In this document: piece by piece, positions 1 through 64,000 of the stretch
Layout of the letters: every line of letters starts with the position of its first letter
How positions within the stretch are numbered: position 1 is the first letter of the stretch
Origin: a virus
Strand: one strand, 5' to 3'
IMG/VR virus record: IMGVR_UViG_3300044825_002608
Span: 1-64,000 of that record
DNA length: 64,000 nt
The notes under the pieces: generated by a model
Seen by the model: only the letters and a program-made list of their open reading frames with translations
Database searches by the model: none
Told to the model about the DNA's origin: nothing
Made by a program: the position numbers and the translations under genes

Positions 1-1
1 G

Positions 2-55
2 AAACTAACCTTTTGGGAATACTTGAAGTACAACAAACCTGATTATGAATCCTAA
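2..55 (+). CDS. C-terminal tail of an upstream gene (partial)
   Basis: An open frame enters from the left edge and stops at TAA 53-55, encoding about 17 residues ending in NKPDYES. It would overlap the next start codon by 11 nt, a spacing typical of this genome. A second frame is also open from base 1 to a TGA at 40-42, so the true frame is uncertain. In T4-like phages the clamp-loader large subunit gp44 commonly precedes gp62, but too little is visible here to name the gene. Confidence 0.3.
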   Translation, partial: KLTFWEYLKYNKPDYES

Positions 56-632
56 TTTTCAAAAATTAACTAAAAAGCAGCAGGAAAGGTTAATTGACTA
101 TGCACGTATTGTGTATACTGATTTGAAATCCCAAAGTGAAAATTGGAAACTGTATAGGGATAACAGGCACTGTGTACGTGCAATTACGCATGGAAATTAT
201 GATAGGATACACACTCTATCAGTTCCTTCTGGGTTAATAAGTTTGGGAGCATGGGAAGCAAAGAAAAGGGATCGTAAATTTCTCCCAACAAAAGATCATT
301 GTTATAGACCTCAGTTTATGATCCAAATGTTTATGGATAAACCAGAGGTATTTTTGGTTGATTTTAACATTTTCCTGGAATATATTATCATTGCTTCTAC
401 AACTATTTTAATTACTTCAGAAGAAAATGAAAAATTGAAAAATTTTACCAAAAATAAAAATGGTAAAATTACAATCAAAGTTCCCACTGATAAAATCTAT
501 CAAGAAGCAAACATTGAACTGTTTGAATTTGCAGGAGGATCTAAATGGTGGGAAAAGGATTTGAAACCTGCTAGTAATTATTTAATTACTCCAAAAGAAT
601 ATCTTGAGTATGAAGAGGCATTTTTAGGATGA
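45..632 (+). CDS. Hypothetical protein in the replication operon
   Basis: 195-residue protein with no motif I recognise. It has an acidic/basic N-terminus, a hydrophobic stretch near residues 105-122 (FLEYIIIASTTILIT) that looks like a buried strand/helix rather than a clear membrane anchor, and several Trp/Tyr-rich stretches. Its stop overlaps the start of the next gene by 4 nt (ATGA), so the two are probably translationally coupled. It sits upstream of gp62 and regA, so early expression with the replication genes is likely. Function unknown. Confidence 0.7.
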   Translation: MNPNFQKLTKKQQERLIDYARIVYTDLKSQSENWKLYRDNRHCVRAITHGNYDRIHTLSVPSGLISLGAWEAKKRDRKFLPTKDHCYRPQFMIQMFMDKPEVFLVDFNIFLEYIIIASTTILITSEENEKLKNFTKNKNGKITIKVPTDKIYQEANIELFEFAGGSKWWEKDLKPASNYLITPKEYLEYEEAFLG

Positions 633-1693
633 GTTTACTTTCTGAAAAAGATGCCATTTGGGCGGCAGATCAATTTATTGAATATTATTCCAAATTTAAC
701 CGTATTGATGATTACCTTCGATACGTTAAACAAAGTAGGATGGATAATTCTTCTGGAAAATTATTTGGACCTGAGGATGAAATTTTTTCAGACTTTCATA
801 TTCATCCAAATGATATGTCCTTTTCAATTCATGAAGTAGATACCAATCCAAAAACAACATCAAAATACAATCAAGATCTTTACTCAGAAATATTGCACGA
901 TACTGCTTCAAATCCCATTGAAGAAGCAATTCCGGGTAGAACTTTGAAATGGATCGTAACTGAAAATACTACCAATAAAATAGTTGGAGTTGTTCGTTTT
1001 GGATCTCCTACAATTAACTCAAAACCAAGAAACGATTATTTTGGTGAAGTTCTGTCACTTTCCAGAATCAATAGTGAGTTTGTGATGGGGTTTAATATTG
1101 TTCCTGTTCAACCATTTGGATATAATTATCTTGGTGGAAAACTCCTTGCTCTTTTGGCATCATCAAACGAACTGAAACGTCAATTTGATAGTAAGTATAA
1201 AATTAATCTCCAATACTTTGAAACAACTTCATTGTATGGCACGACAAAGGGAGTATCCATGTACGATGGACTCAAACCATATATTCGGCACATAGGAGAT
1301 ACTGAAAGCAATTTTCTTCCCTTGTTTCACGATAATTACTTTAAAGAAATGTTTTGGTGGTTTAATAATACTGCCAATGGAGGACAGAGACTTATTTCTG
1401 CAGACAAGTCTTCTAAAAAATTGAAAATTCAAACCAAAATGATTTCTATCATTAGGAACTCTCTTAAGGGTCATCCAAAATTAGATGAATTCAATTCATG
1501 TATTGAACATGCAAAAACTCTAACCGAAAAAAAGAGATATTATCTTTCTAAATTTGGATATGAACCAGATGAAGTTATTGAGTGGTGGAAGAAAAAAGCA
1601 TCTAAGCGATATGAAAAACTTAAAAATGAGGGACGTTTAAGGATGGAACTCGAACTATGGAAACATGGTAATGATTTGGAGATCATTCGATGA
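629..1693 (+). CDS. DUF4338/GNAT-like protein of unknown function
   Basis: 354 residues. The central part (about 118-227) reads NKIVGVVRFGSP, then FNIVPVQPF, LGGKLLALLASS, YFETTSLYG and IRHIGDTES. This order resembles the DUF4338 family, a domain also found in the DruA protein of Druantia anti-phage systems and probably related to acetyltransferase folds. The similarity was recalled by eye, so it is an inference. The C-terminal third (270-354) is basic and helical with a WWKKKASKRYEKLK segment suited to nucleic acid binding. It overlaps neighbours by 4 nt on both sides, inside the clamp-loader/regA operon. Confidence 0.6.
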   Translation: MSLLSEKDAIWAADQFIEYYSKFNRIDDYLRYVKQSRMDNSSGKLFGPEDEIFSDFHIHPNDMSFSIHEVDTNPKTTSKYNQDLYSEILHDTASNPIEEAIPGRTLKWIVTENTTNKIVGVVRFGSPTINSKPRNDYFGEVLSLSRINSEFVMGFNIVPVQPFGYNYLGGKLLALLASSNELKRQFDSKYKINLQYFETTSLYGTTKGVSMYDGLKPYIRHIGDTESNFLPLFHDNYFKEMFWWFNNTANGGQRLISADKSSKKLKIQTKMISIIRNSLKGHPKLDEFNSCIEHAKTLTEKKRYYLSKFGYEPDEVIEWWKKKASKRYEKLKNEGRLRMELELWKHGNDLEIIR

Positions 1694-2076
1694 CTTGTGA
1701 ATTAAAAGACTGGTTAAACTCAATCAACCAAACAAAAGAGAACTTAATCGATGAAGATCCTTCACTTGAGAAGGAATATCCTCCATATATTATTAATCGT
1801 TGTTTCTCTGGTCATGTTGATTGCATTCTTTTTGCAAATGAAATGAATCGATATCATTTCCTTCCCAAAAAAATGCAATATGACTTTTTTATAAATAGTC
1901 TGAGGAAAAAGAAGAGATTTTCTCCCTGGCTCCGTCAAGATAAAATCAAAGACCTTGATTATGTCAAACGTTATTATGGATATAGTAATGAAAAGGCAAA
2001 ACAAGCTTTGAGGATTCTTACTAAAGAACAACTAACATTTATTAAATCGAAATTTGAAACTGGAGGAACAAAATGA
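1690..2076 (+). CDS. 62: Clamp loader small subunit gp62
   Basis: 128-residue homologue of T4 gp62, which with gp44 loads the gp45 sliding clamp on DNA at the replication fork. Recognisable segments are NRCFSGHVDCILFANEMN, HFLPKKMQYDFFINSLRKKKRFSPW and DYVKRYYGYSNEKAKQAL. The protein is shorter than T4 gp62 (187 aa) but close to the usual cyanophage size. The start overlaps the previous stop by 4 nt and the stop overlaps regA by 4 nt, the standard gp62-regA coupling of T4-like phages. Confidence 0.88.
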   Translation: MTCELKDWLNSINQTKENLIDEDPSLEKEYPPYIINRCFSGHVDCILFANEMNRYHFLPKKMQYDFFINSLRKKKRFSPWLRQDKIKDLDYVKRYYGYSNEKAKQALRILTKEQLTFIKSKFETGGTK

Positions 2077-2513
2077 GTGTCGTTCAAGAACCTGAAGTGA
2101 AGTGGACGCCCGACCAAATGGTTGAGGTTATTCTTAATGAACCCGATGACTTTTTGAAAGTTCGTGAAACTTTGACTCGTATCGGAGTTGCTTCAAGAAA
2201 GGAAAAGAAAATCTATCAGTCTTGTCATATTCTTCACAAGCAAGGTAGATATTACCTCGTTCACTTTAAGGAACTGTTTGCTCTTGATGGCAAACACGCT
2301 AACCTAACTGTGAATGATGTTCAGCGTCGTAATCGTATTGCCCAACTTCTTGCAGATTGGGGACTGATTACAATTGTTGATGTAAAAAAAATTCAGGATA
2401 TTGCTCCACTTAATCAAATCAAAGTCCTTGCATATAAAGATAAGGGCGATTGGATTCTAGAAACCAAATACAATATTGGTTCTAAAAAGAAAAGAGGTGA
2501 GGAAACCGAATGA
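2073..2513 (+). CDS. regA: Translational repressor RegA
   Basis: 146 residues, similar in size to T4 RegA (122 aa), an RNA-binding repressor that blocks ribosome access to early phage mRNAs including those of replication genes. Family-like stretches are PDDFLKVRETLTRIGVASRK, YQSCHILHKQGRYYLVHFKELF and VQRRNRIAQLLADWGLITIV. It follows gp62 with an ATGA overlap, the conserved T4 order, and is followed at once by an intrinsic terminator, so it closes the clamp-loader transcript. Confidence 0.9.
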   Translation: MSVVQEPEVKWTPDQMVEVILNEPDDFLKVRETLTRIGVASRKEKKIYQSCHILHKQGRYYLVHFKELFALDGKHANLTVNDVQRRNRIAQLLADWGLITIVDVKKIQDIAPLNQIKVLAYKDKGDWILETKYNIGSKKKRGEETE

Positions 2514-2518
2514 AAATG

Positions 2519-2544
2519 GGCGGGTTTTACACCTGCCTTTTTTT
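2519..2544 (+). terminator. Rho-independent terminator after regA
   Basis: GGCGGG (2519-2524) pairs with CCTGCC (2532-2537), one G-U pair, 7-nt loop, followed by seven T. It lies 5 nt past the regA stop. Confidence 0.8.
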
Positions 2545-2554
2545 ATGGAAGTTG

Positions 2555-2591
2555 TATAATTATATGTGGATGCCGAAAAGGGTCCACACAA
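2555..2591 (+). promoter_or_regulatory. Probable hsp20 promoter -10 and leader hairpin
   Basis: A perfect TATAAT lies at 2555-2560 just downstream of the regA terminator; no good -35 is visible 17 bp upstream. The leader then contains TGTGGA...TCCACA (about 2565-2590) around a loop with GAAAAGG, which could form a 5' hairpin before the AAGGAG ribosome site at 2609-2614. Confidence 0.5.
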
Positions 2592-2621
2592 TCAAAACTC
2601 GCTTTTAAAGGAGATGCTATA

Positions 2622-3062
2622 ATGCCTAACCTTACAACTTCTAGGTTTACATCTGCGGATATTCCTACTTTGATGGAAAAAATCGCTCGCAATAGTATTG
2701 GAATGGACGAATATTTTGATCGTCTATTGAATCTTCATGAAACCACTTCTAACTATCCACCATATAATCTTGTTCAACTAAGTAATGTAGAATCACGATT
2801 AGAGATTGCACTTGCTGGATTCAAAAAGGAGGAAGTACATGTATACACAGAGTATGGAAAACTTTTTATCGAAGGACAAAAGGAGGACAGGGAGTCTGAT
2901 ACCCACTACGTCCATAAGGGATTGGCTCAACGATCTTTCAAGAGAGCATGGACACTATCTGATGACACGGAAGTCAGGGAGGTCTTATTTGAGGATGGAC
3001 TGTTAACTATTAAACTTGGTAAGATTGTTCCAGATCACCATACAAGAAAGGATTATCTCTAA
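2622..3062 (+). CDS. hsp20: Small heat shock protein Hsp20
   Basis: 146-residue alpha-crystallin-type chaperone. The ACD spans about residues 43-135: NLVQLSNVESRLEIALAGFKKEEV, LFIEGQKED, KGLAQRSFKRAWTLSDDTEVREVLFEDGLLTI, then the C-terminal tail. Such proteins bind unfolding proteins, and a copy is near-universal in T4-like cyanophages. A strong AAGGAG site lies 8 nt upstream of the ATG. It has its own promoter and is separated by terminators from regA and from the genes downstream, so it is probably transcribed as a short unit. Confidence 0.93.
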   Translation: MPNLTTSRFTSADIPTLMEKIARNSIGMDEYFDRLLNLHETTSNYPPYNLVQLSNVESRLEIALAGFKKEEVHVYTEYGKLFIEGQKEDRESDTHYVHKGLAQRSFKRAWTLSDDTEVREVLFEDGLLTIKLGKIVPDHHTRKDYL

Positions 3063-3081
3063 ATAAAATAAAAAGTCAAAA

Positions 3082-3246
3082 ATGAAGACTTATTCAGAGT
3101 TTATTAAAGTTATTCAAGAAAAAATTGGTGACTTTGGTGCTACACCAAAATATAAAAAACCAAAAGAAAATTGTTATGGAAGAAAACAATATTATGCAAT
3201 GCTTGATAAAGAAGTTTGTGCTTTTAAGAGAAAAAGAGAAGAATAA
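3082..3246 (+). CDS. 54-aa basic protein with capsid-targeting-like N-terminus
   Basis: 54 residues beginning MKTYSEFIKVIQE. This closely resembles the capsid-targeting sequence of T4 internal head proteins (MKTYQEFIAEA in IPII/IPIII), and IQE fits the (L/I)xE site cut by the gp21 prohead protease. The remainder is Lys/Arg/Tyr-rich with two Cys (KYKKPKENCYGRKQYYAM; CAFKRKREE), suitable for binding packaged DNA. No Shine-Dalgarno is obvious; AT-rich late-promoter-like TAAATA lies at 3061-3066. Packaging in the head is inferred from the leader alone. Confidence 0.65.
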   Translation: MKTYSEFIKVIQEKIGDFGATPKYKKPKENCYGRKQYYAMLDKEVCAFKRKREE

Positions 3247-3270
3247 ATAACTCTGAATATCGTCGGCGTA

Positions 3271-3311
3271 GGGAGGTGACTGGCAAAAACCAGTTGACAC
3301 CTCCCATTTTT
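3271..3311 (+). terminator. Terminator with embedded promoter -35
   Basis: GGGAGGTG (3271-3278) pairs with CACCTCCC (3298-3305), and an inner ACTGG/CCAGT stem (3279-3283/3290-3294) caps it; a T-run follows at 3307-3311. The 3' arm contains the TTGACA (3294-3299) of the next promoter. Confidence 0.8.
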
Positions 3312-3322
3312 CTTGGTATAAT
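3294..3322 (+). promoter_or_regulatory. Sigma70-type promoter of the gp43 operon
   Basis: TTGACA (3294-3299) and TATAAT (3317-3322) are both perfect consensus with a 17-bp spacer. It drives the small genes at 3345 and 3643 and then gp43. It is an early, host-RNA-polymerase type promoter. Confidence 0.85.
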
Positions 3323-3344
3323 ACCTGGAGAAATAATGTGAAAA

Positions 3345-3680
3345 ATGTCTATTAAATTAGCACTACTCAAATCTGGTGAAACAATTATTTCTGATGCTAA
3401 GGAATTGTTTACCGGAGAAGATGAATTTCGTGGATATTTATTTACGAAACCTCATAAGGTAGAGGTTAGAAAAACAATGCTTTTGGTCGAAGAAACTGAA
3501 AATCCAAAAGGCGATTTAGAAGTGTCTTTGTCTCCTTGGATTATTTTAACCAGTGACGATCAAATTTTAGTTCCACCTGATTGGGTTGTTACTCTTGTGC
3601 AACCAATCAAAAACATTAAAGAAATGTATGAGGAGAAAGTAAATGCAGAAAACAGTCAAGTGTCTTTTACTGAAAGTTGA
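3345..3680 (+). CDS. Hypothetical protein, first of a tandem related pair
   Basis: 111 residues starting MSIKLALLKSGETIISDAKE. The middle and end (PHKVEV, SPWIILTSDDQILVPPDWVVTLVQP, KEMYEE) align loosely with the next gene (NPYRIDV, LTPWPDVTD, SDSILTIVDP, IEKYLE), so both probably share a small beta-barrel-like fold and arose by duplication. It precedes gp43 in the same transcript. I do not recognise the family; a role in replication is only suggested by position. Confidence 0.75.
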   Translation: MSIKLALLKSGETIISDAKELFTGEDEFRGYLFTKPHKVEVRKTMLLVEETENPKGDLEVSLSPWIILTSDDQILVPPDWVVTLVQPIKNIKEMYEEKVNAENSQVSFTES

Positions 3681-3897
3681 TAACGTAATTATCACTGAAA
3701 TAGATGAAGTTGGTTCTGAACTTGGTGAACCTGATTGTAAACTTACTAACCCATATAGGATAGATGTTGATGGTAATCTAACACCATGGCCTGATGTTAC
3801 AGATCAACGAGAACTGATGATTCACTCTGATAGTATTTTGACTATTGTGGATCCTAAACCTGAAATTATTGAAAAGTATCTAGAACTAACTGCCTAA
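3643..3897 (+). CDS. Hypothetical protein, second of a tandem related pair
   Basis: 84 residues, acidic. It overlaps the preceding gene by 38 nt and the gp43 start by 1 nt (TAATG). A GAGGAGAAAG ribosome site sits just upstream, inside the preceding gene. It shares the pattern Pxxx(I/V)xV...L(T/S)PW...(S/T)D.IL....V(D/Q)P with the preceding protein. Function unknown. Confidence 0.72.
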   Translation: MQKTVKCLLLKVDNVIITEIDEVGSELGEPDCKLTNPYRIDVDGNLTPWPDVTDQRELMIHSDSILTIVDPKPEIIEKYLELTA

Positions 3898-6398
3898 TGA
3901 GATTTTATACTAACGTCCAAATGGTCGGGGATCACTTCTTGGTCCGTGGTTATGAAAATGGTAAACATTTTATGACCCGTGAGAAGTTTTACCCGACTCT
4001 TTTTGTCCCTTCTAATAAAAAAACAAAATATCAAACTCTAACTGGGGAGTATGTTGAGTCAGTTCAACCTGGACCTGTTAGAGATTGTCGAGAGTTTATT
4101 AAAAAATATGAGAGCGTAGACAATTTTAAGATTTATGGAAACACTGGATACATTTATCAGTATATTTCTGATATGTATCCGGAAGAAGAAATTAAGTTCG
4201 ATATTAATAAAATTAAATTGACAACCCTTGACATTGAGGTTGCATCTGAGAATGGATTCCCCGATGTAGAATCTGCAGCGGAAGAAGTGCTTTTGATTAC
4301 AATTCAGGATTATTCTTCAAAACAAATTCGCACCTGGGGTCTTGGTCCATTCCAAAATAAACAACAGAATGTTATCTATAAGTCTTTTTCAAGTGAAAGA
4401 GATTTGTTGATGGATTTTATTAATTGGTGGATGGTTGAAGATAATACTCCGGAAGTCGTGACTGGTTGGAATATTGAACTATATGATATTCCATATCTTG
4501 TTCGTCGCCTTGATCGTATTCTTGGTGAAAAACTGATGAAACGCATGTCTCCTTGGGGACTAGTTACGGAGAGTGAGATTTATATCTCTGGTCGTAAGCA
4601 TATTTCTTATGATGTTGGTGGTATTACTCAACTTGACTACATCAATCTTTACAAGAAGTTTACTTATAAAGCACAGGAATCTTATCGTCTAGATTACATT
4701 GCTGAGGTTGAACTTGGACAGAAAAAACTTGATCACTCTGAATTCGATACTTTTAAGGATTTCTATACCAAAGGTTGGCAAAAGTTTGTAGAGTATAACA
4801 TCGTTGACGTAGAACTTGTTGACCGCTTGGAAGATAAGATGAAACTGATTGAACTTGCAATTACAATGGCATATGATGCTAAAGCAAATTATGCTGATGT
4901 ATTTTCTCAAGTTCGTATGTGGGACACTATTATATACAATTATCTTAAGAAAAGGAATATTGTTATTCCACCAAAAGAAAAGTCTGATAAAGACTCTAAG
5001 TATGCTGGTGCTTATGTAAAAGAACCAATTCCAGGTAAGTATGATTGGGTTGTGAGTTTTGACTTGAACTCACTTTATCCTCACCTAATTATGCAATACA
5101 ACATTTCACCAGAAACTCTTCTGGATGAGCGACATCCAACTGTAACTGTTGATAAGATTCTGAATCAACAAATTACGTTTGAGTTGTACAAGGACAAAGC
5201 AGTTTGTGCGAACGGTGCAATGTTTCGCAAAGATGTTCGTGGGTTTCTTCCTGAACTGATGGAAAAGATCTACAAAGATCGTACAATTTATAAAAAGAAA
5301 ATGCTTGCGGCAAAACAGGAGTATGAAAAGAAAAAGACGAAAGAGTTGGAAAAGGAGATTGCTAGGTGTAACAACATCCAAATGGCGAGGAAAATTCAAC
5401 TTAATTCTGCTTATGGTGCTATCGGCAATCAGTATTTCCGTTATTACAAACTAGCAAACGCTGAGGCAATCACCTTGTCTGGTCAGGTTTCTATCCGTTG
5501 GATTGAAAACAAGATGAATGCTTATTTGAACAAAATTCTTAAAACAAGTGAGGTTGATTATGTCATTGCTTCTGATACTGATTCTATCTATCTCAATATG
5601 GGTCCTTTGGTCGAAAGTATATACAAAGGAAGAGAAAAAACTACTGAAAGCGTTGTCAACTTCCTTGATAAGGTCTGTAAGGTGGAACTTGAAAAATATA
5701 TTGAAAGTTGCTACCAAGAATTGGCGGACTATGTAAATGCTTATGAGCAGAAAATGCAGATGAAACGTGAAAATATCGCAGAACGTGGAATCTGGACTGC
5801 CAAAAAGCGTTACATTCTGAATGTTTGGGATAGTGAAGGTGTTCGTTATGAGGAACCTAAACTAAAGATGATGGGCATTGAGGCAGTGAAATCTTCTACT
5901 CCAGCTCCTTGTCGTAAAATGATTAAGGATGGATTGAAATTGATGATGAGTGGTACTGAAGATGATGTAATTAAATTCATTGATGAGTGCCGTTCTGATT
6001 TTAAAAAACTTCCTCCAGAGCAGATTGCCTTTCCAAGAACTGCTTCTGATGTGAAAAAATACTATTCTTCTTCAAGTATTTACGCACATAAAACTCCTAT
6101 TCACATTCGTGGAGCTCTTTTATTCAATCACTATATTAAGGAGAAAAAATTGACCAATAAATATTCTCTTATTAATAATGGGGAGAAGGTTAAATATATT
6201 TTTCTCAAAAAACCAAATATAATTCAAGAAAATGTAATTTCATTTATCCAAGATTTTCCTAAAGAACTTGGTCTTGACAAATACATTGACTATGAATTAC
6301 AATTTGAAAAAAGTTTTATTGACCCACTTAAATCTATTCTTGATGCAATTGGTTGGTCTGTAGAAAAAACTGTTAGTTTAGAATCATTTTTTGCCTAA
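3897..6398 (+). CDS. 43: DNA polymerase gp43 (family B)
   Basis: 833-residue replicative polymerase with 3'-5' exonuclease, close to the usual cyanophage length and slightly shorter than T4 gp43 (898 aa). Exonuclease motifs: LDIEVASENGFPD (ExoI, near 110-122) and GWNIELYDIPYLVRR (ExoII, near 193-207). Polymerase motifs: SFDLNSLYPHLIMQYN (motif A), NSAYGAIGNQYFRYY (motif B) and ASDTDSIYLN (motif C with the DTD metal ligands). The C-terminus (residues 810-833) fits a clamp-binding tail. The start overlaps the previous stop (TAATG). No intron or split is seen. Confidence 0.96.
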   Translation: MRFYTNVQMVGDHFLVRGYENGKHFMTREKFYPTLFVPSNKKTKYQTLTGEYVESVQPGPVRDCREFIKKYESVDNFKIYGNTGYIYQYISDMYPEEEIKFDINKIKLTTLDIEVASENGFPDVESAAEEVLLITIQDYSSKQIRTWGLGPFQNKQQNVIYKSFSSERDLLMDFINWWMVEDNTPEVVTGWNIELYDIPYLVRRLDRILGEKLMKRMSPWGLVTESEIYISGRKHISYDVGGITQLDYINLYKKFTYKAQESYRLDYIAEVELGQKKLDHSEFDTFKDFYTKGWQKFVEYNIVDVELVDRLEDKMKLIELAITMAYDAKANYADVFSQVRMWDTIIYNYLKKRNIVIPPKEKSDKDSKYAGAYVKEPIPGKYDWVVSFDLNSLYPHLIMQYNISPETLLDERHPTVTVDKILNQQITFELYKDKAVCANGAMFRKDVRGFLPELMEKIYKDRTIYKKKMLAAKQEYEKKKTKELEKEIARCNNIQMARKIQLNSAYGAIGNQYFRYYKLANAEAITLSGQVSIRWIENKMNAYLNKILKTSEVDYVIASDTDSIYLNMGPLVESIYKGREKTTESVVNFLDKVCKVELEKYIESCYQELADYVNAYEQKMQMKRENIAERGIWTAKKRYILNVWDSEGVRYEEPKLKMMGIEAVKSSTPAPCRKMIKDGLKLMMSGTEDDVIKFIDECRSDFKKLPPEQIAFPRTASDVKKYYSSSSIYAHKTPIHIRGALLFNHYIKEKKLTNKYSLINNGEKVKYIFLKKPNIIQENVISFIQDFPKELGLDKYIDYELQFEKSFIDPLKSILDAIGWSVEKTVSLESFFA

Positions 6399-6538
6399 TG
6401 GAATTACCAATTAACGAAAAGGAACTGAATACTATTATTAATGCCATGCGTCTTGGTGGAGACACTGCACTCTATCAAAAACTGTGGAGTTTTAAAATCA
6501 ATTATATGGATAATCAAAAGAAAGAGGAGAACAAGTGA
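6398..6538 (+). CDS. 46-aa hypothetical between gp43 and uvsX
   Basis: Small helical, charged protein ([20 protein letters not shown]... ending KKEENK). Its ATG overlaps the gp43 stop (TAATG) and its TGA overlaps the uvsX ATG (TGATG), so it is translationally embedded in the replication operon. No motif recognised. Confidence 0.72.
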
Positions 6539-7539
6539 TGGATTTTCTTAAAGATATTGTAAAGGAAATTGGCGGTGAGTATACACAACTTGCTTCTGAT
6601 ATTGATGAAACTGAAAAGTATGTTGACACTGGTTCTTACATCTTTAATGCACTGGTTTCAGGTAGTATTTTTGGTGGTGTGTCTGGGAATAAGATTACTG
6701 CTATTGCTGGAGAGTCTTCTACTGGAAAGACTTTCTTCTCTATCGCTGTGGTTAAGAATTTTCTTGATACTAATCCCGATGCTTACTGTCTCTACTTTGA
6801 TACTGAGGCTGCTATCACTAAGTCTCTTTTAGAATCCCGTGGCATTGATACGTCACGTCTTGTAGTTGTAAATGTTGTTACAGTAGAAGAATTTCGTAGC
6901 AAGGCACTTAAGGCAGTTGATATTTACCTAAAGAAACCTTTAGAAGATCGTAAACCTTGCATGTTTGTGCTAGACTCTTTGGGTATGCTTTCAACAGATA
7001 AGGAAATTACCGATGCACTCAATGACAAACAAGTTCGTGACATGACAAAATCACAACTTATTAAGGGTGCGTTCCGTATGCTTACTTTGAAATTGGGGCA
7101 AGCAAATATTCCAATGATTGTTACCAATCATACTTACGACGTTATTGGTTCTTATGTTCCTACTAAGGAGATGGGTGGTGGTAGTGGTCTTAAGTATGCC
7201 GCTTCTACTATCATATATCTCAGTAAAAAGAAAGAAAAGGATGGAACGGAAGTCGTTGGAAATATTATCAAGGCAAAGACTGCTAAGTCGCGTCTGAGTA
7301 GAGAAAATAAAGATGTGGAAGTTCGTCTATTTTATGATGAGCGTGGACTTGATCGGTATTATGGTCTACTAGAACTTGGTGAAATTGGTGGTCTTTGGAA
7401 GAATGTTGCCGGTCGTTATGAAATGGATGGTAAAAAAATCTACGCCAAACAAATTCTGGCAAATCCCGAAGAATACTTTACTGAAGAAGTAATGCAAAAA
7501 CTTGATTCTATTGCTAAAGAAGAATTCAGTTATGGATGA
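6538..7539 (+). CDS. uvsX: RecA-like recombinase UvsX
   Basis: 333 residues. The Walker A is GESSTGKT (near 58-65); the Walker B-like strand is [11 protein letters not shown]; a RecA-type QxxxxNH equivalent appears as [14 protein letters not shown]. UvsX coats single-stranded DNA and catalyses strand exchange for recombination-dependent replication. Start chosen at ATG 6538 (overlapping the previous TGA); a GTG one codon upstream is the alternative. Gene order gp43-uvsX-gp41 is as in other cyanomyoviruses. Confidence 0.95.
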
Positions 7540-8089
7540 ACTAAATGATTTTATTCACATCTATGAAAATGCTCTCGAATCTGATATTTGTGACTTTTTG
7601 ATTTCTCTATTTGAGCAAGTAACTGATAAACATGAACGTTACGATAATAATGGTAAACCAAATTTTACTCAGTTTAACCTCACTCAACATAGAGAACTAT
7701 CCCCTGAAGTAAGTCAAATTCACAATCACATCATTAAAAAAATACTCGAATATAAAAATAAGTATTATGAATTTATTGACGATCGAGTATTTCCTAAAGA
7801 ACATGCATTTGAACAATTTAGGATTAAAAGGTATAATCCTGGAGGTGAAGATTGGTTCAATACACATGTCGATGTAGTTGATCATGAAACTTCTAGGAGG
7901 TTTTTATCTTTTATGTGGTATTTAAATGATGTTAAAGAAGGTGGAAACACGGTCTTTAAAGATTTAACTATTTCTCCTAAAAAAGGAACACTGATTATGT
8001 TTCCCCCACTTTGGATGTATCCTCATCGTGGGGATCCTCCTATCAGTGAACCAAAGTATATTATGAGTGCCTATTTGCATTATAAGTAA
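7532..8089 (+). CDS. 2OG-Fe(II) oxygenase (prolyl-4-hydroxylase-like)
   Basis: 185 residues. The iron-binding HxD is THVDVVD (about residue 110), and the downstream His plus 2-oxoglutarate-binding basic residue fit [22 protein letters not shown] (H near 167). Segments [23 protein letters not shown] and [11 protein letters not shown] are typical of the P4H-like double-stranded beta-helix. Such enzymes hydroxylate proteins or small molecules using O2 and 2-oxoglutarate and are frequent in cyanophages, substrates unknown. Start set at ATG 7532, which overlaps uvsX by 8 nt. Confidence 0.88.
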
Positions 8090-9468
8090 TGGAAAGACTT
8101 GAACTAACAATTTTACGCAATTTAGTTTTCAATGAAAATTATTCAAGGAAAGTTATACCTTTCATACAACCAGATTATTTTGAGCAACGCACGGAGAAAA
8201 TCGTATTTGAAGAAATTGTTAAGTTCATTGTTAAGTATGGTTCGTCAATAACAACTGAAGCACTTAATATTGAGGTAGAAAACAGAACTGATATTAATGA
8301 AAGTGAAATCAAAGAAGTTCGTGATTTAGTTTCTAAGTTTAATGATTCTGCTGTAGAGTCTCAATGGTTACTTGATACTACTGAAAAATGGTGTCGTGAC
8401 AGGGCAATTTATCTTGCCTTAATGGAATCCATTCATATTGCTGATGGTAAGAATGAAAAGAAGAATAGAGATGCAATCCCTAGTATTCTTTCTGATGCTC
8501 TAGCAGTATCATTTGATAACAATATCGGACACGATTATCTTCAAAATTATGAAGAGCGATATGAGTTTTATCATCGTAAGGAAGATAAAATCGAATTTGA
8601 TTTGGAATATTTCAACAAAATCACAAAAGGTGGTATTCCTAATAAGACTCTCAATATTGCTCTTGCTGGTACGGGTGTTGGAAAATCGCTATTCATGTGT
8701 CATGTGGCTAGTTCCGTCCTGTTACAGGGTAGGAATGTTCTCTACATCACTCTTGAGATGGCAGAGGAACGAATTGCTGAAAGGATTGATGCCAATCTGC
8801 TTAACGTCCCGATTCAACAATTGGTAGAACTTCCTCGCCAAATGTTTGAAAATAAAGTAACCAATCTAGCAAAGAAAACACAAGGAACTCTTATAATTAA
8901 AGAATATCCAACTGCTTCTGCTCATAGTGGACATTTTAAAGCACTTCTTAATGAACTTTCACTTAAGAAGTCATTTAGACCTGATATTATCTTCATTGAT
9001 TACCTTAATATTTGTGCTTCCTCTAGGTATAAGTCGAACTTCTCTGTCAATTCTTATAGTTATATTAAAGCAATTGCAGAAGAACTTCGGGGACTCGCCG
9101 TCGAGTTTAATGTCCCGATTGTCTCCGCTACTCAAACCACCCGCAGTGGTTATGGTAATTCTGATGTTGAACTTACTGATACTAGCGAGTCCTTTGGTCT
9201 CCCTGCTACTGCTGATTTTATGTTTGCCCTTATTAGCACAGAAGAGTTGGAACAACTTGGGCAGATTATGGTAAAACAATTGAAGAACCGTTATAATGAC
9301 CCAACAGTCTATAAACGTTTTATTGTTGGTATTGACCGTGCCAAAATGAGACTTTATGACTGTGAGCAGACTGCCCAAAAAGACATACTTGACAGTGGGC
9401 AGGATGATGAGTATAATGATTACGAAGACAAAAAACCCAAAAAGTCGTTTGAAGGATTTAAATTTTAA
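8089..9468 (+). CDS. 41: Replicative DNA helicase gp41 (DnaB-like)
   Basis: 459 residues, T4 gp41/DnaB type hexameric 5'-3' helicase that works with the gp61 primase. It has a helical N-terminal domain (1-150) and a RecA-like ATPase with Walker A AGTGVGKS (near 199-206), TLEMAEERIAERIDANL, Walker B IIFIDYLN, and SATQTTRSG (H3-like). The acidic C-terminal tail ends in KKSFEGFKF. The start overlaps the previous stop (TAATGG) and the stop overlaps mazG (TAATGG). Confidence 0.95.
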   Translation: MERLELTILRNLVFNENYSRKVIPFIQPDYFEQRTEKIVFEEIVKFIVKYGSSITTEALNIEVENRTDINESEIKEVRDLVSKFNDSAVESQWLLDTTEKWCRDRAIYLALMESIHIADGKNEKKNRDAIPSILSDALAVSFDNNIGHDYLQNYEERYEFYHRKEDKIEFDLEYFNKITKGGIPNKTLNIALAGTGVGKSLFMCHVASSVLLQGRNVLYITLEMAEERIAERIDANLLNVPIQQLVELPRQMFENKVTNLAKKTQGTLIIKEYPTASAHSGHFKALLNELSLKKSFRPDIIFIDYLNICASSRYKSNFSVNSYSYIKAIAEELRGLAVEFNVPIVSATQTTRSGYGNSDVELTDTSESFGLPATADFMFALISTEELEQLGQIMVKQLKNRYNDPTVYKRFIVGIDRAKMRLYDCEQTAQKDILDSGQDDEYNDYEDKKPKKSFEGFKF

Positions 9469-9884
9469 TGGAAACTGCAAAACACGTTGATTTTGATAAG
9501 TACGCTGAATTTGTTGACGCTGTAACTTCTGATGCGTCAAAAGATTTTCTTGCTCTTTCTGATCGTCTGGTTCAACTTGATGAGAAAGGTGCAAATATTG
9601 AGCGTCTTCTAACTGCCGCTGTTGGTATTAATGCTGAGGGTGGTGAGTTTATGGAAATCGTGAAGAAAATGGTTTTTCAAGGTAAACCATACAACGAAGA
9701 TAATCGTGAGCACTTGATTATCGAACTTGGTGATATTATGTGGTATGTTGCTCAAGCATGTATGGCACTTGAAGTTTCAATTGATGATGTAGTTGCTCGT
9801 AATGTACAAAAACTTCTGAAGCGTTATCCTGAAGGTGCTTTTGATGTTTATTTCTCTGAAAACCGTGCTGCTGACGACCGATGA
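9468..9884 (+). CDS. mazG: MazG-type nucleotide pyrophosphohydrolase
   Basis: 138 residues. The metal-binding pattern of the MazG fold is visible as AEGGEFMEIVKKMVF (ExxE) followed by EHLIIELGDIMWYVAQACMAL (ExxD). MazG enzymes hydrolyse (d)NTPs to (d)NMPs and are a signature cyanophage gene, proposed to alter (p)ppGpp or to recycle host nucleotides. It lies directly behind gp41 with 1-nt overlap, consistent with a nucleotide-supply role during replication. Confidence 0.92.
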   Translation: METAKHVDFDKYAEFVDAVTSDASKDFLALSDRLVQLDEKGANIERLLTAAVGINAEGGEFMEIVKKMVFQGKPYNEDNREHLIIELGDIMWYVAQACMALEVSIDDVVARNVQKLLKRYPEGAFDVYFSENRAADDR

Positions 9885-10066
9885 CTAAAGAAAAAAAAGT
9901 AACGATTAAAATGGATGCACGTTGTGCTGCTGCAGTCCGTCAAGTTCTATTTGAAGCACAGCGAGGATACACATATAATGAAATGAGTGTTCCTCCTCGT
10001 ATTACTGATATTCGTACAGTTATTAAAGATATTGACGATAGTATTGGTGCTGTTCTTGGAGCATAA
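9881..10066 (+). CDS. 61-aa hypothetical protein
   Basis: Small protein (MTKEKKVTIKMDARCAAAVRQVLFEAQRGYTYNEMS...) that overlaps mazG by 4 nt. The N-terminal strand followed by an Ala-rich helix is reminiscent of small dimeric DNA-binding or adaptor proteins, but no family is recognised. Confidence 0.7.
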   Translation: MTKEKKVTIKMDARCAAAVRQVLFEAQRGYTYNEMSVPPRITDIRTVIKDIDDSIGAVLGA

Positions 10067-10076
10067 TAAATACTTG
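10066..10076 (+). promoter_or_regulatory. Possible T4-type late promoter
   Basis: AATAAATAC immediately upstream of the gene at 10082, matching the T4-like late -10 core (TAAATA). It marks the switch from replication genes to late genes. Confidence 0.5.
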
Positions 10077-10081
10077 AAAAA

Positions 10082-10486
10082 ATGTCTTTGATTGGAAAAA
10101 GAAGAGGAAGACCAACTACAAAAATTTATTTTGAGTCCATTCTCAAAAGATTTGTAATCTTCCTTAAGCGGGAACTTCAACTCACTTATGATATTCCAGT
10201 TGTTTTGATTGATGATACTGACTTTGCTAAAAGAATAGCAGCGTTCGGTGAAATTTCTGATAGGAATGTTATTCAACTCAGTATCATCAATCGCCATCCA
10301 ATGGATATATTCAGAACACTCGCACATGAGTTTGTTCATTATAAACAGCATGTTGAAAAAGGTTCCAGAGGAAGTAATAAACCTGGAAGCATTACTGAAA
10401 ATCAGGCAAATGCAAAAGCAGGCGAAATTATGAGAAAATATGGATCCTTACATCCAGAATTATTTGACTTAATGCCAATTAGGTGA
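10082..10486 (+). CDS. Putative zinc metallopeptidase (HExxH)
   Basis: 134 residues with TLAHEFVHYKQH (HExxH near residue 83), a classic gluzincin/SprT-like active site; a downstream acidic ligand could be E in SITENQANAKAGEIMRKYG. A basic N-terminus (MSLIGKRRGRP) precedes it. It is preceded by a late-promoter-like TAAATA and followed by tRNA-Ala. A role in virion protein processing or host protein cleavage is possible; the substrate is unknown. Confidence 0.8.
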   Translation: MSLIGKRRGRPTTKIYFESILKRFVIFLKRELQLTYDIPVVLIDDTDFAKRIAAFGEISDRNVIQLSIINRHPMDIFRTLAHEFVHYKQHVEKGSRGSNKPGSITENQANAKAGEIMRKYGSLHPELFDLMPIR

Positions 10487-10501
10487 TATAATTCTTTTCT
10501 T

Positions 10502-10572
10502 GGGGAATTAGTTAAACGGTATAACGGGTGCTTTGCAAGCACTTATTAGGAGTTCGATTCTCCTATTCTCCA
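10502..10572 (+). tRNA. tRNA-Ala(TGC)
   Basis: Acceptor GGGGAAT/ATTCTCC pairs fully (one G-T); anticodon loop TTTGCAA gives TGC; T-arm AGGAG TTCGATT CTCCT is intact. The CCA end is not encoded. Confidence 0.93.
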
Positions 10573-10641
10573 TTTATTAGGAAAATAAATATATACAAGA
10601 ATAATTCTTGTAAAGACTGTTCGTAACAGTATAAGTAAGTA

Positions 10642-11970
10642 ATGAAAAGATTCAATCAATTTCTCAAAGAAGCAACCTCAGCTTCAGTCCAAGCAAAGCG
10701 ACTTGGACTTGTTGGCGATGGGCACGGAGGGTGGTATAATAGGGCCACTGGCGAATTTGAGGCTAAAACCGTGGGTGGTCAACTCAAGTATTTCAACAAG
10801 AATCAGGTGATTGGGGGGAAAGACCCTAAACAAGGGGAGTTTGAGAAGAACATTCCTTTGGGTTCTTCTGCCCCAGTTCAAGCACCACCTCAAGAGCAGG
10901 TTCCAATGAATCAGCAGGAACTTCCCCAAGAACCTGCTCCAGAGGAAGTTCCATTAGTAACTCCACCACCAGTTCCTAAAACTAAAGGAACTCTGACAAT
11001 TGCATTTGGAAGGTTTAATCCTCCAACTATTGGACATCAGCAATTGATGGATACTGCTGCTATGGCAGCAGAGGAAGATGGTGGAGACTACATTATTGTT
11101 CCTTCACGCACTCAAGATAAAAAGAAAAATCCTCTAGACCCTGATACTAAAATATCATTCATGAGGAGGATGTTTCCCGAACACAGTGGAAGAATTGTTA
11201 ATGACGTAAATTACAATACTATTTTTGATGTTCTGAAAAAAGCACATAATGATGGATACACTAATGTGAGAATTGTCGGTGGTGCAGATAGGGTAAAAGA
11301 GTTTGAAAAACTTTCTAATAATTATAATGGACAATTGTATCAATTTGATGTGATTGAGGTTTTATCTGCAGGTGATAGAGATCCTGATAGCAACAAAGGT
11401 GTAGAGGGTGTGTCTGCATCTCGACTTAGACTTGCTGCGGCAGAAGGAGATTTTGTAACCTTTAGATCTGGACTACCTTCTGATGTAAAAAATAAAGAAG
11501 CACTTGAACTTTTTGATTTTGTTCGTTGGGGGATGGGTATTCAAGAAATACAACAAGAGGGATATAACACTTGGGAAATTGCTCCTAAATTTGATCAACA
11601 ATCTTTAAGAGAAAATTATATTGATGAAAATATTTTTAGGATTGGAACTTTTGTCGAAAACTTGAATACTGGATTAAATGGAAAGATTATCCGCAGAGGA
11701 ACAAATTATTTAATTTGTGTCACTGAAAATGGTATGATGTTTAAATCCTGGATCAAGGATGTTAAAGAATCTTATTCTGAAAAAATGATGTCAAGAATGA
11801 TGCGACTTCCTGGAAAACCAAATACTTTAACAGGAACACTTGGTTATTTTAAATACGCATCTAAAATGACACCAGGTGCAATTGGAGTTGGTGCTGAGAA
11901 TTTGCAAACAGGTGGAAAACCTTATGGTGTTAATTTCATAAATAAACATAGGAAAAAAGTAAAGCGTTAA
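10642..11970 (+). CDS. Nucleotidyltransferase (NMNAT/cytidylyltransferase fold) with capsid-targeting-like leader
   Basis: 442 residues in three parts. Residues 1-15 (MKRFNQFLKEATS) resemble a T4 capsid-targeting sequence with an LKE protease site. Residues 15-110 are a Gly/Gln/Pro-rich linker. Residues 113-290 form a HIGH-type nucleotidyltransferase: LTIAFGRFNPPTIGHQQLM (TxGH), IVPSRTQDKKKNPL, VRIVGGADRVKEFEK and the C-terminal VSASRLRLAA equivalent of ISSTxxR. The C-terminal 150 residues are unassigned. Related phage enzymes make NAD from NMN or activate sugars/choline with CTP; which one applies here is not visible. Flanked by tRNA-Ala and a charged internal-type protein. Confidence 0.85.
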   Translation: MKRFNQFLKEATSASVQAKRLGLVGDGHGGWYNRATGEFEAKTVGGQLKYFNKNQVIGGKDPKQGEFEKNIPLGSSAPVQAPPQEQVPMNQQELPQEPAPEEVPLVTPPPVPKTKGTLTIAFGRFNPPTIGHQQLMDTAAMAAEEDGGDYIIVPSRTQDKKKNPLDPDTKISFMRRMFPEHSGRIVNDVNYNTIFDVLKKAHNDGYTNVRIVGGADRVKEFEKLSNNYNGQLYQFDVIEVLSAGDRDPDSNKGVEGVSASRLRLAAAEGDFVTFRSGLPSDVKNKEALELFDFVRWGMGIQEIQQEGYNTWEIAPKFDQQSLRENYIDENIFRIGTFVENLNTGLNGKIIRRGTNYLICVTENGMMFKSWIKDVKESYSEKMMSRMMRLPGKPNTLTGTLGYFKYASKMTPGAIGVGAENLQTGGKPYGVNFINKHRKKVKR

Positions 11971-11979
11971 ATTCTTCTC

Positions 11980-13263
11980 ATGAAAAAGCATATTGCTGAG
12001 GATCTTCCTGCAAGAAAGCACCCACAGGCACAATTATCTACTCAAAATAAAAAACCACAAGGTAAAGATTCTGGTAGGGATGACGACAAGGGTGGTGAAA
12101 AAACTCCAGAAGAAAGAGTAAGACAAGCAGTTTACGATATTCGCTATCGTGCAAGAAGAGAAAATCTTCCTCTTCGTTCTGCATATTCTCAATATATGCA
12201 GAATAGTTCAATGGCAGAATCTGAAAAGGCAGAAGTAAGATCAAAACTATTTGGTAAAGGTGGAATGCAAGCAGAAGATTTTTCTATGGATATGAAAAAT
12301 TCTGCTTCAAACGCAATGGCGAAGGCACTTTATAAAGTGTTTGTTGATAATCAACCAGAAGTTGTTGCTGAAGATAAGTTAAAAGAAGAATTAGAAAAGA
12401 GAAGTAGTGCATCTGGAGAAAGAAAATATAAAGTTAGAGTAACTGATAAGGAAAGTGGAGTTACTTATACCAGATACGCAACCCGTGAAAAAATCAGTAA
12501 ACTTAGATCAAAAGGACTTGAGGTTGAAATGACCGAATATGGTACTCCATATGAGGGTGAAAGAACCAAAGGTGAAAAGACTGCACAAGTTTTAGGCAAG
12601 AGAGCGAAAAAAGATTATGATGGTGATGGTAAAGTAGAAAGTGGTGCCAAGGAATATCGTGGTGCAGTTCACAATGCAATTCAGCGTAGAAAGGGTGGTG
12701 TAGCTGATGGCAAAGATACTTCTAATGTAAAAGAAGAATTTATTGGTGAAGTATCAAGAATGGCAAATTTGCCACAAACTGATGCACCACAGTCTGTAAA
12801 TCCTGATGCTAACAATACTCCAATTGATGTTCTTCCTGCAAATAGAAAAAATAAAGTAATTGTAAATCCATCAAATACAATTCTTGCACACACAGAACCA
12901 TCAGGTGAAACTATTTGCGAAACTGGTTATTCTAAGTTTCTTGCGATTCTTCATGAAAAAAAGATGACTAAGAGTGAAAAATCCAAAGAAAAAAAATTAA
13001 AGAAAAAGTATGATCCTTCCGAAATGAAGGCAAGTATGAAGAAACAATATGGTGCAGAAAAGGGTGAAAAGGTTTATTTTGCCACAATCCGTAAGCAAGC
13101 AATGAAAGAGGAATCTGCATGTGAAACTGGTGACAAAATGAATCTTAAAAAAGATGAAAAGATGGATCCTCGTTCAATTCCAACTACAATGAGTCTGGCA
13201 AAAATGGGTGCCAGATACAGAGGAATGAAAAATCCTATTTTAATGATATCTCCAGATAAATAA
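11980..13263 (+). CDS. Charged internal/prohead-type protein with EF-hand-like loop
   Basis: 427 residues, very rich in Lys and Glu, mostly predicted helical. It contains KKDYDGDGKVESGAKEYRG (near 210-228), a D-x-D-x-D-G calcium-loop-like motif that recurs in cyanophage structural proteins. The C-terminal region (KMTKSEKSKEKKLKKKYDPSEMKASMKKQYGAEKGEKVYFATIRKQ) is strongly basic, suited to DNA contact. It follows the nucleotidyltransferase by 9 nt and probably shares its transcript. Scaffold or internal head protein is an inference; no enzyme motif is visible. Confidence 0.72.
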   Translation: MKKHIAEDLPARKHPQAQLSTQNKKPQGKDSGRDDDKGGEKTPEERVRQAVYDIRYRARRENLPLRSAYSQYMQNSSMAESEKAEVRSKLFGKGGMQAEDFSMDMKNSASNAMAKALYKVFVDNQPEVVAEDKLKEELEKRSSASGERKYKVRVTDKESGVTYTRYATREKISKLRSKGLEVEMTEYGTPYEGERTKGEKTAQVLGKRAKKDYDGDGKVESGAKEYRGAVHNAIQRRKGGVADGKDTSNVKEEFIGEVSRMANLPQTDAPQSVNPDANNTPIDVLPANRKNKVIVNPSNTILAHTEPSGETICETGYSKFLAILHEKKMTKSEKSKEKKLKKKYDPSEMKASMKKQYGAEKGEKVYFATIRKQAMKEESACETGDKMNLKKDEKMDPRSIPTTMSLAKMGARYRGMKNPILMISPDK

Positions 13264-13290
13264 AACAGGATACTTTTTACGGAGGCCATT

Positions 13291-13476
13291 ATGTCTATCG
13301 CAGCATTAATTGCTTGGGCAAAGGCAAACGAAGCTCTTATTGCAACAATCTTGTTTGCACTTTCTGAAGTTTTAGGTGCCAATCCAAAATTTAAATCCAA
13401 CGGTCTTGTATCATTTGTTCTTCTTCAACTTCAAGGAAAACTGAAAGAAAAGGGTGCAAAGGATTTAACTCCCTGA
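13291..13476 (+). CDS. 61-aa small protein with a hydrophobic helix
   Basis: MSIAALIAWAKANEALIATILFALSEVLGANPKF...: a hydrophobic/amphipathic helix over residues 3-28, then a polar tail. An ACGGAGG ribosome site lies 7-10 nt upstream. It could be a small membrane protein, but no lysis gene is adjacent; its position suggests a virion or assembly role. Function unknown. Confidence 0.7.
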   Translation: MSIAALIAWAKANEALIATILFALSEVLGANPKFKSNGLVSFVLLQLQGKLKEKGAKDLTP

Positions 13477-13500
13477 GATTTAAATTAAAATAGTGTATAA

Positions 13501-13529
13501 AGGAGACCAAACTAAGGTCTCCTTTTTTT
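13501..13529 (+). terminator. Rho-independent terminator
   Basis: GGAGACC (13502-13508) pairs with GGTCTCC (13516-13522), 7-nt loop, seven T. It is directly abutted by a late promoter. Confidence 0.85.
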
Positions 13530-13536
13530 ATAAATA
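13529..13536 (+). promoter_or_regulatory. T4-type late promoter TATAAATA
   Basis: Perfect TATAAATA 30 nt upstream of the structural gene at 13567, starting in the T-tract of the preceding terminator. The same terminator-late promoter arrangement recurs at 20228-20259 and 21231-21263. Confidence 0.75.
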
Positions 13537-13566
13537 TCAGTATAATAAGAATTAAGGGTAAGAAAC

Positions 13567-14595
13567 ATGGCTCTTTGGGGCATTTCAACAATCTCTGAAA
13601 CTGCGGCAAATAATTACGCTATTCCAAAATTCTTAAAGGAGACTGATAGAAATAGAACTCCTTGGAATTGTTTTGCTGATGTCCGTGGTTGGGTTCAGAG
13701 AAGATACAAAACTAAAGTAAATTCCGGAATTTCTACAAGATATTATGATGAAGTTTTAGTTCCAGTTGTTGGTCTTAACAGCACCAATCTTGGTGGTACA
13801 ACCGGAATCGGAACAGCAGGTCCAGTTGCAGTATTTTTTGAAGATCCTAACCAAGCATCTCCAATTTCTGTTGGTGGTGGTGGAACGACTGGAATTACTA
13901 CAGGAACAACTGGATATGTTCATGTAGTATTTAATGAACTTGTTTTTGCAGGAGCAGGTGCAACTGTATTAATCCGCACTTTTGATGCAAACAATAATAA
14001 TGAATCTACATCAATTGTTGGAACAGCAGTATCTAATCCAAGCACTCAGTATGCTTGGGTAGGTGACGCCGCAACTCATGGATCTCCAAACGTCTATGAG
14101 AATTATAATGGACAAATCACTAATCGCGTAGCATTTGCTTTTACAGCACCAAGCACAGTTTTAACTGCAAATGTACCTTTCCTAACCACCGCAACTACAA
14201 CTGGTCAAACTGTTGCTATTGGTGGAACAGTAATTTGGGTTGACTCCGTTACTAATGTTTCAGTTGGCAGTTCACTTACAATTACTGGAAAACTTGCAAA
14301 CGTTCCTGTTGTTTCTGTTGGTAATACTTTTGTAACAATCGGTGCTGCAAATACAATTAGTTCAACAATCACAGCAGGTCTTGCCGCTACATTTAGCACT
14401 CGTACAAACGCCACTGTCCTTAAAATTGATTTACAAAGAGGATTTGTCGGAGTAATTACTGATGGATCTAACGGTGTTGGCGTAATTAGTTCATTCACCT
14501 CTCAATTCGGAGATGTTCTAATTCGCAATGTTGGTGGTGCTGGAACCACAGGATCTGTTGGACTTGGAACTACTACATTAACAGTAACTGCATGA
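13567..14595 (+). CDS. Virion structural protein (decoration/surface type)
   Basis: 342 residues, Gly/Thr/Val/Ala-rich beta-type protein. The N-terminus (MALWGISTISETAANNYAIPKFLKETDRNRTPWNCFADVRGWVQRRYK) is distinctive; the rest consists of strand-turn repeats such as GGTTGIGTAGPVAVFFEDP and AIGGTVIWVDSVTNVSVGSSLTITG (Ig- or Hoc-like). It is driven by a perfect late promoter. I judge it a head or neck surface protein; the exact T4 equivalent is not recognised. Confidence 0.72.
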   Translation: MALWGISTISETAANNYAIPKFLKETDRNRTPWNCFADVRGWVQRRYKTKVNSGISTRYYDEVLVPVVGLNSTNLGGTTGIGTAGPVAVFFEDPNQASPISVGGGGTTGITTGTTGYVHVVFNELVFAGAGATVLIRTFDANNNNESTSIVGTAVSNPSTQYAWVGDAATHGSPNVYENYNGQITNRVAFAFTAPSTVLTANVPFLTTATTTGQTVAIGGTVIWVDSVTNVSVGSSLTITGKLANVPVVSVGNTFVTIGAANTISSTITAGLAATFSTRTNATVLKIDLQRGFVGVITDGSNGVGVISSFTSQFGDVLIRNVGGAGTTGSVGLGTTTLTVTA

Positions 14596-14596
14596 T

Positions 14597-14968
14597 ATGA
14601 AATTTGATGAGTTGAACGAAGATAATTACTTATTATTTGCCATAAAATTCTATGATAACCCTCAAGCCTTAACTAAGGAGGATTTTGAGGATGATTTGAA
14701 AAGAATTAAATACATTAAAAGACTTTTGAAAAGATATAAAAACACTGGCGAATTGAAAGTTCATTTAATTCTAAATCATTTAACTGTTCTTTTTAATGTA
14801 TTCAATGATGCTGCAGTTCCATTACTATTTTATAACTTAGAAAAAGATCTTTGGCCATATATAAAAAGTTTTCTTTTATTTTTGAATAGATTTCCCGAAT
14901 ATCCTAAGACTGAAATTCATAATATACAAGAAGATAAAAAATGTTTGTCTAACTTGCAATCAATTTAA
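14597..14968 (+). CDS. Conserved phage hypothetical protein (helical)
   Basis: 123 residues, helical and charged: MKFDELNEDNYLLFAIKFYDNP, DDLKRIKYIKRLLKRYKNTGELKVHLILNHLTVLFNVFN, then AAVPLLFYNLEKDLWPYIKSFLLFLNRFPE. The KRIKYIKRLLKRY...LILNHLxVLxNVF pattern is one I associate with a small protein widespread in T4-like and other phages, function unknown. It starts 1 nt after the preceding stop and overlaps the next start (TAATG). Confidence 0.78.
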   Translation: MKFDELNEDNYLLFAIKFYDNPQALTKEDFEDDLKRIKYIKRLLKRYKNTGELKVHLILNHLTVLFNVFNDAAVPLLFYNLEKDLWPYIKSFLLFLNRFPEYPKTEIHNIQEDKKCLSNLQSI

Positions 14969-15180
14969 TGGATAGAATAGATAAAATAATCTGTATTATT
15001 AGAAACTTGAAAGAAGAGAATGGGATGGTAACAAGTGGGATAACTAATGCTTCAAATAAATCTGGACTAGGATTTGATCCAAAAACCGAAAGTCCTCCAG
15101 TTTTTAAAAAGTATGCATATTTGGGAAGAGGATCTAGATCAAGATGGATGCAAAGAAGAAATAGTCCAAAAACAAACTAA
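14968..15180 (+). CDS. 70-aa basic hypothetical protein
   Basis: MDRIDKIICIIRNLKEENGMVTSGITNASNKSGLGFDPKTESPPVFKKYAYLGRGSRSRWMQRR: short helix, then a Gly/Ser/Arg-rich basic tail suited to nucleic-acid or capsid binding. Coupled to the previous gene by TAATG. A TAAATA element (15181-15187) follows. Similar small proteins occur beside the helical protein in cyanophages; function unknown. Confidence 0.68.
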   Translation: MDRIDKIICIIRNLKEENGMVTSGITNASNKSGLGFDPKTESPPVFKKYAYLGRGSRSRWMQRRNSPKTN

Positions 15181-15247
15181 AATAAATATTGATATGATAA
15201 TTGACTAATTTCTTTATGGGTGGGTAAATATCGATCTTAAGAAAAAA

Positions 15248-15661
15248 ATGTTTAATCCAAATATATCCACCGATACAAAAATCGCTGTTCTTGAAGAGAG
15301 ACTTTCATCTTACGAACTTATGATGAAAAAAATTGACGAAGCAATCCAGATAATGGGTAGAACTAGTCAAAATATCAGTAAGATGCTTGCAGTTCATGAA
15401 GAAAGAATAGAGCAGTGTAATAAATCAGATGAATCAATTAGTAGAATGATTGATGATTTAAGAAGTGAAAATAGTAAACAACATGAGGAAGTTGCCTCAA
15501 GAATTGAAAAAATAGAAATTAAATTAGAGGACTTTGTAAAGTTCCGTTGGATTTTAGTTGGAATTGTCGCAGTTGCTACATTTGCAGTGTCGCAGTCCCA
15601 CCTAGTCGTCGATTTCTTGACACCAGACGCCCAACCTGTTAAAGTGGAAGCACATAAGTAA
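15248..15661 (+). CDS. Coiled-coil protein with C-terminal membrane anchor (XhlA-like topology)
   Basis: 137 residues. A long coiled coil (about 8-98: TKIAVLEERLSSYELMMKKIDEAIQ ... RIEKIEIKLEDF) is followed by one hydrophobic segment (FRWILVGIVAVATFAVSQS, 99-117) and a short tail. This is the topology of XhlA-type lysis-associated proteins, so a membrane-bound role at lysis is possible. Sequence identity to any family is not established. It lies upstream of primase, which is not a usual lysis locus. Confidence 0.7.
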   Translation: MFNPNISTDTKIAVLEERLSSYELMMKKIDEAIQIMGRTSQNISKMLAVHEERIEQCNKSDESISRMIDDLRSENSKQHEEVASRIEKIEIKLEDFVKFRWILVGIVAVATFAVSQSHLVVDFLTPDAQPVKVEAHK

Positions 15662-15673
15662 TATTCCATTGTA

Positions 15674-16645
15674 ATGGATCTGATTGACTCCAAGTATATT
15701 GGTCTTCTTTCTTCACGTCTGCAAAAATTTAAGAAAGTTAAAACCAATCTTTATAATTTTCGATGCCCCCTATGTGGGGATTCACAGCGGAATAAAAACA
15801 AAGCAAGAGGTTATTTTTATTCTGTAAAGAACAATACTAACTTTAAATGTCACAACTGCGGTGCTAGTCTATCCCTTAATAATTTCCTAAAAGAAATAGA
15901 CACTACACTTCATAAGCAATATACTTTAGAGAAATTTAAAGAGGGATTTACTGGTAAAGGATTTGTTGTTGAAGAACCCAAATTTGAGTTTACTAAACCG
16001 GTATTTAAATCTCAAATAAGTCTTCCCAAAGCAATAGAAAATCCTATTGCAAAAAAATATCTTGAGTCTAGAAAACTAGATCCTGAAAAGTTTTATTATG
16101 CAGAAAAATTTAAGCAGTGGACTAATGAACAAAAACTAACATTTGATAATATTGTCAGGGATGAAAGTAGGATTGTTATACCATTGTTTGGATTTGATAA
16201 AGAATTGCTAGGATTTCAGGGTAGAGCACTGGATTCTAGTTCTGTTAAATATATTACTGTGATGCTTTTTGATGACGTACCAAAAATTTATGGTCTCGAT
16301 TTAATTGATCAATCCAAACCAATTTACATTGTTGAAGGACCCTTTGATTCAAATTTTGTTAAAAATTCTATCGCTATGTGTGGTTCTGATGTTGATGTTA
16401 AAAATTTTGGATGGAATGATTACATATATGTTTTCGATAACGAACCACGAAATAAAGAAATTGTAAATAGGTTATCAAAAATTATTGATAATGGGAACAA
16501 GGTGATCATATGGCCAAAATCGATCGAACAAAAGGACATTAATGACATGGTTCTTGCTGGACATAATGTTATGGATGTGTTAAAATCAAATACCTACTCT
16601 GGTTTAGAAGCAAAAGTAAAGTTTACCGAATGGAAGAAAGTATGA
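15674..16645 (+). CDS. 61: DNA primase gp61 (DnaG-like)
   Basis: 323 residues. The N-terminal zinc ribbon CPLCGDS...CHNCG (near 34-62) recognises the priming site. The TOPRIM-like core includes RIVIPLFGFDKELLGFQGRALD, PIYIVEGPFDSNFVKNSIAMCGSD and DYIYVFDNEPRNKEIV (catalytic E and DxD-like residues). Works with gp41 to synthesise RNA primers. Overlaps nrdA by 4 nt. Confidence 0.93.
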   Translation: MDLIDSKYIGLLSSRLQKFKKVKTNLYNFRCPLCGDSQRNKNKARGYFYSVKNNTNFKCHNCGASLSLNNFLKEIDTTLHKQYTLEKFKEGFTGKGFVVEEPKFEFTKPVFKSQISLPKAIENPIAKKYLESRKLDPEKFYYAEKFKQWTNEQKLTFDNIVRDESRIVIPLFGFDKELLGFQGRALDSSSVKYITVMLFDDVPKIYGLDLIDQSKPIYIVEGPFDSNFVKNSIAMCGSDVDVKNFGWNDYIYVFDNEPRNKEIVNRLSKIIDNGNKVIIWPKSIEQKDINDMVLAGHNVMDVLKSNTYSGLEAKVKFTEWKKV

Positions 16646-18939
16646 GTAACGAAACAAAAGTAATAAAAAGAAATGGATCTGTTGAGGGTCTAGAACTTAA
16701 TAAACTTCATATTATGGTTGAAGAAGCTTGCAAAGATCTTGCGGGAGTTTCTGCTTCTCAAGTTGAAATGCAATCTGGTATTCAGTTTTATGACGGAATC
16801 ACTACCGCTGAAATTCAAGAAATTTTAATTCGTTCAGCAAGTGATCTTATTAGTCTTGATCACCCAAATTATCAGTTTGTTGCTGCTCGTTTACTTCTCT
16901 TTTCTCTACGCAAGCAGTTGTTTGGACGTATGCATGAATGTCCATCAGTCCTTCAACATACCCAACGGTGTGTAGAAATGGGAGTTTATGATGCTGAAAT
17001 TTTAAGTCTTTATTCAACTGAAGAGTTTGAAAAACTTCAGTCATTTATTGATCATGATAGGGATTACTTGTTCACTTATGCTGGTCTTAGGCAAGTAGTC
17101 GATAAGTATCTGGTACAAGATCGCAGTACTAATCAAGTATACGAAACACCTCAGTTTATGTACCTTTTGATTGCTGCAACTATTTTTTCCAAGTATCCAA
17201 AAGAGACACGTTTAGATTACGTTAAGAGGTATTATGACGCAATCTCAAAACACAAAATCAACATTCCCACACCTATCATGGCAGGGGTGCGAACTCCACT
17301 TCGACAATATGCGAGCTGTGTTCTTGTTGATGTTGATGACACCCTCGATAGTATCTTTAGTAGCGATATGGCTATTGGTCGGTATGTTGCACAACGTGCA
17401 GGAATCGGCATCAACGCAGGTCGAATCCGTGGCATCAACAGCAAAATCCGTGGCGGAGAAGTTCAGCACACAGGTGTTGTCCCTTTCCTCAAGAAGTTTG
17501 AATCAACTGTCCGCTGCTGCACTCAAAATGGCATCCGTGGTGGATCAGCAACTGTCCACTTCCCAATCTGGCACCAGGAAATCGAAGACATCCTAGTACT
17601 AAAAAATAATAAAGGAACAGAAGATAATCGTGTTCGTAAGTTAGACTACAGTATCCAAATTAGCAAATTGTTCTATGAACGATTCATCCGTAATGAAGAG
17701 ATTTCTCTCTTCTCTCCTCACGCAGTTCCTGGTCTGTATGATGCTTTTGGTACTGATGGATTTGACGATTTATATGTATCTTATGAACGAGATGAGTCTA
17801 TTCCAAGAAAAACTATCAGTGCTCAAGAACTCTTTCTGGACCTCCTAAAAGAACGTGCTGAAACTGGTCGTGTTTATATTATGAACATTGACCACTGCAA
17901 TTCACACTCATCCTTTATGGATAAGGTTGAAATGAGCAATCTCTGCCAAGAAATTACTCTACCAACAAAACCAATTCAGCATATTGATGATACTAATGGT
18001 GAAATTGCCCTCTGCATCCTTTCTGCCGTTAATGTCGGAAAGCTTAAGCACTTTGATGATCTAGAGGAACTCTGTGACCTTTCAGTTCGTTCTCTTGATG
18101 AACTGATTGATTTTCAGGGATACCCTGTTAAAGCGGCAGAAATCGCCACAAAAGCACGTCGTTCCCTTGGAGTTGGTTATATTGGTCTTGCACACTATCT
18201 TGCTAAAAATGGTGTAAAATATGAAGATCAAAAGGCGTGGGAATTGACTCATGATTTAACAGAGGCATTTCAATACTATCTAATTAAATCAACTGTCGAA
18301 CTTGCTAAGGAAAAGGGTGCTTGTGAATACTCAAATCGAACCAAATATGGACATGGTATTCTACCTATCGACACTTACAAAAAAGACGTTGACGAAATCG
18401 TACCTAATAACCTAAAATATGATTGGGAGAGTCTTAGAGAGCAAGTTAAGCAGTACGGTGTTAGGAACTCAACACTGTCCGCACAAATGCCATCGGAGAG
18501 CAGTTCCGTTGTGTCAAATGCAACCAATGGAATCGAACCTCCTCGCGGATACTTGTCCATTAAGAAATCGAAGAAAGGACCACTTAAGCAAATTGTTCCA
18601 CAGTATCAAACCCTTAAGAACAATTATACGCTTCTTTGGGATATGCCTAGCAATCGTGGTTACATCAGTATTGTTGCTGTTATGCAAAAATTCTTCGATC
18701 AGGCGATTTCTGGAAACTGGTCCTATAATCCAGAAAATTATGCTGATAATGAAGTTCCTACTTCAGTAATGGCACAAGACCTCTTGACTACATATAAGTA
18801 TGGTTGGAAAACCAGTTATTACCAAAACACATATGATGCAAAGACTGATGAAGTGGAAGATTCCAAACCATCTCTCACTGATTTAGTCAATGATATTTTA
18901 AACACGGAGGAAGAAGATTGTGAGTCTTGTAAGATTTAA
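16642..18939 (+). CDS. nrdA: Ribonucleotide reductase class Ia, large subunit NrdA
   Basis: 765 residues from ATG 16642 (ATGA overlap with gp61; ATG 16630 is an alternative). An N-terminal ATP cone (VIKRNGSVEGLELNKLHIMV) is present. The core includes YASCVLVDVDDTLDSIF, GIGINAGRIRG, NLCQEITLPT with the following radical-site strand (IALCILSAVNVGK), and ATNGIEPPRGYLS. The C-terminus ends DCESCKI, a CxxC redox tail for reduction by glutaredoxin/thioredoxin. It makes dNDPs for phage replication. Confidence 0.96.
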   Translation: MSNETKVIKRNGSVEGLELNKLHIMVEEACKDLAGVSASQVEMQSGIQFYDGITTAEIQEILIRSASDLISLDHPNYQFVAARLLLFSLRKQLFGRMHECPSVLQHTQRCVEMGVYDAEILSLYSTEEFEKLQSFIDHDRDYLFTYAGLRQVVDKYLVQDRSTNQVYETPQFMYLLIAATIFSKYPKETRLDYVKRYYDAISKHKINIPTPIMAGVRTPLRQYASCVLVDVDDTLDSIFSSDMAIGRYVAQRAGIGINAGRIRGINSKIRGGEVQHTGVVPFLKKFESTVRCCTQNGIRGGSATVHFPIWHQEIEDILVLKNNKGTEDNRVRKLDYSIQISKLFYERFIRNEEISLFSPHAVPGLYDAFGTDGFDDLYVSYERDESIPRKTISAQELFLDLLKERAETGRVYIMNIDHCNSHSSFMDKVEMSNLCQEITLPTKPIQHIDDTNGEIALCILSAVNVGKLKHFDDLEELCDLSVRSLDELIDFQGYPVKAAEIATKARRSLGVGYIGLAHYLAKNGVKYEDQKAWELTHDLTEAFQYYLIKSTVELAKEKGACEYSNRTKYGHGILPIDTYKKDVDEIVPNNLKYDWESLREQVKQYGVRNSTLSAQMPSESSSVVSNATNGIEPPRGYLSIKKSKKGPLKQIVPQYQTLKNNYTLLWDMPSNRGYISIVAVMQKFFDQAISGNWSYNPENYADNEVPTSVMAQDLLTTYKYGWKTSYYQNTYDAKTDEVEDSKPSLTDLVNDILNTEEEDCESCKI

Positions 18940-18961
18940 AACTAAACTAGAGGAGAAATCA

Positions 18962-20104
18962 ATGGTCGAATCAATGACCGTTTTTAACTCTGAAGAAGTA
19001 GACACCAAGAAACAACCAATGTTTTTTGGTCAACCATTGGGAATACAGAGATACGATTCTTACAAGTATCCAATTTTCGATAAACTTACAACTCAACAAC
19101 TAGGATATTTTTGGAGACCTGAAGAGGTCTCTTTACAAAAAGATAGAGCAGACTATCAAACGCTTCGCCCAGAGCAGAAGCACATTTTTACGAGTAATCT
19201 TAAGTATCAAGTAATGCTTGATTCAGTTCAGGGTCGTGGTCCTGGTATGGCATTTGCACCATATTGTTCCCTTCCCGAACTGGAAGCATGTATGAAAGTA
19301 TGGGAGTTTATGGAGATGATCCACTCCCGTTCATACACTTACATTATCAAAAATGTTTATTCAGATCCATCTGAAATTTTTGATACAATCCTAAAAGATG
19401 ATCGCATTCTTGAACGTGCTGTGAGTGTTACTCAAGCATATAATGACTTCATCAATAGTGCCCATCATTATGGAACTTCTGAAGTTTGGAAATATGCCCA
19501 AGAACAAGTTCCACATGCACTAGGAGAAAGGTATGAACTCAAACGCAAACTGTTCAGAGCAGTTGCAAACGTTAATATTCTTGAAGGTATTCGCTTTTAT
19601 GTCAGTTTTGCTTGCAGTTTTGCTTTTGGCGAACTCAAGCTTATGGAAGGAAGTGCAAAAATCATCTCTCTAATTGCTAGAGATGAGAATCAGCACCTAG
19701 TCATCACTCAGAACATTCTAAACAAGTGGAAAGAAGGTGATGACCCTGAAATGAAGAAAATCTCTCAAGAAGAAGAACAGTGGGTTTATAGGACCTTTGA
19801 GGAAGCAGTTAATCAAGAAAAACTTTGGGCAGAATACCTGTTCAAGGATGGTTCTATGATTGGACTGAATGATAAACTTCTACAGCAATATGTTGAGTGG
19901 ATTGCAAATCGTCGTATGAAGGCAATTGGTCTTAAACCAATTTATGACATTCCAGCGAAGAATAATCCACTTCCATGGACAGAACATTGGATTTCCTCTA
20001 AAGGTCTTCAAGTTGCTCCACAGGAAACCGAAGTAGAATCCTACATAGTAGGTGGGATTAAACAAGATGTTACCAAGGATACTTTCTCAGGATTCCAACT
20101 ATGA
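18962..20104 (+). CDS. nrdB: Ribonucleotide reductase class Ia, small subunit NrdB
   Basis: 380 residues. The diiron ligands are carried by EFMEMIHSRSYTYII and ISLIARDENQHLVITQNIL; the C-terminal tail that docks to NrdA is at the end. The start is set at ATG 18962 because AGGAG (18951-18955) sits 6 nt upstream; an in-frame GTG at 18920 lacks such a site and would overlap nrdA. Holds the tyrosyl radical for NrdA. Confidence 0.95.
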   Translation: MVESMTVFNSEEVDTKKQPMFFGQPLGIQRYDSYKYPIFDKLTTQQLGYFWRPEEVSLQKDRADYQTLRPEQKHIFTSNLKYQVMLDSVQGRGPGMAFAPYCSLPELEACMKVWEFMEMIHSRSYTYIIKNVYSDPSEIFDTILKDDRILERAVSVTQAYNDFINSAHHYGTSEVWKYAQEQVPHALGERYELKRKLFRAVANVNILEGIRFYVSFACSFAFGELKLMEGSAKIISLIARDENQHLVITQNILNKWKEGDDPEMKKISQEEEQWVYRTFEEAVNQEKLWAEYLFKDGSMIGLNDKLLQQYVEWIANRRMKAIGLKPIYDIPAKNNPLPWTEHWISSKGLQVAPQETEVESYIVGGIKQDVTKDTFSGFQL

Positions 20105-20276
20105 TGAATGGTGTGAACAGGACATCCTGAACGCTTATAAAGAAGCGGCAGCATATGATGATTTTCTTTTTGGAGATTATGATTATGAATCTGAGTGGTT
20201 AGGTAAAAAGAATGATGATGCGAATTGAGGGTCGAAAGACCCTCTTTTTTTATAAATAATTTTATAAAAAAAATAA
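20067..20276 (+). CDS. Possible small acidic protein downstream of nrdB
   Basis: Open frame overlapping the nrdB end in +1. The central part (about 20097-20219: YDEWCEQDILNAYKEAAAYDDFLFGDYDYESEW) looks like a genuine acidic protein. However, the frame reads through the terminator hairpin and late promoter to a TAA at 20274-20276, which is odd. Either the tail is spurious, with a natural stop (TGA 20227) reached in another frame, or a small indel has shifted the end. Identity unknown; moderate doubt. Confidence 0.4.
20228..20259 (+). terminator. Terminator followed by late promoter
   Basis: GAGGGTC (20228-20234), GAAA tetraloop, GACCCTC (20239-20245), seven T, overlapping a perfect late promoter TATAAATA at 20252-20259 that serves the gene at 20286. 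Confidence 0.85.
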
Positions 20277-20285
20277 AAAGAAAAA

Positions 20286-21200
20286 ATGTCTAGACTTACT
20301 GGATCTGATGCTTTGGGATTAATCGAGGCATATTCTGCAATTTATTCTTCAGAAGAAGAAGAAGTTATTGAACTTACTGAAGAAGAAATTCAAGAAGATT
20401 TTGAAAACTGGGTAAATTCACTTGTAGAAGAAGGTTATGACCTCAGTGAATATACTTGGGAAGATATGTATGAGGAATACCTGAACGAAATGGGTCAGAG
20501 ACCAACAACAGGGCAAGCAAAAGCACCAATTTCGAATGCTCCATACCAATCCAGATTTGCTCGCCCAATGAATGCAGGAACTCCACAACAAACTGGAAGA
20601 GGAACTGCAGTATCTAGACCCCAGATCGGGGGTCTTCCTGCAAATTATAGAGGACAAGAACTTCAGCAAGCAGCAAGAGCAAGAGCATCTCAAGTAGGTA
20701 CTCCTAGACAAGGTTCTGCAGGCAGTGGTGCTGCCCCTTCTGCTGCTGCAAGAAGACCTGTTCCTGCTCCAACAAGACCTGTTCCATCCGCAACAGCAAG
20801 ACCAGGATCTGTAATGTCCAGACCTGCTCCTACTACTACAGCAAGAACTACAGCACCAGCATCTGCACGACCAGCATCTGCAGCACCAGCACAAACATCA
20901 ACTCAATCACCTGTTCTGGGTTATCAATTAGCACAGAGAGGAACAAATATTGGTAGTAATATTCTTCAACAGCAAAGACCTTCTCTCGCTCAACAGGCAG
21001 CAGAACTTCGTGCAATGAGACAAGCATCTCAGCAAAGACAAGGATTGACTCAGAGTTTCGATCCATTTGATGTTGTCATGGGTCATCTAATTGATGAAGG
21101 TTATGCTGAAAATGAAGAAGCAGCGGCAGTTATTATGGCAAATATGAGTGAAGAGTGGAGAGAGGAAATTCTCGAAGGATTCATGAATCAGGAAAACTGA
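20286..21200 (+). CDS. Structural/internal protein with two cyanophage modules
   Basis: 304 residues. Module A (about 37-68: FENWVNSLVEEGYDLSEYTW, then EDMYEEYLNE) is acidic helical. A long Ala/Pro/Ser/Arg/Gln low-complexity linker (75-255) follows. Module B (258-300) starts FDPFDVVMGHLIDEGYAENE and continues AAAVIMANMSEEWREEILE. Both modules recur, in the opposite order, at the end of the protein at 22709-24298. Late promoter upstream. Probably a scaffold or internal head protein; no enzymatic motif. Confidence 0.75.
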   Translation: MSRLTGSDALGLIEAYSAIYSSEEEEVIELTEEEIQEDFENWVNSLVEEGYDLSEYTWEDMYEEYLNEMGQRPTTGQAKAPISNAPYQSRFARPMNAGTPQQTGRGTAVSRPQIGGLPANYRGQELQQAARARASQVGTPRQGSAGSGAAPSAAARRPVPAPTRPVPSATARPGSVMSRPAPTTTARTTAPASARPASAAPAQTSTQSPVLGYQLAQRGTNIGSNILQQQRPSLAQQAAELRAMRQASQQRQGLTQSFDPFDVVMGHLIDEGYAENEEAAAVIMANMSEEWREEILEGFMNQEN

Positions 21201-21230
21201 TTTAATTTTCAAAAATTTATTAAGTTTATT

Positions 21231-21263
21231 GAGGGTCTAAACAACCCTCCTTTTTTATAAATA
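21231..21263 (+). terminator. Terminator followed by late promoter
   Basis: GAGGGT (21231-21236) pairs with ACCCTC (21244-21249), followed by a T-run and TATAAATA (21256-21263) 21 nt before the next ATG. Confidence 0.8.
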
Positions 21264-21283
21264 ACTAAAAAGTAAGAAAGAAG

Positions 21284-22666
21284 ATGAAGTCTTTTAGTCA
21301 ATTTTTGCAGGAATCATATTTAAGTGAGGAAGAGGCAGAACAACTCAGATTGTTAAAGAGAGATAATAAAACAGCATATAATCTTAGAAAAAATGTTGGA
21401 AATAGAGGTATTGCAGCAGATCCTACTCCAACACCAGCATCTAGAAGATTTTCTGCTGCTGCTCCAGAAGCACCAAAAGAATCTCCTGGTCAACAAGTAA
21501 TTAGACAAACTCCAAAACCACCGACTACAAAAGCACTTATTCCAGGTAAAGAAGGTGGTCCTTTAGCAGGTCGTGAAACTAATCCACAGGCACCTCCAGA
21601 ATCTATGATGAAAGGAGCATATGATGCTGCAAATAAACCTACAACGACTGCCAAACCTTCTTCTGCTAAAACTTCTGCAACTCCTAAACCTAGAACTACA
21701 GCATATCGTAATGCGGGTTTGGGTCGTGAAACTGTAAAGATACCTACTTCACCAGCATCAACTAGTAGTAGTGCTAGAAGAGAATTTACTCCAGAACGTG
21801 AAGCAGAAATTCGCCGTGAAAGAGCGGCAGCAAAAAAAGCAAGAGAAGCAGCATATGATGCCAAACAGTCTCCAGGCAAACTAGCAACAAGATCATCATC
21901 TTCTTTATCTACTCAAGCAAAACCATCTTCTTCTGCAATTGTACCTGCAGGAAAACAACCTTCCGGTCCAAAGGTAAGAGGTGGTTTTGGCAGACTTGCT
22001 GGACCAGGATTTGCAGCATTGGATACTGCATTGTCTGCTGCAGATGAAAGAGCAAAAGGATCTGGTTGGGCAAGATCATTAGCAAAGGGTGCCACAGTTG
22101 CTGCTGGAGGTGCTTTGGGAGGTACTTTAGGTGCAATTGGTGGTGGAGGTTTAGGTAGTGCTGCTTTAGGTCTTGCAGGTGCTTCAGCAGGAGGTGCGGC
22201 AGCAGGAAAAGCATTTGATGTTGCTGCAGGTGCTAACGCAAGAGAAAGAAAAGCAATGGCAACTGCAAATCGTCAGCGTCAAGCAGGAACCGCTGTTAAA
22301 GGTATTGGTGGACAAACTACATTCAGTCAGAAAAAACCAGGTGGTCCAGCATTCATGTCAACTGGTGTTGGTAAGCAAAGAAAAACTGTTGAACTTGCTA
22401 AAACTGGTGTAGTTCAAAGAGGTGGTCAATCAACTGCAGGACACCTTGCATTTAAGGGTGGAAAGGCAGTTTATAAGGCAGGTCCAAGTGCTCAATCACT
22501 TGCTAAAACTTCTTCTAATCCACTAGAAAGAATCGGTAGATCATTGTTTGCTGGTGCTTATAAAAAGCATGATGCAATGAAAGCACAACAAGCACTTCAA
22601 AAAGCAAGAGCATCAGATGCTGCCCGTAATAAAAAACTTGGAGTAAAAGCAAAACCAGCAGGTTGA
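21284..22666 (+). CDS. Ala/Gly-rich internal-type protein with capsid-targeting-like leader and glycine-zipper segment
   Basis: 460 residues. It begins MKSFSQFLQESYLSEEEAEQL, resembling a T4 capsid-targeting sequence with an LQE protease site. A Pro/Thr/Ser/Ala linker with a highly charged patch (EREAEIRRERAAAKKAREA) follows. Residues about 264-313 form a hydrophobic glycine-zipper-like stretch (GATVAAGGALGGTLGAIGGG, GLAGASAGGAAAGKAFD), the type of sequence that inserts in membranes or oligomerises. The tail is basic. I infer a packaged protein that might enter the membrane or cell on infection; no homologue recognised. Confidence 0.7.
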   Translation: MKSFSQFLQESYLSEEEAEQLRLLKRDNKTAYNLRKNVGNRGIAADPTPTPASRRFSAAAPEAPKESPGQQVIRQTPKPPTTKALIPGKEGGPLAGRETNPQAPPESMMKGAYDAANKPTTTAKPSSAKTSATPKPRTTAYRNAGLGRETVKIPTSPASTSSSARREFTPEREAEIRRERAAAKKAREAAYDAKQSPGKLATRSSSSLSTQAKPSSSAIVPAGKQPSGPKVRGGFGRLAGPGFAALDTALSAADERAKGSGWARSLAKGATVAAGGALGGTLGAIGGGGLGSAALGLAGASAGGAAAGKAFDVAAGANARERKAMATANRQRQAGTAVKGIGGQTTFSQKKPGGPAFMSTGVGKQRKTVELAKTGVVQRGGQSTAGHLAFKGGKAVYKAGPSAQSLAKTSSNPLERIGRSLFAGAYKKHDAMKAQQALQKARASDAARNKKLGVKAKPAG

Positions 22667-22670
22667 TTTT

Positions 22671-22678
22671 TATAAATA
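22671..22678 (+). promoter_or_regulatory. T4-type late promoter TATAAATA
   Basis: Perfect TATAAATA 31 nt upstream of the ATG at 22709. Confidence 0.75.
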
Positions 22679-22708
22679 CCTTTATATAAAGGTATTAAAA
22701 TCATAACA

Positions 22709-24298
22709 ATGTCTAGAATTTCTCAGCATTTTATTAATAATATTGGATATTTGTATGAAGAAATTAATATTCAGAATAATGATTTTCTGAATGAAGAATC
22801 TCAATATTATGATGTGGAATCGGCAGAAATAGTAGAAGATATTTTTTCTACTATTTCTGCATCGATGGTTTGTGAAGGATATAGTGCAGAAGGCATTATT
22901 GGATTTCTTGCTGATTCATCAGAAGAAGATATTATTGAAAAGTATTTAAATTTTGATGAAAGTATTCTTACAGAAAGTGTAGTATCAGAAGATTATATTT
23001 TAGAACAATTAGAAATCTTTGATGATGCAATTAATGAAGGATTAGGTTCATTGATTGGAAAAGCTGCTCAGGGTGCTTTCCGTCTTGCTGGAAAAGTGGC
23101 ATCAAAATCTGCTAGAGCGAAAGTTGCTAAAAAAATTATGTCCAGTAAAAATCCAGAGAGATTAACTGGAAGTGCTAGTAGAGTTAGTGCTGGAGGAAAA
23201 AAACTAGATCCTACTGGAGCGGTTGAAAGATTAGCAAGAATGAAATTAAATAAGGCAGGAATGCCTTCCGATATGACAAAAAAGGTTTTAGATAATTCAC
23301 CAAATATTGGAACTAAAACTAGTCTTGCAGCGTTTGCTCCAACAATGGGTAAGGTTGTTAAAGGTGTTCAAAAGGTAAAAGATATTGCAAAAGGTGCAAA
23401 AAAAGCACTTCCTACAGTTGCTAAAGGTGCTGCAACACTTGGTTTAGGTGCTCTTGGTGGTGCTGGTTATGTTGCTTTAAGAGGATCTAAAGAAGATTCA
23501 AAACCAACTTCATCAACTAAATCAGCACCTTCAAGTTCAAAAGATGATTTCTTAAAAGGAAGTGCTCTCGCAAAACTTGGTGGTAAAGAAGGTAGAATTA
23601 AAGATGGTGAATTTAGAACTATGGCATGGTCTCCAGAATCTAAGAAGAGATATGCTGCAGCAACTAAAGGATCTGCAAAATCAACACCTTCTTCAACGGC
23701 AGCAAGATCATCTGGAGGATCTTCTACAGCACCAGCATCAAAACCATCTTCTAAACCTGCATCTGAAACCAAACCACTAACTGCAGATGAAAAGATGAAG
23801 CAATGGGCAAAAGCAAATCCAAAACTCGCTGCTAGAGTAAAACCAGGAGAGTCTGGTTATGAAGCGATTTCTCAAGTAAGAGAAAAACCAAGTTCATATG
23901 AAAAGCAAGATCAAACTCCAACTCAAGGTCCAAAAACAACTCCTGAGCAAGAGAAGGAACTTTCTCGACAAGCAGCACAGGCTGCAAAAGAATATCAGGA
24001 TAAAGTTAAGAAGGAAAAATCTACAACTGCAAAGGAATCATACGAACCTTACAACATCATTCTGGAATATTTAATGGGACGTGGACATGCAGATACCGTT
24101 GATGAGGCACACTATATTATGTTAGAGATGAACGAATCTTCTGTTGCATCAATCATGGAAGAGTATAATGATTATCTTCTTGCAGAAGAGGTTTCTGAGT
24201 GGGTTGATGAATTGTTAGAGGAAGGTTATGATCTTTCTGATTATACGTGGGACGACATTGTTGAATATTATGTAAATGAAGGAAAAAAGACTTGTTAA
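22709..24298 (+). CDS. Structural/internal protein with modules B and A at C-terminus
   Basis: 529 residues. The acidic N-terminal third (IVEDIFSTISASMVCEGYSA, EDIIEKYLNFDES) resembles a diverged copy of module B. The middle is basic with Gly/Ala segments (TVAKGAATLGLGALGGAGYVAL) and Ser/Pro/Lys linkers. The C-terminus holds module B (445-485, YEPYNIILEYLMGRGHA...) then module A (about 494-525, WVDELLEEGYDLSDYTWDD...), the reverse of the 20286 gene. Late promoter upstream, terminator after. Scaffold/internal protein is the likely role. Confidence 0.74.
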   Translation: MSRISQHFINNIGYLYEEINIQNNDFLNEESQYYDVESAEIVEDIFSTISASMVCEGYSAEGIIGFLADSSEEDIIEKYLNFDESILTESVVSEDYILEQLEIFDDAINEGLGSLIGKAAQGAFRLAGKVASKSARAKVAKKIMSSKNPERLTGSASRVSAGGKKLDPTGAVERLARMKLNKAGMPSDMTKKVLDNSPNIGTKTSLAAFAPTMGKVVKGVQKVKDIAKGAKKALPTVAKGAATLGLGALGGAGYVALRGSKEDSKPTSSTKSAPSSSKDDFLKGSALAKLGGKEGRIKDGEFRTMAWSPESKKRYAAATKGSAKSTPSSTAARSSGGSSTAPASKPSSKPASETKPLTADEKMKQWAKANPKLAARVKPGESGYEAISQVREKPSSYEKQDQTPTQGPKTTPEQEKELSRQAAQAAKEYQDKVKKEKSTTAKESYEPYNIILEYLMGRGHADTVDEAHYIMLEMNESSVASIMEEYNDYLLAEEVSEWVDELLEEGYDLSDYTWDDIVEYYVNEGKKTC

Positions 24299-24316
24299 TA
24301 TTATAACATAATATCT

Positions 24317-24341
24317 AAGGGGTTGACAAGACCCCTTTTTT
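24317..24341 (+). terminator. Rho-independent terminator
   Basis: AAGGGGT (24317-24323) pairs with ACCCCTT (24331-24337), followed by a T-run; ends the 20.3-24.3 kb late block. Confidence 0.8.
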
Positions 24342-24401
24342 ATTGCTAGACTAGGTTTGTCTCCATTGAAGATAAATAATAGCTCTTTAAGATTATTAAT
24401 A

Positions 24402-24842
24402 ATGAGCTATGAGAATCCTTGGAGATATAATGGACAGACTTTTGAGTCTGATGATATTCAGGATCACTTTGGTTTTGTATACCTTATATCTTGTAGTGAA
24501 AATAATAGGAAATACATTGGTAGGAAGTTTTTTTGGTCTTTTAGAACTCCTCCAGGTAAAAAGAGAAGAGTAAAGCAAGAATCAGATTGGAAAAAATATT
24601 ATGGTTCTTGTCCTGAATTAAAAGAAGATATTAAAAAATACGGTAAAGAGTTTTTCAATAGAGAAATATTAAGTCTTCATAAAACAAAAGGTGAATGTAA
24701 TTATGAAGAAACTAAGCAACTTTTTCTAAATAATGTACTGAAAGAATCACTTGACGATGGGAGTCCAGCGTACTACAATAGTAATATACTCGGACGCTAC
24801 ATGCGAAAAGACTATGGAAACTTTGGAACAAACCCTACGTGA
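24402..24842 (+). CDS. GIY-YIG-like putative endonuclease
   Basis: 146 residues from ATG 24402; a TTG 15 codons upstream is less likely. The pattern FGFVYLISCSENNRKYIGRK fits GIY-YIG spacing (VYL...YIG), with R in the following helix (FFWSFRTPPGKKRRVKQESDWKKYYGS) and a late E (NREILSLHKTKGECNYEE). Such proteins nick or cut DNA and are common free-standing endonucleases in T4-like phages. A GATAAATA late-type element lies at 24371-24378. Overlaps the next small gene. Confidence 0.75.
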   Translation: MSYENPWRYNGQTFESDDIQDHFGFVYLISCSENNRKYIGRKFFWSFRTPPGKKRRVKQESDWKKYYGSCPELKEDIKKYGKEFFNREILSLHKTKGECNYEETKQLFLNNVLKESLDDGSPAYYNSNILGRYMRKDYGNFGTNPT

Positions 24843-25002
24843 GTCGCACGACTGGGCAGTGGATCGCATTCATTTTCTTTGCGATAAAAATGAAGAGCAT
24901 CAATATCAAAATGCGTATGCGATTCATAAAGAATTTGAAGAATGGTTAAACCCTGATATTCAAGAGCATGATATTTTTTCACTAGAATACATCGGAGATT
25001 AA
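24814..25002 (+). CDS. 62-aa hypothetical protein
   Basis: METLEQTLRESHDWAVDRIHFLCDKNEEHQYQNAYAIHKEFEEWLNPD..., an acidic helical protein. The ATG at 24814 overlaps the nuclease gene by 29 nt; upstream TTG (24751) and ATG (24757) are in frame but would overlap more. Function unknown. It is followed 1 nt later by the peptidase gene. Confidence 0.62.
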   Translation: METLEQTLRESHDWAVDRIHFLCDKNEEHQYQNAYAIHKEFEEWLNPDIQEHDIFSLEYIGD

Positions 25003-25003
25003 C

Positions 25004-25693
25004 ATGAAGGTAGATTTACACAATTTTTTTAAGTTTTATGATGAAAAAAATCCAAAGCATGTTGCTGCAGTAGAGCAACTTGAAAAGGATCTAGCAGAAT
25101 CGCCATTAATTGACGATACTGCTAATTGGATAAGAATTTATAGAACACAACCAGAAAAACCAAAGTCTTCAATTCTTGAAGTTCCTTTTTACCCACAAAC
25201 TGACAATTACAGGGATGCTAATCGTACATGTAATAGTTCTGCTTGTGCAATGTGTCTTGAATATTTCAAACCAGGCACACTAAAAGGAGTTAAAGGCGAT
25301 GATGCCTACATTCAAAAAGTATTTGCAATTGGTGACACTACAGATCACGCGGTTCAAACCCGTGTTCTTGAGTCTTATGGAATTAAGTCACGCTTTAGTT
25401 ACAATCTTACTTTTGCTGATCTTGATCGAGAACTATCTAACGGCAGACCTATTGTTATTGGTATCTTACATAGGGGTTCTTTATCTGCACCTACTGGTGG
25501 GCACATGGTTGTAGTGATTGGTAAGACTCCAGATGGGGATTATGTAGTAAATGACCCATATGGTTCATTAAATGACAGATATACTGGACCTGTAACCAAT
25601 GGTAAAGGTGCTGTATATAAGAGAATTGATCTTAGTCGTAGATGGTGTCCCGCTGGTAACGATGGGTGGGGAAGAATTTTTGATGTAAAATAA
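25004..25693 (+). CDS. C39-family-like cysteine peptidase (possible cell-wall lysin)
   Basis: 229 residues. The papain-like core is EVPFYPQTDN, then NRTCNSSACAMCLEYF with candidate nucleophile Cys near 72, GGHMVVVIG with the His near 168, and VNDPYG with the Asp. This is the Peptidase_C39_2 pattern often found in phage endolysins and peptidoglycan amidases/endopeptidases. No signal peptide; an N-terminal helical region of about 60 residues could target it. The nearby RlpA-like protein supports a cell-wall role, but substrate is inferred. Confidence 0.8.
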   Translation: MKVDLHNFFKFYDEKNPKHVAAVEQLEKDLAESPLIDDTANWIRIYRTQPEKPKSSILEVPFYPQTDNYRDANRTCNSSACAMCLEYFKPGTLKGVKGDDAYIQKVFAIGDTTDHAVQTRVLESYGIKSRFSYNLTFADLDRELSNGRPIVIGILHRGSLSAPTGGHMVVVIGKTPDGDYVVNDPYGSLNDRYTGPVTNGKGAVYKRIDLSRRWCPAGNDGWGRIFDVK

Positions 25694-25702
25694 TTGAAGA
25701 TC

Positions 25703-26047
25703 TTATTTTATCGTATAAGGTTTAGCAATACCTTCATTCAACATTTTTTCATTTATTGAAATTGATTCTCCTACAGAGTAAATAGTTCCAAGTATTCTTC
25801 CATACTTGTCTTCTTTATTTGTTTCAATTATCCACTCTTTTTTGTGGGATAGTTCTTTTTTCAACCATTCTTTTGCTTCAAGACCTTTTGATTTTTCTTC
25901 AATATTTAAGGTTTTTGTTTCTGGAGTATTGATACCTTTTAGACGAACTTTTTGGGATAATGTAAGACCAAATCCTAAATCTATATCCAAATCAACAGTG
26001 TCACCATCAATGATTCTGTTGATTTTTTTTATCTTGTATTGATACAT
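25703..26047 (-). CDS. Staphylococcal-nuclease-like protein (SNase/TNase fold)
   Basis: 114 residues on the minus strand. The family pattern is clear: INRIIDGDTVDLDIDLGFG (metal-binding Asp), KVRLKGINTPETKT (R and the TPE motif), GLEAKEWLKKEL, DKYGRILGTIYSVG and NEKMLNEGIAKPY. Catalytic Arg/Glu positions (VRLKGINTPE; KYGRILG) are kept. Likely a Ca2+-dependent nuclease, possibly used in host DNA breakdown. No signal peptide. Ends facing the peptidase gene (convergent). Confidence 0.88.
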   Translation of the reverse strand: MYQYKIKKINRIIDGDTVDLDIDLGFGLTLSQKVRLKGINTPETKTLNIEEKSKGLEAKEWLKKELSHKKEWIIETNKEDKYGRILGTIYSVGESISINEKMLNEGIAKPYTIK

Positions 26048-26153
26048 CTCTCATTTCTTCGTAGGATAATTTAAATATATGGTAAATCACATAAAGAACT
26101 CCTATGAGTCCTATTCCAAGTAATATATTTACGCTCCAAATAGTATTAGTCAT
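26007..26153 (-). CDS. 48-aa single-membrane-segment protein
   Basis: MTNTIWSVNILLGIGLIGVLYVIYHIFKLSYEEMRDVSIQDKKNQQNH: one hydrophobic helix (about 8-28) and a charged tail. It overlaps the SNase gene start by 41 nt and the upstream gene end by 8 nt, so it belongs to the minus-strand operon. Function unknown; could anchor or export the nuclease neighbour. Confidence 0.65.
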   Translation of the reverse strand: MTNTIWSVNILLGIGLIGVLYVIYHIFKLSYEEMRDVSIQDKKNQQNH

Positions 26154-26340
26154 TTTTTTCTTGATGGTGTATCCAAGTCTTTAAATCTTTTACATACTGC
26201 CTTAGAATTTCTGCTTGATGTAGATGCCAAACATCCTTAGTGTCTAGATGTAATTCAATGTGCTTATCGATTGCATCTAGACACTTTTTGATTACAGGAT
26301 TCCAAGGTTCTCTAATTGGAGTGTTCCATTCTCTTGGCAT
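26146..26340 (-). CDS. 64-aa hypothetical protein (minus strand)
   Basis: MPREWNTPIREPWNPVIKKCLDAIDKHIELHLDTKDVWHLHQAEILRQYVKDLKTWIHHQEKND: amphipathic, His-rich helices. Overlaps the membrane protein by 8 nt. No family recognised. Confidence 0.68.
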   Translation of the reverse strand: MPREWNTPIREPWNPVIKKCLDAIDKHIELHLDTKDVWHLHQAEILRQYVKDLKTWIHHQEKND

Positions 26341-26343
26341 ACA

Positions 26344-26445
26344 TTATTTCTTTTTACCACCATTTTTTGCTTTTTTCGCAGTCGCATTACCTTGATTTTG
26401 TTTTGAAGGTCCTTTTTTACCCTTCTTGTTAGGCGACTTGGACAT
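26344..26445 (-). CDS. 33-aa very basic protein (minus strand)
   Basis: MSKSPNKKGKKGPSKQNQGN... ending KKAKNGGKKK, almost entirely Lys/Gly/Asn/Ser. It is the first gene of the minus-strand set. Could bind nucleic acid; short length keeps confidence modest. Confidence 0.5.
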   Translation of the reverse strand: MSKSPNKKGKKGPSKQNQGNATAKKAKNGGKKK

Positions 26446-26500
26446 TTTTAGTTACGGTTATTACACAATATTTAGGTGGACTCTTCAAAAATTGGCACAC

Positions 26501-26529
26501 TTGACAAAACCTAAATAAAAACTTATTAT
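26501..26529 (+). promoter_or_regulatory. Sigma70-type promoter upstream of RlpA-like gene
   Basis: TTGACA (26501-26506) and TATTAT (26524-26529), 17-bp spacer. The transcript would carry a 120-nt leader with hairpins CCCTG...CAGGG (26540-26556) and CCCC TGAGAA GGGG (about 26599-26612). Confidence 0.65.
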
Positions 26530-26656
26530 GTAAAATCCCTGTTATGAGCAGGGTATTCGTCATGAGTCCTTGAGTTTGATTTAGAGCCGTGGGCACTGCC
26601 CCTGAGAAGGGGAACCTCTCCTTTGCCTATACGGATGTAGAGTTCTATTAATTTTA

Positions 26657-27019
26657 ATGCTTAAAGCAATTTCTTCAATTATTGTCTTTGGTCTAGTCGG
26701 TTTGGCACCCGTAACAGCAAAGGCAGCAAGTGGATGCTCACTTGCATCTCATTATGGCATTGGTGATGGGTATCATGGGCAGATAACTGCCAATGGCGAA
26801 AGATTTAACGCTTATGGAAAATCAGTAGCACATCGCTACCTACCGTTTGGAACAAGACTAAGAGTAACGAATAGATCTAATGGTAGGTCAGTCATTGTGC
26901 GTGTAAATGATCGTGGTCCGTTTGTAGGTGACAGAGACCTTGACCTATCATATGGTGCATTCTCGTCTATTGCTCACCCAGGGCAAGGTGTAGCTAAAAT
27001 CTGTTACACTACTATTTAA
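26657..27019 (+). CDS. RlpA-like secreted double-psi beta-barrel protein
   Basis: 120 residues with an N-terminal signal peptide (MLKAISSIIVFGLVGLAPVTAKA, cut near 23). The DPBB core follows: ASHYGIGDGYHGQITANGERFN, LPFGTRLRVTN, GRSVIVRVNDRGPFVGDRDLDLSYGAF, GVAKI. The catalytic-type Asp of RlpA (RVNDRGPF) is present. RlpA enzymes are lytic transglycosylases on denuded peptidoglycan, so a role in lysis or wall remodelling is likely. It contains only the RlpA domain, no SPOR domain. Confidence 0.85.
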   Translation: MLKAISSIIVFGLVGLAPVTAKAASGCSLASHYGIGDGYHGQITANGERFNAYGKSVAHRYLPFGTRLRVTNRSNGRSVIVRVNDRGPFVGDRDLDLSYGAFSSIAHPGQGVAKICYTTI

Positions 27020-27034
27020 ATTGTAATAAATATC

Positions 27035-27060
27035 GGGGAGTGCTGCAGAACTCCCCTTTA
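27035..27060 (+). terminator. Hairpin/terminator between RlpA-like and next gene
   Basis: GGGGAGT pairs with ACTCCCC around a GCTGCAGA loop followed by TTTATG; the next ORF begins right after. A TAAATA late-type element (27026-27031) precedes it. Confidence 0.55.
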
Positions 27061-27473
27061 TGTTTAATTTTGGAAACAAAAAACATAATATAAAGTACTA
27101 TGCGATTGTAGCAATTGTACTAACTTCTATTATTGCAACACTTTCTCAATGCAGTGGTATTAAAGAAAATACATTATGGGATTTACTGGATGAAGTCCAG
27201 AGAAGATATTTCCCCCAAACAATCATTAATGATTTTATTATCAAGGATCCTGAAAAACTTGATAGAAGAATCAAAAGAGATGTTGATAGGGCAATTGAAA
27301 ACGTAACCCCAGAGTATGATCGTATCATCGAAGAAGCAAACAAAAAATATCAACCACGATATATGGACTTGCAAAATGATGATCGTCTGTGCTATACTAA
27401 AGAATGTAAAGCACTCTCACCCCCAATGAGAATATGTGCTGCATGGGTAGATGACTGTAAAACCGATAAATAA
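27060..27473 (+). CDS. Membrane-anchored protein with periplasmic domain
   Basis: 137 residues. Residues 9-27 (NIKYYAIVAIVLTSIIATL) form a signal anchor. A charged helical domain (KDPEKLDRRIKRDVDRAIENVTPEYDRIIEEANKKY) follows, and a Cys-rich tail (LCYTKECKAL, RICAAWVDDC). The pairwise Cys suggest disulfides in the periplasm. Position after RlpA would suit a spanin-like or accessory lysis role, which is inference; no lipobox fits. Confidence 0.7.
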   Translation: MFNFGNKKHNIKYYAIVAIVLTSIIATLSQCSGIKENTLWDLLDEVQRRYFPQTIINDFIIKDPEKLDRRIKRDVDRAIENVTPEYDRIIEEANKKYQPRYMDLQNDDRLCYTKECKALSPPMRICAAWVDDCKTDK

Positions 27474-27496
27474 AACACTTGTTTAATTGTGAAAAA

Positions 27497-27715
27497 ATGA
27501 CAGAACAACAAAATCATCTTGCACAACTAGTTGAACAAAGAGATCGACTTTCCCAAGAACTGGAAAAACTTGGTTCTCAATCTACAAAAACTAGGGATCT
27601 TCTACTAAAAACTCAAGGAGCAATTGAGTATCTTAATGTAATTGGGGTCACTCTTCCAGAACCGGAAGTAAATTCAGAAACTGAAGAAATTTCTGAAGAA
27701 CCTGCAGAGTCTTGA
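27497..27715 (+). CDS. 72-aa coiled-coil protein
   Basis: MTEQQNHLAQLVEQRDRLSQ...ELEKLGSQ...TRDLLLKTQGAIEYLNVIG, then an acidic tail. Heptad-like helix from 3 to 50. ATG 27497 preferred to TTG 27479. Its stop codon lies inside the -35 box of the tRNA promoter. Function unknown. Confidence 0.68.
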   Translation: MTEQQNHLAQLVEQRDRLSQELEKLGSQSTKTRDLLLKTQGAIEYLNVIGVTLPEPEVNSETEEISEEPAES

Positions 27716-27740
27716 CAGCAGATTCCAGATACCCTATAAT
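27712..27740 (+). promoter_or_regulatory. Consensus sigma70 promoter of the tRNA cluster
   Basis: TTGACA (27712-27717), 17-bp spacer, TATAAT (27735-27740): perfect consensus on both boxes. The stop of the coiled-coil gene is within the -35. Confidence 0.88.
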
Positions 27741-27826
27741 TGTCTCATGAGCGGCGGGGGTCCAAACCTCGCGTAAGTCTCTCACCTCCTATGCCTCTCA
27801 ACGATGCACAAATCAGGAGGTCTCTT
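27741..27826 (+). other. Leader before tRNA-Arg with ACCTCCT/AGGAGGT stem
   Basis: Transcribed spacer with ACCTCCT (about 27784-27790) complementary to AGGAGGT (27816-27822). No ORF or tRNA fold recognised; could be a processing structure or a small RNA. Confidence 0.35.
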
Positions 27827-27899
27827 GGGCACATAGCATAATGGATAATGCAACATCCTTCTAAGATGACGATTGGGGGTTCGAGTCCCTCTGTGCCTG
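27827..27899 (+). tRNA. tRNA-Arg(TCT)
   Basis: Acceptor GGGCACA/TGTGCCT, anticodon loop CTTCTAA giving TCT, T-arm GGGGG TTCGAGT CCCTC. Reads AGA, a codon common in AT-rich phage genes but rarer in many cyanobacterial hosts. Confidence 0.93.
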
Positions 27900-27986
27900 C
27901 TTGGAGTTATAAACTCCATATATAAAAGTGATAGAGATTAAGTCACTGTTATATCCTTATGAGATATATTACACTTAATCCATCAT

Positions 27987-28059
27987 TCCCTTATAGCTCA
28001 ATTGGCAGAGCACGGAGCTGTTAACTCTGGGGTTCCTGGTTCGAGTCCAGGTGGGGGAG
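27987..28059 (+). tRNA. tRNA-Asn(GTT)
   Basis: Acceptor TCCCTTA/TGGGGGA (two G-T pairs), D-arm GCTC...GAGC, anticodon stem CGGAG/CTCTG with loop CTGTTAA, T-arm CCTGG TTCGAGT CCAGG. Confidence 0.9.
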
Positions 28060-28123
28060 TTAGAAGGTCTGGAAATGTTCGGGTCTTCTAAAACGAGTCG
28101 GGATCATCATATCCGACTCACCT

Positions 28124-28195
28124 GCCTCTGTAGCACAACGGTAGTGCATCTCACTTGTAATGAGAAGGTTGCTGGTTCAAATCCAGTCGGGGGCT
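28124..28195 (+). tRNA. tRNA-Thr(TGT)
   Basis: Acceptor GCCTCTG/CGGGGGC, anticodon stem TCTCA/TGAGA with loop CTTGTAA, T-arm GCTGG TTCAAAT CCAGT. Its last base is the first T of the next promoter's -35. Confidence 0.93.
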
Positions 28196-28223
28196 TGACA
28201 GAATATTAATTCTGTCTTATAAT
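28195..28223 (+). promoter_or_regulatory. Consensus sigma70 promoter for tRNA-Gly and porin
   Basis: TTGACA (28195-28200), 17-bp spacer, TATAAT (28218-28223), perfect consensus, abutting tRNA-Thr. Confidence 0.88.
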
Positions 28224-28267
28224 CCCTTCCGTGTGAAATGTGCTGGGAGAGAAATCTCCCACCGTTT

Positions 28268-28338
28268 GCGAAATTGGTGTAGTGGTAACATCCCATCCTT
28301 CCAAGTTGGTGTCACGGGTTCGAATCCCGTATTTCGCT
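28268..28338 (+). tRNA. tRNA-Gly(TCC)
   Basis: Acceptor GCGAAAT/ATTTCGC perfect, anticodon loop CTTCCAA, T-arm CGGG TTCGAAT CCCG. Confidence 0.93.
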
Positions 28339-28394
28339 TGCTCCAAATCCTGGAGCGTCTAAATAAACTTCGTAGTTGTAATTCTTAATACAAT

Positions 28395-29276
28395 ATGACT
28401 TTTCAAAACATTATTGCTGCTGGTGTAGTTGCTGCGACTTCTATCGCTGCTCCCGCTATGGCACAAGTCACCAGTGTTACCCAACTGCGTGATGTTCAAC
28501 CTACTGAGTGGTCTTATCAGGCAATTTCTAACCTGGTTTCACGTTACGGTTGTGTTGCTGGTTTCCCCGATGGCACCTTCCGTCCCGGTGAACCTGCCAC
28601 CCGTGCTCAACTTGCTGCTCTGACAAATGCTTGTCTGGATCGCATTACTGAGTTTCAAACTGCCGCTGATGCCCAGCTTGCTGCTGCTCTTCGTGCTGAG
28701 TTTGCCAAAGAACTTGGTGCTACTAACGCCCGTGTAACTGCCCTTGAAGTTGCTGCTGCTCAAAAGGCACAAGGTGTTGGTAACTATCTGGGTGCTGGTG
28801 TCCTGCTGAATAAGCAAGGAATTGCTGGTAATGGTTATACCGAAAACCGCACTGTCGCAGGTGCTACCGTCCAAGGTCGTTATGCTGTAAAGACCTTTGG
28901 TAATCAAAATGCCGTTGCTGTTCGTCCTTATGCCAACTTTGTAGGTACTCCTGCTGGTCAGATCGGTGCTGGTGGTGGTGCTCTGGTCTCCTATGATTGG
29001 TCCATTGCTCGTAAGGTAGGCGTGAGTGCTGCTAACGTGTATGCTGGTGTTGGTTATCAGATTCCTTTTGTTAACAACACTGCTGCTAATTTCCAGTCTG
29101 CTGTCGGTGAGAAGGGTCAAGTTGTTCTTGCTCTAGGTGTTGAAGGTCGTCTGACTAACTCTCTGGTTGGTTTTGCTGATCTGAAATTCCCTACCACCAA
29201 TGCTGCTAACAGTTATGGTGCTGTTAATGGAACTTATTCACCAGTATTCACCACCGGTCTAGGATTTAAGTTCTGA
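28395..29276 (+). CDS. SLH-domain outer-membrane porin-like protein
   Basis: 293 residues. A signal peptide (MTFQNIIAAGVVAATSIAAP, to AMA-Q about 24) is followed by one S-layer homology domain (QLRDVQPTEWSYQAISNLVSR..., YGCVAGFPDGTFRPGEPATR). A helical spacer (AADAQLAAALRAEFAKELG) precedes a beta-barrel-like C-terminal half ending in an aromatic residue (TTGLGFKF, typical of OM proteins). It resembles cyanobacterial SomA/OprB-type porins but is about half their length. GC content is higher than in neighbours, suggesting host origin. Confidence 0.85.
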   Translation: MTFQNIIAAGVVAATSIAAPAMAQVTSVTQLRDVQPTEWSYQAISNLVSRYGCVAGFPDGTFRPGEPATRAQLAALTNACLDRITEFQTAADAQLAAALRAEFAKELGATNARVTALEVAAAQKAQGVGNYLGAGVLLNKQGIAGNGYTENRTVAGATVQGRYAVKTFGNQNAVAVRPYANFVGTPAGQIGAGGGALVSYDWSIARKVGVSAANVYAGVGYQIPFVNNTAANFQSAVGEKGQVVLALGVEGRLTNSLVGFADLKFPTTNAANSYGAVNGTYSPVFTTGLGFKF

Positions 29277-29298
29277 TCAACCACTCACGAGTTGAGTG

Positions 29299-29325
29299 AA
29301 ACCACCCCTTTTGGGGGTGGTTTTT
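29299..29325 (+). terminator. Strong terminator after the porin gene
   Basis: AACCACCCC, TTTT loop, GGGGGTGGTT, T-run. An additional small CACTCA...TGAGTG inverted repeat sits just before. Confidence 0.85.
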
Positions 29326-29344
29326 AAATTTATAGGGTTTTCTA

Positions 29345-29509
29345 ATGAAAATTAATCTCTGGTATTGTAATAGCATGAAACAGTGGCGTTGGACTCTAAC
29401 GGATGACCATCGCCCAATTATAAAACAAGAATCTGGTCAAAGAGAAGATCTTCGCTCTGCTATGAATGATATAGCAAATACAGTTGAATATCTATTAAGT
29501 CATTCTTGA
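29345..29509 (+). CDS. 54-aa hypothetical protein
   Basis: MKINLWYCNSMKQWRWTLTD..., with an aromatic-rich N-terminus and a helical C-terminus (LRSAMNDIANTVEYLLSHS). Plausible start and codon use; the gene ends just before the tRNA remnant. Function unknown. Confidence 0.65.
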   Translation: MKINLWYCNSMKQWRWTLTDDHRPIIKQESGQREDLRSAMNDIANTVEYLLSHS

Positions 29510-29515
29510 CTTTTG

Positions 29516-29543
29516 GGGCGATTAACTCAGCGGTAGAGTATCT
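29516..29543 (+). pseudogene. 5' half of a tRNA (disrupted, Val-like remnant)
   Basis: GGGCGAT (29516-29522), TA, D-arm ACTC AGCGGTA GAGT (29525-29539), then A and TCT (start of an anticodon stem). A complete tRNA 5' half ends exactly where a late promoter TATAAATA (29544-29551) and an HNH gene begin; no matching 3' half for this acceptor follows. Best read as the stump of a tRNA displaced by the HNH cassette. Confidence 0.7.
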
Positions 29544-29551
29544 TATAAATA
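29544..29551 (+). promoter_or_regulatory. Late promoter TATAAATA of the HNH cassette
   Basis: Perfect TATAAATA 22 nt before the HNH ATG, at the junction with the tRNA stump. Confidence 0.65.
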
Positions 29552-29572
29552 ATAAAGTATTCTACTAAACTG

Positions 29573-30004
29573 ATGAAACAAACCACCACTTGCTTAAATT
29601 GTTCTACAACATTTACTTACAATCCTTATCATAAAAGAGGTAAGTATTGTAATAATAAATGCCAACAAGAACATGTAAGAAATCAGTATATTACTGAATG
29701 GAAACAAGGTTTAGTTTCAGGTGGTTCTTCTTACAATTTATCGCAATATGTAAGAAACTATCTTTTGGAAGAAGCACAAAATAAGTGCTCTAAATGTGGT
29801 TGGTTTGGAACTAATATTCATACTGGTAAAGTTCCATTAGAAATCGACCATATTGATGATGACCCATTTAATCATTCACCAAGCAATTTACAGGTTCTCT
29901 GTCCAAATTGCCACTCTCTTAAAACTCAACCTCCAAGCAAGAGTAAAGGTGGAAGATATAAAAACGGTGGACATCCTAAACACGGGAGCATAGCTCAGCG
30001 GTAG
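29573..30004 (+). CDS. HNH homing-type endonuclease inserted at tRNA-Val
   Basis: 143 residues. An N-terminal zinc-finger-like part (CLNCSTTF...KYCNNKCQQEH) precedes an HNH core: CSKCGW (76-ish), VPLEIDHIDDDPFNHSPSNLQVLCPNCHSLK. The last codons (GSIAQR stop) are the D-arm region of tRNA-Val, overlapping it by 21 nt. With the 5' tRNA stump on the other side this looks like a mobile endonuclease cassette that uses the tRNA gene as its target. Confidence 0.85.
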   Translation: MKQTTTCLNCSTTFTYNPYHKRGKYCNNKCQQEHVRNQYITEWKQGLVSGGSSYNLSQYVRNYLLEEAQNKCSKCGWFGTNIHTGKVPLEIDHIDDDPFNHSPSNLQVLCPNCHSLKTQPPSKSKGGRYKNGGHPKHGSIAQR

Positions 30005-30056
30005 TAGCGTCTGCTTTACACGCAGAATGTCGGGGGTTCGAATCCCTCTGCTCCCA
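29984..30056 (+). tRNA. tRNA-Val(TAC)
   Basis: Acceptor GGGAGCA/TGCTCCC perfect, anticodon stem TCTGC/GCAGA with loop TTTACAC, T-arm GGGGG TTCGAAT CCCTC. The D-stem has one weak position (GCTC versus TAGC, C-T mismatch). Its first 21 nt are also the end of the HNH coding sequence. Confidence 0.88.
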
Positions 30057-30059
30057 TTT

Positions 30060-30067
30060 TATAAATA
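30060..30067 (+). promoter_or_regulatory. Late promoter TATAAATA before the Dps-like gene
   Basis: Perfect TATAAATA 22 nt before ATG 30090, directly after tRNA-Val. Confidence 0.7.
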
Positions 30068-30089
30068 TTTCCAAAAGAAGTATAGTGTG

Positions 30090-30524
30090 ATGGAAAAATT
30101 ATACAAAATTTTATCTGATACTCAAGCAAGTCTTTTTGTTCTGTTTCAGAAAACTTGGGTATATCACTGGCATATTACTGGATCTGATTTCTATCAAATT
30201 CATACTCTTTTTGGAGAACAATACAATGCACTCTTTGAAGAGGTAGATAGAATCTCAGAACATATTCGTTTTCTTGGTGCTAAACCAATTAGTGCTCTTT
30301 CTAGAGTATCTGAAGTGGCAAGAGTTTCAGAAGCAAAAAGTGGTCTGTCTGAAATGGATATGATTAAAGATCTATTACAGGACCATAAAACTCTTATAGA
30401 TATGTTTAGTGAAGCAGCAAAAGTTGCTGAAGAACTAAATTCAAGAGGAACAACAAATCTACTTGATGATTTAAACGAAGCACACGGTAAGTTTGTTTGG
30501 TTTTTAAGATCGTTCACTGAATAA
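30090..30524 (+). CDS. Dps/ferritin-like protein
   Basis: 144 residues from ATG 30090 (upstream in-frame codons overlap the tRNA). The Dps core is clear: LFQKTWVYHWHITGSDFYQIHTLFGEQYNALFEEVDRISEHIRFLGAKP, with the HW...H...D...E ferroxidase-type residues, then four-helix continuation ending HGKFVWFLRSFTE. Dps proteins sequester iron and shield DNA from peroxide. A late promoter suggests it may be made late or packaged. Confidence 0.85.
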   Translation: MEKLYKILSDTQASLFVLFQKTWVYHWHITGSDFYQIHTLFGEQYNALFEEVDRISEHIRFLGAKPISALSRVSEVARVSEAKSGLSEMDMIKDLLQDHKTLIDMFSEAAKVAEELNSRGTTNLLDDLNEAHGKFVWFLRSFTE

Positions 30525-30543
30525 AATTATCTCATAATGAAAA

Positions 30544-30801
30544 ATGGAAAATTTAAGAATCAGATGCCGCTCCTGTGGAAAGGAGTTAGAGGGGCATCCT
30601 ACTAAAACAGTAACGTGTGGTTGTCCCAATATGGCAACTATTCGCGGTGATAAGATTTCAGCAGTTGACTTATCTAAAGTTATTATGCTAAACTCTAATC
30701 AAATCAAAAAGAAATCTGGAGTTCTTACAAACGAAGACATTGCTTGGCAAGAAGCAAGGCGTCAACGTAAAGTAAGAAAACTCGATTTTGAAGTCCGCTG
30801 A
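30544..30801 (+). CDS. Zinc-ribbon hypothetical protein
   Basis: 85 residues with CRSCGKEL...TCGCPNM, a four-Cys zinc-binding pattern in the first 30 residues, then a basic C-terminus (WQEARRQRKVRKLDFEVR). Probably nucleic-acid binding. It ends 9 nt before tRNA-Ser. Confidence 0.72.
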   Translation: MENLRIRCRSCGKELEGHPTKTVTCGCPNMATIRGDKISAVDLSKVIMLNSNQIKKKSGVLTNEDIAWQEARRQRKVRKLDFEVR

Positions 30802-30810
30802 GGACTTTTT

Positions 30811-30897
30811 GGAAGGTCAATCCGATTGGTGACGGAACCGCTCTTGAAAAGCGTTGAGGTGTTAAAGCCCTTGGGCGTTCGACTCGCCCACCTTCCG
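30811..30897 (+). tRNA. tRNA-Ser(TGA)
   Basis: Acceptor GGAAGGT/ACCTTCC, anticodon loop CTTGAAA, long variable arm (GAGGTGTTAAAGCCCTT region), T-arm GGGCG TTCGACT CGCCC: class II tRNA. Confidence 0.93.
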
Positions 30898-30950
30898 TTT
30901 TTAATAATTTCTTCAAGTATGTTTTGATATTCTCACATACTTGACAGTCT

Positions 30951-30971
30951 AAAACTACTTGTTAGTATAAC
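30951..30971 (+). promoter_or_regulatory. Probable sigma70 promoter
   Basis: TTGACA (30951-30956) with TAGTAT (30963-30968) or TATAAC (30966-30971); spacing is less ideal than the other promoters here. Serves the small genes at 30996/31142 and talC. Confidence 0.5.
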
Positions 30972-30995
30972 TAGTAGTATTCAATTTTAAACACT

Positions 30996-31145
30996 ATGGA
31001 TCAGCACACCTACCTTAATTGGGTGAAGATCAAGGCAACGTTTGAGGAGTCTGGTAATACGGACAATATGTTTTACAAACGTGCAGTTGAAATTGTAAAA
31101 ACTCGTAGAGATCCTCTTGCAAAGTTTCTTGGAGATGAGAAATGA
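30996..31145 (+). CDS. 49-aa hypothetical protein upstream of talC
   Basis: MDQHTYLNWVKIKATFEESG...NMFYKRAVEIVKTRRDPLAKFLGDEK. Similar short proteins beginning with this type of N-terminus are common in cyanophages. ATGA overlap with the next gene. Function unknown. Confidence 0.68.
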   Translation: MDQHTYLNWVKIKATFEESGNTDNMFYKRAVEIVKTRRDPLAKFLGDEK

Positions 31146-31231
31146 TTAAAACCATAATCACTGCAATTGCACTTTTTGGTTCCATCATATTTTTTATTAT
31201 TTGGGGACTTAATAATGCTTATCCACAATAA
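31142..31231 (+). CDS. 29-aa single-TM peptide
   Basis: MIKTIITAIALFGSIIFFII then WGLNNAYPQ: one hydrophobic helix with a short polar end, the size of small photosystem/cytochrome b6f subunits (PetL/PetN class), but no specific identity. Coupled to the preceding gene (ATGA) and 12 nt before talC. Confidence 0.55.
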   Translation: MIKTIITAIALFGSIIFFIIWGLNNAYPQ

Positions 31232-31242
31232 GGAGTTATTGT

Positions 31243-31908
31243 ATGAAAATTTTTTTAGATACTGCTGATATTTCATTAATTAAATCAGCATACGACACAG
31301 GATTGCTTGATGGTGTAACTACAAATCCATCAATTATTCTTAAAAGTGGTAAACAACTTTTAGAAGTAATTAGAGAGATATCAACCAATTTTTCAAACTT
31401 GATTAGTATCTCTGCAGAAGTTGTTGCAGATACTGCAGAGGAGATGCTTTCGCAAGCACAGCAATATTACACAATCTCCCCTTCAGTTACCATTAAAGTT
31501 CCTTGTACAGTGGAAGGACTTAAAGCATGTAAGTTTCTTTCTGATAAAGGAATACAAACAAATGTAACTTTGGTTTTTTCTGTTTCTCAAGCAATACTTG
31601 CATCAAAGGCAGGTGCAACATTCATTTCACCTTTTATAGGTCGTTGGATGGATAATTCAGTTGATGGAGTTGAATTAATTAAAAATATTCGTAAAGCATT
31701 TGATTACTCTGGCACATCAACACAAATTCTTGCAGCATCTATTCGTGATGTAAGACAAGTAGAACAGTCTGCTTTGAATGGTGCTGATGTAGTTACTATT
31801 CCACCAATCGTATTTTGGTCAATGTATAAAAATGTTTTGACCGATAAAGGTTTGGAACTATTCCAAAAAGATTGGGAAGAAGTGCTGAATTCTGTGGATA
31901 AAAAGTGA
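31243..31908 (+). CDS. talC: Transaldolase TalC
   Basis: 221-residue short transaldolase/fructose-6-phosphate-aldolase type. FLDTADISLIKSAYDTGLLDGVTTNPSI is the N-terminal signature; the Schiff-base Lys is in PSVTIKVPCTVEGLKA; later FISPFIGRWMDN and VTIPPIVF. TalC is a hallmark cyanophage metabolic gene that shifts host carbon into the pentose phosphate pathway for NADPH and ribose. An AAGGAG site precedes it. It works with gnd downstream. Confidence 0.96.
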   Translation: MKIFLDTADISLIKSAYDTGLLDGVTTNPSIILKSGKQLLEVIREISTNFSNLISISAEVVADTAEEMLSQAQQYYTISPSVTIKVPCTVEGLKACKFLSDKGIQTNVTLVFSVSQAILASKAGATFISPFIGRWMDNSVDGVELIKNIRKAFDYSGTSTQILAASIRDVRQVEQSALNGADVVTIPPIVFWSMYKNVLTDKGLELFQKDWEEVLNSVDKK

Positions 31909-32108
31909 AAACGGAACATCAATGCTGGCATTTTGTGATGTCTTCTCTTGCGAGAATTTATGGTGTACCTAAAGTAAAAAGTGAAGAATCATTTCATGTA
32001 TTTGCATTAGAATGGTGTGACGAGCATAATTACAGATGTGATATTCTTAGTGGATTAAATGAGGTTGATAGTTATTTTAAACAACAATACGAATCTTGGG
32101 AGAATTAA
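31905..32108 (+). CDS. 67-aa hypothetical between talC and gnd
   Basis: MKTEHQCWHFVMSSLARIYG..., ending SYFKQQYESWEN; Cys/His/Trp-rich. Overlaps talC by 4 nt and lies immediately before gnd, so it belongs to the pentose-phosphate operon. No family recognised; an adaptor or regulator is conceivable but unsupported. Confidence 0.7.
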   Translation: MKTEHQCWHFVMSSLARIYGVPKVKSEESFHVFALEWCDEHNYRCDILSGLNEVDSYFKQQYESWEN

Positions 32109-33131
32109 ATGAAAGTAGGATTAATTGGACTTGGTAGAATGGGTGAAGGGATGTCCCGTCGTATGATGAAATCGGGAATAGAAGTTTGGGGTTATCGTAG
32201 GAATTACGATAAGGCACAAGAAGCATATGAAAAAGGATATGTTAATGGCGTTACAACTTCTATACAAAGTCTTGTTCAAGTAGTTAAAGAAGGTGGAAAA
32301 CCAGGAATTTTCCAAATGGTTGTTCCTGCAGAAACGGTGGAGGAAACGATTAATGAGTTATTACGATTTTGTGGTGAAGGAGATATTATTATTGATCATG
32401 GCAATAGCAATTTTAAAGACAGTCGGAAAAGAGCAGAACGTCTGGCAAAATTTGGTATCCAATATATTGATTGTGGCACTAGCGGTGGTGTTTATGGTCT
32501 GGATCGTGGATACTGTCTTATGGTTGGGGGTGGAGATACTGCAGTCTCCACTTGTTCGCGTATTTTTAATGCCCTTGCCCCAGGAATCGACGCTGCCCCC
32601 AGAACTCAATTTGACTCAGATATAACTTCTGCTGAATATGGATGGTTGCATTGTGGTGGACCGGGTGCTGGACACTTTGTGAAAATGGTCCACAATGGCA
32701 TTGAATATGGCATTATGCAAGCATATGCTGAAGGATTTAATATCTTGAAGAATGCGAACAATGGAGCACAATATGTCAAAGAGGGAGACGCAGAGGTTGC
32801 CCCTATGGCAGACCCAGAATCTTATTGCTATGATATTGATGTTGCTGAGGTTGCTGAGTTGTGGCGTCGTGGTAGCGTTGTTGGGTCTTGGTTACTTGAT
32901 CTTACCGCTGATGTTCTTCGCAATGATGGTCAACTTAAACAGTTCTCTGGAGGCGTATCCGACAGTGGTGAGGGTCGTTGGACTGTTTCTGCCGCTGTGG
33001 ATCTTGGTGTACCCGCTCCTGTTATCACCACTGCTCTTTATGAGAGATTTAATTCACGCAATCTGGGAACTTTCGCTGCCAAGATTCTGAATGGTATGCG
33101 ATATATGTTTGGAGGACATCATGTGAGGTAA
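32109..33131 (+). CDS. gnd: 6-phosphogluconate dehydrogenase (short form)
   Basis: 340 residues, the short decarboxylating form (long forms are about 470). GLIGLGRMGEGMSRRMMKSG is the nucleotide-binding motif, with YRRN suggesting NADP specificity. IIDHGNSNFKDS, YIDCGTSGGVYGLDRGYCLMVGG and the signature FVKMVHNGIEYGIMQAYAEG follow; GAGHF and the Lys are intact. Produces NADPH and ribulose-5-phosphate; pairs with talC to feed nucleotide synthesis. No zwf is visible in this window. Confidence 0.96.
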   Translation: MKVGLIGLGRMGEGMSRRMMKSGIEVWGYRRNYDKAQEAYEKGYVNGVTTSIQSLVQVVKEGGKPGIFQMVVPAETVEETINELLRFCGEGDIIIDHGNSNFKDSRKRAERLAKFGIQYIDCGTSGGVYGLDRGYCLMVGGGDTAVSTCSRIFNALAPGIDAAPRTQFDSDITSAEYGWLHCGGPGAGHFVKMVHNGIEYGIMQAYAEGFNILKNANNGAQYVKEGDAEVAPMADPESYCYDIDVAEVAELWRRGSVVGSWLLDLTADVLRNDGQLKQFSGGVSDSGEGRWTVSAAVDLGVPAPVITTALYERFNSRNLGTFAAKILNGMRYMFGGHHVR

Positions 33132-33153
33132 AATTTTTTCTTTGGTGATGGGA

Positions 33154-33182
33154 TTGACATGATTTTGGTATTGCTATATAAT
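33154..33182 (+). promoter_or_regulatory. Consensus sigma70 promoter of tRNA-Pro
   Basis: TTGACA (33154-33159), 17-bp spacer, TATAAT (33177-33182). Confidence 0.85.
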
Positions 33183-33195
33183 ATGTGAGTTGAAA

Positions 33196-33269
33196 CGGGG
33201 TGTAGCTCAGTTTGGTAGAGCACTCGCTTTGGGAGCGAGATGTCGCAGGTTCGAATCCTGTCACCCCGA
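33196..33269 (+). tRNA. tRNA-Pro(TGG)
   Basis: Acceptor CGGGGTG/CACCCCG, D-arm GCTC...GAGC, anticodon stem CTCGC/GCGAG with loop TTTGGGA, T-arm GCAGG TTCGAAT CCTGT. Confidence 0.94.
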
Positions 33270-33293
33270 TTGCCAGTTTCCATACTGGCACAC

Positions 33294-33322
33294 TTGACAC
33301 AAAACTAACCAACCCTTATAAT
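33294..33322 (+). promoter_or_regulatory. Consensus sigma70 promoter
   Basis: TTGACA (33294-33299), 17-bp spacer, TATAAT (33317-33322), upstream of the gene at 33346. Confidence 0.85.
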
Positions 33323-33345
33323 ACTAGAGTAAATCATTCAAAACA

Positions 33346-33561
33346 ATGTCTCTGATCTCAAAATTCAAGAAAGATGTTAGCACTCTTCGTCTTGCTGCTA
33401 ATGGAGAAATCTACCTTGATGTAAAGAATCCGAAACTTTATAAAAAGGTTCGTCGCTTCTACGAAAACGAAGGAGTGGTGTTCTCTGGAGAACCACTTGA
33501 TGATTATGAAATGCTTATGGAGTACGTTGCCCAAGATCTTGAATCCGTAGAGGTTGTTTGA
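33346..33561 (+). CDS. 71-aa hypothetical protein
   Basis: MSLISKFKKDVSTLRLAANGEIYLDVKNPKLYKKVRRFYENEGVVFSGEPLDDYEMLMEYVAQDLESVEVV. Basic N-terminal half, acidic C-terminal half. Has its own consensus promoter, so probably an early gene. Coupled by ATGA to the next gene. Function unknown. Confidence 0.72.
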   Translation: MSLISKFKKDVSTLRLAANGEIYLDVKNPKLYKKVRRFYENEGVVFSGEPLDDYEMLMEYVAQDLESVEVV

Positions 33562-33791
33562 TGAAAGTTCTTTTTGAACGTGAAGGATACCGTTTCGTTG
33601 AAAATGGTATCCTTGAGATAAACGGAAAACCAGATTATCGTATGCAAAAGCAAAATTACTATACGAAACGCTGGAATGACATTTATCTTTTCGATAATGG
33701 TATGCAATGTTCTCTAGCAATGGAAGACATTGACTATGCCCGATGGTTGGATCCTGATGGGATTCCTTGTTATGTGAGAGATGATGGTTAA
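33561..33791 (+). CDS. 76-aa hypothetical protein
   Basis: MKVLFEREGYRFVENGILEINGKPDYRMQKQNYYTKRWNDIYLFDNGMQCSLAMEDIDYARWLDPDGIPCYVRDDG: beta-rich, aromatic; possibly interacts with the product of the preceding coupled gene. ATG 33561 overlaps the previous stop by 1 nt. No family recognised. Confidence 0.7.
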   Translation: MKVLFEREGYRFVENGILEINGKPDYRMQKQNYYTKRWNDIYLFDNGMQCSLAMEDIDYARWLDPDGIPCYVRDDG

Positions 33792-33842
33792 ATAGTCTCG
33801 GTTATGACTTAAAACTAAGCCCTGGTCGGGAGCAACCCCCTT

Positions 33843-34076
33843 ATGTCCAAAACAAGTATCTTACGATATCTTGGAAATATTCTCCTCATAATTGGTTATC
33901 AAACTATGCTGTGGGGAGATTTTAAGTATGGGTTACTTCTTAAATGTTTTGGTGGTTTATTAACCATACCCTTTGCAATTAAGTTAAAACTTTGGGATGT
34001 ATTATTTTTATGTGCATTCTTTACTTTCACGGAAGTATCAAAGTTAACCCAACTTTTCCTAGTTAGTTCAAACTAG
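33843..34076 (+). CDS. 77-aa membrane protein
   Basis: MSKTSILRYLGNILLIIGYQ... with two or three hydrophobic helices (about 9-24, 29-48, 50-70). It sits between the early small genes and the structured RNA upstream of gmd. Similar small membrane proteins occur in cyanophages; function unknown. Confidence 0.65.
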   Translation: MSKTSILRYLGNILLIIGYQTMLWGDFKYGLLLKCFGGLLTIPFAIKLKLWDVLFLCAFFTFTEVSKLTQLFLVSSN

Positions 34077-34097
34077 GTGGTGGAGTCAATTTGACCC

Positions 34098-34207
34098 CTT
34101 ATGGTTTCTTGCCTTTCCTTTAAAAGGCAAGTGGTGCGGATGGGATCTTACTCCCGCCTGGTTTCCAATTTCCAGTCAAAGAATTGGTGGCGAGCCTGAG
34201 CACACGG
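34098..34207 (+). ncRNA. Candidate structured leader RNA upstream of the sugar island
   Basis: Three consecutive stems: CTTGCCTTT/AAAGGCAAG (34108-34116/34123-34131), GGGA/TCCC (34142-34145/34152-34155) and CCAATT/AATTGG (34165-34170/34182-34187), followed directly by an intrinsic terminator and then gmd. The arrangement resembles a riboswitch/attenuator leader or a small RNA. The published wcaG RNA motif (sugar genes, cyanophages) is a natural comparison, untested here. Confidence 0.45.
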
Positions 34208-34236
34208 AGGTGGGTTGCATAAACCCACCTTTTTTA
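34208..34236 (+). terminator. Terminator upstream of gmd
   Basis: AGGTGGGTT (34208-34216) pairs with AACCCACCT (34222-34230), T-run to 34235. Confidence 0.85.
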
Positions 34237-34243
34237 GTATAAT
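34215..34243 (+). promoter_or_regulatory. Promoter overlapping the terminator, upstream of gmd
   Basis: TTGCAT (34215-34220, in the terminator loop) and TATAAT (34238-34243), 17-bp spacer. Same design as at 3294-3322. Confidence 0.55.
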
Positions 34244-34263
34244 GAAATGAGAGATATTTTTTT

Positions 34264-35265
34264 ATGAAAGTTGCTTTAATTACCGGAATTACAGGACAAG
34301 ATGGATCTTATCTTGCAGAATTTCTACTGGAAAAGGGATATCAAGTTCATGGAATTATTAGAAGAAATTCTAGTATAAACACGCATAGATTAGATCATAT
34401 CTTTGATAGTATTAAATTGCATTATGGCGATTTAACAGATTCTACAAATTTAATAAAAGTCATTCAGTGTGTCCAACCTCATGAGATTTATAATCTTGGT
34501 GCTCAAAGTCATGTAAAAGTTTCATTTGAAATGCCAGAATATACTGGTGAAACTGATGCACTGGGAACTCTTCGTATTCTTGAAGCAGTTCGTTTGCTTG
34601 GTATGGAAAATCATACTAGAATTTACCAAGCATCAACATCTGAAATGTTTGGAAAGGTGCAAGAGGTTCCTCAAAAAGAAACTACACCTTTTTATCCACG
34701 CTCACCCTATGGAGTCGCAAAAGTTTATGGATACTGGATTGTCAAAAACTACAGAGAATCATATGGACTACATGCAAGTTCTGGAATTCTTTTCAATCAC
34801 GAATCCCCTAGAAGAGGAGAAACTTTTGTCACAAGAAAAATCACTCGCGGACTATCATCTATTTCAACTGGGCAACAAGATGTATTATATCTCGGGAATT
34901 TGAATGCAAAAAGAGATTGGGGTCACGCTAAAGATTTTGTTGAGGCAATGTGGTTAATGCTTCAACAAGATGAACCTGATGATTATGTAATCGCAACAGG
35001 AAAGCAATATTCAGTTAGAGAGTTTATTGAAGCAGCGGCACCTTACTTTGGAATGAAAATTACATGGAAAGGTGAAGATATTGATGAAGTTGGAATTGAC
35101 AAACTTACCGGAAAAACGGTCATTAAAGTAGATCCTAAATATTTTCGACCTGCTGAAGTAGAGACCTTATTAGGTGATGCCACTAAGGCAAAACAAAAAT
35201 TAGGTTGGGAACCTAAAATTTCATTTGAACAATTAGTTGAGGATATGTGCATCTATGGGCAATGA
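34264..35265 (+). CDS. gmd: GDP-mannose 4,6-dehydratase
   Basis: 333 residues, SDR-fold. [34 protein letters not shown] is the NADP-binding N-terminus characteristic of [20 protein letters not shown] and [20 protein letters not shown] carry the catalytic Ser/Thr and Yxxx[18 protein letters not shown] is the family signature. Converts GDP-mannose to GDP-4-keto-6-deoxymannose, the first step to GDP-L-fucose, completed by fcl at 36506. First gene of the glycan island. Confidence 0.96.
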
Positions 35266-36502
35266 GATGTTTTATAAAATAGATAAATGTAGAATTTGTG
35301 GAAATGAGGATCTTATTGAGATTTTAGATTTAGGAAATCAATATGTTTCTGGAATATTTCCTAAGAAAGTAGATTTAAATTTATACAGAGGACCATTAAA
35401 ACTAGTTAAATGCAGTGAAAGTGGTGGTGGTTGTGGTCATGTTCAACTAGAACACACATTTCATCTACCAACAATGTATGGTGATGAGTATGGGTATCGC
35501 TCTGGTCTTAATAAGAGTATGGTTGATCATTTAAATTCAAAATATAATAAAATTGTAGATTTTATAAATTTTGATGATAATGACATTGTGATTGATATTG
35601 CAGGAAATGATGGAACATTTCTTGGATTCTTTCCAACAAATTTAAGACTTCTAAGTATTGATCCAACATCTAAGAAGTTTTCAAAATATTTCAAAGATCA
35701 TGTGAAATATACTCCAAACTTTTTTTCCGAAGATTTGTATAGACAGAATTTTGGTAATGAAAAGGCAAAGTTGGTCACATCATTTTCTATGTTTTATGAC
35801 TTAGAAAATCCTTGTCAGTTTGCAAAAGAAGTTAACAACATTCTTGATCCAGAAAAAGGAATCTGGGTGTTGGAGCAAAGTTATATGCCAACTATGGTAG
35901 ATAAAAATTCCTTTGACACCATATGCCATGAGCATCTTTCTTATTATGGAATGAAGCAAATGAAATACATATTTGATCATTCTAATTTTAAGATTGTGGA
36001 TTTTGAATTTAATGATGTGAATGGAGGAAGTGTATCCATTGTAGTTGCTAATAAAAATAGTCAGTATGTTGAATGTAGTGAAAAACTTAATTCAATTTTA
36101 AAATTTGAAATAGACGACGGATATAATACCGTTGAATTGTGGAAAAAATTTGAAGATAATATTAATTCCTGTAAAATTAAATTTTTTGAAATTGTTAATC
36201 AACTAAAGACTGATGGTCTAAGAATTGCTGCCTTGGGTGCTAGTACAAAGGGTAATATAACACTTCAAACTTGGAATCTAAGTGAATGTATAGAAGTAAT
36301 AGGAGATGTAAATCCTGAAAAAAATGGATCATTTACCCCAGGTACATGGATTCCAATTAAAGATGAAAATAGTGTAATTGATCAGTACGATGTTTTTGTC
36401 ATTCTTCCTTGGCATTTTAGAAACTTCTTCATGAATGCCGAAAAATTTAAAGGTAAAAAACTTTTATTTCCTTTGCCAAATCCTGAACTTATCACGGTGT
36501 AA
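35255..36502 (+). CDS. Sugar C-methyltransferase-like SAM enzyme
   Basis: 415 residues (ATG 35255; ATG 35267 right after the gmd stop is possible). The N-terminal zinc-binding part CRICGN...C...CGHVQL, SAM-binding [14 protein letters not shown] (about 105-118), [17 protein letters not shown] (His-rich catalytic loop) and a C-terminal Rossmann-like half ([35 protein letters not shown]) match the three-domain NDP-keto-deoxysugar C-methyltransferase family (NovU/TylCIII-like). A substrate such as the 4-keto-6-deoxymannose intermediate made by Gmd is plausible, since the gene lies between gmd and fcl. Confidence 0.85.
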
Positions 36503-36505
36503 ATT

Positions 36506-37447
36506 ATGAAAATGAATAAAGATTCTAAAATTTTTGTAGCTGGTCATAGAGGATTAGTTGGATCAGCAATCGTGAGATCTCTAAACGAAAGGGGATACAC
36601 TAATATAGTAACAAGAACCAGGTCAGAGGTTGATTTGTTAAATCAATCGCAAGTCGAAGAATTTTTTAAAACAGAAAACATTGACTACGTTTTTGATGCA
36701 GCTGCCCGTGTTGGGGGAATTAATGCAAATAATAAATATTCTGCTGAATTTGTATATGAGAATATTCAGATTCAAACTAATTTAATTCATTTCTCATGGA
36801 AATACGGTGTCAAAAAGTTTCTCTTTATTGGATCTGTTTGCATCTATCCAAAATATGCAGAAGTCCCTGTAAAAGAAGAATCTTTAATGACTGGTTATCT
36901 AGAACCTACAAATGATGCTTATGCCGTCGCTAAAATTTCGGGAATCAAAATGCTTCAGGCATACCATAAACAGTATGGATTTAAAAGCGTGTCTTTGATG
37001 CCATCTAACATCTATGGACCGGGGGACAATTTTCATCCAGAAAATGGGCACGTAATTCCTGCTATGATAACGAAATTTACCAATTCGAATGGAAAAAACG
37101 TTACATTCTGGGGCGATGGAACTCCAATGAGAGAATTTCTGTATTCTGATGATCTTGCAGATGCTTGTTTGTTTGCAATGGATAGATTTGAAAATGCAGA
37201 ATTAATTAATGTAGGATCTGGCAATAACGTGAGCATCAAAGAACTATCGCAAATGGTAGCGTCAGTTGTTGGATATTCTGGTAAAATAGATTGGGACACT
37301 TCCAAACCAAATGGCACACCAAATAGACCTTTAGATTATTCCAAAATTAAAGAACTTGGTTGGCAACCAAAACACACTCTTCATGAGGGACTTAAAAAAT
37401 CATATAAATGGTTTTTTGAAAACACTTGCTATGATTCATTAAAATAA
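36506..37447 (+). CDS. fcl: GDP-L-fucose synthase
   Basis: 313 residues, SDR epimerase/reductase. FVAGHRGLVGSAIVRSLNERGY (N-terminal NADP site), FDAAARVGGINANNKYSAEF, FIGSVCIYPKYAEVPVKEESL, YAVAKISGIKMLQAYHKQYG (YxxxK) and MPSNIYGPGDNFHPENGHVIPA are diagnostic for WcaG/Fcl. Epimerises and reduces the Gmd product to GDP-L-fucose, the donor for the GT11 enzyme at 46644. ATG 36512 is an alternative start. Confidence 0.96.
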   Translation: MKMNKDSKIFVAGHRGLVGSAIVRSLNERGYTNIVTRTRSEVDLLNQSQVEEFFKTENIDYVFDAAARVGGINANNKYSAEFVYENIQIQTNLIHFSWKYGVKKFLFIGSVCIYPKYAEVPVKEESLMTGYLEPTNDAYAVAKISGIKMLQAYHKQYGFKSVSLMPSNIYGPGDNFHPENGHVIPAMITKFTNSNGKNVTFWGDGTPMREFLYSDDLADACLFAMDRFENAELINVGSGNNVSIKELSQMVASVVGYSGKIDWDTSKPNGTPNRPLDYSKIKELGWQPKHTLHEGLKKSYKWFFENTCYDSLK

Positions 37448-37451
37448 AAAA

Positions 37452-38129
37452 ATGTATAATAAAGTTTTTAATTTACAGGATTTTGAGATTTTTAATAAAA
37501 TTCTATTAGAAAATCAGTGGAATTGTTTTCCACCTCAGCATCAATGGGAACACAGTACTCATGTTTGTAAAGTTGTAAGTTTACTTGAAATAGTAAAGCA
37601 ATTTGATAAACCACAAAAAATCGTAGACATAGGATCTGCTGCTGGAGCCTTTCCACACTTAGCACAAAAAATGGGACATGATGTAACTGCTATTGATCTG
37701 GAGGGGTATAAGTACTTTTCTCAACTTGGAACAAATGCACTTTCTAAACTAATTACTGGAGATATTTTTGTAGAACTTGATAAACTGGAAGACAATAGCG
37801 TAGATATTTTTTCTGATGTCTGCTCAGTTACTCATTTTAATCACGAATCATTTACAAACAAAGTTCATGATTTAAATCAATGGGAAAGAGTTTCTCAAAA
37901 AATTCACAGACCTTTGAAAAAGAATGGGCACTTTATAGTTTCAACAGATTGTAATGTTAGTAATACAAATGGTGAATTTATTTCACCATCCAAAATTATT
38001 GAATATGTTGAAAAAAATGGATTTGCTCTAAATGGTGAGTACAAAAAAGAATATGAAAATACAGATTGTTATATTGTATATAATGGTCAAAAACTTTCAG
38101 TAGTGTGCTTGGACTTCATAAAGTTATGA
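37452..38129 (+). CDS. SAM-dependent methyltransferase
   Basis: 225 residues. Motif I KIVDIGSAAGAFPHLAQKMGHDVTAIDLEG (about 57-86), then EDNSVDIFSDVCSVTHF and RPLKKNGHFIVSTD: a class I Rossmann methyltransferase. Acceptor unknown; probably a sugar of the glycan built by this island. Coupled by ATGA to the next gene. Confidence 0.82.
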   Translation: MYNKVFNLQDFEIFNKILLENQWNCFPPQHQWEHSTHVCKVVSLLEIVKQFDKPQKIVDIGSAAGAFPHLAQKMGHDVTAIDLEGYKYFSQLGTNALSKLITGDIFVELDKLEDNSVDIFSDVCSVTHFNHESFTNKVHDLNQWERVSQKIHRPLKKNGHFIVSTDCNVSNTNGEFISPSKIIEYVEKNGFALNGEYKKEYENTDCYIVYNGQKLSVVCLDFIKL

Positions 38130-38836
38130 AAAAAAAATTTGCTGTATGTTTTTCTGGATATCCTAGATTTGTCAAAAAAACATTTCCTGGGATATCTGAA
38201 AATTTATTAAAAGGACTGGGTGATTATGACATATATGCACACTTTCAATGGACTGATGATTGGAAAAATAAAAAAATCCATCATTGTTTTGATAAAACAT
38301 TCGAATCAAATGAATTAGAAGATTTTATTGAAGTATATACTCCATTTAATCTAAAAAAAATAAATGTAATTAAACCATATAATTTTGACGTATCAAATTA
38401 CAATGGACTATCGTTATATCCTGGAATGAATTTAACGATTGAACAGAGTAGAGATCAATTTTATAGAAGTAAGTGTCAATATCAGGGAATAGTTGATTGT
38501 ATTAATTTAATTGATAATTTGGAAGATTATGAATACTTTATCAGGATTAGATCTGATTTGATTTTTGAAAAGAAGTTAGAACTTAAAAATTTTGATAGCG
38601 ATTGTATTGTAAATCAAAATGGATATATTGCTGGTTGGGATAGGAAATTTTGCGATTGGTTTTTTATCTGTCCGCGAAATCAATTAAACTTTTTTAAAGA
38701 ACTTTCTAATATTGAACACCATTATAAAGACGGAATAGTTGCAATGCATTCTTTAGTAGAAGAATTGGGTATTCCATATAATATGAAAATTGACGAATTT
38801 AATATTCAATTACCATTTAAATTTTACTCTGAATAA
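38126..38836 (+). CDS. Putative glycosyltransferase, paralogue family (copy 1)
   Basis: 236 residues from ATG 38126. The N-terminus FAVCFSGYPRFVKKTFPGI and the central YEYFIRIRSDLIFEKKLEL (IRxRxD) match the two paralogues at 38842 and 44028. The RxRxD segment sits where GT-A enzymes have their DxD metal site, so a sugar or phospho-sugar transferase is likely. Precise donor unknown. Confidence 0.72.
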   Translation: MKKKFAVCFSGYPRFVKKTFPGISENLLKGLGDYDIYAHFQWTDDWKNKKIHHCFDKTFESNELEDFIEVYTPFNLKKINVIKPYNFDVSNYNGLSLYPGMNLTIEQSRDQFYRSKCQYQGIVDCINLIDNLEDYEYFIRIRSDLIFEKKLELKNFDSDCIVNQNGYIAGWDRKFCDWFFICPRNQLNFFKELSNIEHHYKDGIVAMHSLVEELGIPYNMKIDEFNIQLPFKFYSE

Positions 38837-38841
38837 ACTGT

Positions 38842-39618
38842 ATGAAAGTAGCATTAATTTTATCTGGTCAACCCAGATTTGTAAGAGAATCTTTTCCATA
38901 TCTGCATCAAAATATTATCAATCAATATGATGTTGATATTTTTGCACATTTATGGTTTGATGAAAATCTAACTAAAAATCCATATAAAGTTGAAGGTAAT
39001 TGGACTTCTCAAACAATTGATCAAAATGCTGTAGAATATTTCAAAGAACTTTATAGACCAAAATTAATTGAAGTTGAAGAAAGTATTCTTTTTAGAAATA
39101 AAAATTTAAACTTTGAACCTAGTTTAAAAAAGTATGTGAATTGGCCTACACCAAATGCTCCTGAAAATATGAAAAATGGAACCGAAGGGTTTTCAAATTT
39201 GATTAAATCAAATCAGATATCATATTTTTATAGTTTGAATAAGGCAAATAATTTAAAAAGAAAATATGAATATACTCATGATTTTAAGTATGATTGGGTA
39301 ATTAGAACAAGAACAGATATTCAGTTGCATAATGCATTAAGACTAGAAACCTATGATTCAAACTTTGTTCATTACACTGACATTAATAATCAAGAGTCTG
39401 TAACTCCTGGTTTGATATGTGATTGGATAAATTTTGGAAATTCTTATGTGATGGATATATTTAATAGTTGTTTTTCGGTTTATGACCATCTCATAAATAT
39501 GTGCATAGAAACTAACGAAGGATCCTGGTGTCCAGAATTAGTTCACCGAAAAATGATTGAATTGCACGGTATTAAAGCACAAGGGCACTTCATTTCAGCA
39601 TCTTTACCTAGATTTTAA
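38842..39618 (+). CDS. Putative glycosyltransferase, paralogue family (copy 2)
   Basis: 258 residues. MKVALILSGQPRFVRESFPYL; DVDIFAHLWFD; NQISYFYSLNKANNLKRKYE; YDWVIRTRTDIQLHNALRL. Shares the GQPR start, the 'sYFYSLxKaNxLKRxYE' segment and the IRxRxD core with copy 3 at 44028. Ends 1 nt before the nucleotidyltransferase. Confidence 0.74.
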   Translation: MKVALILSGQPRFVRESFPYLHQNIINQYDVDIFAHLWFDENLTKNPYKVEGNWTSQTIDQNAVEYFKELYRPKLIEVEESILFRNKNLNFEPSLKKYVNWPTPNAPENMKNGTEGFSNLIKSNQISYFYSLNKANNLKRKYEYTHDFKYDWVIRTRTDIQLHNALRLETYDSNFVHYTDINNQESVTPGLICDWINFGNSYVMDIFNSCFSVYDHLINMCIETNEGSWCPELVHRKMIELHGIKAQGHFISASLPRF

Positions 39619-39619
39619 T

Positions 39620-40360
39620 ATGAATATAGTAATACCCATGGCAGGAGAGGGAACTAGATTTCCCCGAGATCAGTATAAAATACCCAAGCCACTAATAGAG
39701 ATTAATGGTAAACCAATGATTCAATGTGCTGTTGAATCTCTTGGAATAATAGGAACTTATCATTTTCTGGTTAGAAAAGATAGTTATTATGATCAGGTAT
39801 GTACCCTTCTTCACAAAATTCTTCCAGATCCAAAAATTATTAGTGTTGAGGAAACTACCGAAGGTCCTGCTTCAAGTTGTCTCTTATTTAAAAACTACAT
39901 TAATAACGAGGAAGAATTAATTATATGTAATTGTGATCAAATAATGTTATGGGATCCTGAATTATTCTTGTTAAACGCTAGGTACTATAAGTATGATGGT
40001 ATGATCGTAACATATAGTACTAATACTCCAAAAAATAGTTTTGCCCGCGTTAACTTTGAAGGATTTGTGGAACAGATCAAAGAGAAGGAAGTTATTAGTA
40101 ATATATCTTTAAATGGAATACATTATTGGAGAAAAGGTAAATATTTTGTACACAGTGCCGAAAATATGATACAATGTGATGATAGAGCTCCTAATGGTGA
40201 ATTCTACGTTGGTCCAACCTATAACTATATGATAAAGGATGGACTGAAAGTAGGTGTTCATCATATTCCAAACTACCAACACAATCCAGTGGGAGTTCCA
40301 GAAGATCTACAACTTTATATTGAAAAAGTAAAAAACAATGCAAATTACAAAAATCACTGA
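39620..40360 (+). CDS. Sugar nucleotidyltransferase (GT-A fold)
   Basis: 246 residues. The signature IVIPMAGEGTRFPRDQYKIPKPLIEINGKPMI (GxGxR...KPKPLI, residues 3-33) and ICNCDQIM (metal-binding Asp) define an NTP-dependent sugar-1-phosphate nucleotidylyltransferase. It overlaps the cupin gene by 23 nt and begins the four-gene module that includes the RuBisCO-like protein. The sugar and nucleotide cannot be read from sequence. Confidence 0.85.
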   Translation: MNIVIPMAGEGTRFPRDQYKIPKPLIEINGKPMIQCAVESLGIIGTYHFLVRKDSYYDQVCTLLHKILPDPKIISVEETTEGPASSCLLFKNYINNEEELIICNCDQIMLWDPELFLLNARYYKYDGMIVTYSTNTPKNSFARVNFEGFVEQIKEKEVISNISLNGIHYWRKGKYFVHSAENMIQCDDRAPNGEFYVGPTYNYMIKDGLKVGVHHIPNYQHNPVGVPEDLQLYIEKVKNNANYKNH

Positions 40361-40664
40361 TTATGTTAGGGGGTGGTTTATTGGAAACTTTGAACCTTCG
40401 GTATTAAAAACATCAGATTTTGAAGTCGGTGTTTTAACACATAAAAAGGGAGAATACTGGGCACCACATTATCATAAAGAAAGTATCGAATATAATGTCC
40501 TGATAACTGGTAAAATGGTTGTTCAGGGAAATGAGTTAAATAGTGGTGATGTATTCGTATTTTCCAAGGGAGAGATTGCTGATCCAATTTTTCTTGAAGA
40601 TTGTACATTAGTTGTTGTAAAAGTACCTTCTATTCCATCTGATAAATTTGAGGTTGAAAAATGA
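40338..40664 (+). CDS. Cupin-domain protein
   Basis: 108 residues, one cupin. HYHKESIEYNVLITGKMVVQGNELNSGDVFVFSKGE gives the HxH...E metal-type motif 1 and the GD motif 2 spacing. Single-domain cupins in sugar clusters are isomerases/epimerases or sensors. Overlaps both neighbours (23 nt and 4 nt), so expression is tied to the nucleotidyltransferase and RuBisCO-like enzyme. Confidence 0.82.
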   Translation: MQITKITDYVRGWFIGNFEPSVLKTSDFEVGVLTHKKGEYWAPHYHKESIEYNVLITGKMVVQGNELNSGDVFVFSKGEIADPIFLEDCTLVVVKVPSIPSDKFEVEK

Positions 40665-41899
40665 AATTTTTTAGAGAATTAACTGAACAAGAAAAAAATC
40701 GCTGTGTAGTTGCAACATATTATATTGAATCTTATGAACAAATTGGTTCACTGAGAGATGCTGCTTGGAATCTCGCAATTGGACAAAGTGTAGGTAATCC
40801 AAAAGTTCGTAACCGCTGGGAAAGTGATGAACTTTTTGAACTGGCATCTTGCGTCATTTATGAAGATGAGCAGGAACTCTCCCAAAAATTTTCTGGAAAA
40901 GTTAAAATTGGTTTTCCTAAGGTTAATACTGATTGGGAAGGTGACGGTATTTCTCATCTTCTTTGTCAAGTAATGGGTGGGCAGTTAGACATTGATGTTT
41001 TTAAAGTTTGTCGTCTTCAGAAACTAGAATTTCCTGCAGATGTAGAATCATTTTTTCTTGGACCCAAGAATGGTATTGATGGTATCCGTCAGTTTGTTAA
41101 TCGCTATGACAAACCACTTTCGGGTGCAATTGTAAAACCAAAGACCGGTATTTCACCACAAACTCTTGCTGAAATGGTCAAGGAACTTCTTGATGGTGGT
41201 GTAGATTTTATTAAGGAAGATGAGATTCTTTCCAATCCTTCATTCTGCCGTCTAGAGGATCGTGTAGAGTTGATTTCCAATATTGTGAATAACTGTGGAA
41301 GAAATGTAATTTATACATTTTGCATTAATGGTGATCACCATACTATTCTTGATCGTGCTAAGTTTGTTGCAGATAATGGTGGTAATGGAATTCATATCAA
41401 CTTCTGGTCTGGTCTTGGAGTTTACAACTCCGTAAGAAAAATGAATCTTCCTTTGTTCATGCATTATCAAAAAAGTGGTGACAAGATTTTGACTGATAAG
41501 AGGCACGCATTTGGTATTGATTGGGATGTTCTATGCGATCTTGCTGGACTTTGTGGTGTGGATACTATTCATGCTGGAATGTGGGGTGGTTATCTGAGTG
41601 ATGACGAAGATGAACTACGTCAAACTATGGCAACACTTCACAAGAGAAATGTTCTCCCGGCACTGAGTTGTGGAATGCATCCAGGTATCGTGAATACTAC
41701 TGCAGAGAAATTTGGAACTGACTTCCTTGCAAATTGTGGTGGTGCAATTCATGGACATCCTGGTGGAACTCTATCTGGTGCGTTGGCGATGAGGCAGGCA
41801 ATTGATAAAACTCCTGGTCCAGAATTCCGTTCCGCTATCGATAAATGGGGTTATGAAACTGGTGGTGGATCTTTGCCTGAGTGGGTACTAGATTTTTGA
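40661..41899 (+). CDS. RuBisCO-like protein (form IV-type large-subunit homologue)
   Basis: 412 residues spanning the whole RuBisCO large-chain fold. Visible landmarks: N-terminal CVVATYYIE...AAWNLAIGQSVGNP; FFLGPKNGIDGIRQFVNRY; GAIVKPKTGIS (K159 and K161, the K175/K177 equivalents); GGVDFIKEDE (K185, D187, E188, equivalents of carbamylated K201, D203, E204); GVDTIHAGMWGGYL (H304, equivalent of H327); SCGMHPG; GGAIHGHPGG (phosphate-binding glycines). Loop-6 K334 is replaced by Y311, N123 falls on GGQ, and R295 is not evident, so carboxylation is unlikely. More likely it enolises or isomerises a sugar phosphate. No small subunit nearby. Coupled by ATGA to the cupin. Confidence 0.9.
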   Translation: MKFFRELTEQEKNRCVVATYYIESYEQIGSLRDAAWNLAIGQSVGNPKVRNRWESDELFELASCVIYEDEQELSQKFSGKVKIGFPKVNTDWEGDGISHLLCQVMGGQLDIDVFKVCRLQKLEFPADVESFFLGPKNGIDGIRQFVNRYDKPLSGAIVKPKTGISPQTLAEMVKELLDGGVDFIKEDEILSNPSFCRLEDRVELISNIVNNCGRNVIYTFCINGDHHTILDRAKFVADNGGNGIHINFWSGLGVYNSVRKMNLPLFMHYQKSGDKILTDKRHAFGIDWDVLCDLAGLCGVDTIHAGMWGGYLSDDEDELRQTMATLHKRNVLPALSCGMHPGIVNTTAEKFGTDFLANCGGAIHGHPGGTLSGALAMRQAIDKTPGPEFRSAIDKWGYETGGGSLPEWVLDF

Positions 41900-41900
41900 T

Positions 41901-42395
41901 ATGAAAATTATTTCTCATCGAGGCAATTTAACTGGCATTAATCCAATTAGAGAAAATAGTATCGATTATATTGAAGAGGCTATTGCTGAAGGATTTGATG
42001 TTGAAATTGATTTGAGAGTTGAGGATCATCAGTGTTATCTTGGTCACGACGATCCTCAATATTATGTGACCATGGAATGGCTGAGAAAATATAAAGATGT
42101 TCTTTGGATTCATTGTAAGAATCGTGAGGCACTTGAAAAAATATCTAGTTCTGTGGTAGAATTTAACTACTTTTGGCATGAGAGTGATCGATACACTTTA
42201 ACCAGCAAGGGAATTGGGTGGGTTTTAGTCGGACAACTACCATATTCAAAATCTGTGATTGTCTTGCCTGAAAATAGTGAATTGTTCTCTCAAAATCCAG
42301 AATACATACAAGAAGGATACGGTATTTGTACTGATAATCCAATTTTTTATAAAAAAATAGTAAAAGAGATTAAACCTTATGAAGTGGCAAACTGA
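41901..42395 (+). CDS. GDPD-like phosphodiesterase (short)
   Basis: 164 residues of a TIM-barrel glycerophosphodiester phosphodiesterase type: IISHRGNLTG (HRG), ENSIDYIEEAIAEGFDVEIDLRV (E-x-D metal ligands), YLGHDDPQYYV (second His), WIHCKN. It is shorter than normal GDPDs (about 250 aa). It starts 1 nt after the RuBisCO-like gene. May cleave or form a phosphodiester in a sugar-phosphate product. Confidence 0.82.
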   Translation: MKIISHRGNLTGINPIRENSIDYIEEAIAEGFDVEIDLRVEDHQCYLGHDDPQYYVTMEWLRKYKDVLWIHCKNREALEKISSSVVEFNYFWHESDRYTLTSKGIGWVLVGQLPYSKSVIVLPENSELFSQNPEYIQEGYGICTDNPIFYKKIVKEIKPYEVAN

Positions 42396-43020
42396 TCTTA
42401 TCAAAGATATTAGAAGCAATACCCCATATGATGATACCGAAGCAGGTATCAATCATTTTCTACATATCTGGCCTGGTATTGAAGAAGATCCTGGTGTTCT
42501 AAATCCTTTTGATGGTGTTGAGTGTAGTGAGTGTAACAAAGCAGCTTTGTTGGAGCAATTTTTAAAAGTTCGTGATAATTGTGAAGCAATTCTTGAAATT
42601 GGAATTGGTAGAAATGGTGAAAATTCTTTTGCTCACGTTTTCTTTAAAAATAAAAAAGAAGAAACTAAGTATGTAGGAATTGACATTGAAGACCGTAGTT
42701 GGCTGATTGATTGTGGTGAAAACATCTACACAATTCAAGGTAGTAGTTCAAACTATGAGGAAAATGTAGAAATCTTCAAAACTATGGGGATTGAAAAGTT
42801 TGATTTTATTTTTATTGATGGCGACCATAGTGTAAATCAAGTTCTTAGAGATTGGGAATATTCAAATCTTCTTAATGAAGGTGGTATTGTTGGATTCCAT
42901 GATACTAGTCATCATACTGGACCTTATCTATTCGTTAGAAATTTAAATAAGGATGTTTGGGATGTAATTGAAAATGCTTGCCCACAAGACTATGGAATTG
43001 GATTTGCTAGAAAAAAATAA
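42379..43020 (+). CDS. SAM-dependent methyltransferase
   Basis: 213 residues. AILEIGIGRNGENSFAHVFF (motif I), KYVGIDIEDRSW, FDFIFIDGDHSVNQVLRDWEYS and GGIVGFHDTSHHTGP resemble Methyltransf_24/CmcI-type O-methyltransferases often found in polysaccharide clusters. Overlaps the GDPD-like gene by 17 nt. Target unknown. Confidence 0.82.
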   Translation: MKWQTDLIKDIRSNTPYDDTEAGINHFLHIWPGIEEDPGVLNPFDGVECSECNKAALLEQFLKVRDNCEAILEIGIGRNGENSFAHVFFKNKKEETKYVGIDIEDRSWLIDCGENIYTIQGSSSNYEENVEIFKTMGIEKFDFIFIDGDHSVNQVLRDWEYSNLLNEGGIVGFHDTSHHTGPYLFVRNLNKDVWDVIENACPQDYGIGFARKK

Positions 43021-43023
43021 ATC

Positions 43024-44031
43024 ATGAATCACATTGAAAAACTAAAGTCAAAGTATAAAGTTATTGTTTGGGGATTTAAACCTAATTCCCAAGGAATTTA
43101 TAAAAATACTGTAGGATATGTTTGGAATGGATTTTATAGAGGTTTCAAATCATTAGGGTTTGAAACCTATTGGTTTTCTGATGATGATTATGATGAAACA
43201 ATAGATTATTCTAATTGTATCTTCATCGCTGAAGCCTGGGATAGTAATAAGATACCCATTAATGATACTTCTATTTACTATGTGCATTGTGCATACGATC
43301 CTGCCAAATATATTGGAAAGGTGAAGAAGTTCGTTGACATGCGTTATAATCAAAAATATATGCGTAATCCAAATTATATTTTTGATCGAAATAAAGATGA
43401 AGACGTTAAATTGGGACCATGTTGCTATTATCAACAGTCTACAAATAAAACCATTCATCTTAAGAATGGATATGTTGACTATGATATTGAAGACTTTGAT
43501 AAAATTTACACAAACTGGGCAACCGATTTACTTCCCGAAGAAATGAATGAAAATGACATTTATTTGGAAAGGGAAAATCTAATTGTATTTCTTGGGACAG
43601 TCTATTCTGATCAATACACAAATATTCCAGAATTACAGGAATTTGCACAGGTTTGTGAAAAAAATAATGTCAATTTCTTAGTTAATCCTTACTCTTATGG
43701 ATCTGACCAAATTTCTGTCAGTGATTACATATCAAATTACAAAAGATCATTATTTGGATTGGATTTAAGGGGTAAGGATAATAGAGAAACTGGATATATC
43801 CCATGTAGGGTATTCAAAAATGCAAGTTATGGTCTTTTAAGTACAACGAATTCTGAAGAAGTTTATAAAGAAATGGAAGGTTATTGTGTTTATAATCCTT
43901 CCGTGACTCAATTATTTTATGATGCTATGCAAAAAAGAACAGATTTTGAATTCATTAAAGACTCTTTTTATTATGTAAAAGAAAATCATACTTATATCAA
44001 TAGATGTTCTGACCTACTGAAAATTTTATGA
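43024..44031 (+). CDS. Putative glycosyltransferase (GT-B-like)
   Basis: 335 residues: VIVWGFKPNSQGIYKNTVGYVWNGFYRGFKSLGFETYWF, CIFIAEAWDSNKIP, LIVFLGTVYSD, GLDLRGKDNRETGYIPCRVFKNASYG (donor-site-like). The C-terminal part resembles CgeB/GT-B C-domains in which a late His/Arg/Glu stretch contacts the sugar nucleotide. No family named with certainty. Coupled to the next gene by 4 nt. Confidence 0.65.
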   Translation: MNHIEKLKSKYKVIVWGFKPNSQGIYKNTVGYVWNGFYRGFKSLGFETYWFSDDDYDETIDYSNCIFIAEAWDSNKIPINDTSIYYVHCAYDPAKYIGKVKKFVDMRYNQKYMRNPNYIFDRNKDEDVKLGPCCYYQQSTNKTIHLKNGYVDYDIEDFDKIYTNWATDLLPEEMNENDIYLERENLIVFLGTVYSDQYTNIPELQEFAQVCEKNNVNFLVNPYSYGSDQISVSDYISNYKRSLFGLDLRGKDNRETGYIPCRVFKNASYGLLSTTNSEEVYKEMEGYCVYNPSVTQLFYDAMQKRTDFEFIKDSFYYVKENHTYINRCSDLLKIL

Positions 44032-44750
44032 AAGTAGCATTTTGTTTTTGTGGACAACCTAGAAATGTTGTTAAAACTCTTGATAACATTAAGGAATCGT
44101 GGGGAACTAATCAAGAATTAGATTTTTTCTTCCATACATGGAAACCTGACGGCACAACTCCTTATCGGATTGATACGCCGTCTGATTTTTATTTTAAGGG
44201 TATTGAGCAATACTTACTGAAAAAATTAAATCCAGTTATGTATGAAATTCAGGAGCAAATAATCTTCGAAAATCAATATGAAGATTCTCCTCACTGGCCT
44301 ACCCGTAGTGTTTTTATTCCAAATCCATCTCAAAATATTCAATCATTTTTTTACTCTTTAAAAAAATCTAATGATTTAAAGAGGCAATATGAAATCGAAA
44401 ACAATTTTCGTTACGATTGTGTAATTAGATGTAGATTTGATTATATCTTTACAAAGAAATACAATGTTAAAGATTTTGACTTAAATTATTTAAATGTAAA
44501 AAATGATTGTAAGCATACTGAATATGCAATTAATGATCATATTGCAGTATCAAATAGTGAAAATATAGATGCTTATTGTTCTGTATTTGATAATCTTGAA
44601 AAATATTATAATCAGGGTATTGAGTTCAATGCTGAAGTAATGCTAGGATATAATGCTATGATGCATGGATTAAAATATCACAAAACTCTTGGTGATGGTA
44701 AAGAGTCTTATGTATCAACTCAATTTGAAAGAGCGAAGGTTTTCTCATGA
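44028..44750 (+). CDS. Putative glycosyltransferase, paralogue family (copy 3)
   Basis: 240 residues. MKVAFCFCGQPRNVVKTLDNI; LDFFFHTWKPDG; SFFYSLKKSNDLKRQYEIE; YDCVIRCRFDYIFTKKYNV. Clearly the same family as 38842 and 38126. Overlaps the next gene by 4 nt. Confidence 0.74.
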   Translation: MKVAFCFCGQPRNVVKTLDNIKESWGTNQELDFFFHTWKPDGTTPYRIDTPSDFYFKGIEQYLLKKLNPVMYEIQEQIIFENQYEDSPHWPTRSVFIPNPSQNIQSFFYSLKKSNDLKRQYEIENNFRYDCVIRCRFDYIFTKKYNVKDFDLNYLNVKNDCKHTEYAINDHIAVSNSENIDAYCSVFDNLEKYYNQGIEFNAEVMLGYNAMMHGLKYHKTLGDGKESYVSTQFERAKVFS

Positions 44751-45706
44751 ATATTGCTTTTATTGGTCCTGGTGTAATGCCAATCCCACCAGATGGTTGG
44801 GGTGCAGTGGAAATGATGATTTGGGATTATGCTACAATTATGGGTGATCTTGGTCACACTGGTGCAATCATTAATACTCCAGATAGGAATGAAATTATTA
44901 ATGAATTGATGCAGGATAAATTTGATGTGGTTCACTTACATTATGATGTGTTCCATGACATAATCCCAATTATACTTGAAACTATAGATACAAAACTAAT
45001 CGTTTCTAGTCATTATCCATATATTAACAATCCTAGTATGTGGAATCGTGATAATTATCATCCAATAATGAATTCTTATGCGAGAAACGATAATTTTTAT
45101 ATCTTTGCATCTAGTCAAAATGACATCAATACATTTATAAACCATGGTGCAAAAGAAGAAAATTGTTGGATGAGTAGACTAGGAGTTCTTTCTAGTTCTT
45201 ACAAGTTTGATCAGAATCATACATATGAAAAAACTCTGTGCTTCTCTCAAATTTGTGACCGTAAGCGACAGTATTTAATTCAAGATTTTGATGATGTTGA
45301 TTTTGTTGGTCGTATAGAATATGGTAAATTTAATAATCGAAAAAATTATAAAGGAGAATATACTAGAGATACTTTAAATTCTGAAATTACAAAGTATGGT
45401 AATTTTACACTATTAAGTTCTATTGAAAATACAACTCCTCTTGCAGTAAAAGAAGCTCTAGTTTGTGGGTTGGGTGTAGTTGTTTCTGAAGCAGTTTCTT
45501 TAGAATTAGATTGCACTCAAAAATTTATTGATGTAATTCCTGAAAATAAGATCAATGATTTATCTTTTCTACATGATGTGATTAAATCTAATCGAGAGTA
45601 TTCTATTTCTCATAGAGAGGAAATAAAACAATATGGTGATAATGTTTTTGGATTGCAGAGTATCATTGAAAATGAATATATTCCAAAATTAGAATCTCTA
45701 CTATGA
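44747..45706 (+). CDS. GT4-like glycosyltransferase (copy 1 of a tandem pair)
   Basis: 319 residues, GT-B. IAFIGPGVMPIPPDGWGAVEMMIWDYATIM is the glycine-rich acceptor-domain start; DVVHLHYD; KLIVSSHYPYI; CFSQICDRKRQYL; ENTTPLAVKEALVCGLGVVVSEAVS holds the E(x7)E donor site. Tandem duplicate of the next gene (both share PPxGWGAVE). Confidence 0.82.
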   Translation: MNIAFIGPGVMPIPPDGWGAVEMMIWDYATIMGDLGHTGAIINTPDRNEIINELMQDKFDVVHLHYDVFHDIIPIILETIDTKLIVSSHYPYINNPSMWNRDNYHPIMNSYARNDNFYIFASSQNDINTFINHGAKEENCWMSRLGVLSSSYKFDQNHTYEKTLCFSQICDRKRQYLIQDFDDVDFVGRIEYGKFNNRKNYKGEYTRDTLNSEITKYGNFTLLSSIENTTPLAVKEALVCGLGVVVSEAVSLELDCTQKFIDVIPENKINDLSFLHDVIKSNREYSISHREEIKQYGDNVFGLQSIIENEYIPKLESLL

Positions 45707-46647
45707 AAATAAGTATTATTGGTCCAAATACTCCCATCCCTCCTATTGGATGGGGTGCTGTTGAGAGTTTGATATGGGATGTCAAACTAACATTAGATGA
45801 ATTGGGACACAATGTTCAGATCATCAACGTTGGAGATCCTTATAAGATCATTCAAATGATTAACGAGTATCGTCCAGATTTTGTTCACATCAATTATGAT
45901 GATTGGATTAGTATCTATCCATATGTTCAATATCCATGTGCGGTAACAACACACTTTGCATATATTGAACGACCAGAAATGATGGGCGATTATCGCCAAA
46001 GAATTTTCGATCAGTTTAAAAAAATTAAACCAAATGTATTTGGATTGTCTGAAGGGATTAATCACATCTACGAAAATCTTTCAAATATTCCTAAAAGCAA
46101 ACTTTATTTGAACCACAATGGTGTTGCCTTAAAAAATTTTAGAGTAACTTCAAATCCAAAGTATTCTGATAGATCAATCTATCTTGCAAAAATCGATTAC
46201 AGAAAACGGCAACATATGTTTCAAAAAATTGATTCTCTTTGGTATGCTGGGAATATTGCAGATTATAGATTTGACTCTAATAAAAATTATCTTGGTGAGT
46301 GGCAAAAAAATTATCTTTATGAAAACTTGACTGAGTATGGTAACTTAGTTCTATTGAGTGATGGTGAGGCACATCCTCTAGTTTGTATGGAAGCATTTGC
46401 TGCTGGACTGGGGGTAGTTATTAGTCAGTGGGCAGCGGCAAATTTAGATCTTAAAAAAGAGTTTATTACGGTTATACCTGAAGATAAAATAAATGATATT
46501 GAGTTCGTCGATGAATGTATTAAACGTAATAGGGAATATTCTATTCAAAATAGGAGTGAGATATTAGAATATGCAAAACAGTTTGATTGGAAAAATGTAA
46601 TCAGCAATTATTACATACCAAATATTAAAAAGGTTATTGAATTATGA
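45703..46647 (+). CDS. GT4-like glycosyltransferase (copy 2)
   Basis: 314 residues. ISIIGPNTPIPPIGWGAVESLIWDVKLTL, DFVHINYDDW, CAVTTHFAYIERPE, YLAKIDYRKRQHMFQ, GEAHPLVCMEAFAAGLGVVISQWAAANLD (donor site with two Glu). Overlaps neighbours by 4 nt on each side. Confidence 0.83.
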   Translation: MKISIIGPNTPIPPIGWGAVESLIWDVKLTLDELGHNVQIINVGDPYKIIQMINEYRPDFVHINYDDWISIYPYVQYPCAVTTHFAYIERPEMMGDYRQRIFDQFKKIKPNVFGLSEGINHIYENLSNIPKSKLYLNHNGVALKNFRVTSNPKYSDRSIYLAKIDYRKRQHMFQKIDSLWYAGNIADYRFDSNKNYLGEWQKNYLYENLTEYGNLVLLSDGEAHPLVCMEAFAAGLGVVISQWAAANLDLKKEFITVIPEDKINDIEFVDECIKRNREYSIQNRSEILEYAKQFDWKNVISNYYIPNIKKVIEL

Positions 46648-47435
46648 TAGGATTTAATTCTTTAGGAAAACTTGGAAGATTTGGAAATCAAATGTTTCAA
46701 TATGCTGCTCTCAAAGGAATCGCTAGTAATCGAGGATATGAAATTTGCATACCAATATCTGAGAGTAAAAATGAATGGACTGATCATCAACTTAACTGTG
46801 CATTTAAGATGTCAACTTTAAATCAGTTGAACTATCAATACATTGACTATGATCGTCCTACTGTAGTTGAAAGTGGATTTTCTTTTGATGAAAAATTATT
46901 TAATGAGTGTCCTGATTGGGTAACTATTCAAGGGTTTTTTCAAACAGAAAAATACTTTAAACATATTCGCAATCAACTCTTAATTGATTTTCAATTTCAT
47001 GATGATATTTTAGAACCTGCAAAAGAAGTTATTCTAAATTGGAAAAATCCAGTTGCTCTTCATATACGCAGAACGGATTACATTACAAATCCAAATCACA
47101 GTGTATTACCTATTGAGTATTACGAAAAATCTTTGAAAGAATTTGATGAAAATTGTGAAATAATTATATTCTCTGATGATCCTCAGTGGTGTGCAGAGCA
47201 AAAACTTTTTGAATCTGATAGATTTATGATTTCTGAAACAGATAATAACTACTTAGACATGTGCCTTATGTCTCTTTGCTCTGGGCATATTATTGCCAAT
47301 AGTTCTTTTAGTTGGTGGGGTGCGTGGTTGTCGAATAGTAAAAAAGTTATTGCCCCATCAAATTGGTTTGGTGAGTCTCATAATAAACACCTAGATACTA
47401 AAGATCTTATACCGGAAAATTGGATGGTGATTTGA
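46644..47435 (+). CDS. GT11 alpha-1,2-fucosyltransferase
   Basis: 263 residues with all GT11 hallmarks: LGRFGNQMFQYAALKGIA at the start, VALHIRRTDYITNP (HxRRxD), IIIFSDDPQWC and GHIIANSSFSWWGAWLS. Uses GDP-L-fucose, made by gmd and fcl of this same island, to add alpha-1,2-fucose to a galactose or similar acceptor on a surface glycan. Cytoplasmic; no membrane segment. Confidence 0.94.
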   Translation: MIGFNSLGKLGRFGNQMFQYAALKGIASNRGYEICIPISESKNEWTDHQLNCAFKMSTLNQLNYQYIDYDRPTVVESGFSFDEKLFNECPDWVTIQGFFQTEKYFKHIRNQLLIDFQFHDDILEPAKEVILNWKNPVALHIRRTDYITNPNHSVLPIEYYEKSLKEFDENCEIIIFSDDPQWCAEQKLFESDRFMISETDNNYLDMCLMSLCSGHIIANSSFSWWGAWLSNSKKVIAPSNWFGESHNKHLDTKDLIPENWMVI

Positions 47436-48151
47436 TGAAAGTTGCAATTGTATTCATTGGTACTTCAAAGTATTTAAATTTTCTTCCAAAATACTATGAC
47501 AATATCCATGAAAATTTTCTTCCCAATTCAGAAAAAACATTTTTAGTTTTTACCGATGGTGAGGGAGATTTTCCTGAAGATATTAAAGTCTACCCTCAGG
47601 AACATCTTGAGTGGCCTTATATTACATTAACTCGTTTTGAGATTATTAATAGGGCAAGGGAAGAAATTCTTAAAAATGATTGGTTAGTATTTTTGGATGC
47701 CGATACTCTTGTTGTAGATAAAGTATCTGAAGAAGAATTTTTTACAGACAAGCATTTATTTGGAGTTTGGCATCCTTGCCATTACTTACAAATGCCTCCG
47801 CATAATAAATTGCCTGGAGCATTTGAAACTAATTCAAAATCTTTATCTTATGTTGACGTTGAAAAGGAAATGCCATCCATTTACTATCAGGGATGTTTAT
47901 GGGGAGGAAAAGTTCCTTATGTGCTAGAAATGATTGATGAACTTCAAGATAGGGTAAATAAAGATCTTGATAATGATGTTGTTGCTATTTGGCATGATGA
48001 AAGTCATTTGAACAAATATTTTATAGAACATAACAACGATGTTCATACTTTAAATTCTGAATATGCTTATCCTGAAGTATTTTCTGAATATTGTAACTTT
48101 GAACCAAAAATTATTCACCTTGCAAAAGATAATTCTAAGTATCAAACTTAA
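47435..48151 (+). CDS. GT6 (ABO-family) glycosyltransferase
   Basis: 238 residues from ATG 47435 (1-nt overlap with the fucosyltransferase stop). Motifs: DWLVFLDADTLVVDK (DxD at 88-90), SIYYQGCLWGGKVPYV and IWHDESHLNKYF (186-196), whose WHDESHLNKY core is the same as in human ABO transferases. GT6 enzymes add alpha-1,3-Gal or GalNAc, often to alpha-1,2-fucosylated galactose, matching the adjacent GT11. A bacterial-type short form without a stem or membrane anchor. Confidence 0.92.
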   Translation: MKVAIVFIGTSKYLNFLPKYYDNIHENFLPNSEKTFLVFTDGEGDFPEDIKVYPQEHLEWPYITLTRFEIINRAREEILKNDWLVFLDADTLVVDKVSEEEFFTDKHLFGVWHPCHYLQMPPHNKLPGAFETNSKSLSYVDVEKEMPSIYYQGCLWGGKVPYVLEMIDELQDRVNKDLDNDVVAIWHDESHLNKYFIEHNNDVHTLNSEYAYPEVFSEYCNFEPKIIHLAKDNSKYQT

Positions 48152-48154
48152 AAA

Positions 48155-48949
48155 ATGGACAAAAATAAATCTGCATATAAACTAAAAAACATTGCTCCAA
48201 TTTATTATCTTAATCTTGATGGGCAACCTGAGAGAATGGAGTACATGGAGGAGCAATTTAAATATTGGGAAATAGAAAATTACACTCGCATTTCTGCTTA
48301 TGATGGACGTGAAGATGATCTAAGCGATATTGTCAAGGGACGTTATCCAGAAAATATGACTTCTGGAGAAATTGGATGTACAACTTCTCATCTAAAAGCA
48401 ATTAAACACTGGTATGAAACTAGTGACTCTCCCTATGCAATTTTCATGGAAGATGATGTGGACTTGCAACTTGTTAAATTTTGGAATTTTACATGGAAGG
48501 ATTTTGCATCTAAATTGCCTTATGATTGGGATGTTATTCAACTTGCAATTATCTGCACAGGAAACCTACACGTAAAACTTCACAAAAGGTTTGTAAATGA
48601 TTTTTCTACCGCTGCATACATGATTACGCGACATCATGCAGAAAAACTCATAAAATTTCATATTCGTGATGATAAGTACAAATTAGATCAAGGTGTAAAA
48701 CCTAGAGCAGTTGCAGATGATCTAATTTATAACTCTGGTAATACGTATTCAATACCTCTATTTCTGTATCGTATTGAACTTGGGTCATCAATTCATCCAG
48801 AACATATTGATGTTTTTCATCGAGGTAGTCATGATGGACTGCTTCAATTTTGGGAAAAGCAGGGGTATGAAATGAATATTGATGATCTGATGGACTATGA
48901 TCCATATTTGGGAAGAATCACGGAGTCTTCCCAACCGCACGGTCAGTGA
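48155..48949 (+). CDS. GT25-family glycosyltransferase (LPS type)
   Basis: 264 residues. IYYLNLDGQPERMEYMEEQFKYW, YTRISAYDGRED, SGEIGCTTSHLKAIKHW and YAIFMEDDVDLQL (the EDD metal motif) define GT25. GT25 enzymes attach galactose and related sugars to LPS. Last gene of the glycan island. Confidence 0.88.
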   Translation: MDKNKSAYKLKNIAPIYYLNLDGQPERMEYMEEQFKYWEIENYTRISAYDGREDDLSDIVKGRYPENMTSGEIGCTTSHLKAIKHWYETSDSPYAIFMEDDVDLQLVKFWNFTWKDFASKLPYDWDVIQLAIICTGNLHVKLHKRFVNDFSTAAYMITRHHAEKLIKFHIRDDKYKLDQGVKPRAVADDLIYNSGNTYSIPLFLYRIELGSSIHPEHIDVFHRGSHDGLLQFWEKQGYEMNIDDLMDYDPYLGRITESSQPHGQ

Positions 48950-48965
48950 ATCCTTACAAAATCGC

Positions 48966-48994
48966 TTGACAGCAACTCCTCTCTCATATATAAT
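48966..48994 (+). promoter_or_regulatory. Consensus sigma70 promoter of hli
   Basis: TTGACA (48966-48971), 17-bp spacer, TATAAT (48989-48994). Confidence 0.87.
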
Positions 48995-49018
48995 GTTGTT
49001 ACAATTCGTAATAAAAAA

Positions 49019-49213
49019 ATGACCGTTACAACTAATGAACGTGGGCAGCAAAATATTTTTGCTAAAGAACCCACGATGTATTATGAAAATTATGGAATGT
49101 ATTCCCCTAACGAAATTAAGGAGCGGACTAATGGACGCTGGGCAATGCTCGGCATTATTGCTGGGTTTATTTCTTATTCTATCACTGGCAACTTCTTCTT
49201 CGGTATCTTCTGA
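49019..49213 (+). CDS. hli: High-light-inducible protein (Hlip)
   Basis: 64 residues. The chlorophyll-binding helix is NEIKERTNGRWAMLGIIAGFISYSITGNFFFGIF, with the ExxNGRxAM(L)G motif near 32-42 of the LHC/Hlip superfamily. Hlips sit in thylakoids and protect photosystem II during high light or assembly. Phage copies maintain photosynthesis during infection. Followed by an overlapping TM peptide, another Hlip and psbA. Confidence 0.94.
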   Translation: MTVTTNERGQQNIFAKEPTMYYENYGMYSPNEIKERTNGRWAMLGIIAGFISYSITGNFFFGIF

Positions 49214-49299
49214 TGACTGAAGTAATCTTTACTTTCACCTCAGTTGCATTTTTTGTGCTTTTGGGGTATGCTGTTAATCAACTCTCTGAGACATATTGA
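49213..49299 (+). CDS. 28-aa single-TM peptide
   Basis: MTEVIFTFTSVAFFVLLGYA then VNQLSETY. Overlaps the hli stop by 1 nt and the next gene by 1 nt. Size and hydrophobicity match small thylakoid subunits, but no specific match recognised. Confidence 0.55.
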   Translation: MTEVIFTFTSVAFFVLLGYAVNQLSETY

Positions 49300-49556
49300 T
49301 GACTGCTGAAATGCTTGAGAAACTTACTATTGCCCTCCAAGAACTTGGTTGGGATGTTGATGATGAACTTTCTGTAGACATTGGTGGTGTGGCTGTCACA
49401 GGAACTGCCACTAACCCTGAAGCAAATCCAAAATGGGCAAAACCATTTGGAACTGTCTCTTATCAAAATGATGCTTTCATTGTAATTAAAAATAAGAACA
49501 GGAACCCAGTTGTTCCTTCAGTTCCAAATCCTGATCTCAAACAAAAACATTCTTAA
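49299..49556 (+). CDS. 85-aa hypothetical protein in the photosynthesis block
   Basis: MTAEMLEKLTIALQELGWDVDDELSVDIGGVAVTGTATNPEANPKWAKPFGTVSYQNDAFIVIKNK...: an N-terminal helix and beta strands, no TM. Lies between two hli genes. Function unknown. Confidence 0.68.
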   Translation: MTAEMLEKLTIALQELGWDVDDELSVDIGGVAVTGTATNPEANPKWAKPFGTVSYQNDAFIVIKNKNRNPVVPSVPNPDLKQKHS

Positions 49557-49570
49557 TAAGGAGTAAACTA

Positions 49571-49690
49571 ATGGAAAAAATCTTTACTGAAAAAGCAGAA
49601 CGCTGGAATGGTCGTCTTGCAATGCTAGGATTCGTCGCCGCTGTTGGTGCATATCTTATTACTGGTCAAGTAATTCCTGGAGTATGGTGA
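49571..49690 (+). CDS. hli: Second, minimal high-light-inducible protein
   Basis: 39 residues: MEKIFTEKAERWNGRLAMLG then FVAAVGAYLITGQVIPGVW. The ExxNGRxAMLG chlorophyll-binding motif is complete, so this is a near-minimal single-helix Hlip. An AAGGAG site lies 6 nt upstream. Followed by a strong terminator. Confidence 0.9.
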   Translation: MEKIFTEKAERWNGRLAMLGFVAAVGAYLITGQVIPGVW

Positions 49691-49706
49691 ATCCATAATA
49701 ATTGAA

Positions 49707-49740
49707 GACCCTCTCTATATAAAGGAGAGGGTCTTTTTTT
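49707..49740 (+). terminator. Terminator after the hli cluster
   Basis: GACCCTCTC (49707-49715) pairs with GAGAGGGTC (49725-49733), seven T. Confidence 0.88.
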
Positions 49741-49902
49741 ATGCCTAGAAATATTTTGACTAAAGATGAAATTCGAGTCCATGTTGAAAAATTGAAAAAA
49801 GAGTTGTATAATAGTGAGGTCTCTTGGACTTCGGATCCCAAATCTCTTGCTCACCAGTATCTCAATCGAGTCTTAGATAAGATCGCTGAGTACAGGGGTT
49901 GA
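49741..49902 (+). CDS. 53-aa hypothetical protein upstream of psbA
   Basis: MPRNILTKDEIRVHVEKLKKELYNSE..., ending NRVLDKIAEYRG; helical and charged. Its stop codon lies within the psbA -35. Begins right after the terminator T-tract, so its own promoter is unclear. Function unknown. Confidence 0.65.
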   Translation: MPRNILTKDEIRVHVEKLKKELYNSEVSWTSDPKSLAHQYLNRVLDKIAEYRG

Positions 49903-49927
49903 CGGGAAACGAACCAAGTGCTATACT
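49899..49927 (+). promoter_or_regulatory. psbA promoter
   Basis: TTGACG (49899-49904) and TATACT (49922-49927), 17-bp spacer, near-consensus sigma70. Confidence 0.82.
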
Positions 49928-49935
49928 AAATAAGT

Positions 49936-49971
49936 GTTAAGGAATGTTAGCAAATACTAACAAACCTTAAC
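49936..49971 (+). promoter_or_regulatory. Hairpin at the 5' end of the psbA transcript
   Basis: GTTAAGG-aa-TGTTAG-caaata-CTAACA-aa-CCTTAAC: two perfect stems with a symmetric internal AA/AA loop. It begins 9 nt after the -10, so it would be the extreme 5' end of the mRNA and could stabilise it. Shares a 17-nt block with the psbD upstream region. Confidence 0.65.
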
Positions 49972-50004
49972 AATTCATGTAAACCTAACGTTCTTTTTAA
50001 AACT

Positions 50005-52254
50005 ATGACTGCTACTATCGCTCGTCAGCGTGGTGGAAGTAACACTTGGGAACAATTCTGTGAGTGGGTAACTTCTACCAATAACCGTCTTTATGTCGGT
50101 TGGTTTGGAACTCTAATGATTCCTACCCTTCTCGCTGCTACTATTTGTTTCATTGTTGCTTTCATTGCCGCCCCTCCCGTAGACATACTGCTTTAATCTG
50201 TGTCCTTCATCCGTAAGGGTGATGTTAAAACTGGGTGAATTGCTGGAAACCGAAAGGCAATCAGCAGCCAAGCCTTAGGTACACCTAAGGAAGGTTCAGA
50301 GACTACCTGAGGGGTTTAGTCCCCTTAATAACAGGCAAGAGTGCCCAGCCCCTTTAATAACTTATAAAGGGTGAAGATATAGTCCAAACTTCACAGAGTA
50401 ATCTGTAACAACCTAAGTCTTATGATATGGTTGTTTATATGAAGTTGAGACGGGATTCGTGAACCAGTCGCTGGTTCTCTAATGTATGGAAACAACATCA
50501 TTTCTGGTGCTGTTGTTCCTAGTTCAAATGCGATTGGATTGCATTCGTAAAGGAGTGCCTTATATCAGAAATGGTATAAGAAAATCGGGTGAATTGCTGG
50601 AAACCTAACCCAGTAAAAGGATAAAAATGTATAAATAATAATATGGAATACACTTTTATCCTAATGACTATCTACGAACAGTTTATTGAGTATTGTAAAT
50701 CAAACAACTTTGATAGTGAGTATTATGAAAAACACCATATTGTCCCAAAACATAATGGTGGAACTGACGAAAAAGAAAATCTGATTTACTTACCTCCTCA
50801 TATTCATACACTCGCACATTATTATCGTTGGTTGTCATTTCAGGAAATAGGTGACAAAGTTGCTTATGAAATGAGATGGAACCAAGATATTAAAAGTGTA
50901 AAACTTCGTTCTCAACTTGCTGTTAAAAGTAATAAAGAAAAAGGTAATCTTTTTTGGAATACTGAATGGCAAAGAGAACAAGGATTAAAGGGTGGAAAAA
51001 AAGGAGGTTCTGCTAATACTCAAAACCAGTTTCTTGCCAGACAAAAAGTTGGTAAAACTTATGGAAAGCAAGTTGGACTTTCAAGACAAAAAGGTGATTT
51101 AGTAGAAATGCTAAAAAACTCAACGACTTGGAAACATAAAACTGGAAAAACTGTTACTCTTCCTCCACAAGAAAGTATTACTAAACTTTGTGAGAAACTT
51201 CAAAGTATTGAATATTTTGAAACTCCTAACAAAGCTCTTATAGGAAAACTTCTTCGTGCAGAAAAGAAACAACTTTATGGATGGTCTTTTACTGGTATGG
51301 CAATCAGCAGCCAAGTCCCAAGTACACTTGGGAAAGGTTCAGAGACTACCTGAGGAGTTCAGTCTCCTTAATAACAGGTTTAAGTGCCCGACACCCTCAA
51401 TTTAGGGTGATGATATAGTCCACACCATATGGAAACTTATGGGTTATGTGTTCTATCCAATCTGGGAAGCTGCTTCCCTTGATGAATGGCTCTACAACGG
51501 TGGTCCTTACCAACTTGTAGTCTTCCACTTCCTTATTGGTATCTATACCTATATGGGTCGTGAATGGGAACTTTCATACCGTCTAGGTATGCGTCCTTGG
51601 ATCTGTGTTGCTTACAGTGCTCCCGTCGCTGCTGCTTCTGCTGTGTTCCTGGTCTATCCTTTCGGTCAAGGTTCTTTCTCTGATGGTATGCCTCTGGGTA
51701 TCTCTGGTACTTTCAACTTCATGCTTGTGTTCCAGGCAGAGCACAACATTCTGATGCACCCATTCCATATGATGGGCGTGGCTGGCGTATTTGGTGGTTC
51801 TCTATTCAGTGCTATGCACGGTTCTCTAGTAACTTCAAGCCTAGTACGAGAAACTACCGAAAATGAAAGTCAAAATTATGGTTACAAGTTCGGTCAAGAA
51901 GAAGAGACCTACAACATCGTAGCTGCACATGGTTATTTTGGTCGTCTTATCTTCCAATATGCTTCGTTCAACAACTCTCGTTCACTGCACTTCTTCCTTG
52001 CTGCTTGGCCAGTTGTAGGTATCTGGTTCACTGCTCTTGGTGTAAGCACCATGGCCTTCAATTTGAACGGAATTAATCTAAATCAGTCTATCCTTGATAG
52101 TCAGAATCGTGTTATTAATTCTTGGGCAGATGTGCTAAATCGTGCCAACCTCGGGATCGAAGTAATGCACGAAAGGAACGCACATAATTTTCCTCTAGAT
52201 TTGGCTGCTGTTGAGCACACTCCTGTTGCTCTAACTGCACCTTCTATTGGTTGA
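50005..52254 (+). CDS. psbA: Photosystem II D1 protein, split by two group I introns
   Basis: Joined from 50005-50186, 50448-50544 and 51451-52254: 182 + 97 + 804 nt gives 360 residues, the normal D1 length including the C-terminal extension. Exon 1 ends in ...APPVDI (codon 61 split after AT), exon 2 encodes [20 protein letters not shown]... to GLH, exon 3 begins [13 protein letters not shown]. All splice junctions restore frame and the conserved D1 sequence; 5' exons end in T and introns end in G, as group I splicing requires. D1 binds the Mn cluster, P680 and QB; phage D1 replaces the photodamaged host copy during infection. Promoter and leader hairpin upstream, terminator downstream. Confidence 0.95.
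50187..50447 (+). other. Group I intron 1 in psbA (261 nt, no ORF)
   Basis: P1 pairs exon GACAT (50182-50186) with the internal guide GTGTC (50200-50204), giving the U-G pair at the 5' splice site. Core elements: P-like GAATTGCTGGAAACC, GAAA-capped P5, Q-like AATCAGCAGCC, R/P7 TTCAGAGACTACC and S AGATATAGTCC (about 50374-50384). The final intron base is G 50447. It is closely related to intron 2. Confidence 0.88.
50630..50637 (+). promoter_or_regulatory. Late promoter inside intron 2
   Basis: Perfect TATAAATA 6 nt before the HNH ATG at 50643 (or 28 nt before the next in-frame ATG at 50665), inside the intron. This resembles the internal late promoter of the T4 td intron endonuclease. Confidence 0.65.
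50643..51353 (+). CDS. Intron-encoded HNH homing endonuclease
   Basis: 236 residues (ATG 50643; ATG 50667-region MTIYEQ is an alternative start). The HNH core is [35 protein letters not shown] (H-H...N...H). Then come repeated GKKGGS/NTQNQ and Lys-rich segments and a NUMOD-like C-terminal helix ([30 protein letters not shown]). The last residues ([17 protein letters not shown] stop) are encoded by the intron catalytic core itself. Probably cuts intronless psbA to spread the intron. Confidence 0.87.
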   Translation: MEYTFILMTIYEQFIEYCKSNNFDSEYYEKHHIVPKHNGGTDEKENLIYLPPHIHTLAHYYRWLSFQEIGDKVAYEMRWNQDIKSVKLRSQLAVKSNKEKGNLFWNTEWQREQGLKGGKKGGSANTQNQFLARQKVGKTYGKQVGLSRQKGDLVEMLKNSTTWKHKTGKTVTLPPQESITKLCEKLQSIEYFETPNKALIGKLLRAEKKQLYGWSFTGMAISSQVPSTLGKGSETT

Positions 52255-52273
52255 TAAAAACTTAATAGTTTTT

Positions 52274-52300
52274 AAGACCTCCTTCGGGAGGTCTTTTTTT
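52274..52300 (+). terminator. Terminator after psbA
   Basis: AAGACCTCC, TTCG tetraloop, GGAGGTCTT, T-run. Strong, UUCG-capped. Confidence 0.9.
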
Positions 52301-52308
52301 ATGTCTAA

Positions 52309-52338
52309 TTGACTAAATAGTTAAATCTATGGTATAAT
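52309..52338 (+). promoter_or_regulatory. Sigma70-type promoter of the EndoVII-like gene
   Basis: TTGACT (52309-52314), 18-bp spacer, TATAAT (52333-52338), 11 nt before the ATG. Confidence 0.6.
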
Positions 52339-52348
52339 AAGTTTAACT

Positions 52349-52816
52349 ATGAATATCCAAACCATGAAAACATGCAATGTATGTGGTAAAATAAAATCAC
52401 TTTCGGAATATTATCCGACAAGATTTAAAAGTAAAGAGTTTCCTGACAAAACTTATTATCATGGAAAATGCAAATCTTGTTTTATTAAGGCAAAACAAAA
52501 AGACTATACTCCAGATAAAGGAAGAGATAAAAATCTAAGGCATAAGTATGGAATATCATTAGAAGATTATAATATTCTTTTAGAAAAACAGAATAATTGC
52601 TGTGCTATTTGTAGAAGCACAGATCCAAAAGGTAGAAAATCTGGCAGGGGAGGAGCAGTAGAAGTTTTTTATGTTGATCACGACCATAAAACTGGAAATG
52701 TGAGAGGATTGCTTTGTAACATTTGTAATAGAACTATGGGGTATATTGGAGAAAATTCTGGTGTATTAGAAGAAATGATTAAATACCTCGAACAACATAA
52801 ATCAAATGTCTCATAA
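52349..52816 (+). CDS. EndoVII/F-CphI-like homing endonuclease
   Basis: 155 residues. CNVCGKIKSLSEYYPTRFKSK (zinc finger) leads into KYGISLEDYNILLEKQNNCCAICRSTDPKG and VEVFYVDHDHKTGNVRGLLCNICNRTMGYI, the T4 endonuclease VII catalytic pattern (DHDHxTGxVRGLLCxxCN). In S-PM2 the free-standing homing endonuclease F-CphI, encoded next to its intron-bearing psbA, uses an EndoVII motif. This gene has the same place and motif, so it probably targets psbA rather than Holliday junctions. Confidence 0.85.
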   Translation: MNIQTMKTCNVCGKIKSLSEYYPTRFKSKEFPDKTYYHGKCKSCFIKAKQKDYTPDKGRDKNLRHKYGISLEDYNILLEKQNNCCAICRSTDPKGRKSGRGGAVEVFYVDHDHKTGNVRGLLCNICNRTMGYIGENSGVLEEMIKYLEQHKSNVS

Positions 52817-52928
52817 TAATCAACACGAACCCATGGAAGATTGGGTAATCTGGGCAGGAGTAGGTATTATGATGTTTACAGTTATTATTTTTGTCGTATT
52901 TACTCTATCAATGATGTATTGGGGATAA
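52806..52928 (+). CDS. 40-aa single-TM protein
   Basis: MSHNNQHEPMEDWVIWAGVG, then IMMFTVIIFVVFTLSMMYWG. A polar N-terminus and one TM helix; overlaps the nuclease gene end by 11 nt. Function unknown. Confidence 0.6.
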   Translation: MSHNNQHEPMEDWVIWAGVGIMMFTVIIFVVFTLSMMYWG

Positions 52929-52960
52929 GATATAACTATTAATGGTTTCTATTAAAAACC

Positions 52961-53509
52961 ATGAAGAAAGTAGCAATCTTTGGTTCAGCAAGAACAAATT
53001 CCGAATCCGGACTTTATAAGGCAGTAGAAAAACTTGGTAGAAATATCGCAGCAGAAGGATGGATAGTAGTTACTGGTGGTGGTCCAGGAACTATGGAAGC
53101 AGCAAATAAAGGAGCAATGAGTGCTTGTATTGGAAATTCTCTTTGTTCTGTTGCGGAAGCGATTTATTTGCCCTTCGAGGAAAATGTAAATCCATATGTT
53201 CAAGAATATGAGCAGCATCAAACTTTTTATTCGAGGTTGAAAACTTTTGCAGACTGTGATGCCTTTATTGTAACTCCTGGAGGTATTGGAACACTTCTTG
53301 AGATGGCAATGATTTATCAATTGGTTCAAGTGAATCATATCGACAAAAAACCAATTATTTGTGTTGGTAAAATGTGGAGAACATTTAAAACTTGGTTAGA
53401 AGACGAAATGTTAGATAATGGATTTCTCAATAATGAAGAAATGAAACTCATACATTATGTGGATAGATTTTCTGAAGCAACTCATTTACTCAAAGGATTG
53501 TTGACTTGA
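52961..53509 (+). CDS. LOG-family nucleotide-processing protein
   Basis: 182 residues, Rossmann-like. AIFGSARTNSESGLYKAVEKLGRNIAAEGWIVVTGGGPGTMEAANKGA and CDAFIVTPGGIGTLLEMAMIYQLVQVNHI carry the family GGGPG and PGGxGTxxE motifs. LOG proteins hydrolyse AMP-linked nucleotides (cytokinin-riboside monophosphate phosphoribohydrolase or AMP/IMP nucleosidase activity). It lies between psbA and psbD. A role in nucleotide salvage or in degrading a signalling nucleotide is inference. Confidence 0.87.
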   Translation: MKKVAIFGSARTNSESGLYKAVEKLGRNIAAEGWIVVTGGGPGTMEAANKGAMSACIGNSLCSVAEAIYLPFEENVNPYVQEYEQHQTFYSRLKTFADCDAFIVTPGGIGTLLEMAMIYQLVQVNHIDKKPIICVGKMWRTFKTWLEDEMLDNGFLNNEEMKLIHYVDRFSEATHLLKGLLT

Positions 53510-53522
53510 GTAATATTACTTA

Positions 53523-53553
53523 TTGACTCTTATGTTAAGAAATGCTAACATAA
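53523..53553 (+). promoter_or_regulatory. psbD promoter with overlapping palindrome
   Basis: TTGACT (53523-53528), then TTATGTTA...TAACATAA (53530-53553), a perfect 8-bp inverted repeat overlapping the likely -10 (TAACAT 53546-53551). The block GTTAAGAAATGCTAACA matches the psbA leader at 14 of 17 positions. CATAAATA (53549-53556) could also serve as a late promoter. Confidence 0.55.
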
Positions 53554-53577
53554 ATATGAGAAATTACATTGGAGTCT

Positions 53578-54639
53578 ATGGTATCTTCAACACTTTCACA
53601 ACCAATTCAACAACGAGGATGGTTTGATGTACTTGACGATTGGCTTAAGCGTGATAGGTTTGTTTTTGTCGGTTGGTCTGGTTTACTATTATTCCCGACT
53701 GCTTATCTCGCTCTGGGTGGTTGGCTTACGGGAACTACGTTCGCAACCAGTTGGTATACTCATGGTATTGCGAGTTCTTACCTTGAGGGTTGCAATTTCC
53801 TTACCGCTGCTGTTTCTACTCCTGCTGATGCTCTCGGACATTCCCTTCTACTTCTTTGGGGTCCAGAAGCTCAGGGAGATTTCGTCCGTTGGATCCAACT
53901 TGGGGGACTCTGGACTTTTGTGGCACTACACGGATCTTTCGCTTTAATTGGATTTATGCTTCGCCAGTTTGAGATTGCTCGACTGGTTGGTATCCGCCCT
54001 TACAACGCAATTGCATTCTCTGGTCCGATTGCGGTGTTTGTGAGTGTGTTTCTGATGTATCCACTGGGTCAATCCAGTTGGTTCTTTGCTCCCTCCTTTG
54101 GAGTTGCTGCTATCTTCCGATTTCTTCTGTTTATTCAAGGATTTCATAATTATCTGTTAAATCCGTTTCATATGATGGGAGTTGCTGGTATACTAGGTGG
54201 AGCACTTCTCTGTGCTATTCATGGTGCAACAGTTGAAAATACTCTATTTGAAGATGGTGATAAAGCAAATACTTTCAAAGCATTTGAACCGACTCAAGAA
54301 GAAGAAACCTATTCTATGGTCACAGCTAATCGTTTTTGGTCACAAATTTTTGGCATTGCTTTCAGTAACAAGCGTTGGTTGCATTTCTTTATGCTTTTTG
54401 TTCCTGTCATGGGTCTTTGGACATCTTCTATTGGGATTATTGGTCTTGCTCTCAATCTACGTGCTTATGATTTTGTAAGTCAGGAGATTCGTGCAGCAGA
54501 AGATCCAGAATTTGAGACTTTCTACACAAAAAATATACTGCTTAACGAAGGTCTTCGTGCTTGGATGGCACCAGTAGATCAACCTCATGAGAACTTTGTG
54601 TTTCCAGAAGAGGTGTTGCCTCGCGGTAATGCTCTATGA
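53578..54639 (+). CDS. psbD: Photosystem II D2 protein
   Basis: 353 residues (D2 is normally 352). [90 protein letters not shown] (His ligands) and the C-terminus [13 protein letters not shown] are canonical D2. It pairs with D1 as the reaction-centre core. Start ATG 53578; GGAG lies 4 nt before it, a tight spacing. No intron. Followed by a strong terminator. Confidence 0.96.
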
Positions 54640-54645
54640 TATAAT

Positions 54646-54668
54646 GGAGGGGAAACCCTCCTTTTTTT
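54646..54668 (+). terminator. Terminator after psbD
   Basis: GGAGGG (54646-54651), GAAA tetraloop, CCCTCC (54656-54661), seven T. Confidence 0.88.
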
Positions 54669-54791
54669 ATGATATCTTCAACAACTCCATATAAACTCGC
54701 AGACATACTTAGAGATACCTGGCCACAACTTTACAGGAAACCACAAGTACCGTATAATAAGGAAAAGACTTCTAAAAATGAGAAAGTATAA
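54669..54791 (+). CDS. 40-aa hypothetical protein
   Basis: MISSTTPYKLADILRDTWPQ, then LYRKPQVPYNKEKTSKNEKV. Begins at the end of the terminator T-tract and overlaps the next gene by 14 nt. Start and existence uncertain. Confidence 0.45.
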   Translation: MISSTTPYKLADILRDTWPQLYRKPQVPYNKEKTSKNEKV

Positions 54792-55071
54792 TGAAGAATA
54801 TTTTTCAGTAATTAATAGAAATACTGGAAAAAAGATTTGCGATTGTGCCGAGTATTCAGACGCGATGATGATGTTGGATATTGACCCACATAATCGGCAA
54901 ATCAAAAGAAATCGATTTCTTATGAGTCCAGTAGTTGATATTGAGATGCCAAAATCACTACCGACTAATGAGATTGTAGTCAATATGGATGGTGGTGTTG
55001 GTGGTTCTTGGAAAGTAGAAGAACCAGAAAAACTACCAGAAGGGCAAGGTAAACCTGTGATTGTCAACTAA
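54778..55071 (+). CDS. 97-aa hypothetical protein
   Basis: MRKYNEEYFSVINRNTGKKICDCAEYSDAMMMLDIDPHNRQIKRNRFLMSPVVDIEMPKSLPTNEIVVNMDGGVGGSWKVEE...: a compact N-terminal alpha/beta part with an acidic, Gly/Pro-rich tail. No family recognised. Precedes the HNH gene and the tail-fibre block. Confidence 0.7.
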   Translation: MRKYNEEYFSVINRNTGKKICDCAEYSDAMMMLDIDPHNRQIKRNRFLMSPVVDIEMPKSLPTNEIVVNMDGGVGGSWKVEEPEKLPEGQGKPVIVN

Positions 55072-55094
55072 ATAATCACAAGTCGCAGGTACTT

Positions 55095-55466
55095 ATGGTT
55101 CCTCTTCATTCTTCAAGAGAATATTTGTTTCAATTACAGGCAACAAGTTCAGGAGAAGCACGAAGATTATGGAGAAAGCACATTAAAGAAAGTTGGGAAA
55201 ATAAGTGTGCTTATTGTGGATCAGAAGAAAACCTAACAATTGATCACATTATTCCTCAGTCAAAAGGTGGTCTAGATACAACTAAAAATGTAGTTTGTTG
55301 CTGCCATTCTTGTAATCAAGATAAAGGTCATACTCCTTGGGAAGATTGGTATTCTTCTCAGGAGTTTTTTAGTATAGAAAATTATGAGAAAGTAAAGAAT
55401 TGGATGAAACCAGAAGCACCTGCAAATCTTTATGTTTATCGTCCAAGGAGAAATAATTTAACATAA
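55095..55466 (+). CDS. HNH endonuclease
   Basis: 123 residues. CAYCGSEENLTIDHIIPQSKGGLDTTKNVVCCCHSCNQDKGHTPWEDWY: HNH core with two CxxC zinc half-sites. The N-terminal helix (SSGEARRLWRKHIKESWENK) and short basic tail suit a free-standing endonuclease. Lies between the photosynthesis block and the tail fibres. Confidence 0.88.
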   Translation: MVPLHSSREYLFQLQATSSGEARRLWRKHIKESWENKCAYCGSEENLTIDHIIPQSKGGLDTTKNVVCCCHSCNQDKGHTPWEDWYSSQEFFSIENYEKVKNWMKPEAPANLYVYRPRRNNLT

Positions 55467-55525
55467 TAAATAGATAAAAGGCGGCAGTAGATACTGTCAT
55501 TTAAGGTATATACCGAATGTAATAA

Positions 55526-58500
55526 ATGGCAACTCCAATTCGGATTAAAAGATCCGCAGTACCTAACAAAAGACCAACACTAGCAGATTTGCAGTTAGGC
55601 GAACCCGCGATTAATACTTTTGATGGTCGTATCTATTTAAGAAGAGATACCGGAGTTGCAAGCACAATCACGCTAGTTACTCCTTGGACGGAGAATACGG
55701 GAGGATCAATTTATTATAATGACGGTAATATTGGAGTTGGAACAACGAACCCAACTTCAAAATTAACTGTTTTTGGTGATGCATTATTGGATGGTGTAGT
55801 TACAGCAACAACATTTAGCGGGCAGATTAATGCTGGTGTTGCGACTGTTACATCTCTTAGTATTGGGTCCACACAAGTCATTAGTTCTGGAAGACAACTA
55901 CAAAATATTCTTTCGCTTGATTCAATTACTGTTGCGACAATTGAATCGGCAATTTCTAATGCTCCAAATACGTTTAGTGACATTACCGTAACTGGTATTA
56001 GTACATTAGGAGTTACAAGTGCCACTAGTTTAAGAGCACAACAACTTAATGTATCGGGAATTACAACTCTTGGTGTAGTTACTGCGGGTAATATATTCTC
56101 TACTGGGATTATAACTGCCAATACTTTTGTAGGAAATTTAACTGGTAATGTAACTGGAAATCTAAACTCTTCTGGCGTTAATACCGCAACAACATTAAGT
56201 GGTACTACTGCTACTTATACAACAGGTAACTTTACTACTGCTAATATAACAACTGGCATCGTAACTACTTTAATCGGTACTAATCTCAATTATAGTGGTA
56301 TAGGCACTATTACAACACTGAATAGTACTAATGCTATATTAACCAATATTAATTCAAGCGGTATTAGCACTCTTGGAGTTACGAGTGTAACCCGTTTAAC
56401 ATCACAAAGCATTAATTCTTCTGGAATTGTAACTGGATCAACATTTAGACCTTCGACTGGTTACATTCAAGCAGCAGATGGAACTAATTCCTTCTACATT
56501 TATAATTCAACTGGAAATGTAGCGTTTCAGGGAACAATTGGTGCGTCTCAGATTAATAATGCTCAGGGATATAAGGTAATTGGATTCGCTGGAACAAATA
56601 ACACTACTTTTGAAAATCACGTTTATATTTCTGGTGTTACTACATCTATTGGTGGTTTTGTAGGAAATCTAACAGGAACTGCAACCACAGCAACTAATCT
56701 TTCTGATGCTGCAAATATTACCACTGGCATAATTAGTACTTCTAGATTATCTGGAACTTATAACATTAACATAAGTGGTAATGCAGCAACGGCAACTTAT
56801 GCTACTAATGCTGGCATAGCAACTTATGCTACTTCAAGTGGTATTGCTACTTATGCTTCAACATCTGGCATTGCTACTTATGCTACTTCAAGTGGTATTG
56901 CTACTTATGCTTCAATAGCAGGTATAGCAACTTATGCTACTAATGCTGGCATTGCTACTTATTCCGAAACAGCAGGTATAGCAACTTATGCTACTAATGC
57001 AGGTATAGCAACTTATGCTACTAATGCTGGTATAGCAACTTATGCAACTTCAAGTGGTATTGCTACTTATGCTTCAATATCAGGTATTGCTACTTATGCA
57101 ACTTCACTTCAAAACGTAAGGACTTTTGAAATCACTGGTGATATTATTGCATCTCCAATTTCTTTTGATGGAACTGGTAATGTATCTTTGGCAGCAACAA
57201 TTCAACCAAATTCAGTTGGACTTGGAACTGATACTTTTGGTGATTATGTTAAGGATATTTCGGGAACTGCAAATCAAATTACAGTTACTTCTGGGACTGG
57301 TGAGGGATCAACTCCTATTATTTCAATTCCCGACAGTCCAATACTTCCTGGAAATGTTACAATTTCAAATGATTTACAAGTCAATAATAATCTTAATGTA
57401 AGCGGAAACATTACAATTGGTGGAACTTCTGCTGTCATTTTCGTAAATGAACTTAATGTAAAGGATAAAGAAATTGTATTAGGAATTACTACAATAAATG
57501 GCGGCGTAGATAGGTCTACTGATACTACTGCTAATCACGGTGGTATTGCAATTGCTTCAACTGAGGGAAGTCCCCTAGTTAGTATGAAAGTATCTGGTAT
57601 TAATACTTTACCAGATACTTATAAACAATTAATGTGGGTTAAGTCTGGCACTATGGGTGCTGGGACCACTGGTGCTTGGATATTTAATTATGCTGTTGGA
57701 GTTGGATCAACACAAGTTCCAAACGGTATAAGATTTGCTGCTGGGTCCGTTCAATTTACGGAAAATGATCTATTGGTTATAAGAAATATTAATGCTTCTG
57801 GTATTATAACGGCATCAAGTTTTAGTGGTAATGCTTCTAGTGCTACCTATGCTACTAGTGCTGGTATTGCTACTTATGCAACTTCAAGTGGTATAGCAAC
57901 TTATTCCGAAACATCAGGCATAGCAACTTATGCTACTTCAAGTGGTATTGCTACTTATGCTACTACTGCTGGCATTGCGACTTATGCTTCAACAGCAGGA
58001 ATTGCCACTTATGCTACTAGTGTTGGTATTGCGACTTATGCTACTTCAAGTGGCATAGCAACTTATTCCGAAACATCAGGAATATCAACAAATGTTATAG
58101 GTGGTATAGGATCTCTTGCACAATTAAGTGTATCAGGTATTGCAACTATCATCACTGAACTTGATGTAGGTGTTGGTGGAACTATTTTCAATGCACTTCC
58201 TACCGGATTTATTGGCATAGGAACCACAAATCCAACATCAAAACTTTATATTGTTGGTGATACTTTTGTAACAGGTGTTATCACATCTACTGATTACAAT
58301 TCCGCATCAGACATAAAACTCAAAACTAATATCTCCACAATTTTAAATCCCCTTGATAAGGTTTCCAAATTAAATGGTGTAGAGTTTACTTGGAAAGAGA
58401 CTGGCAAAAAGTCTGCCGGAGTAATTGCACAAGAAGTTGAAAAAGTTCTTCCAAATCTTGTAAATGGTGATGAAACTAAAACTGTAAATTATAATGGATT

Positions 58501-58576
58501 GATTGGGTTACTGATTGAATGTATTAAAGAACAACAAAAAGAAATTGATTTTCTTAAGCAAAATATATTATCATAA
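55526..58576 (+). CDS. Long tail-fibre protein with S74 chaperone
   Basis: 1016 residues. The N-terminal attachment-like part begins MATPIRIKRSAVPNKRPTLA with ADLQLGEPAINTFDGRIYLRRD. Beta-helical triplet-type repeats (VTGISTLGVTSATSLRAQQLNVSG) follow. Two blocks of about 9-residue repeats, (A/T)GIATYAT(S/N)(S/A), occupy about 425-530 and 771-852. The C-terminal intramolecular chaperone/auto-cleaving S74 domain (SASDIKLKTNISTI, GVEFTWKETGKKSAGVIAQEVEKVLPNLV) trims itself after trimer folding. Host receptor binding is likely. Confidence 0.9.
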   Translation: MATPIRIKRSAVPNKRPTLADLQLGEPAINTFDGRIYLRRDTGVASTITLVTPWTENTGGSIYYNDGNIGVGTTNPTSKLTVFGDALLDGVVTATTFSGQINAGVATVTSLSIGSTQVISSGRQLQNILSLDSITVATIESAISNAPNTFSDITVTGISTLGVTSATSLRAQQLNVSGITTLGVVTAGNIFSTGIITANTFVGNLTGNVTGNLNSSGVNTATTLSGTTATYTTGNFTTANITTGIVTTLIGTNLNYSGIGTITTLNSTNAILTNINSSGISTLGVTSVTRLTSQSINSSGIVTGSTFRPSTGYIQAADGTNSFYIYNSTGNVAFQGTIGASQINNAQGYKVIGFAGTNNTTFENHVYISGVTTSIGGFVGNLTGTATTATNLSDAANITTGIISTSRLSGTYNINISGNAATATYATNAGIATYATSSGIATYASTSGIATYATSSGIATYASIAGIATYATNAGIATYSETAGIATYATNAGIATYATNAGIATYATSSGIATYASISGIATYATSLQNVRTFEITGDIIASPISFDGTGNVSLAATIQPNSVGLGTDTFGDYVKDISGTANQITVTSGTGEGSTPIISIPDSPILPGNVTISNDLQVNNNLNVSGNITIGGTSAVIFVNELNVKDKEIVLGITTINGGVDRSTDTTANHGGIAIASTEGSPLVSMKVSGINTLPDTYKQLMWVKSGTMGAGTTGAWIFNYAVGVGSTQVPNGIRFAAGSVQFTENDLLVIRNINASGIITASSFSGNASSATYATSAGIATYATSSGIATYSETSGIATYATSSGIATYATTAGIATYASTAGIATYATSVGIATYATSSGIATYSETSGISTNVIGGIGSLAQLSVSGIATIITELDVGVGGTIFNALPTGFIGIGTTNPTSKLYIVGDTFVTGVITSTDYNSASDIKLKTNISTILNPLDKVSKLNGVEFTWKETGKKSAGVIAQEVEKVLPNLVNGDETKTVNYNGLIGLLIECIKEQQKEIDFLKQNILS
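56795..57110 (+). repeat. 27-nt tandem repeats, block 1 (ATYATSSGI type)
   Basis: About eleven imperfect copies of GGTATTGCTACTTATGCTAC-like units (9 codons) inside the first fibre gene. Wobble positions differ (GGTATTGCT vs GGCATAGCA), so both protein and DNA repeats are old and partly homogenised. Confidence 0.85.
57835..58090 (+). repeat. 27-nt tandem repeats, block 2
   Basis: Second array of the same 9-codon unit (about nine copies) in the first fibre gene, separated by a non-repetitive domain. Could permit in-frame expansion or deletion of the fibre. Confidence 0.85.
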
Positions 58577-58612
58577 ATACTAAAAACTACCTAGTGTAAA
58601 CGAGGACGGTAG

Positions 58613-61009
58613 ATGGCAATTAAGATTTCTAATTCTACTATTATTGATGATAGTAGAAATATTGTTAATGCAGGTATTGCAACATTAACCTCAGTAAGCA
58701 TCGGTAATACTCAGGTTATTAGTTCTGAAAGACAACTGCAAAATATTTCTTCTCTTGATGCTGTAACCACAGCAACAATTGAAAGTGCCATCGCAAATGC
58801 TCCTAACACTTTTAGTGATCTCAATGTAACTGGAGTTAGTACTCTTGGAATTACTAGTGCAACAAGTTTAAGATCACAACAACTTAATGTTTCTGGCATT
58901 ACAACTCTTGGTATAGTTACTTCTGGTAATATATTCTCTACTGGTATTATAACTGCCACTACTTTTGCAGGGAATTTAACTGGCAATGTAACTGGAAACT
59001 TAAACTCTTCAGGTGTTAATACTGCAACAACATTAAGTGGTACTACTGCTACTTATACAACAGGTAACTTTACAACTGGAAACATAGTTACTGGTGTTGT
59101 AACTACTTTAAGTGGAACTAATTTAAATTACAGTGGTATAGGTACTATCACAACACTGAATAGTACTAATGCTACCTTAACAAATATTAATTCTTCTGGC
59201 ATTTCAACATTAGGAATTACTAGTGCAACAAGTTTAATATCACAACAACTTAGTGTTTCTGGACTCACCACGACAGCATCATTTAATGTAGGAACTGGTG
59301 GAACTATTATTACCACAACTTCCGATGGTAGAATTGGTATAGGAACCACAAATCCAACGGCAAAAGTTTATATAGAAGGTGATACTTACATTGCAGGAAT
59401 TTTAACTGCAAATAGAATTTTCAGCAATGTTTATGGTGAATTTACTGGAGGTGGAATTAGTGGAACTAATATAGTTGGAACTGCATTAAGTATTTCTGGA
59501 ATTTCTACATTCACAAGTGGTCCAGTTCGTATAGGGACTGCATCATCTACTGGAACTGCAAACCAAGCACTTCAAATTGGAACAGCAACATCTCAATTGG
59601 GTGCTTATATTTCTGGTAATCTTGGAATTGGAACCACAAATCCAACAGCAGAATTACAAGTAGTCGGAAATACTTTAATACAACCAACAACAGCATTTAC
59701 TGTTCGAGGTGATACCAACATTAATAATACTTTACCAACAAAAGTTTCTTATGCTTCATCATTTAGTGTAGCATCCCAAGAAACTGAACCAAGAGACGTT
59801 TTCTTCTCTAATGATGGTAAGACTATGTATGTATTAGGTAATATTGGAAATGATATTACCTACTACACTTTGAGTACTCCTTGGTCTATTACATCAGCAT
59901 CTCATGTAAGTCAATTTAGTGTTAATGGCCAATTAACTAATCCATTAGGTTTTTATTTTAAACCTGATGGAACTAAATTTTATGTTGTAGGAACTACTGG
60001 AGTTGGTGCTGCTGCCACATCAGTCAATCAATACACTTGCTCTACTCCTTGGGACTTAACTACTGCTTCATATGATTCAGTTGCTTATAGTGTCATAGCA
60101 CAAGATACAGTTCCACAGGCGGTTGAATTCAAACCTGATGGAACCAGAATGTATATTGTTGGTTCTACTAATGATAGGGTCTATCAATATTCATTATCAA
60201 CTCCTTGGAACCTATTAACAGTATCTTATGGTTCTTCATTTAGTGTAACAAGTCAAGAAACAACAGCAGAAGGAATAAGATTTAGTCTTGATGGAACTAA
60301 ATTGTTACTTACTGGTTCCACTGGTGATGACGTAAATTATTATACCTTATCTACTCCTTGGGACATTACAACTACTTCTTTTGTTGGTATTATTACTACT
60401 GTTGAGGAACCTCCCTTTAATGAAAAATCACCATCAGGACTTTATTGGAAACCTGATGGAACTAAGTTATATCTAAGTGGTTATACAAACGATGCCATAT
60501 ATGAATTCAACATGACTTCTGATGCTGATTTAGAAGTTACAGGTAAAACAAGTCTTTATGGTAACTTAGATGTTTATGAGAATACTACTGCTTATGGTGA
60601 ATTAAGTGCTTATGAGAATGCTTATTTTTATAATAGAATTGGAATAGGAACCACAAATCCTTCACAAAAATTAGACGTTGTAGGAAATATAAATGCATCA
60701 GGAAATATAAATGCATCAGGAACAGTTACAGCAAACTCAGACCGAAGATTAAAAGAAAATATAAAAACTATTCCAGATGCACTTTCAAAAGTCTTATCGT
60801 TAAGAGGTGTAGAGTACGATAAGATTGATAATGGAGACCATCAAATTGGTGTCATTGCACAAGAAGTTGAAGCAATTATACCAGAAGTTGTCTATGGTGA
60901 AGACATTAAATCAGTTGCTTATGCTAACTTAGTTGGACTCTTAATTGAAGCAATTAAGGAACAAAATCAAAGAATTGATGAGTTAGAAAGAAGATTAGGA
61001 GAACAATAA
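58613..61009 (+). CDS. Tail-fibre/adhesin with beta-propeller and S74 chaperone
   Basis: 798 residues. The N-terminal half is paralogous to the preceding fibre (same ISTLGITSATSLRSQQLNVSGITTLG blocks). Residues about 390-640 hold four to five YVTN-type propeller repeats (EPRDVFFSNDGKTMYVLGN; STPWDITT; PDGTKFYVVG), then fibre again. It ends with an S74 chaperone (SDRRLKENIKTIPDALSKVL, GVIAQEVEAIIPEVVYG, and a coiled coil IKEQNQRIDELERRLGEQ). The propeller may bind sugar or protein receptors. Confidence 0.88.
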   Translation: MAIKISNSTIIDDSRNIVNAGIATLTSVSIGNTQVISSERQLQNISSLDAVTTATIESAIANAPNTFSDLNVTGVSTLGITSATSLRSQQLNVSGITTLGIVTSGNIFSTGIITATTFAGNLTGNVTGNLNSSGVNTATTLSGTTATYTTGNFTTGNIVTGVVTTLSGTNLNYSGIGTITTLNSTNATLTNINSSGISTLGITSATSLISQQLSVSGLTTTASFNVGTGGTIITTTSDGRIGIGTTNPTAKVYIEGDTYIAGILTANRIFSNVYGEFTGGGISGTNIVGTALSISGISTFTSGPVRIGTASSTGTANQALQIGTATSQLGAYISGNLGIGTTNPTAELQVVGNTLIQPTTAFTVRGDTNINNTLPTKVSYASSFSVASQETEPRDVFFSNDGKTMYVLGNIGNDITYYTLSTPWSITSASHVSQFSVNGQLTNPLGFYFKPDGTKFYVVGTTGVGAAATSVNQYTCSTPWDLTTASYDSVAYSVIAQDTVPQAVEFKPDGTRMYIVGSTNDRVYQYSLSTPWNLLTVSYGSSFSVTSQETTAEGIRFSLDGTKLLLTGSTGDDVNYYTLSTPWDITTTSFVGIITTVEEPPFNEKSPSGLYWKPDGTKLYLSGYTNDAIYEFNMTSDADLEVTGKTSLYGNLDVYENTTAYGELSAYENAYFYNRIGIGTTNPSQKLDVVGNINASGNINASGTVTANSDRRLKENIKTIPDALSKVLSLRGVEYDKIDNGDHQIGVIAQEVEAIIPEVVYGEDIKSVAYANLVGLLIEAIKEQNQRIDELERRLGEQ

Positions 61010-61010
61010 G

Positions 61011-63734
61011 ATGCCTGTACAGATTGGTTCTAATCAAATTACTGGAATTACAACAACATCAAACTCAACTGATGCTGCAAGTAAACAGTATGTTGATAAT
61101 TACTTTCAATCACAAGCACCAAATCCTGATACTTCACAAAATAAGTTTCTAGTAACTGATGGTTCTACAACTTCTTGGGCAGCAATTGATGGATATAATG
61201 AATACACAGCAGCAGGGAATTATACTTTTAATGTTCCAAGTACTGCAAGTGAGTTTCTAATTGAAGCAACAGGTGCAGGAGGTGGTGGAGGTTCTGCAAC
61301 AACCGATGGAACTTCTTATCAACCTGCAAGTGCTTGGAGACAAAGAACTTCTGGGTTTGGTGGAACTCAAATATGGACTTTTACTTATGCAAACAATCTT
61401 TATGTTGCTGGTGGTCTTAATGGAGTTTTAACAACATCAACAGATGCAATCACTTGGACTCAAAGAACTTCTGGATTTGGTTCAAGTATTATAACAATAC
61501 TTACTTATGCAAACAATACTTATGTTGCTGGTGGCACTGGTGGAATATTAAACATATCAACAGATGCAATTAATTGGACTTTAAGAACTTCTGGATTTGG
61601 TACTACTTCAATATTAACAATTGCTTATGGTACAACACCAATTGCAACATATGTTTCTGGTGGTAATGGTGGAACATTATTTACATCAACAGATACAATC
61701 ACTTGGACACAAAGAACACCTGGATTTGGTTCAAGTGTAGTTTATGGAATAATATATGCAAACAATACTTATGTTGCTGGTGGTACTGGTGGTGTTTTAA
61801 ATACTTCAACAGATGCAATCACCTGGACTTTAAGAACTTCTGGATTTGGTACAAGTGGTATATTTTCTCTTACTTATGGAACATCACCAATCACAACTTA
61901 TGTTGCTGGGGGAAGTGTTGGAATTTTAAATACCTCAACGGATGCAATCACTTGGACTTTAAGAACTTCTGGATTTGGTACAAGACCTATAAATCAACAA
62001 GCACTTGCTTTTGGAAACAATCTTTATCTTGCTGGTGGTACTGGTGGTGTTTTAAATACTTCAACAGATGCAATCACTTGGGAATTAAGAACTTCTGGAT
62101 TTGGTTCAAGTCAAATAATTGGCATCTCCTATGCAAGTAACCTTTATCTTGCTGGAGGAGATAATGGTGTTCTCACAACATCACCAACAACAGTATCAGG
62201 ATTCTCAGGTGCAGGAGGTGGTGGTGGAGCATCAGCATCCTGGAAGATTTCAAGAGCATACATTACTGGTTCTACAATCAATCTAAGTGTTGGTGCTGGT
62301 GGTACTGCAAACACAGCAGGAGCAGCAACCACAATATCTTGGACTGGACCATCAGGGACTTATACCTTAACTGCAAATGGTGGAGGTGCTGGAAGTAGCA
62401 CAAGTACCTTTGGTTTTCCTGCTGGTGGTTCTGGTGGAACATTACCAGCAGCAAATACAAACTATCTTTCAGCATCTTCTGGAACTAATGGTGGTTCTGG
62501 AAGTGTTTTTGAACCAATTGTTGGTGCTGCAACAAACTCAACAATATCAAGTCAAACAACAGGTGGTGGTGGTGGAAGAGTGAGTGAAGGAACAGGAAAT
62601 GTTGGTGGTTCTGGTGGTACAATCAACTATTATGGGCAGACTTATACCAATAACTTTGCAGCAGTAAATGCGTTAAATTCTCAAAGTATTGCTGGACTTT
62701 CTTATGGTGCTGGTGGTGCTGGTGGTGGTGTTCAAAGTTCTGGTGCTGTTGTTTGGACTTTAAGAACTTCTGGATTTGGAACAACTACTCCTTATTTACT
62801 TACGTATGGGTCTCATAATTCCACCTATGTTGCTGCTGGTGATGTAGGAGTTCTAAACACTTCAACAGACGCAATCACTTGGACACAGAGAACATCAGGA
62901 TTTGGTATTAATCTAAGAAGTTTATTTTATTCAAATAATTTATATCTTGTTGGAGGTAATAATGGTGCATTAGGAACTTCAACAGATGGAATTACTTGGA
63001 CTGCAAGAACTTCTGGTGGAGGAGTTACCAGTATAAGGTCATTTACATACGGAAATAATCTTTATCTTCTTTCAGGAGGAGATTTAGATCCTGAATCTTC
63101 ATTATTATCGACTTCAACAGATGGAATTACTTGGACTTTAAGAACTTCTGGTTTTGGTACAAGTATTATTTGGACACTTGAATTTGGAAATAATATTTAT
63201 ATTGTTGGTGGATACGGTGGAACTCTATCCACTTCAACAGATGCAATTACTTGGACACAAAGAACTTCTGGGTTTGGTATTAATGATATCAGAGCATTTC
63301 TTTTTGCAAATAATCTTTATGTTGCTGGTGGCACTGCTGGAACTTTAACAGTTTCTACTGATGCAATTAACTGGACTCAAAGAACTTCTGGATTTGGTTC
63401 AACGCAAATTAATAATCTCAATTTTGGTAATACAAATTATATTTGTATTGGTAATACTGGAAGATTAACAACTTCAACAGATGCAATCACTTGGACACTA
63501 AGAACTTCTGGTTTACCATTCACTTTAACTTCATCTACTTTTGCGAACAATACTTTTGTTGTTTGTGGTTCTGGTGCAGTTATTCACACCTCACCAGACT
63601 CAGCACTCATAGGTTCAGGAGCATCAGGAGTCAAAGGTGGTGGAGGCGGTGGCGGTGCATTTGATACCACAACACTTGCAACAGGTACTGGTGGTACTGG
63701 TGGTGATGGTTATGTTCGTATCAGTTGGTGGTAA
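61011..63734 (+). CDS. Large repeat adhesin with BNR-type and glycine-rich regions
   Basis: 907 residues. The short N-terminal fibre-joining part (MPVQIGSNQITGITTTSNST, ASKQYVDNYFQS) is followed by at least seven repeats of about 43 residues ending T(S/N)STDAITWT(Q/L)RTSGFG (about 112-395). A glycine-rich block (395-590; GAGGGGGA, GGSGGTLPAAN, GGGGGRVSEG) and a second set of seven to eight BNR-like repeats come next, then a Gly-rich C-terminus ending GGTGGDGYVRISWW. The Asp-box-like S-T-D-x-x-x-W motifs suggest two beta-propellers flanking a glycine-rich tip. No S74 domain. Likely receptor-binding adhesin. Confidence 0.85.
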   Translation: MPVQIGSNQITGITTTSNSTDAASKQYVDNYFQSQAPNPDTSQNKFLVTDGSTTSWAAIDGYNEYTAAGNYTFNVPSTASEFLIEATGAGGGGGSATTDGTSYQPASAWRQRTSGFGGTQIWTFTYANNLYVAGGLNGVLTTSTDAITWTQRTSGFGSSIITILTYANNTYVAGGTGGILNISTDAINWTLRTSGFGTTSILTIAYGTTPIATYVSGGNGGTLFTSTDTITWTQRTPGFGSSVVYGIIYANNTYVAGGTGGVLNTSTDAITWTLRTSGFGTSGIFSLTYGTSPITTYVAGGSVGILNTSTDAITWTLRTSGFGTRPINQQALAFGNNLYLAGGTGGVLNTSTDAITWELRTSGFGSSQIIGISYASNLYLAGGDNGVLTTSPTTVSGFSGAGGGGGASASWKISRAYITGSTINLSVGAGGTANTAGAATTISWTGPSGTYTLTANGGGAGSSTSTFGFPAGGSGGTLPAANTNYLSASSGTNGGSGSVFEPIVGAATNSTISSQTTGGGGGRVSEGTGNVGGSGGTINYYGQTYTNNFAAVNALNSQSIAGLSYGAGGAGGGVQSSGAVVWTLRTSGFGTTTPYLLTYGSHNSTYVAAGDVGVLNTSTDAITWTQRTSGFGINLRSLFYSNNLYLVGGNNGALGTSTDGITWTARTSGGGVTSIRSFTYGNNLYLLSGGDLDPESSLLSTSTDGITWTLRTSGFGTSIIWTLEFGNNIYIVGGYGGTLSTSTDAITWTQRTSGFGINDIRAFLFANNLYVAGGTAGTLTVSTDAINWTQRTSGFGSTQINNLNFGNTNYICIGNTGRLTTSTDAITWTLRTSGLPFTLTSSTFANNTFVVCGSGAVIHTSPDSALIGSGASGVKGGGGGGGAFDTTTLATGTGGTGGDGYVRISWW
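61320..62180 (+). repeat. Asp-box-type repeats, first set
   Basis: Seven to eight DNA repeats of about 125-130 nt encoding NTSTDAITWTLRTSGFGT units; several copies share long near-identical stretches, ideal for recombination. Confidence 0.85.
62750..63600 (+). repeat. Asp-box-type repeats, second set
   Basis: A second run of about seven to eight such units, same TSTD(A/G)ITWT(L/Q/A)RTSG(F/G)G consensus, after the glycine-rich insertion. Confidence 0.83.
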
Positions 63735-63746
63735 GGAGGAACTCAA

Positions 63747-64000
63747 ATGTCACAAGCAACAGGTAATTCAATCACAGGGATTTCAACAGTTGTTTCCAAT
63801 ACTGATGTAGTCAATAAGTCTTATGCAGAGAGTGGTATTGGAACACTACCATCACAGACTGGTAATGCTGGAAAGGTCTTAACCACAACTGATGGAACCA
63901 CAGCATCTTGGGATTATGTTTCCAACTATCAGGAGTTTACAAGTACCACACCACAGTCTTTTACAGTACCAAATCAAGCAAATCTTTTATACATTGAAGC
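63747..64000 (+). CDS. Tail-fibre/adhesin, 5' part (cut by the window edge)
   Basis: Starts ATG 63747 with an AAGGAGGA site 6-7 nt upstream. 84 residues are visible: MSQATGNSITGISTVVSNTD, VVNKSYAESGIGTLP, ASWDYVSNYQEFTSTTPQSFTVPNQANLLYIEA. The layout matches the N-terminus of the preceding adhesin (NQITGITTT..., ASKQYVD, ...TTSWAAIDGYNEYTAAGNYTFNVPSTASEFLIEA), so it is another paralogue; it continues beyond base 64000. Confidence 0.85.
   Translation, partial: MSQATGNSITGISTVVSNTDVVNKSYAESGIGTLPSQTGNAGKVLTTTDGTTASWDYVSNYQEFTSTTPQSFTVPNQANLLYIE

Follow-up and report, generated by a model that had tools for sequence, protein, structure and literature searches.

The internal proteins IPII and IPIII of phage T4 reportedly carry a capsid-targeting sequence, described by Mullaney and Black in 1996. 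The first ten residues of IPIII are enough for entry into the head; residues 4 and 7 exert the main control over targeting and residues 8 and 10 control processing, with gp21 cleaving after (L/I)xE (T4 head review, PMC9026906). Among cyanophages, an enzyme described as a cytidyltransferase/NMNAT (T4-GC190) has been detected by mass spectrometry in the virions of S-SM1 (PMC3037559), S-SCSM1 (orthologue ORF91; PMC9602691), and S-CREM2 (orthologue ORF154, with 3 unique peptides only; PMC10665884). The authors of the last two studies suspected packaging while allowing for carry-over, and for both phages it had already been proposed in print that an NMNAT carried by the virion acts on host NAD (PMC9602691, PMC10665884). 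Thus, cyanophage virion proteome papers kept finding the enzyme, and whether it was cargo or a contaminant stayed undecided.

Here, we analyzed a window of 64,000 nucleotides, which is part of a 99,657-base IMG/VR record and encodes a member of this enzyme family. We consider it likely that a T4-like freshwater cyanophage carries this protein inside its head and that the protein is targeted there, cut, injected, and active as an adenylyltransferase.

Results

Gene and protein layout

The ORF (10642-11970, plus strand) starts with ATG, encodes 442 amino acids, and has neighbors on the same strand. The N-terminus and the motifs GRFNPPTIGH and VSASR (residues 257-261) picked out by the sequence-only reading are all found in its translation, and Table 1 gives the layout. 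The nearest named relative, with 83% identity across the whole protein, is that of Synechococcus phage S-SRM01 (Kyanoviridae, from Serangoon Reservoir). Relatives of the enzyme were found in 533 phage records, mainly of cyanophages, a count that is independent of annotation because tblastn was used. The module following the leader is not confined to the enzyme; further S-CRM01 and S-CREM2 proteins have it, kinases among them, and most relatives of the enzyme keep it. Within the linker, pLDDT was low at residues 76 to 96 of the AlphaFold2 model. The small beta module is a stand-alone gene in some cyanophages (ORFs in S-PM2 and S-CAM3; also L342:3118-3309) and is often wrongly annotated as "ribonucleotide reductase alpha subunit."

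Table 1 Features of the adenylyltransferase gene and related genes in the 64-kb window
Feature	Position	Strand	Remark
Putative T4-type capsid-targeting leader MKRFNQFLKE, residues 1-10	10642..10671	+	gp21-like cut predicted after E10
N-terminal module QAKRLGLVGDGHGGWYNR..AKT..LKYFNK, residues 11-56	10672..10809	+	
Variable linker rich in Pro/Gln, residues 57-112	10810..10977	+	Mean column identity 0.38 (45-sequence alignment)
Predicted HIGH-superfamily adenylyltransferase domain, residues 113-300	10978..11541	+	Pfam PF01467, pLDDT mostly >90
Nucleotide-binding motif (H/T)xGH, GRFNPPTIGH, residues 123-132	11008..11037	+	
Second catalytic motif SASRLR (ISSTxxR type), residues 258-263	11413..11430	+	
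Small beta module, residues 317-380	11590..11781	+	phrog_4808 match at 316-376
Variable C-terminal tail, residues 381-442, plus stop	11782..11970	+	Mean column identity 0.44
Downstream gene, phrog_3326, without leader	11980..13263	+	Same place as T4-GC191 in P-SSM2
Second leader protein MKSFSQFLQES, 460 aa, low-complexity, Gly-rich stretch	21284..22666	+	Candidate packaged protein

Enzyme domain and substrate

The Pfam family CTP_transf_like (PF01467) matched residues 120 to 223 (30.8 bits; cut-off, 21), an NCBIfam domain model scored slightly below its cut-off, and PHROGs agreed on the adenylyl/cytidylyltransferase superfamily. In an alignment of 45 sequences, G123, F125, P127, P128, G131, H132, S258, and R263 were invariant, while position 129 was occupied by T in 36 sequences and by H in the other 9. 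A structure predicted from the single sequence reached a pLDDT of 39, and we used instead an AlphaFold2 model built from the alignment, which was confident over about residues 115 to 300. The nearest solved folds were about tied (PPAT, Z of 13.8; NadD, 13.0; NadM, 12.6); no cytidylyltransferase appeared among the best 50 structural matches listed, which leaves room for that fold. The best matches in a profile search of the PDB were NadR and NadM, all weak. The NMNAT equivalog models stayed far under their cut-offs (TIGR00482, 17.1 versus 112.45 bits; TIGR01526, 18.9 versus 341.15 bits). Since the key motifs are invariant, the protein is probably an active adenylyltransferase of the HIGH superfamily, as judged from sequence and model. 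Of the earlier label "NMNAT/cytidylyltransferase," the nucleotidyltransferase superfamily stands on family match, motifs, and fold, and adenylyltransferase is the better name within it.

As a lead only, we propose a role in nucleotide or cofactor metabolism, with NMN or NaMN as the foremost candidates. The alternative that the enzyme is packaged and injected and acts on a substrate other than NMN (phosphopantetheine-like, nucleic-acid-linked, or some other adenylylation) appears to us evenly balanced; it concerns the substrate only and is compatible with the explanation that we prefer. In its favor, PPAT was the best structural match, though tied, the NMNAT cut-offs were missed, and no NAPRTase/NadV partner (PF04095) was found in 8 related records, one of them (that of the window) partial, in a search that did match the control genomes. 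Against it, the PDB profile matches were NadR and NadM, and in one relative (L285) the domain is fused, in the manner of NadR, to a region resembling P-loop kinases, a lead that keeps the NAD reading alive.

Joint action with a ligase-like protein, DUF6267 (T4-GC71), is perhaps part of such a non-NMN role. Many relatives of the enzyme have DUF6267 beside or fused to them: it lies upstream of the enzyme in S-ShM2, S-SM1, and Syn9 and a few genes off in S-CRM01, it is fused to the adenylyltransferase in S-PM2, and some DUF6267 proteins bear the leader themselves. Its invariant K-x-D-G, E-G-x-V, and downstream K resemble motifs I, IV, and V of RNA and DNA ligases and other covalent nucleotidyltransferases (examples at L224:4695-5945, L295:10073-11266, and L121:5962-7155). 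A comparison of DUF6267 with PDB sequences gave no meaningful match. S-SRM01 and P-SSM2 have one DUF6267 each, distant from the enzyme gene, and the absence of a match in the partial record of the window counts against this link.

A T4-type leader at the N terminus

The first residues of the protein, MKRFNQFLKEA, resemble MKTYQEFIAEA, which opens both IPII and IPIII in the T4 record, as the sequence-only reading had noticed. All four positions mapped in T4 are matched, F4 and F7 for targeting and L8 and E10 for processing, a likeness far above chance, and LKE (residues 8 to 10) is indeed a site of the (L/I)xE type at which cleavage is predicted. In six-frame translations, the pattern MKx[FY]xxF[LIV]xE occurred 4 times in S-SRM01 (0.03 expected) and 2 times in the 99.7-kb record (0.012 expected), with 0 matches to the backward pattern in either. 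When eight whole phage genomes (1.56 Mb) were scanned with a degenerate DNA pattern encoding the leader, there were 14 matches, and its reversed control gave 0. Three genes were picked out in T4, namely ipII, ipIII, and the small ORF 61.1; the matches in six cyanophages included the start of this adenylyltransferase. Separately, a pattern match in S-CAM3 that is a 12-codon ORF was put down to chance. A chance origin of the leader was thus ruled out by expectation, by the reversed-pattern control, and by the conservation described below.

The genes of S-SRM01 include a prohead protease (Peptidase_S77, E value of 7.9e-37), a gp22-type core protein (T4_CASP, E value of 3.1e-80), and gp23. That major capsid protein has FLSE-A near residue 55, the same type of site as FLKE-A in the leader.

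When homologues were collected solely by similarity of the enzyme, 105 of the 114 distinct catalytic cores shared an ORF with the strict leader; an earlier count of 119/127 also took in loci found by the leader pattern. In the 45-sequence alignment, M1, K2, F4, F7, and E10 had identities of 0.93 to 1.0, and positions 5, 6, and 9 were variable (maxima of 0.36, 0.58, and 0.36). Start codons in this alignment were, wherever the sequence allowed, chosen to give the leader, which makes conservation in the leader columns partly a product of construction; 105/114 is the fairer figure. The linker (residues 57 to 112) diverges while the leader stays conserved, and in S-CRM01 g127 ca. 100 residues after the leader are gone, the 11-56 module included, which leaves the leader joined almost directly to the catalytic domain. 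In 3 homologues without E10, a new LQE or IQE lies three residues downstream, and these shifted (L/I)xE variants lend support to cleavage of the leader. Of 119 copies, 7 have V, F, or M as residue 8, which may be ill-suited to a protease of (L/I)xE specificity. As far as alignments can tell, the pattern is that predicted for a targeting and cleavage signal, related sequences not being independent observations. The leader is absent from relatives in S-PM2, MED4-213, S-CAM3, 121Q, and PA5oct, and a phage can therefore make use of the enzyme without packaging it.

Leader-bearing proteins in virions

The leader was found on all three orthologues detected in virions, those of S-SM1, S-SCSM1, and S-CREM2, and it is these, rather than the phage of the window, that provide the direct virion evidence. 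We scored the 219 CDS of S-CREM2 for the leader against the 52 published virion proteins. Exactly 3 had the strict leader, gp6 (annotated as a SAM hydrolase), gp14 (APH/ChoK-like kinase), and gp154 (this enzyme), and all 3 were virion proteins (P = 0.013, or P = 0.0022 among non-structural, non-lysis CDS, both values resting on three genes and hence on small numbers). Near-leaders were found in two further virion proteins, gp13 (MKDLHSFLTEQ) and gp12 (LRFASFMAEA, residues 17 to 26). Counted in this way, and two endolysins aside, all four "non-structural" virion proteins of S-CREM2 have a leader or near-leader. Of the two CDS with the leader in S-SCSM1, one is labeled a virion protein. The published proteomes and the association across the S-CREM2 genome bear out the packaging into virions that had been proposed from the sequence. 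As a side observation, the S-CREM2 virion protein labeled "CRISPR-Cas9" (L343 7704-10313) has LRFASFMAEA at residues 17 to 26 together with the DGHG module of the enzyme, and its label calls for a second look.

An ordinary cytoplasmic enzyme carried over from the lysate, with a leader serving another purpose, is an improbable account of these data. It was raised in both the S-SCSM1 and the S-CREM2 proteome papers, and the few S-CREM2 peptides and the several relatives without a leader speak for it; against it, three independent cyanophage virion proteomes detected the enzyme, and the leader is common to other S-CREM2 virion proteins and to T4 IPII and IPIII. NrdA and NrdB, examples of abundant replication enzymes, are also missing from the S-CREM2 virion list (PMC10665884). 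S-PM2, with neither leader nor virion detection, is a suggestive contrast only, as non-detection is weak and a second S-PM2 gene entry exists.

The leader on other proteins

The second leader ORF of the window (Table 1) has a homologue with the leader at S-SRM01 176324 and gave no Pfam or PHROG match. In an IMG/VR sample, MKSFxxFxxE had 83 matches, 74 of which opened a frame of at least 50 residues. The 71 complete proteins fell into 33 clusters, with 13 members belonging to this enzyme and 19 (with relatives) to a head-region family of ca. 105 residues; further clusters were DUF6267, methyltransferase-like, nucleotidyltransferase-like (a sub-threshold match to NTP_transf_2), and many unknowns. 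Single cases are also worth recording. T4 gp61.1 (NC_000866 18966-19130, L119; 54 aa) starts with MKTFKEFIKE and is a candidate for an unrecognized T4 internal protein. S-CRM01 139045 (L100:1501-1896; 131 aa) has the leader MKTFDEFLTEG and a sub-threshold match to GNAT acetyltransferases, and a 173-aa leader protein (L229:10526-11047) has a weak similarity to ADP-ribosyl/RNA 2'-phosphotransferases (E value of about 0.07). The family phrog_1742 (ca. 105 aa) has the leader and lies among head genes in S-SRM01 (126582-126890; L103:1501-1809) and at many IMG/VR loci; it is possibly a prohead core component.

These proteins bear on the idea that the leader is a core-binding element for head assembly and that the protein builds the prohead or condenses DNA rather than being mainly an injected effector. 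We regard this as unlikely: the leader also occurs on proteins of small size, on basic or low-complexity proteins, and on proteins encoded among head genes, and phrog_1742 adjoins a virion structural protein, but the catalytic residues of the enzyme are invariant, leaderless relatives are retained as stand-alone enzymes, and several enzymes bear leaders.

NAD and host defenses

The sequence-only reading had also suggested that the injected enzyme restores NAD or pre-empts NAD-depleting defenses, a claim not upheld by the failed NMNAT equivalogs and the lack of NAPRTase in the eight genomes. An injected NMNAT restoring NAD after NADase defenses has a compatible fold, other phages that rebuild NAD (Namat paper), and T4 internal proteins that counter first-line defenses (PMC9391042) on its side, yet NAPRTase/NadV is absent from the eight records, the NMNAT-specific models miss their cut-offs, and no connection to any defense was found, which makes it an unlikely reading. 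An NAD operon near the gene was considered and rejected, as the NAPRTase search was negative and the "NAD synthetase" neighbor is a homing endonuclease. For this neighbor (24357-24842 in the window), the label (PHROG, S-SRM01) is misleading, since Pfam identifies a SegE GIY-YIG homing endonuclease (E value of 5.9e-55).

Discussion

The match of the leader to the T4 tag, together with the presence of leader-bearing orthologues in virions, indicates that the enzyme is probably injected along with the viral DNA. By analogy with T4, F4 and F7 would bind the gp22 prohead core, and the protein would become enclosed as the shell forms; a gp21-type protease would then cut after L-K-E (residue 10), leaving the enzyme free inside the head. 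At infection, the freed enzyme would exit the head with the DNA, and the adenylyltransferase could act in the host as soon as infection begins, ahead of phage gene expression.

The presence of the enzyme in virions and a speculative NAD role are already known. Added here are a sorting signal on the enzyme and the predictive use of that signal, which join it to the capsid-targeted cargo proteins of T4. Because the leader matches the mapped T4 targeting signal, the question of cargo versus contaminant becomes testable. We found no report of a T4-type capsid-targeting tag on cyanophage enzymes, in a search that lay mostly outside subscription journals. We moderately favor the broader view that cyanophages and their relatives use the T4-type leader generally as a packaging signal, one that marks injected enzymes in a way readable from genome sequence; proposed members are this adenylyltransferase, the APH/ChoK-like kinase, the SAM hydrolase, and the DUF6267 ligase-like, methyltransferase-like, and GNAT-like proteins. 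If this rule is true, the injected enzyme sets of very abundant marine and freshwater phages would be predictable from sequence, the prediction would extend to proteins without known function, and it would become clear where and when a core cyanophage gene acts.

Compared with the described systems, the protein belongs to the same family (phrog_395) as the T4-GC190 cyanophage virion enzyme, for which the published work offers virion presence and NAD speculation; no description of the targeting leader came to our notice there. With PPAT (CoaD), NadD, NadM, and NadR, it shares the fold and the (H/T)xGH and SxSxxR motifs, but identities in structural alignments are only ca. 9 to 19%, and it falls under every NMNAT/CoaD equivalog cut-off. 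T4 Alt differs in being an ADP-ribosyltransferase (PMC9026906), although both would be enzymes packaged in the head and injected, as inferred by analogy for the cyanophage protein. Of the earlier comparison with T4, the T4-type packaged protein holds, while Alt gives way as the model to IPII and IPIII, which fit better. The latter have MKx[YF]xxF[LI]xEA at the same positions, and S-SRM01 has T4-type core and protease genes; the T4 proteins are small, whereas the cyanophage (Kyanoviridae) protein, for which cleavage is predicted, is large and multidomain and has an adenylyltransferase fold.

Follow-up and report, generated by a model that had tools for sequence, protein, structure and literature searches.

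The gene for SegB, a free-standing endonuclease, lies between T4 tRNA genes downstream of a predicted late promoter and a hairpin, and in SegB, I-TevI, and MobE the position of the late promoter leaves one arm of an inhibitory hairpin out of the late transcript (PMC2988022). The cleavage sites of SegB are within tRNA genes, and in T6 there is microhomology between the 3' end of segB and the 5' end of a tRNA (PMC13096335). In T4-like cyanophages, tRNA genes mark rearranged genome regions and might be mobile-element substrates (PMC3037559). For a homing endonuclease near psbA in S-PM2, the papers that cite the original work speak of "intronless homing" (Zeng et al. 2009, as cited in PMC3037559 and PMC2984593).

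The locus described here resembles that of SegB (T4/T6) in placing an endonuclease gene between tRNAs with a late promoter motif and a hairpin upstream. SegB is a GIY-YIG enzyme, whereas the protein encoded here is a predicted HNH nuclease; unlike in segB, the gene end overlaps a tRNA 5' end and provides no stop codon of its own, a whole tRNA travels along, and the displaced tRNA is left as a stump. The locus shares with I-TevI, I-TevII, I-TevIII, and Aeh1 MobE a promoter between hairpin arms but, unlike I-TevI and its group, is not intron encoded and has no visible ribosome-binding site. The S-PM2 endonuclease, as the citing papers present it, is likewise free-standing in a T4-like cyanophage but linked to psbA rather than to a tRNA gene. 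We consider it probable that the locus holds a free-standing, SegB-like homing cassette that lives at tRNA genes but has an HNH nuclease and carries its own tRNA. On our best reading, the cassette unit comprises a hairpin with an embedded late promoter, the HNH gene, and a complete tRNA-Val fused to the 3' end of that gene. The HNH nuclease and the tRNA passenger are new with respect to SegB-like free-standing endonucleases, and a partial literature search found no description of cyanophage HNH genes that are joined to tRNA genes.

The HNH gene and its overlap with tRNA-Val

The window, the 64,000-nucleotide stretch that we analyzed, is part of a 99.7-kb IMG/VR virus record and represents a fragment of a freshwater T4-like cyanophage related to Kyanoviridae such as S-SRM01. 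It contains tRNA clusters, as well as open reading frames (ORFs) that we take, from our own reading of the sequences, to be transaldolase-like and 6-phosphogluconate-dehydrogenase-like. The order at the locus is ORF54, a tRNA-Val 5' stump, TATAAATA, the HNH gene, a full tRNA-Val(UAC), and a Dps-like gene (Table 1).

Table 1. Coordinates of features at the HNH locus of the window
Feature	Position	Strand	Basis
ORF54 (phrog_2818), left flank gene	29345..29509	+	Common to HNH-less relatives
5' stump of displaced resident tRNA-Val (acceptor strand, D-arm)	29516..29539	+	24/24 identity to intact tRNA-Val
Hairpin 5' arm, overlapping stump D-arm (GGTAGAGTAT)	29532..29541	+	Fold z, -5.2; 93.8% of cells paired
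T4-type late promoter motif TATAAATA, between hairpin arms	29544..29551	+	Sequence
Hairpin 3' arm, ending 6 nt before HNH start codon	29557..29566	+	Fold z and pairing
HNH endonuclease gene, 143 aa, stop codon within tRNA-Val	29573..30004	+	Pfam, PHROG, conserved residues
Complete replacement tRNA-Val(UAC); first 21 nt are also the HNH ORF end	29984..30056	+	ARAGORN, Rfam, DSL-LC02 identity
Second TATAAATA, putative late promoter of Dps-like gene, outside any hairpin	30060..30067	+	
Dps/ferritin-like gene, right flank, common to HNH-less relatives	30090..30524	+	Pfam Ferritin

The HNH protein matched the Pfam HNH model at 27.7 bits (cut-off, 21.4) and PHROG HNH families; the Pfam and PHROG searches found HNH only, with no GIY-YIG nuclease domain. 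It combines an N-terminal zinc-ribbon-like CxxC...CxxxC with a C-terminal HNH motif (invariant D92-H93, N105, and H114), and the HNH residues and three Cys pairs are invariant across 20 relatives. In an AlphaFold2 model (pLDDT, 83), the nearest solved folds are McrA-type HNH domains. The gene is ended by a TAG (30002-30004) that the tRNA-Val D-loop supplies; this codon lies inside the tRNA, and gene and tRNA therefore overlap by 21 nt, as the preliminary description had noticed.

All of the 21 closest IMG/VR HNH loci (11 distinct cassettes) have tRNA-Val at the gene end, with the stop codon at differing positions inside the tRNA. Wider relatives end between ∼30 nt inside and 15 nt before tRNA-Thr, Asp, Asn, Ile, Arg, Met, or Gln. 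Such overlap is not rare in itself, because tRNA 5' ends hold ready stop codons (TAG near positions 8 to 10 and in the D-loop). Among clustered ORFs of at least 100 aa that end within 60 nt of a tRNA, an overlap of at least 5 nt was found in 23 of 35 HNH clusters versus 15 of 61 non-endonuclease clusters, statistics that overstate independence because the loci are related and were collected partly by HNH similarity. The HNH gene could be an ordinary or domesticated phage gene that random recombination moved within a tRNA hot spot, with an accidental stump and no homing; the mosaicism of phage genomes and the 15 non-endonuclease clusters fit this account, which we nevertheless regard as unlikely since HNH genes overlap tRNA starts far more often, their catalytic residues are invariant, stumps recur at two isotypes, and a hairpin with a late promoter appears to mark endonuclease genes specifically (see below).

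An HNH gene of an unrelated family, with its HNH motif N-terminal, also ends in a tRNA-Val D-loop (L100:912-1451; final residues KHGRLTQR before the stop) and has its own TATAAATA hairpin.

The displaced tRNA-Val and its replacement

All 24 nucleotides of the stump, GGGCGATTAACTCAGCGGTAGAGT, match the start of the intact tRNA-Val(UAC) genes of L093, L100, L102, L115, L134, and L136. When the region upstream of HNH was compared with tRNA-Val, the best 20-nt match was 20/20, whereas none of 200 dinucleotide shuffles exceeded 16/20. TATAAATA takes over from the stump at 29544; the coordinates given in the preliminary description were correct. Relative to ORF54, the stump has the position of the intact tRNA-Val in L115, L087, and S-SRM01; the last of these has one intact tRNA-Val directly before Dps and no HNH. 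In L115, the stump sequence continues straight into an intact tRNA (TGACTTTTCGGGCGATTAACTCAGCGGTAGAGTGCGCTCC, versus TGACTTTTGGGGCGATTAACTCAGCGGTAGAGTATCTTAT in the window), the continuation that had been anticipated for HNH-less relatives. Because an intact tRNA-Val occupies this spot in HNH-less relatives and L115 reads through, we identify the stump as the 5' end of the resident tRNA-Val. Alleles with and without HNH at one site are represented by S-SRM01, L087, L115, and others, and by RN05-S versus RB11-B.

Tandem tRNAs are common in these clusters, and HNH might have entered the spacer between two tRNA-Vals, the first of which then decayed. This history is very unlikely: the stump shows no decay (24/24) and breaks off sharply at the cassette, and among 38 distinct HNH-less IMG/VR relatives, 30 have exactly one tRNA-Val beside Dps and none has two at this spot. 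A pair of full tRNAs in such relatives, which the preliminary description had named as evidence against an insertion, was thus not seen.

In four loci (L088, L117, L118, and L143), ORF54 precedes Dps with no tRNA-Val called, apparently through clean tRNA losses. In four others (L121, L103, L105, and L107), the tRNA-Val position before Dps holds a tRNA-Val-like gene missed by ARAGORN (GCCCGAT...TTTACAC...ATCGGGCA), with a cloverleaf fold and a noncanonical T-loop (AGCATTA or AGCGTAA); in MA01 (L166:1773-1845), such a gene lies directly before an HNH gene.

The downstream tRNA-Val(tac) was called at full length by ARAGORN and scored 65.7 bits with Rfam (gathering threshold, 29). The preliminary description had proposed that the cassette split a tRNA while bringing a replacement 5' half, as integrases do at tRNA attB sites. 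A resident 3' half kept in an att-like manner would agree with the stump and complete tRNA that flank HNH and with the repeated 11-nt CTCAGCGGTAG, but GGGCGAT, the acceptor strand in the stump, can pair at only 4/7 positions with the 3' strand TGCTCCC, whereas the new 5' strand GGGAGCA pairs at 7/7. Moreover, the entire tRNA matches the tRNA-Val of DSL-LC02, where no HNH gene is attached, at 73/73 positions and differs at a single position (72/73, 98.6%) from the HNH-attached tRNA-Val of L007 and L013 to L016. Acquisition of a 5' half is therefore quite unlikely. The acceptor mismatch and the identity to DSL-LC02 indicate that the whole tRNA was exchanged; the comparisons support entry of a complete replacement tRNA and do not support a half. 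Displacement of the resident tRNA-Val is thus retained from the earlier proposal, and regeneration of a half is replaced by exchange of the whole.

The attB comparison itself fails, as neither an integrase nor att-type repeats were seen and the insert contains no gene other than HNH. Elements that integrate at tRNA attB sites likewise use a tRNA gene as an entry point and preserve its function; the HNH cassette differs from them in that it has no integrase and no att core repeat, that the 5' rather than the 3' part is left, and that the whole tRNA is exchanged. The C-T mismatch, or extra D-arm base, that had been attributed to a regenerated D-stem is real, but it was not created by the insertion because the identical tRNA occurs HNH free in DSL-LC02. 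The 11-nt CTCAGCGGTAG is the longest stretch shared at the locus. Recombination between its copies would delete HNH at the cost of a chimeric tRNA whose acceptor stem pairs at only 4/7 positions, and the cassette may therefore be helped to persist.

HNH genes are often intron encoded, which would suit a group I intron or another splicing element interrupting tRNA-Val. We regard this as extremely improbable, given the full tRNA downstream, the mismatch between the stump and the 3' half, and the lack of any intron family found by Rfam.

A hairpin with an embedded late promoter motif

The cyanophage late promoter is NATAAATA (PMC2984593). We read TATAAATA, which the preliminary description had left unrecognized, as a late promoter in a regulatory hairpin: it sits between the hairpin arms, beside the HNH start codon. 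The fold z score is -3.2 to -6.6 in 10 of 11 related cassettes and -1.6 in the 11th (L022). In their alignment, 93.8% of cells are paired and both sides changed at three pairs, whereas slid controls reached at most 55%. More distant loci (L028, L033, L077, and DSL-LC03) keep the hairpin-promoter layout with different arm sequences.

Among eight copies of TATAAATA on the + strand of the window, only the one upstream of HNH lies in a strong hairpin. Of 127 distinct TATAAATA sites that have an ORF downstream, 27 lie in strong hairpins, and 26 of these are followed by HNH or GIY-YIG genes; for the remaining 100 sites the corresponding number is 23, in a sample that is enriched for endonucleases, classed by motif, and made up of related rows. 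These counts suggest that a hairpin with a late promoter specifically marks endonuclease genes, and searching phage genomes for this signature is an easy route to homing endonucleases. The leader of the presumed late transcript is unstructured (29558-29590 folds at 0 kcal/mol, with the transcription start assumed). No Shine-Dalgarno or other ribosome-binding site is evident before the HNH ATG.

Operator mimicry, in which a hairpin arm and promoter imitate the tRNA target as in I-TevI, was considered and rejected: the best 20-nt matches of stump-free cassettes were no better than those of shuffles, and likeness between hairpin arm and tRNA D-arm in these cassettes was not significant beyond a few bases. 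In this respect, too, the cassette differs from I-TevI, since mimicry of a homing site is not significant here. Elsewhere on the + strand, an ORF from 50643 onward, preceded by TATAAATA at 50630, has an HNH-like stretch and looks like another endonuclease with no strong hairpin.

Independent movement, recurrence, and a proposed mechanism

The HNH gene of the window is 93.9% identical at the nucleotide level to that of L007, where ORF54 is missing and the alignment of Dps covers 222 nt at only 68.5%. The window flanks are instead closest to those of HNH-less phages, L087 for Dps (88.0%) and L088 for the next gene (98.8%). HNH genes that are ∼94% identical in phages with diverged or absent flanks argue that HNH moved independently of its surroundings, and these comparisons indicate that the gene and its tRNA moved as a unit.

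Stumps are seen elsewhere. The L017 stump fits the first 25 nt of tRNA-Val and 27 nt of tRNA-Ile equally well, and that of L018 is truncated. tRNA-Val is not special, as tRNA-Thr is affected likewise in isolate DSL-LC03: a tRNA-Thr(UGU) 5' piece reaching into the anticodon loop is followed by a hairpin, HNH, and a complete tRNA-Thr. The counterpart locus of WH25-B has Leu-Thr-Ala tRNAs without HNH, and in S-RIM8, which has these same tRNAs, a different gene stands between those for Leu and Thr. A mirror image is found in L033, L039, and L040 (tRNA-Val, hairpin, an HNH relative, the last ∼17 nt of a different tRNA-Val, and Dps). In the HNH tree, the backbone of which is unresolved, the three 5' stump loci are not grouped together. 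A search of more distant HNH relatives for stumps yielded nothing clearly above the null except L167; apparent stumps in L079 and L015 were rejected as an unrelated degenerate tRNA and an uncalled tRNA-His, respectively.

A comparison of RN05-S with RB11-B and S-B05 shows tRNA-Asn and tRNA-Tyr replaced by a tract with another tRNA-Asn, a hairpin, and HNH; identity resumes exactly at the tRNA-Val 5' end. The RN05-S tRNA-Val is unchanged from that of HNH-less relatives, a point against the homing reading since the carrier would have to resist its own enzyme, and most cassettes are stump free, which makes a cut inside the tRNA less certain.

The evolutionary event at the locus is real and well supported, with the stump, empty alleles, whole-tRNA replacement, flank-independent transfer, recurrence at other tRNAs, and a conserved hairpin and promoter motif all visible in the genomes compared. 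From these we infer expression timing, cleavage, repair from a donor, homing, and a microhomology join, as follows. Read-through transcripts of the tRNA cluster would fold the hairpin beside the HNH start codon, keeping the gene untranslated. Late in infection, RNA polymerase would start inside the hairpin, so that late mRNA would lack the 5' arm and HNH would be made. During mixed infection, HNH would cut the tRNA-Val region of an HNH-less phage, and recombinational repair would copy the cassette into the cut genome; with a whole tRNA-Val included in the cassette, the recipient would not lose tRNA function. The left join in the window would have fallen in the D-arm of the resident tRNA, with GTAGAG common to this arm and the hairpin arm, and would have left the 24-nt scar.

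More tentatively, and with some doubt, one can picture an HNH cassette family that uses tRNA genes as both target and repair patch. Its subfamilies would each be welded to the 5' end of one isotype, the resident tRNA would be replaced by an uncuttable allele, and the family would be a main driver of cyanophage tRNA turnover; since the gene borrows its stop codon from the tRNA, tRNA maturation by RNase P would leave a non-stop HNH mRNA. The recurrence of the stump-HNH-tRNA layout at other tRNA genes points to a reason for the frequent reshuffling of tRNA clusters in these viruses. The SegB-like cassette that we favor would be a concrete agent of tRNA-region rearrangement in T4-like cyanophages. 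Homing at tRNA genes becomes directly testable through the scars, the empty sites, and closely related isolate pairs such as RN05-S and S-B05, which have Synechococcus MW02 as a common host.

Two further loci bear HNH genes beside tRNAs. In L076 (3626-4402), a 14-nt tRNA-Thr 5' piece (GCCGGTATAGCTCA) and a matching acceptor-like 3' piece (TGCCGGCACC) flank a complete tRNA-Thr and HNH; the arrangement is suggestive of a tRNA split on both sides, with pieces not above their null. L006 is nearly identical to the window (99.9% over 4.9 kb), but at the position of AGTTATAAACTCCAT in the window (27905-27919), between tRNA-Arg and tRNA-Asn, it has an additional, distinct HNH gene that is accompanied by its own TATAAATA and an inverted repeat (2012-2353). 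This difference is a presence/absence polymorphism of HNH within one phage population.
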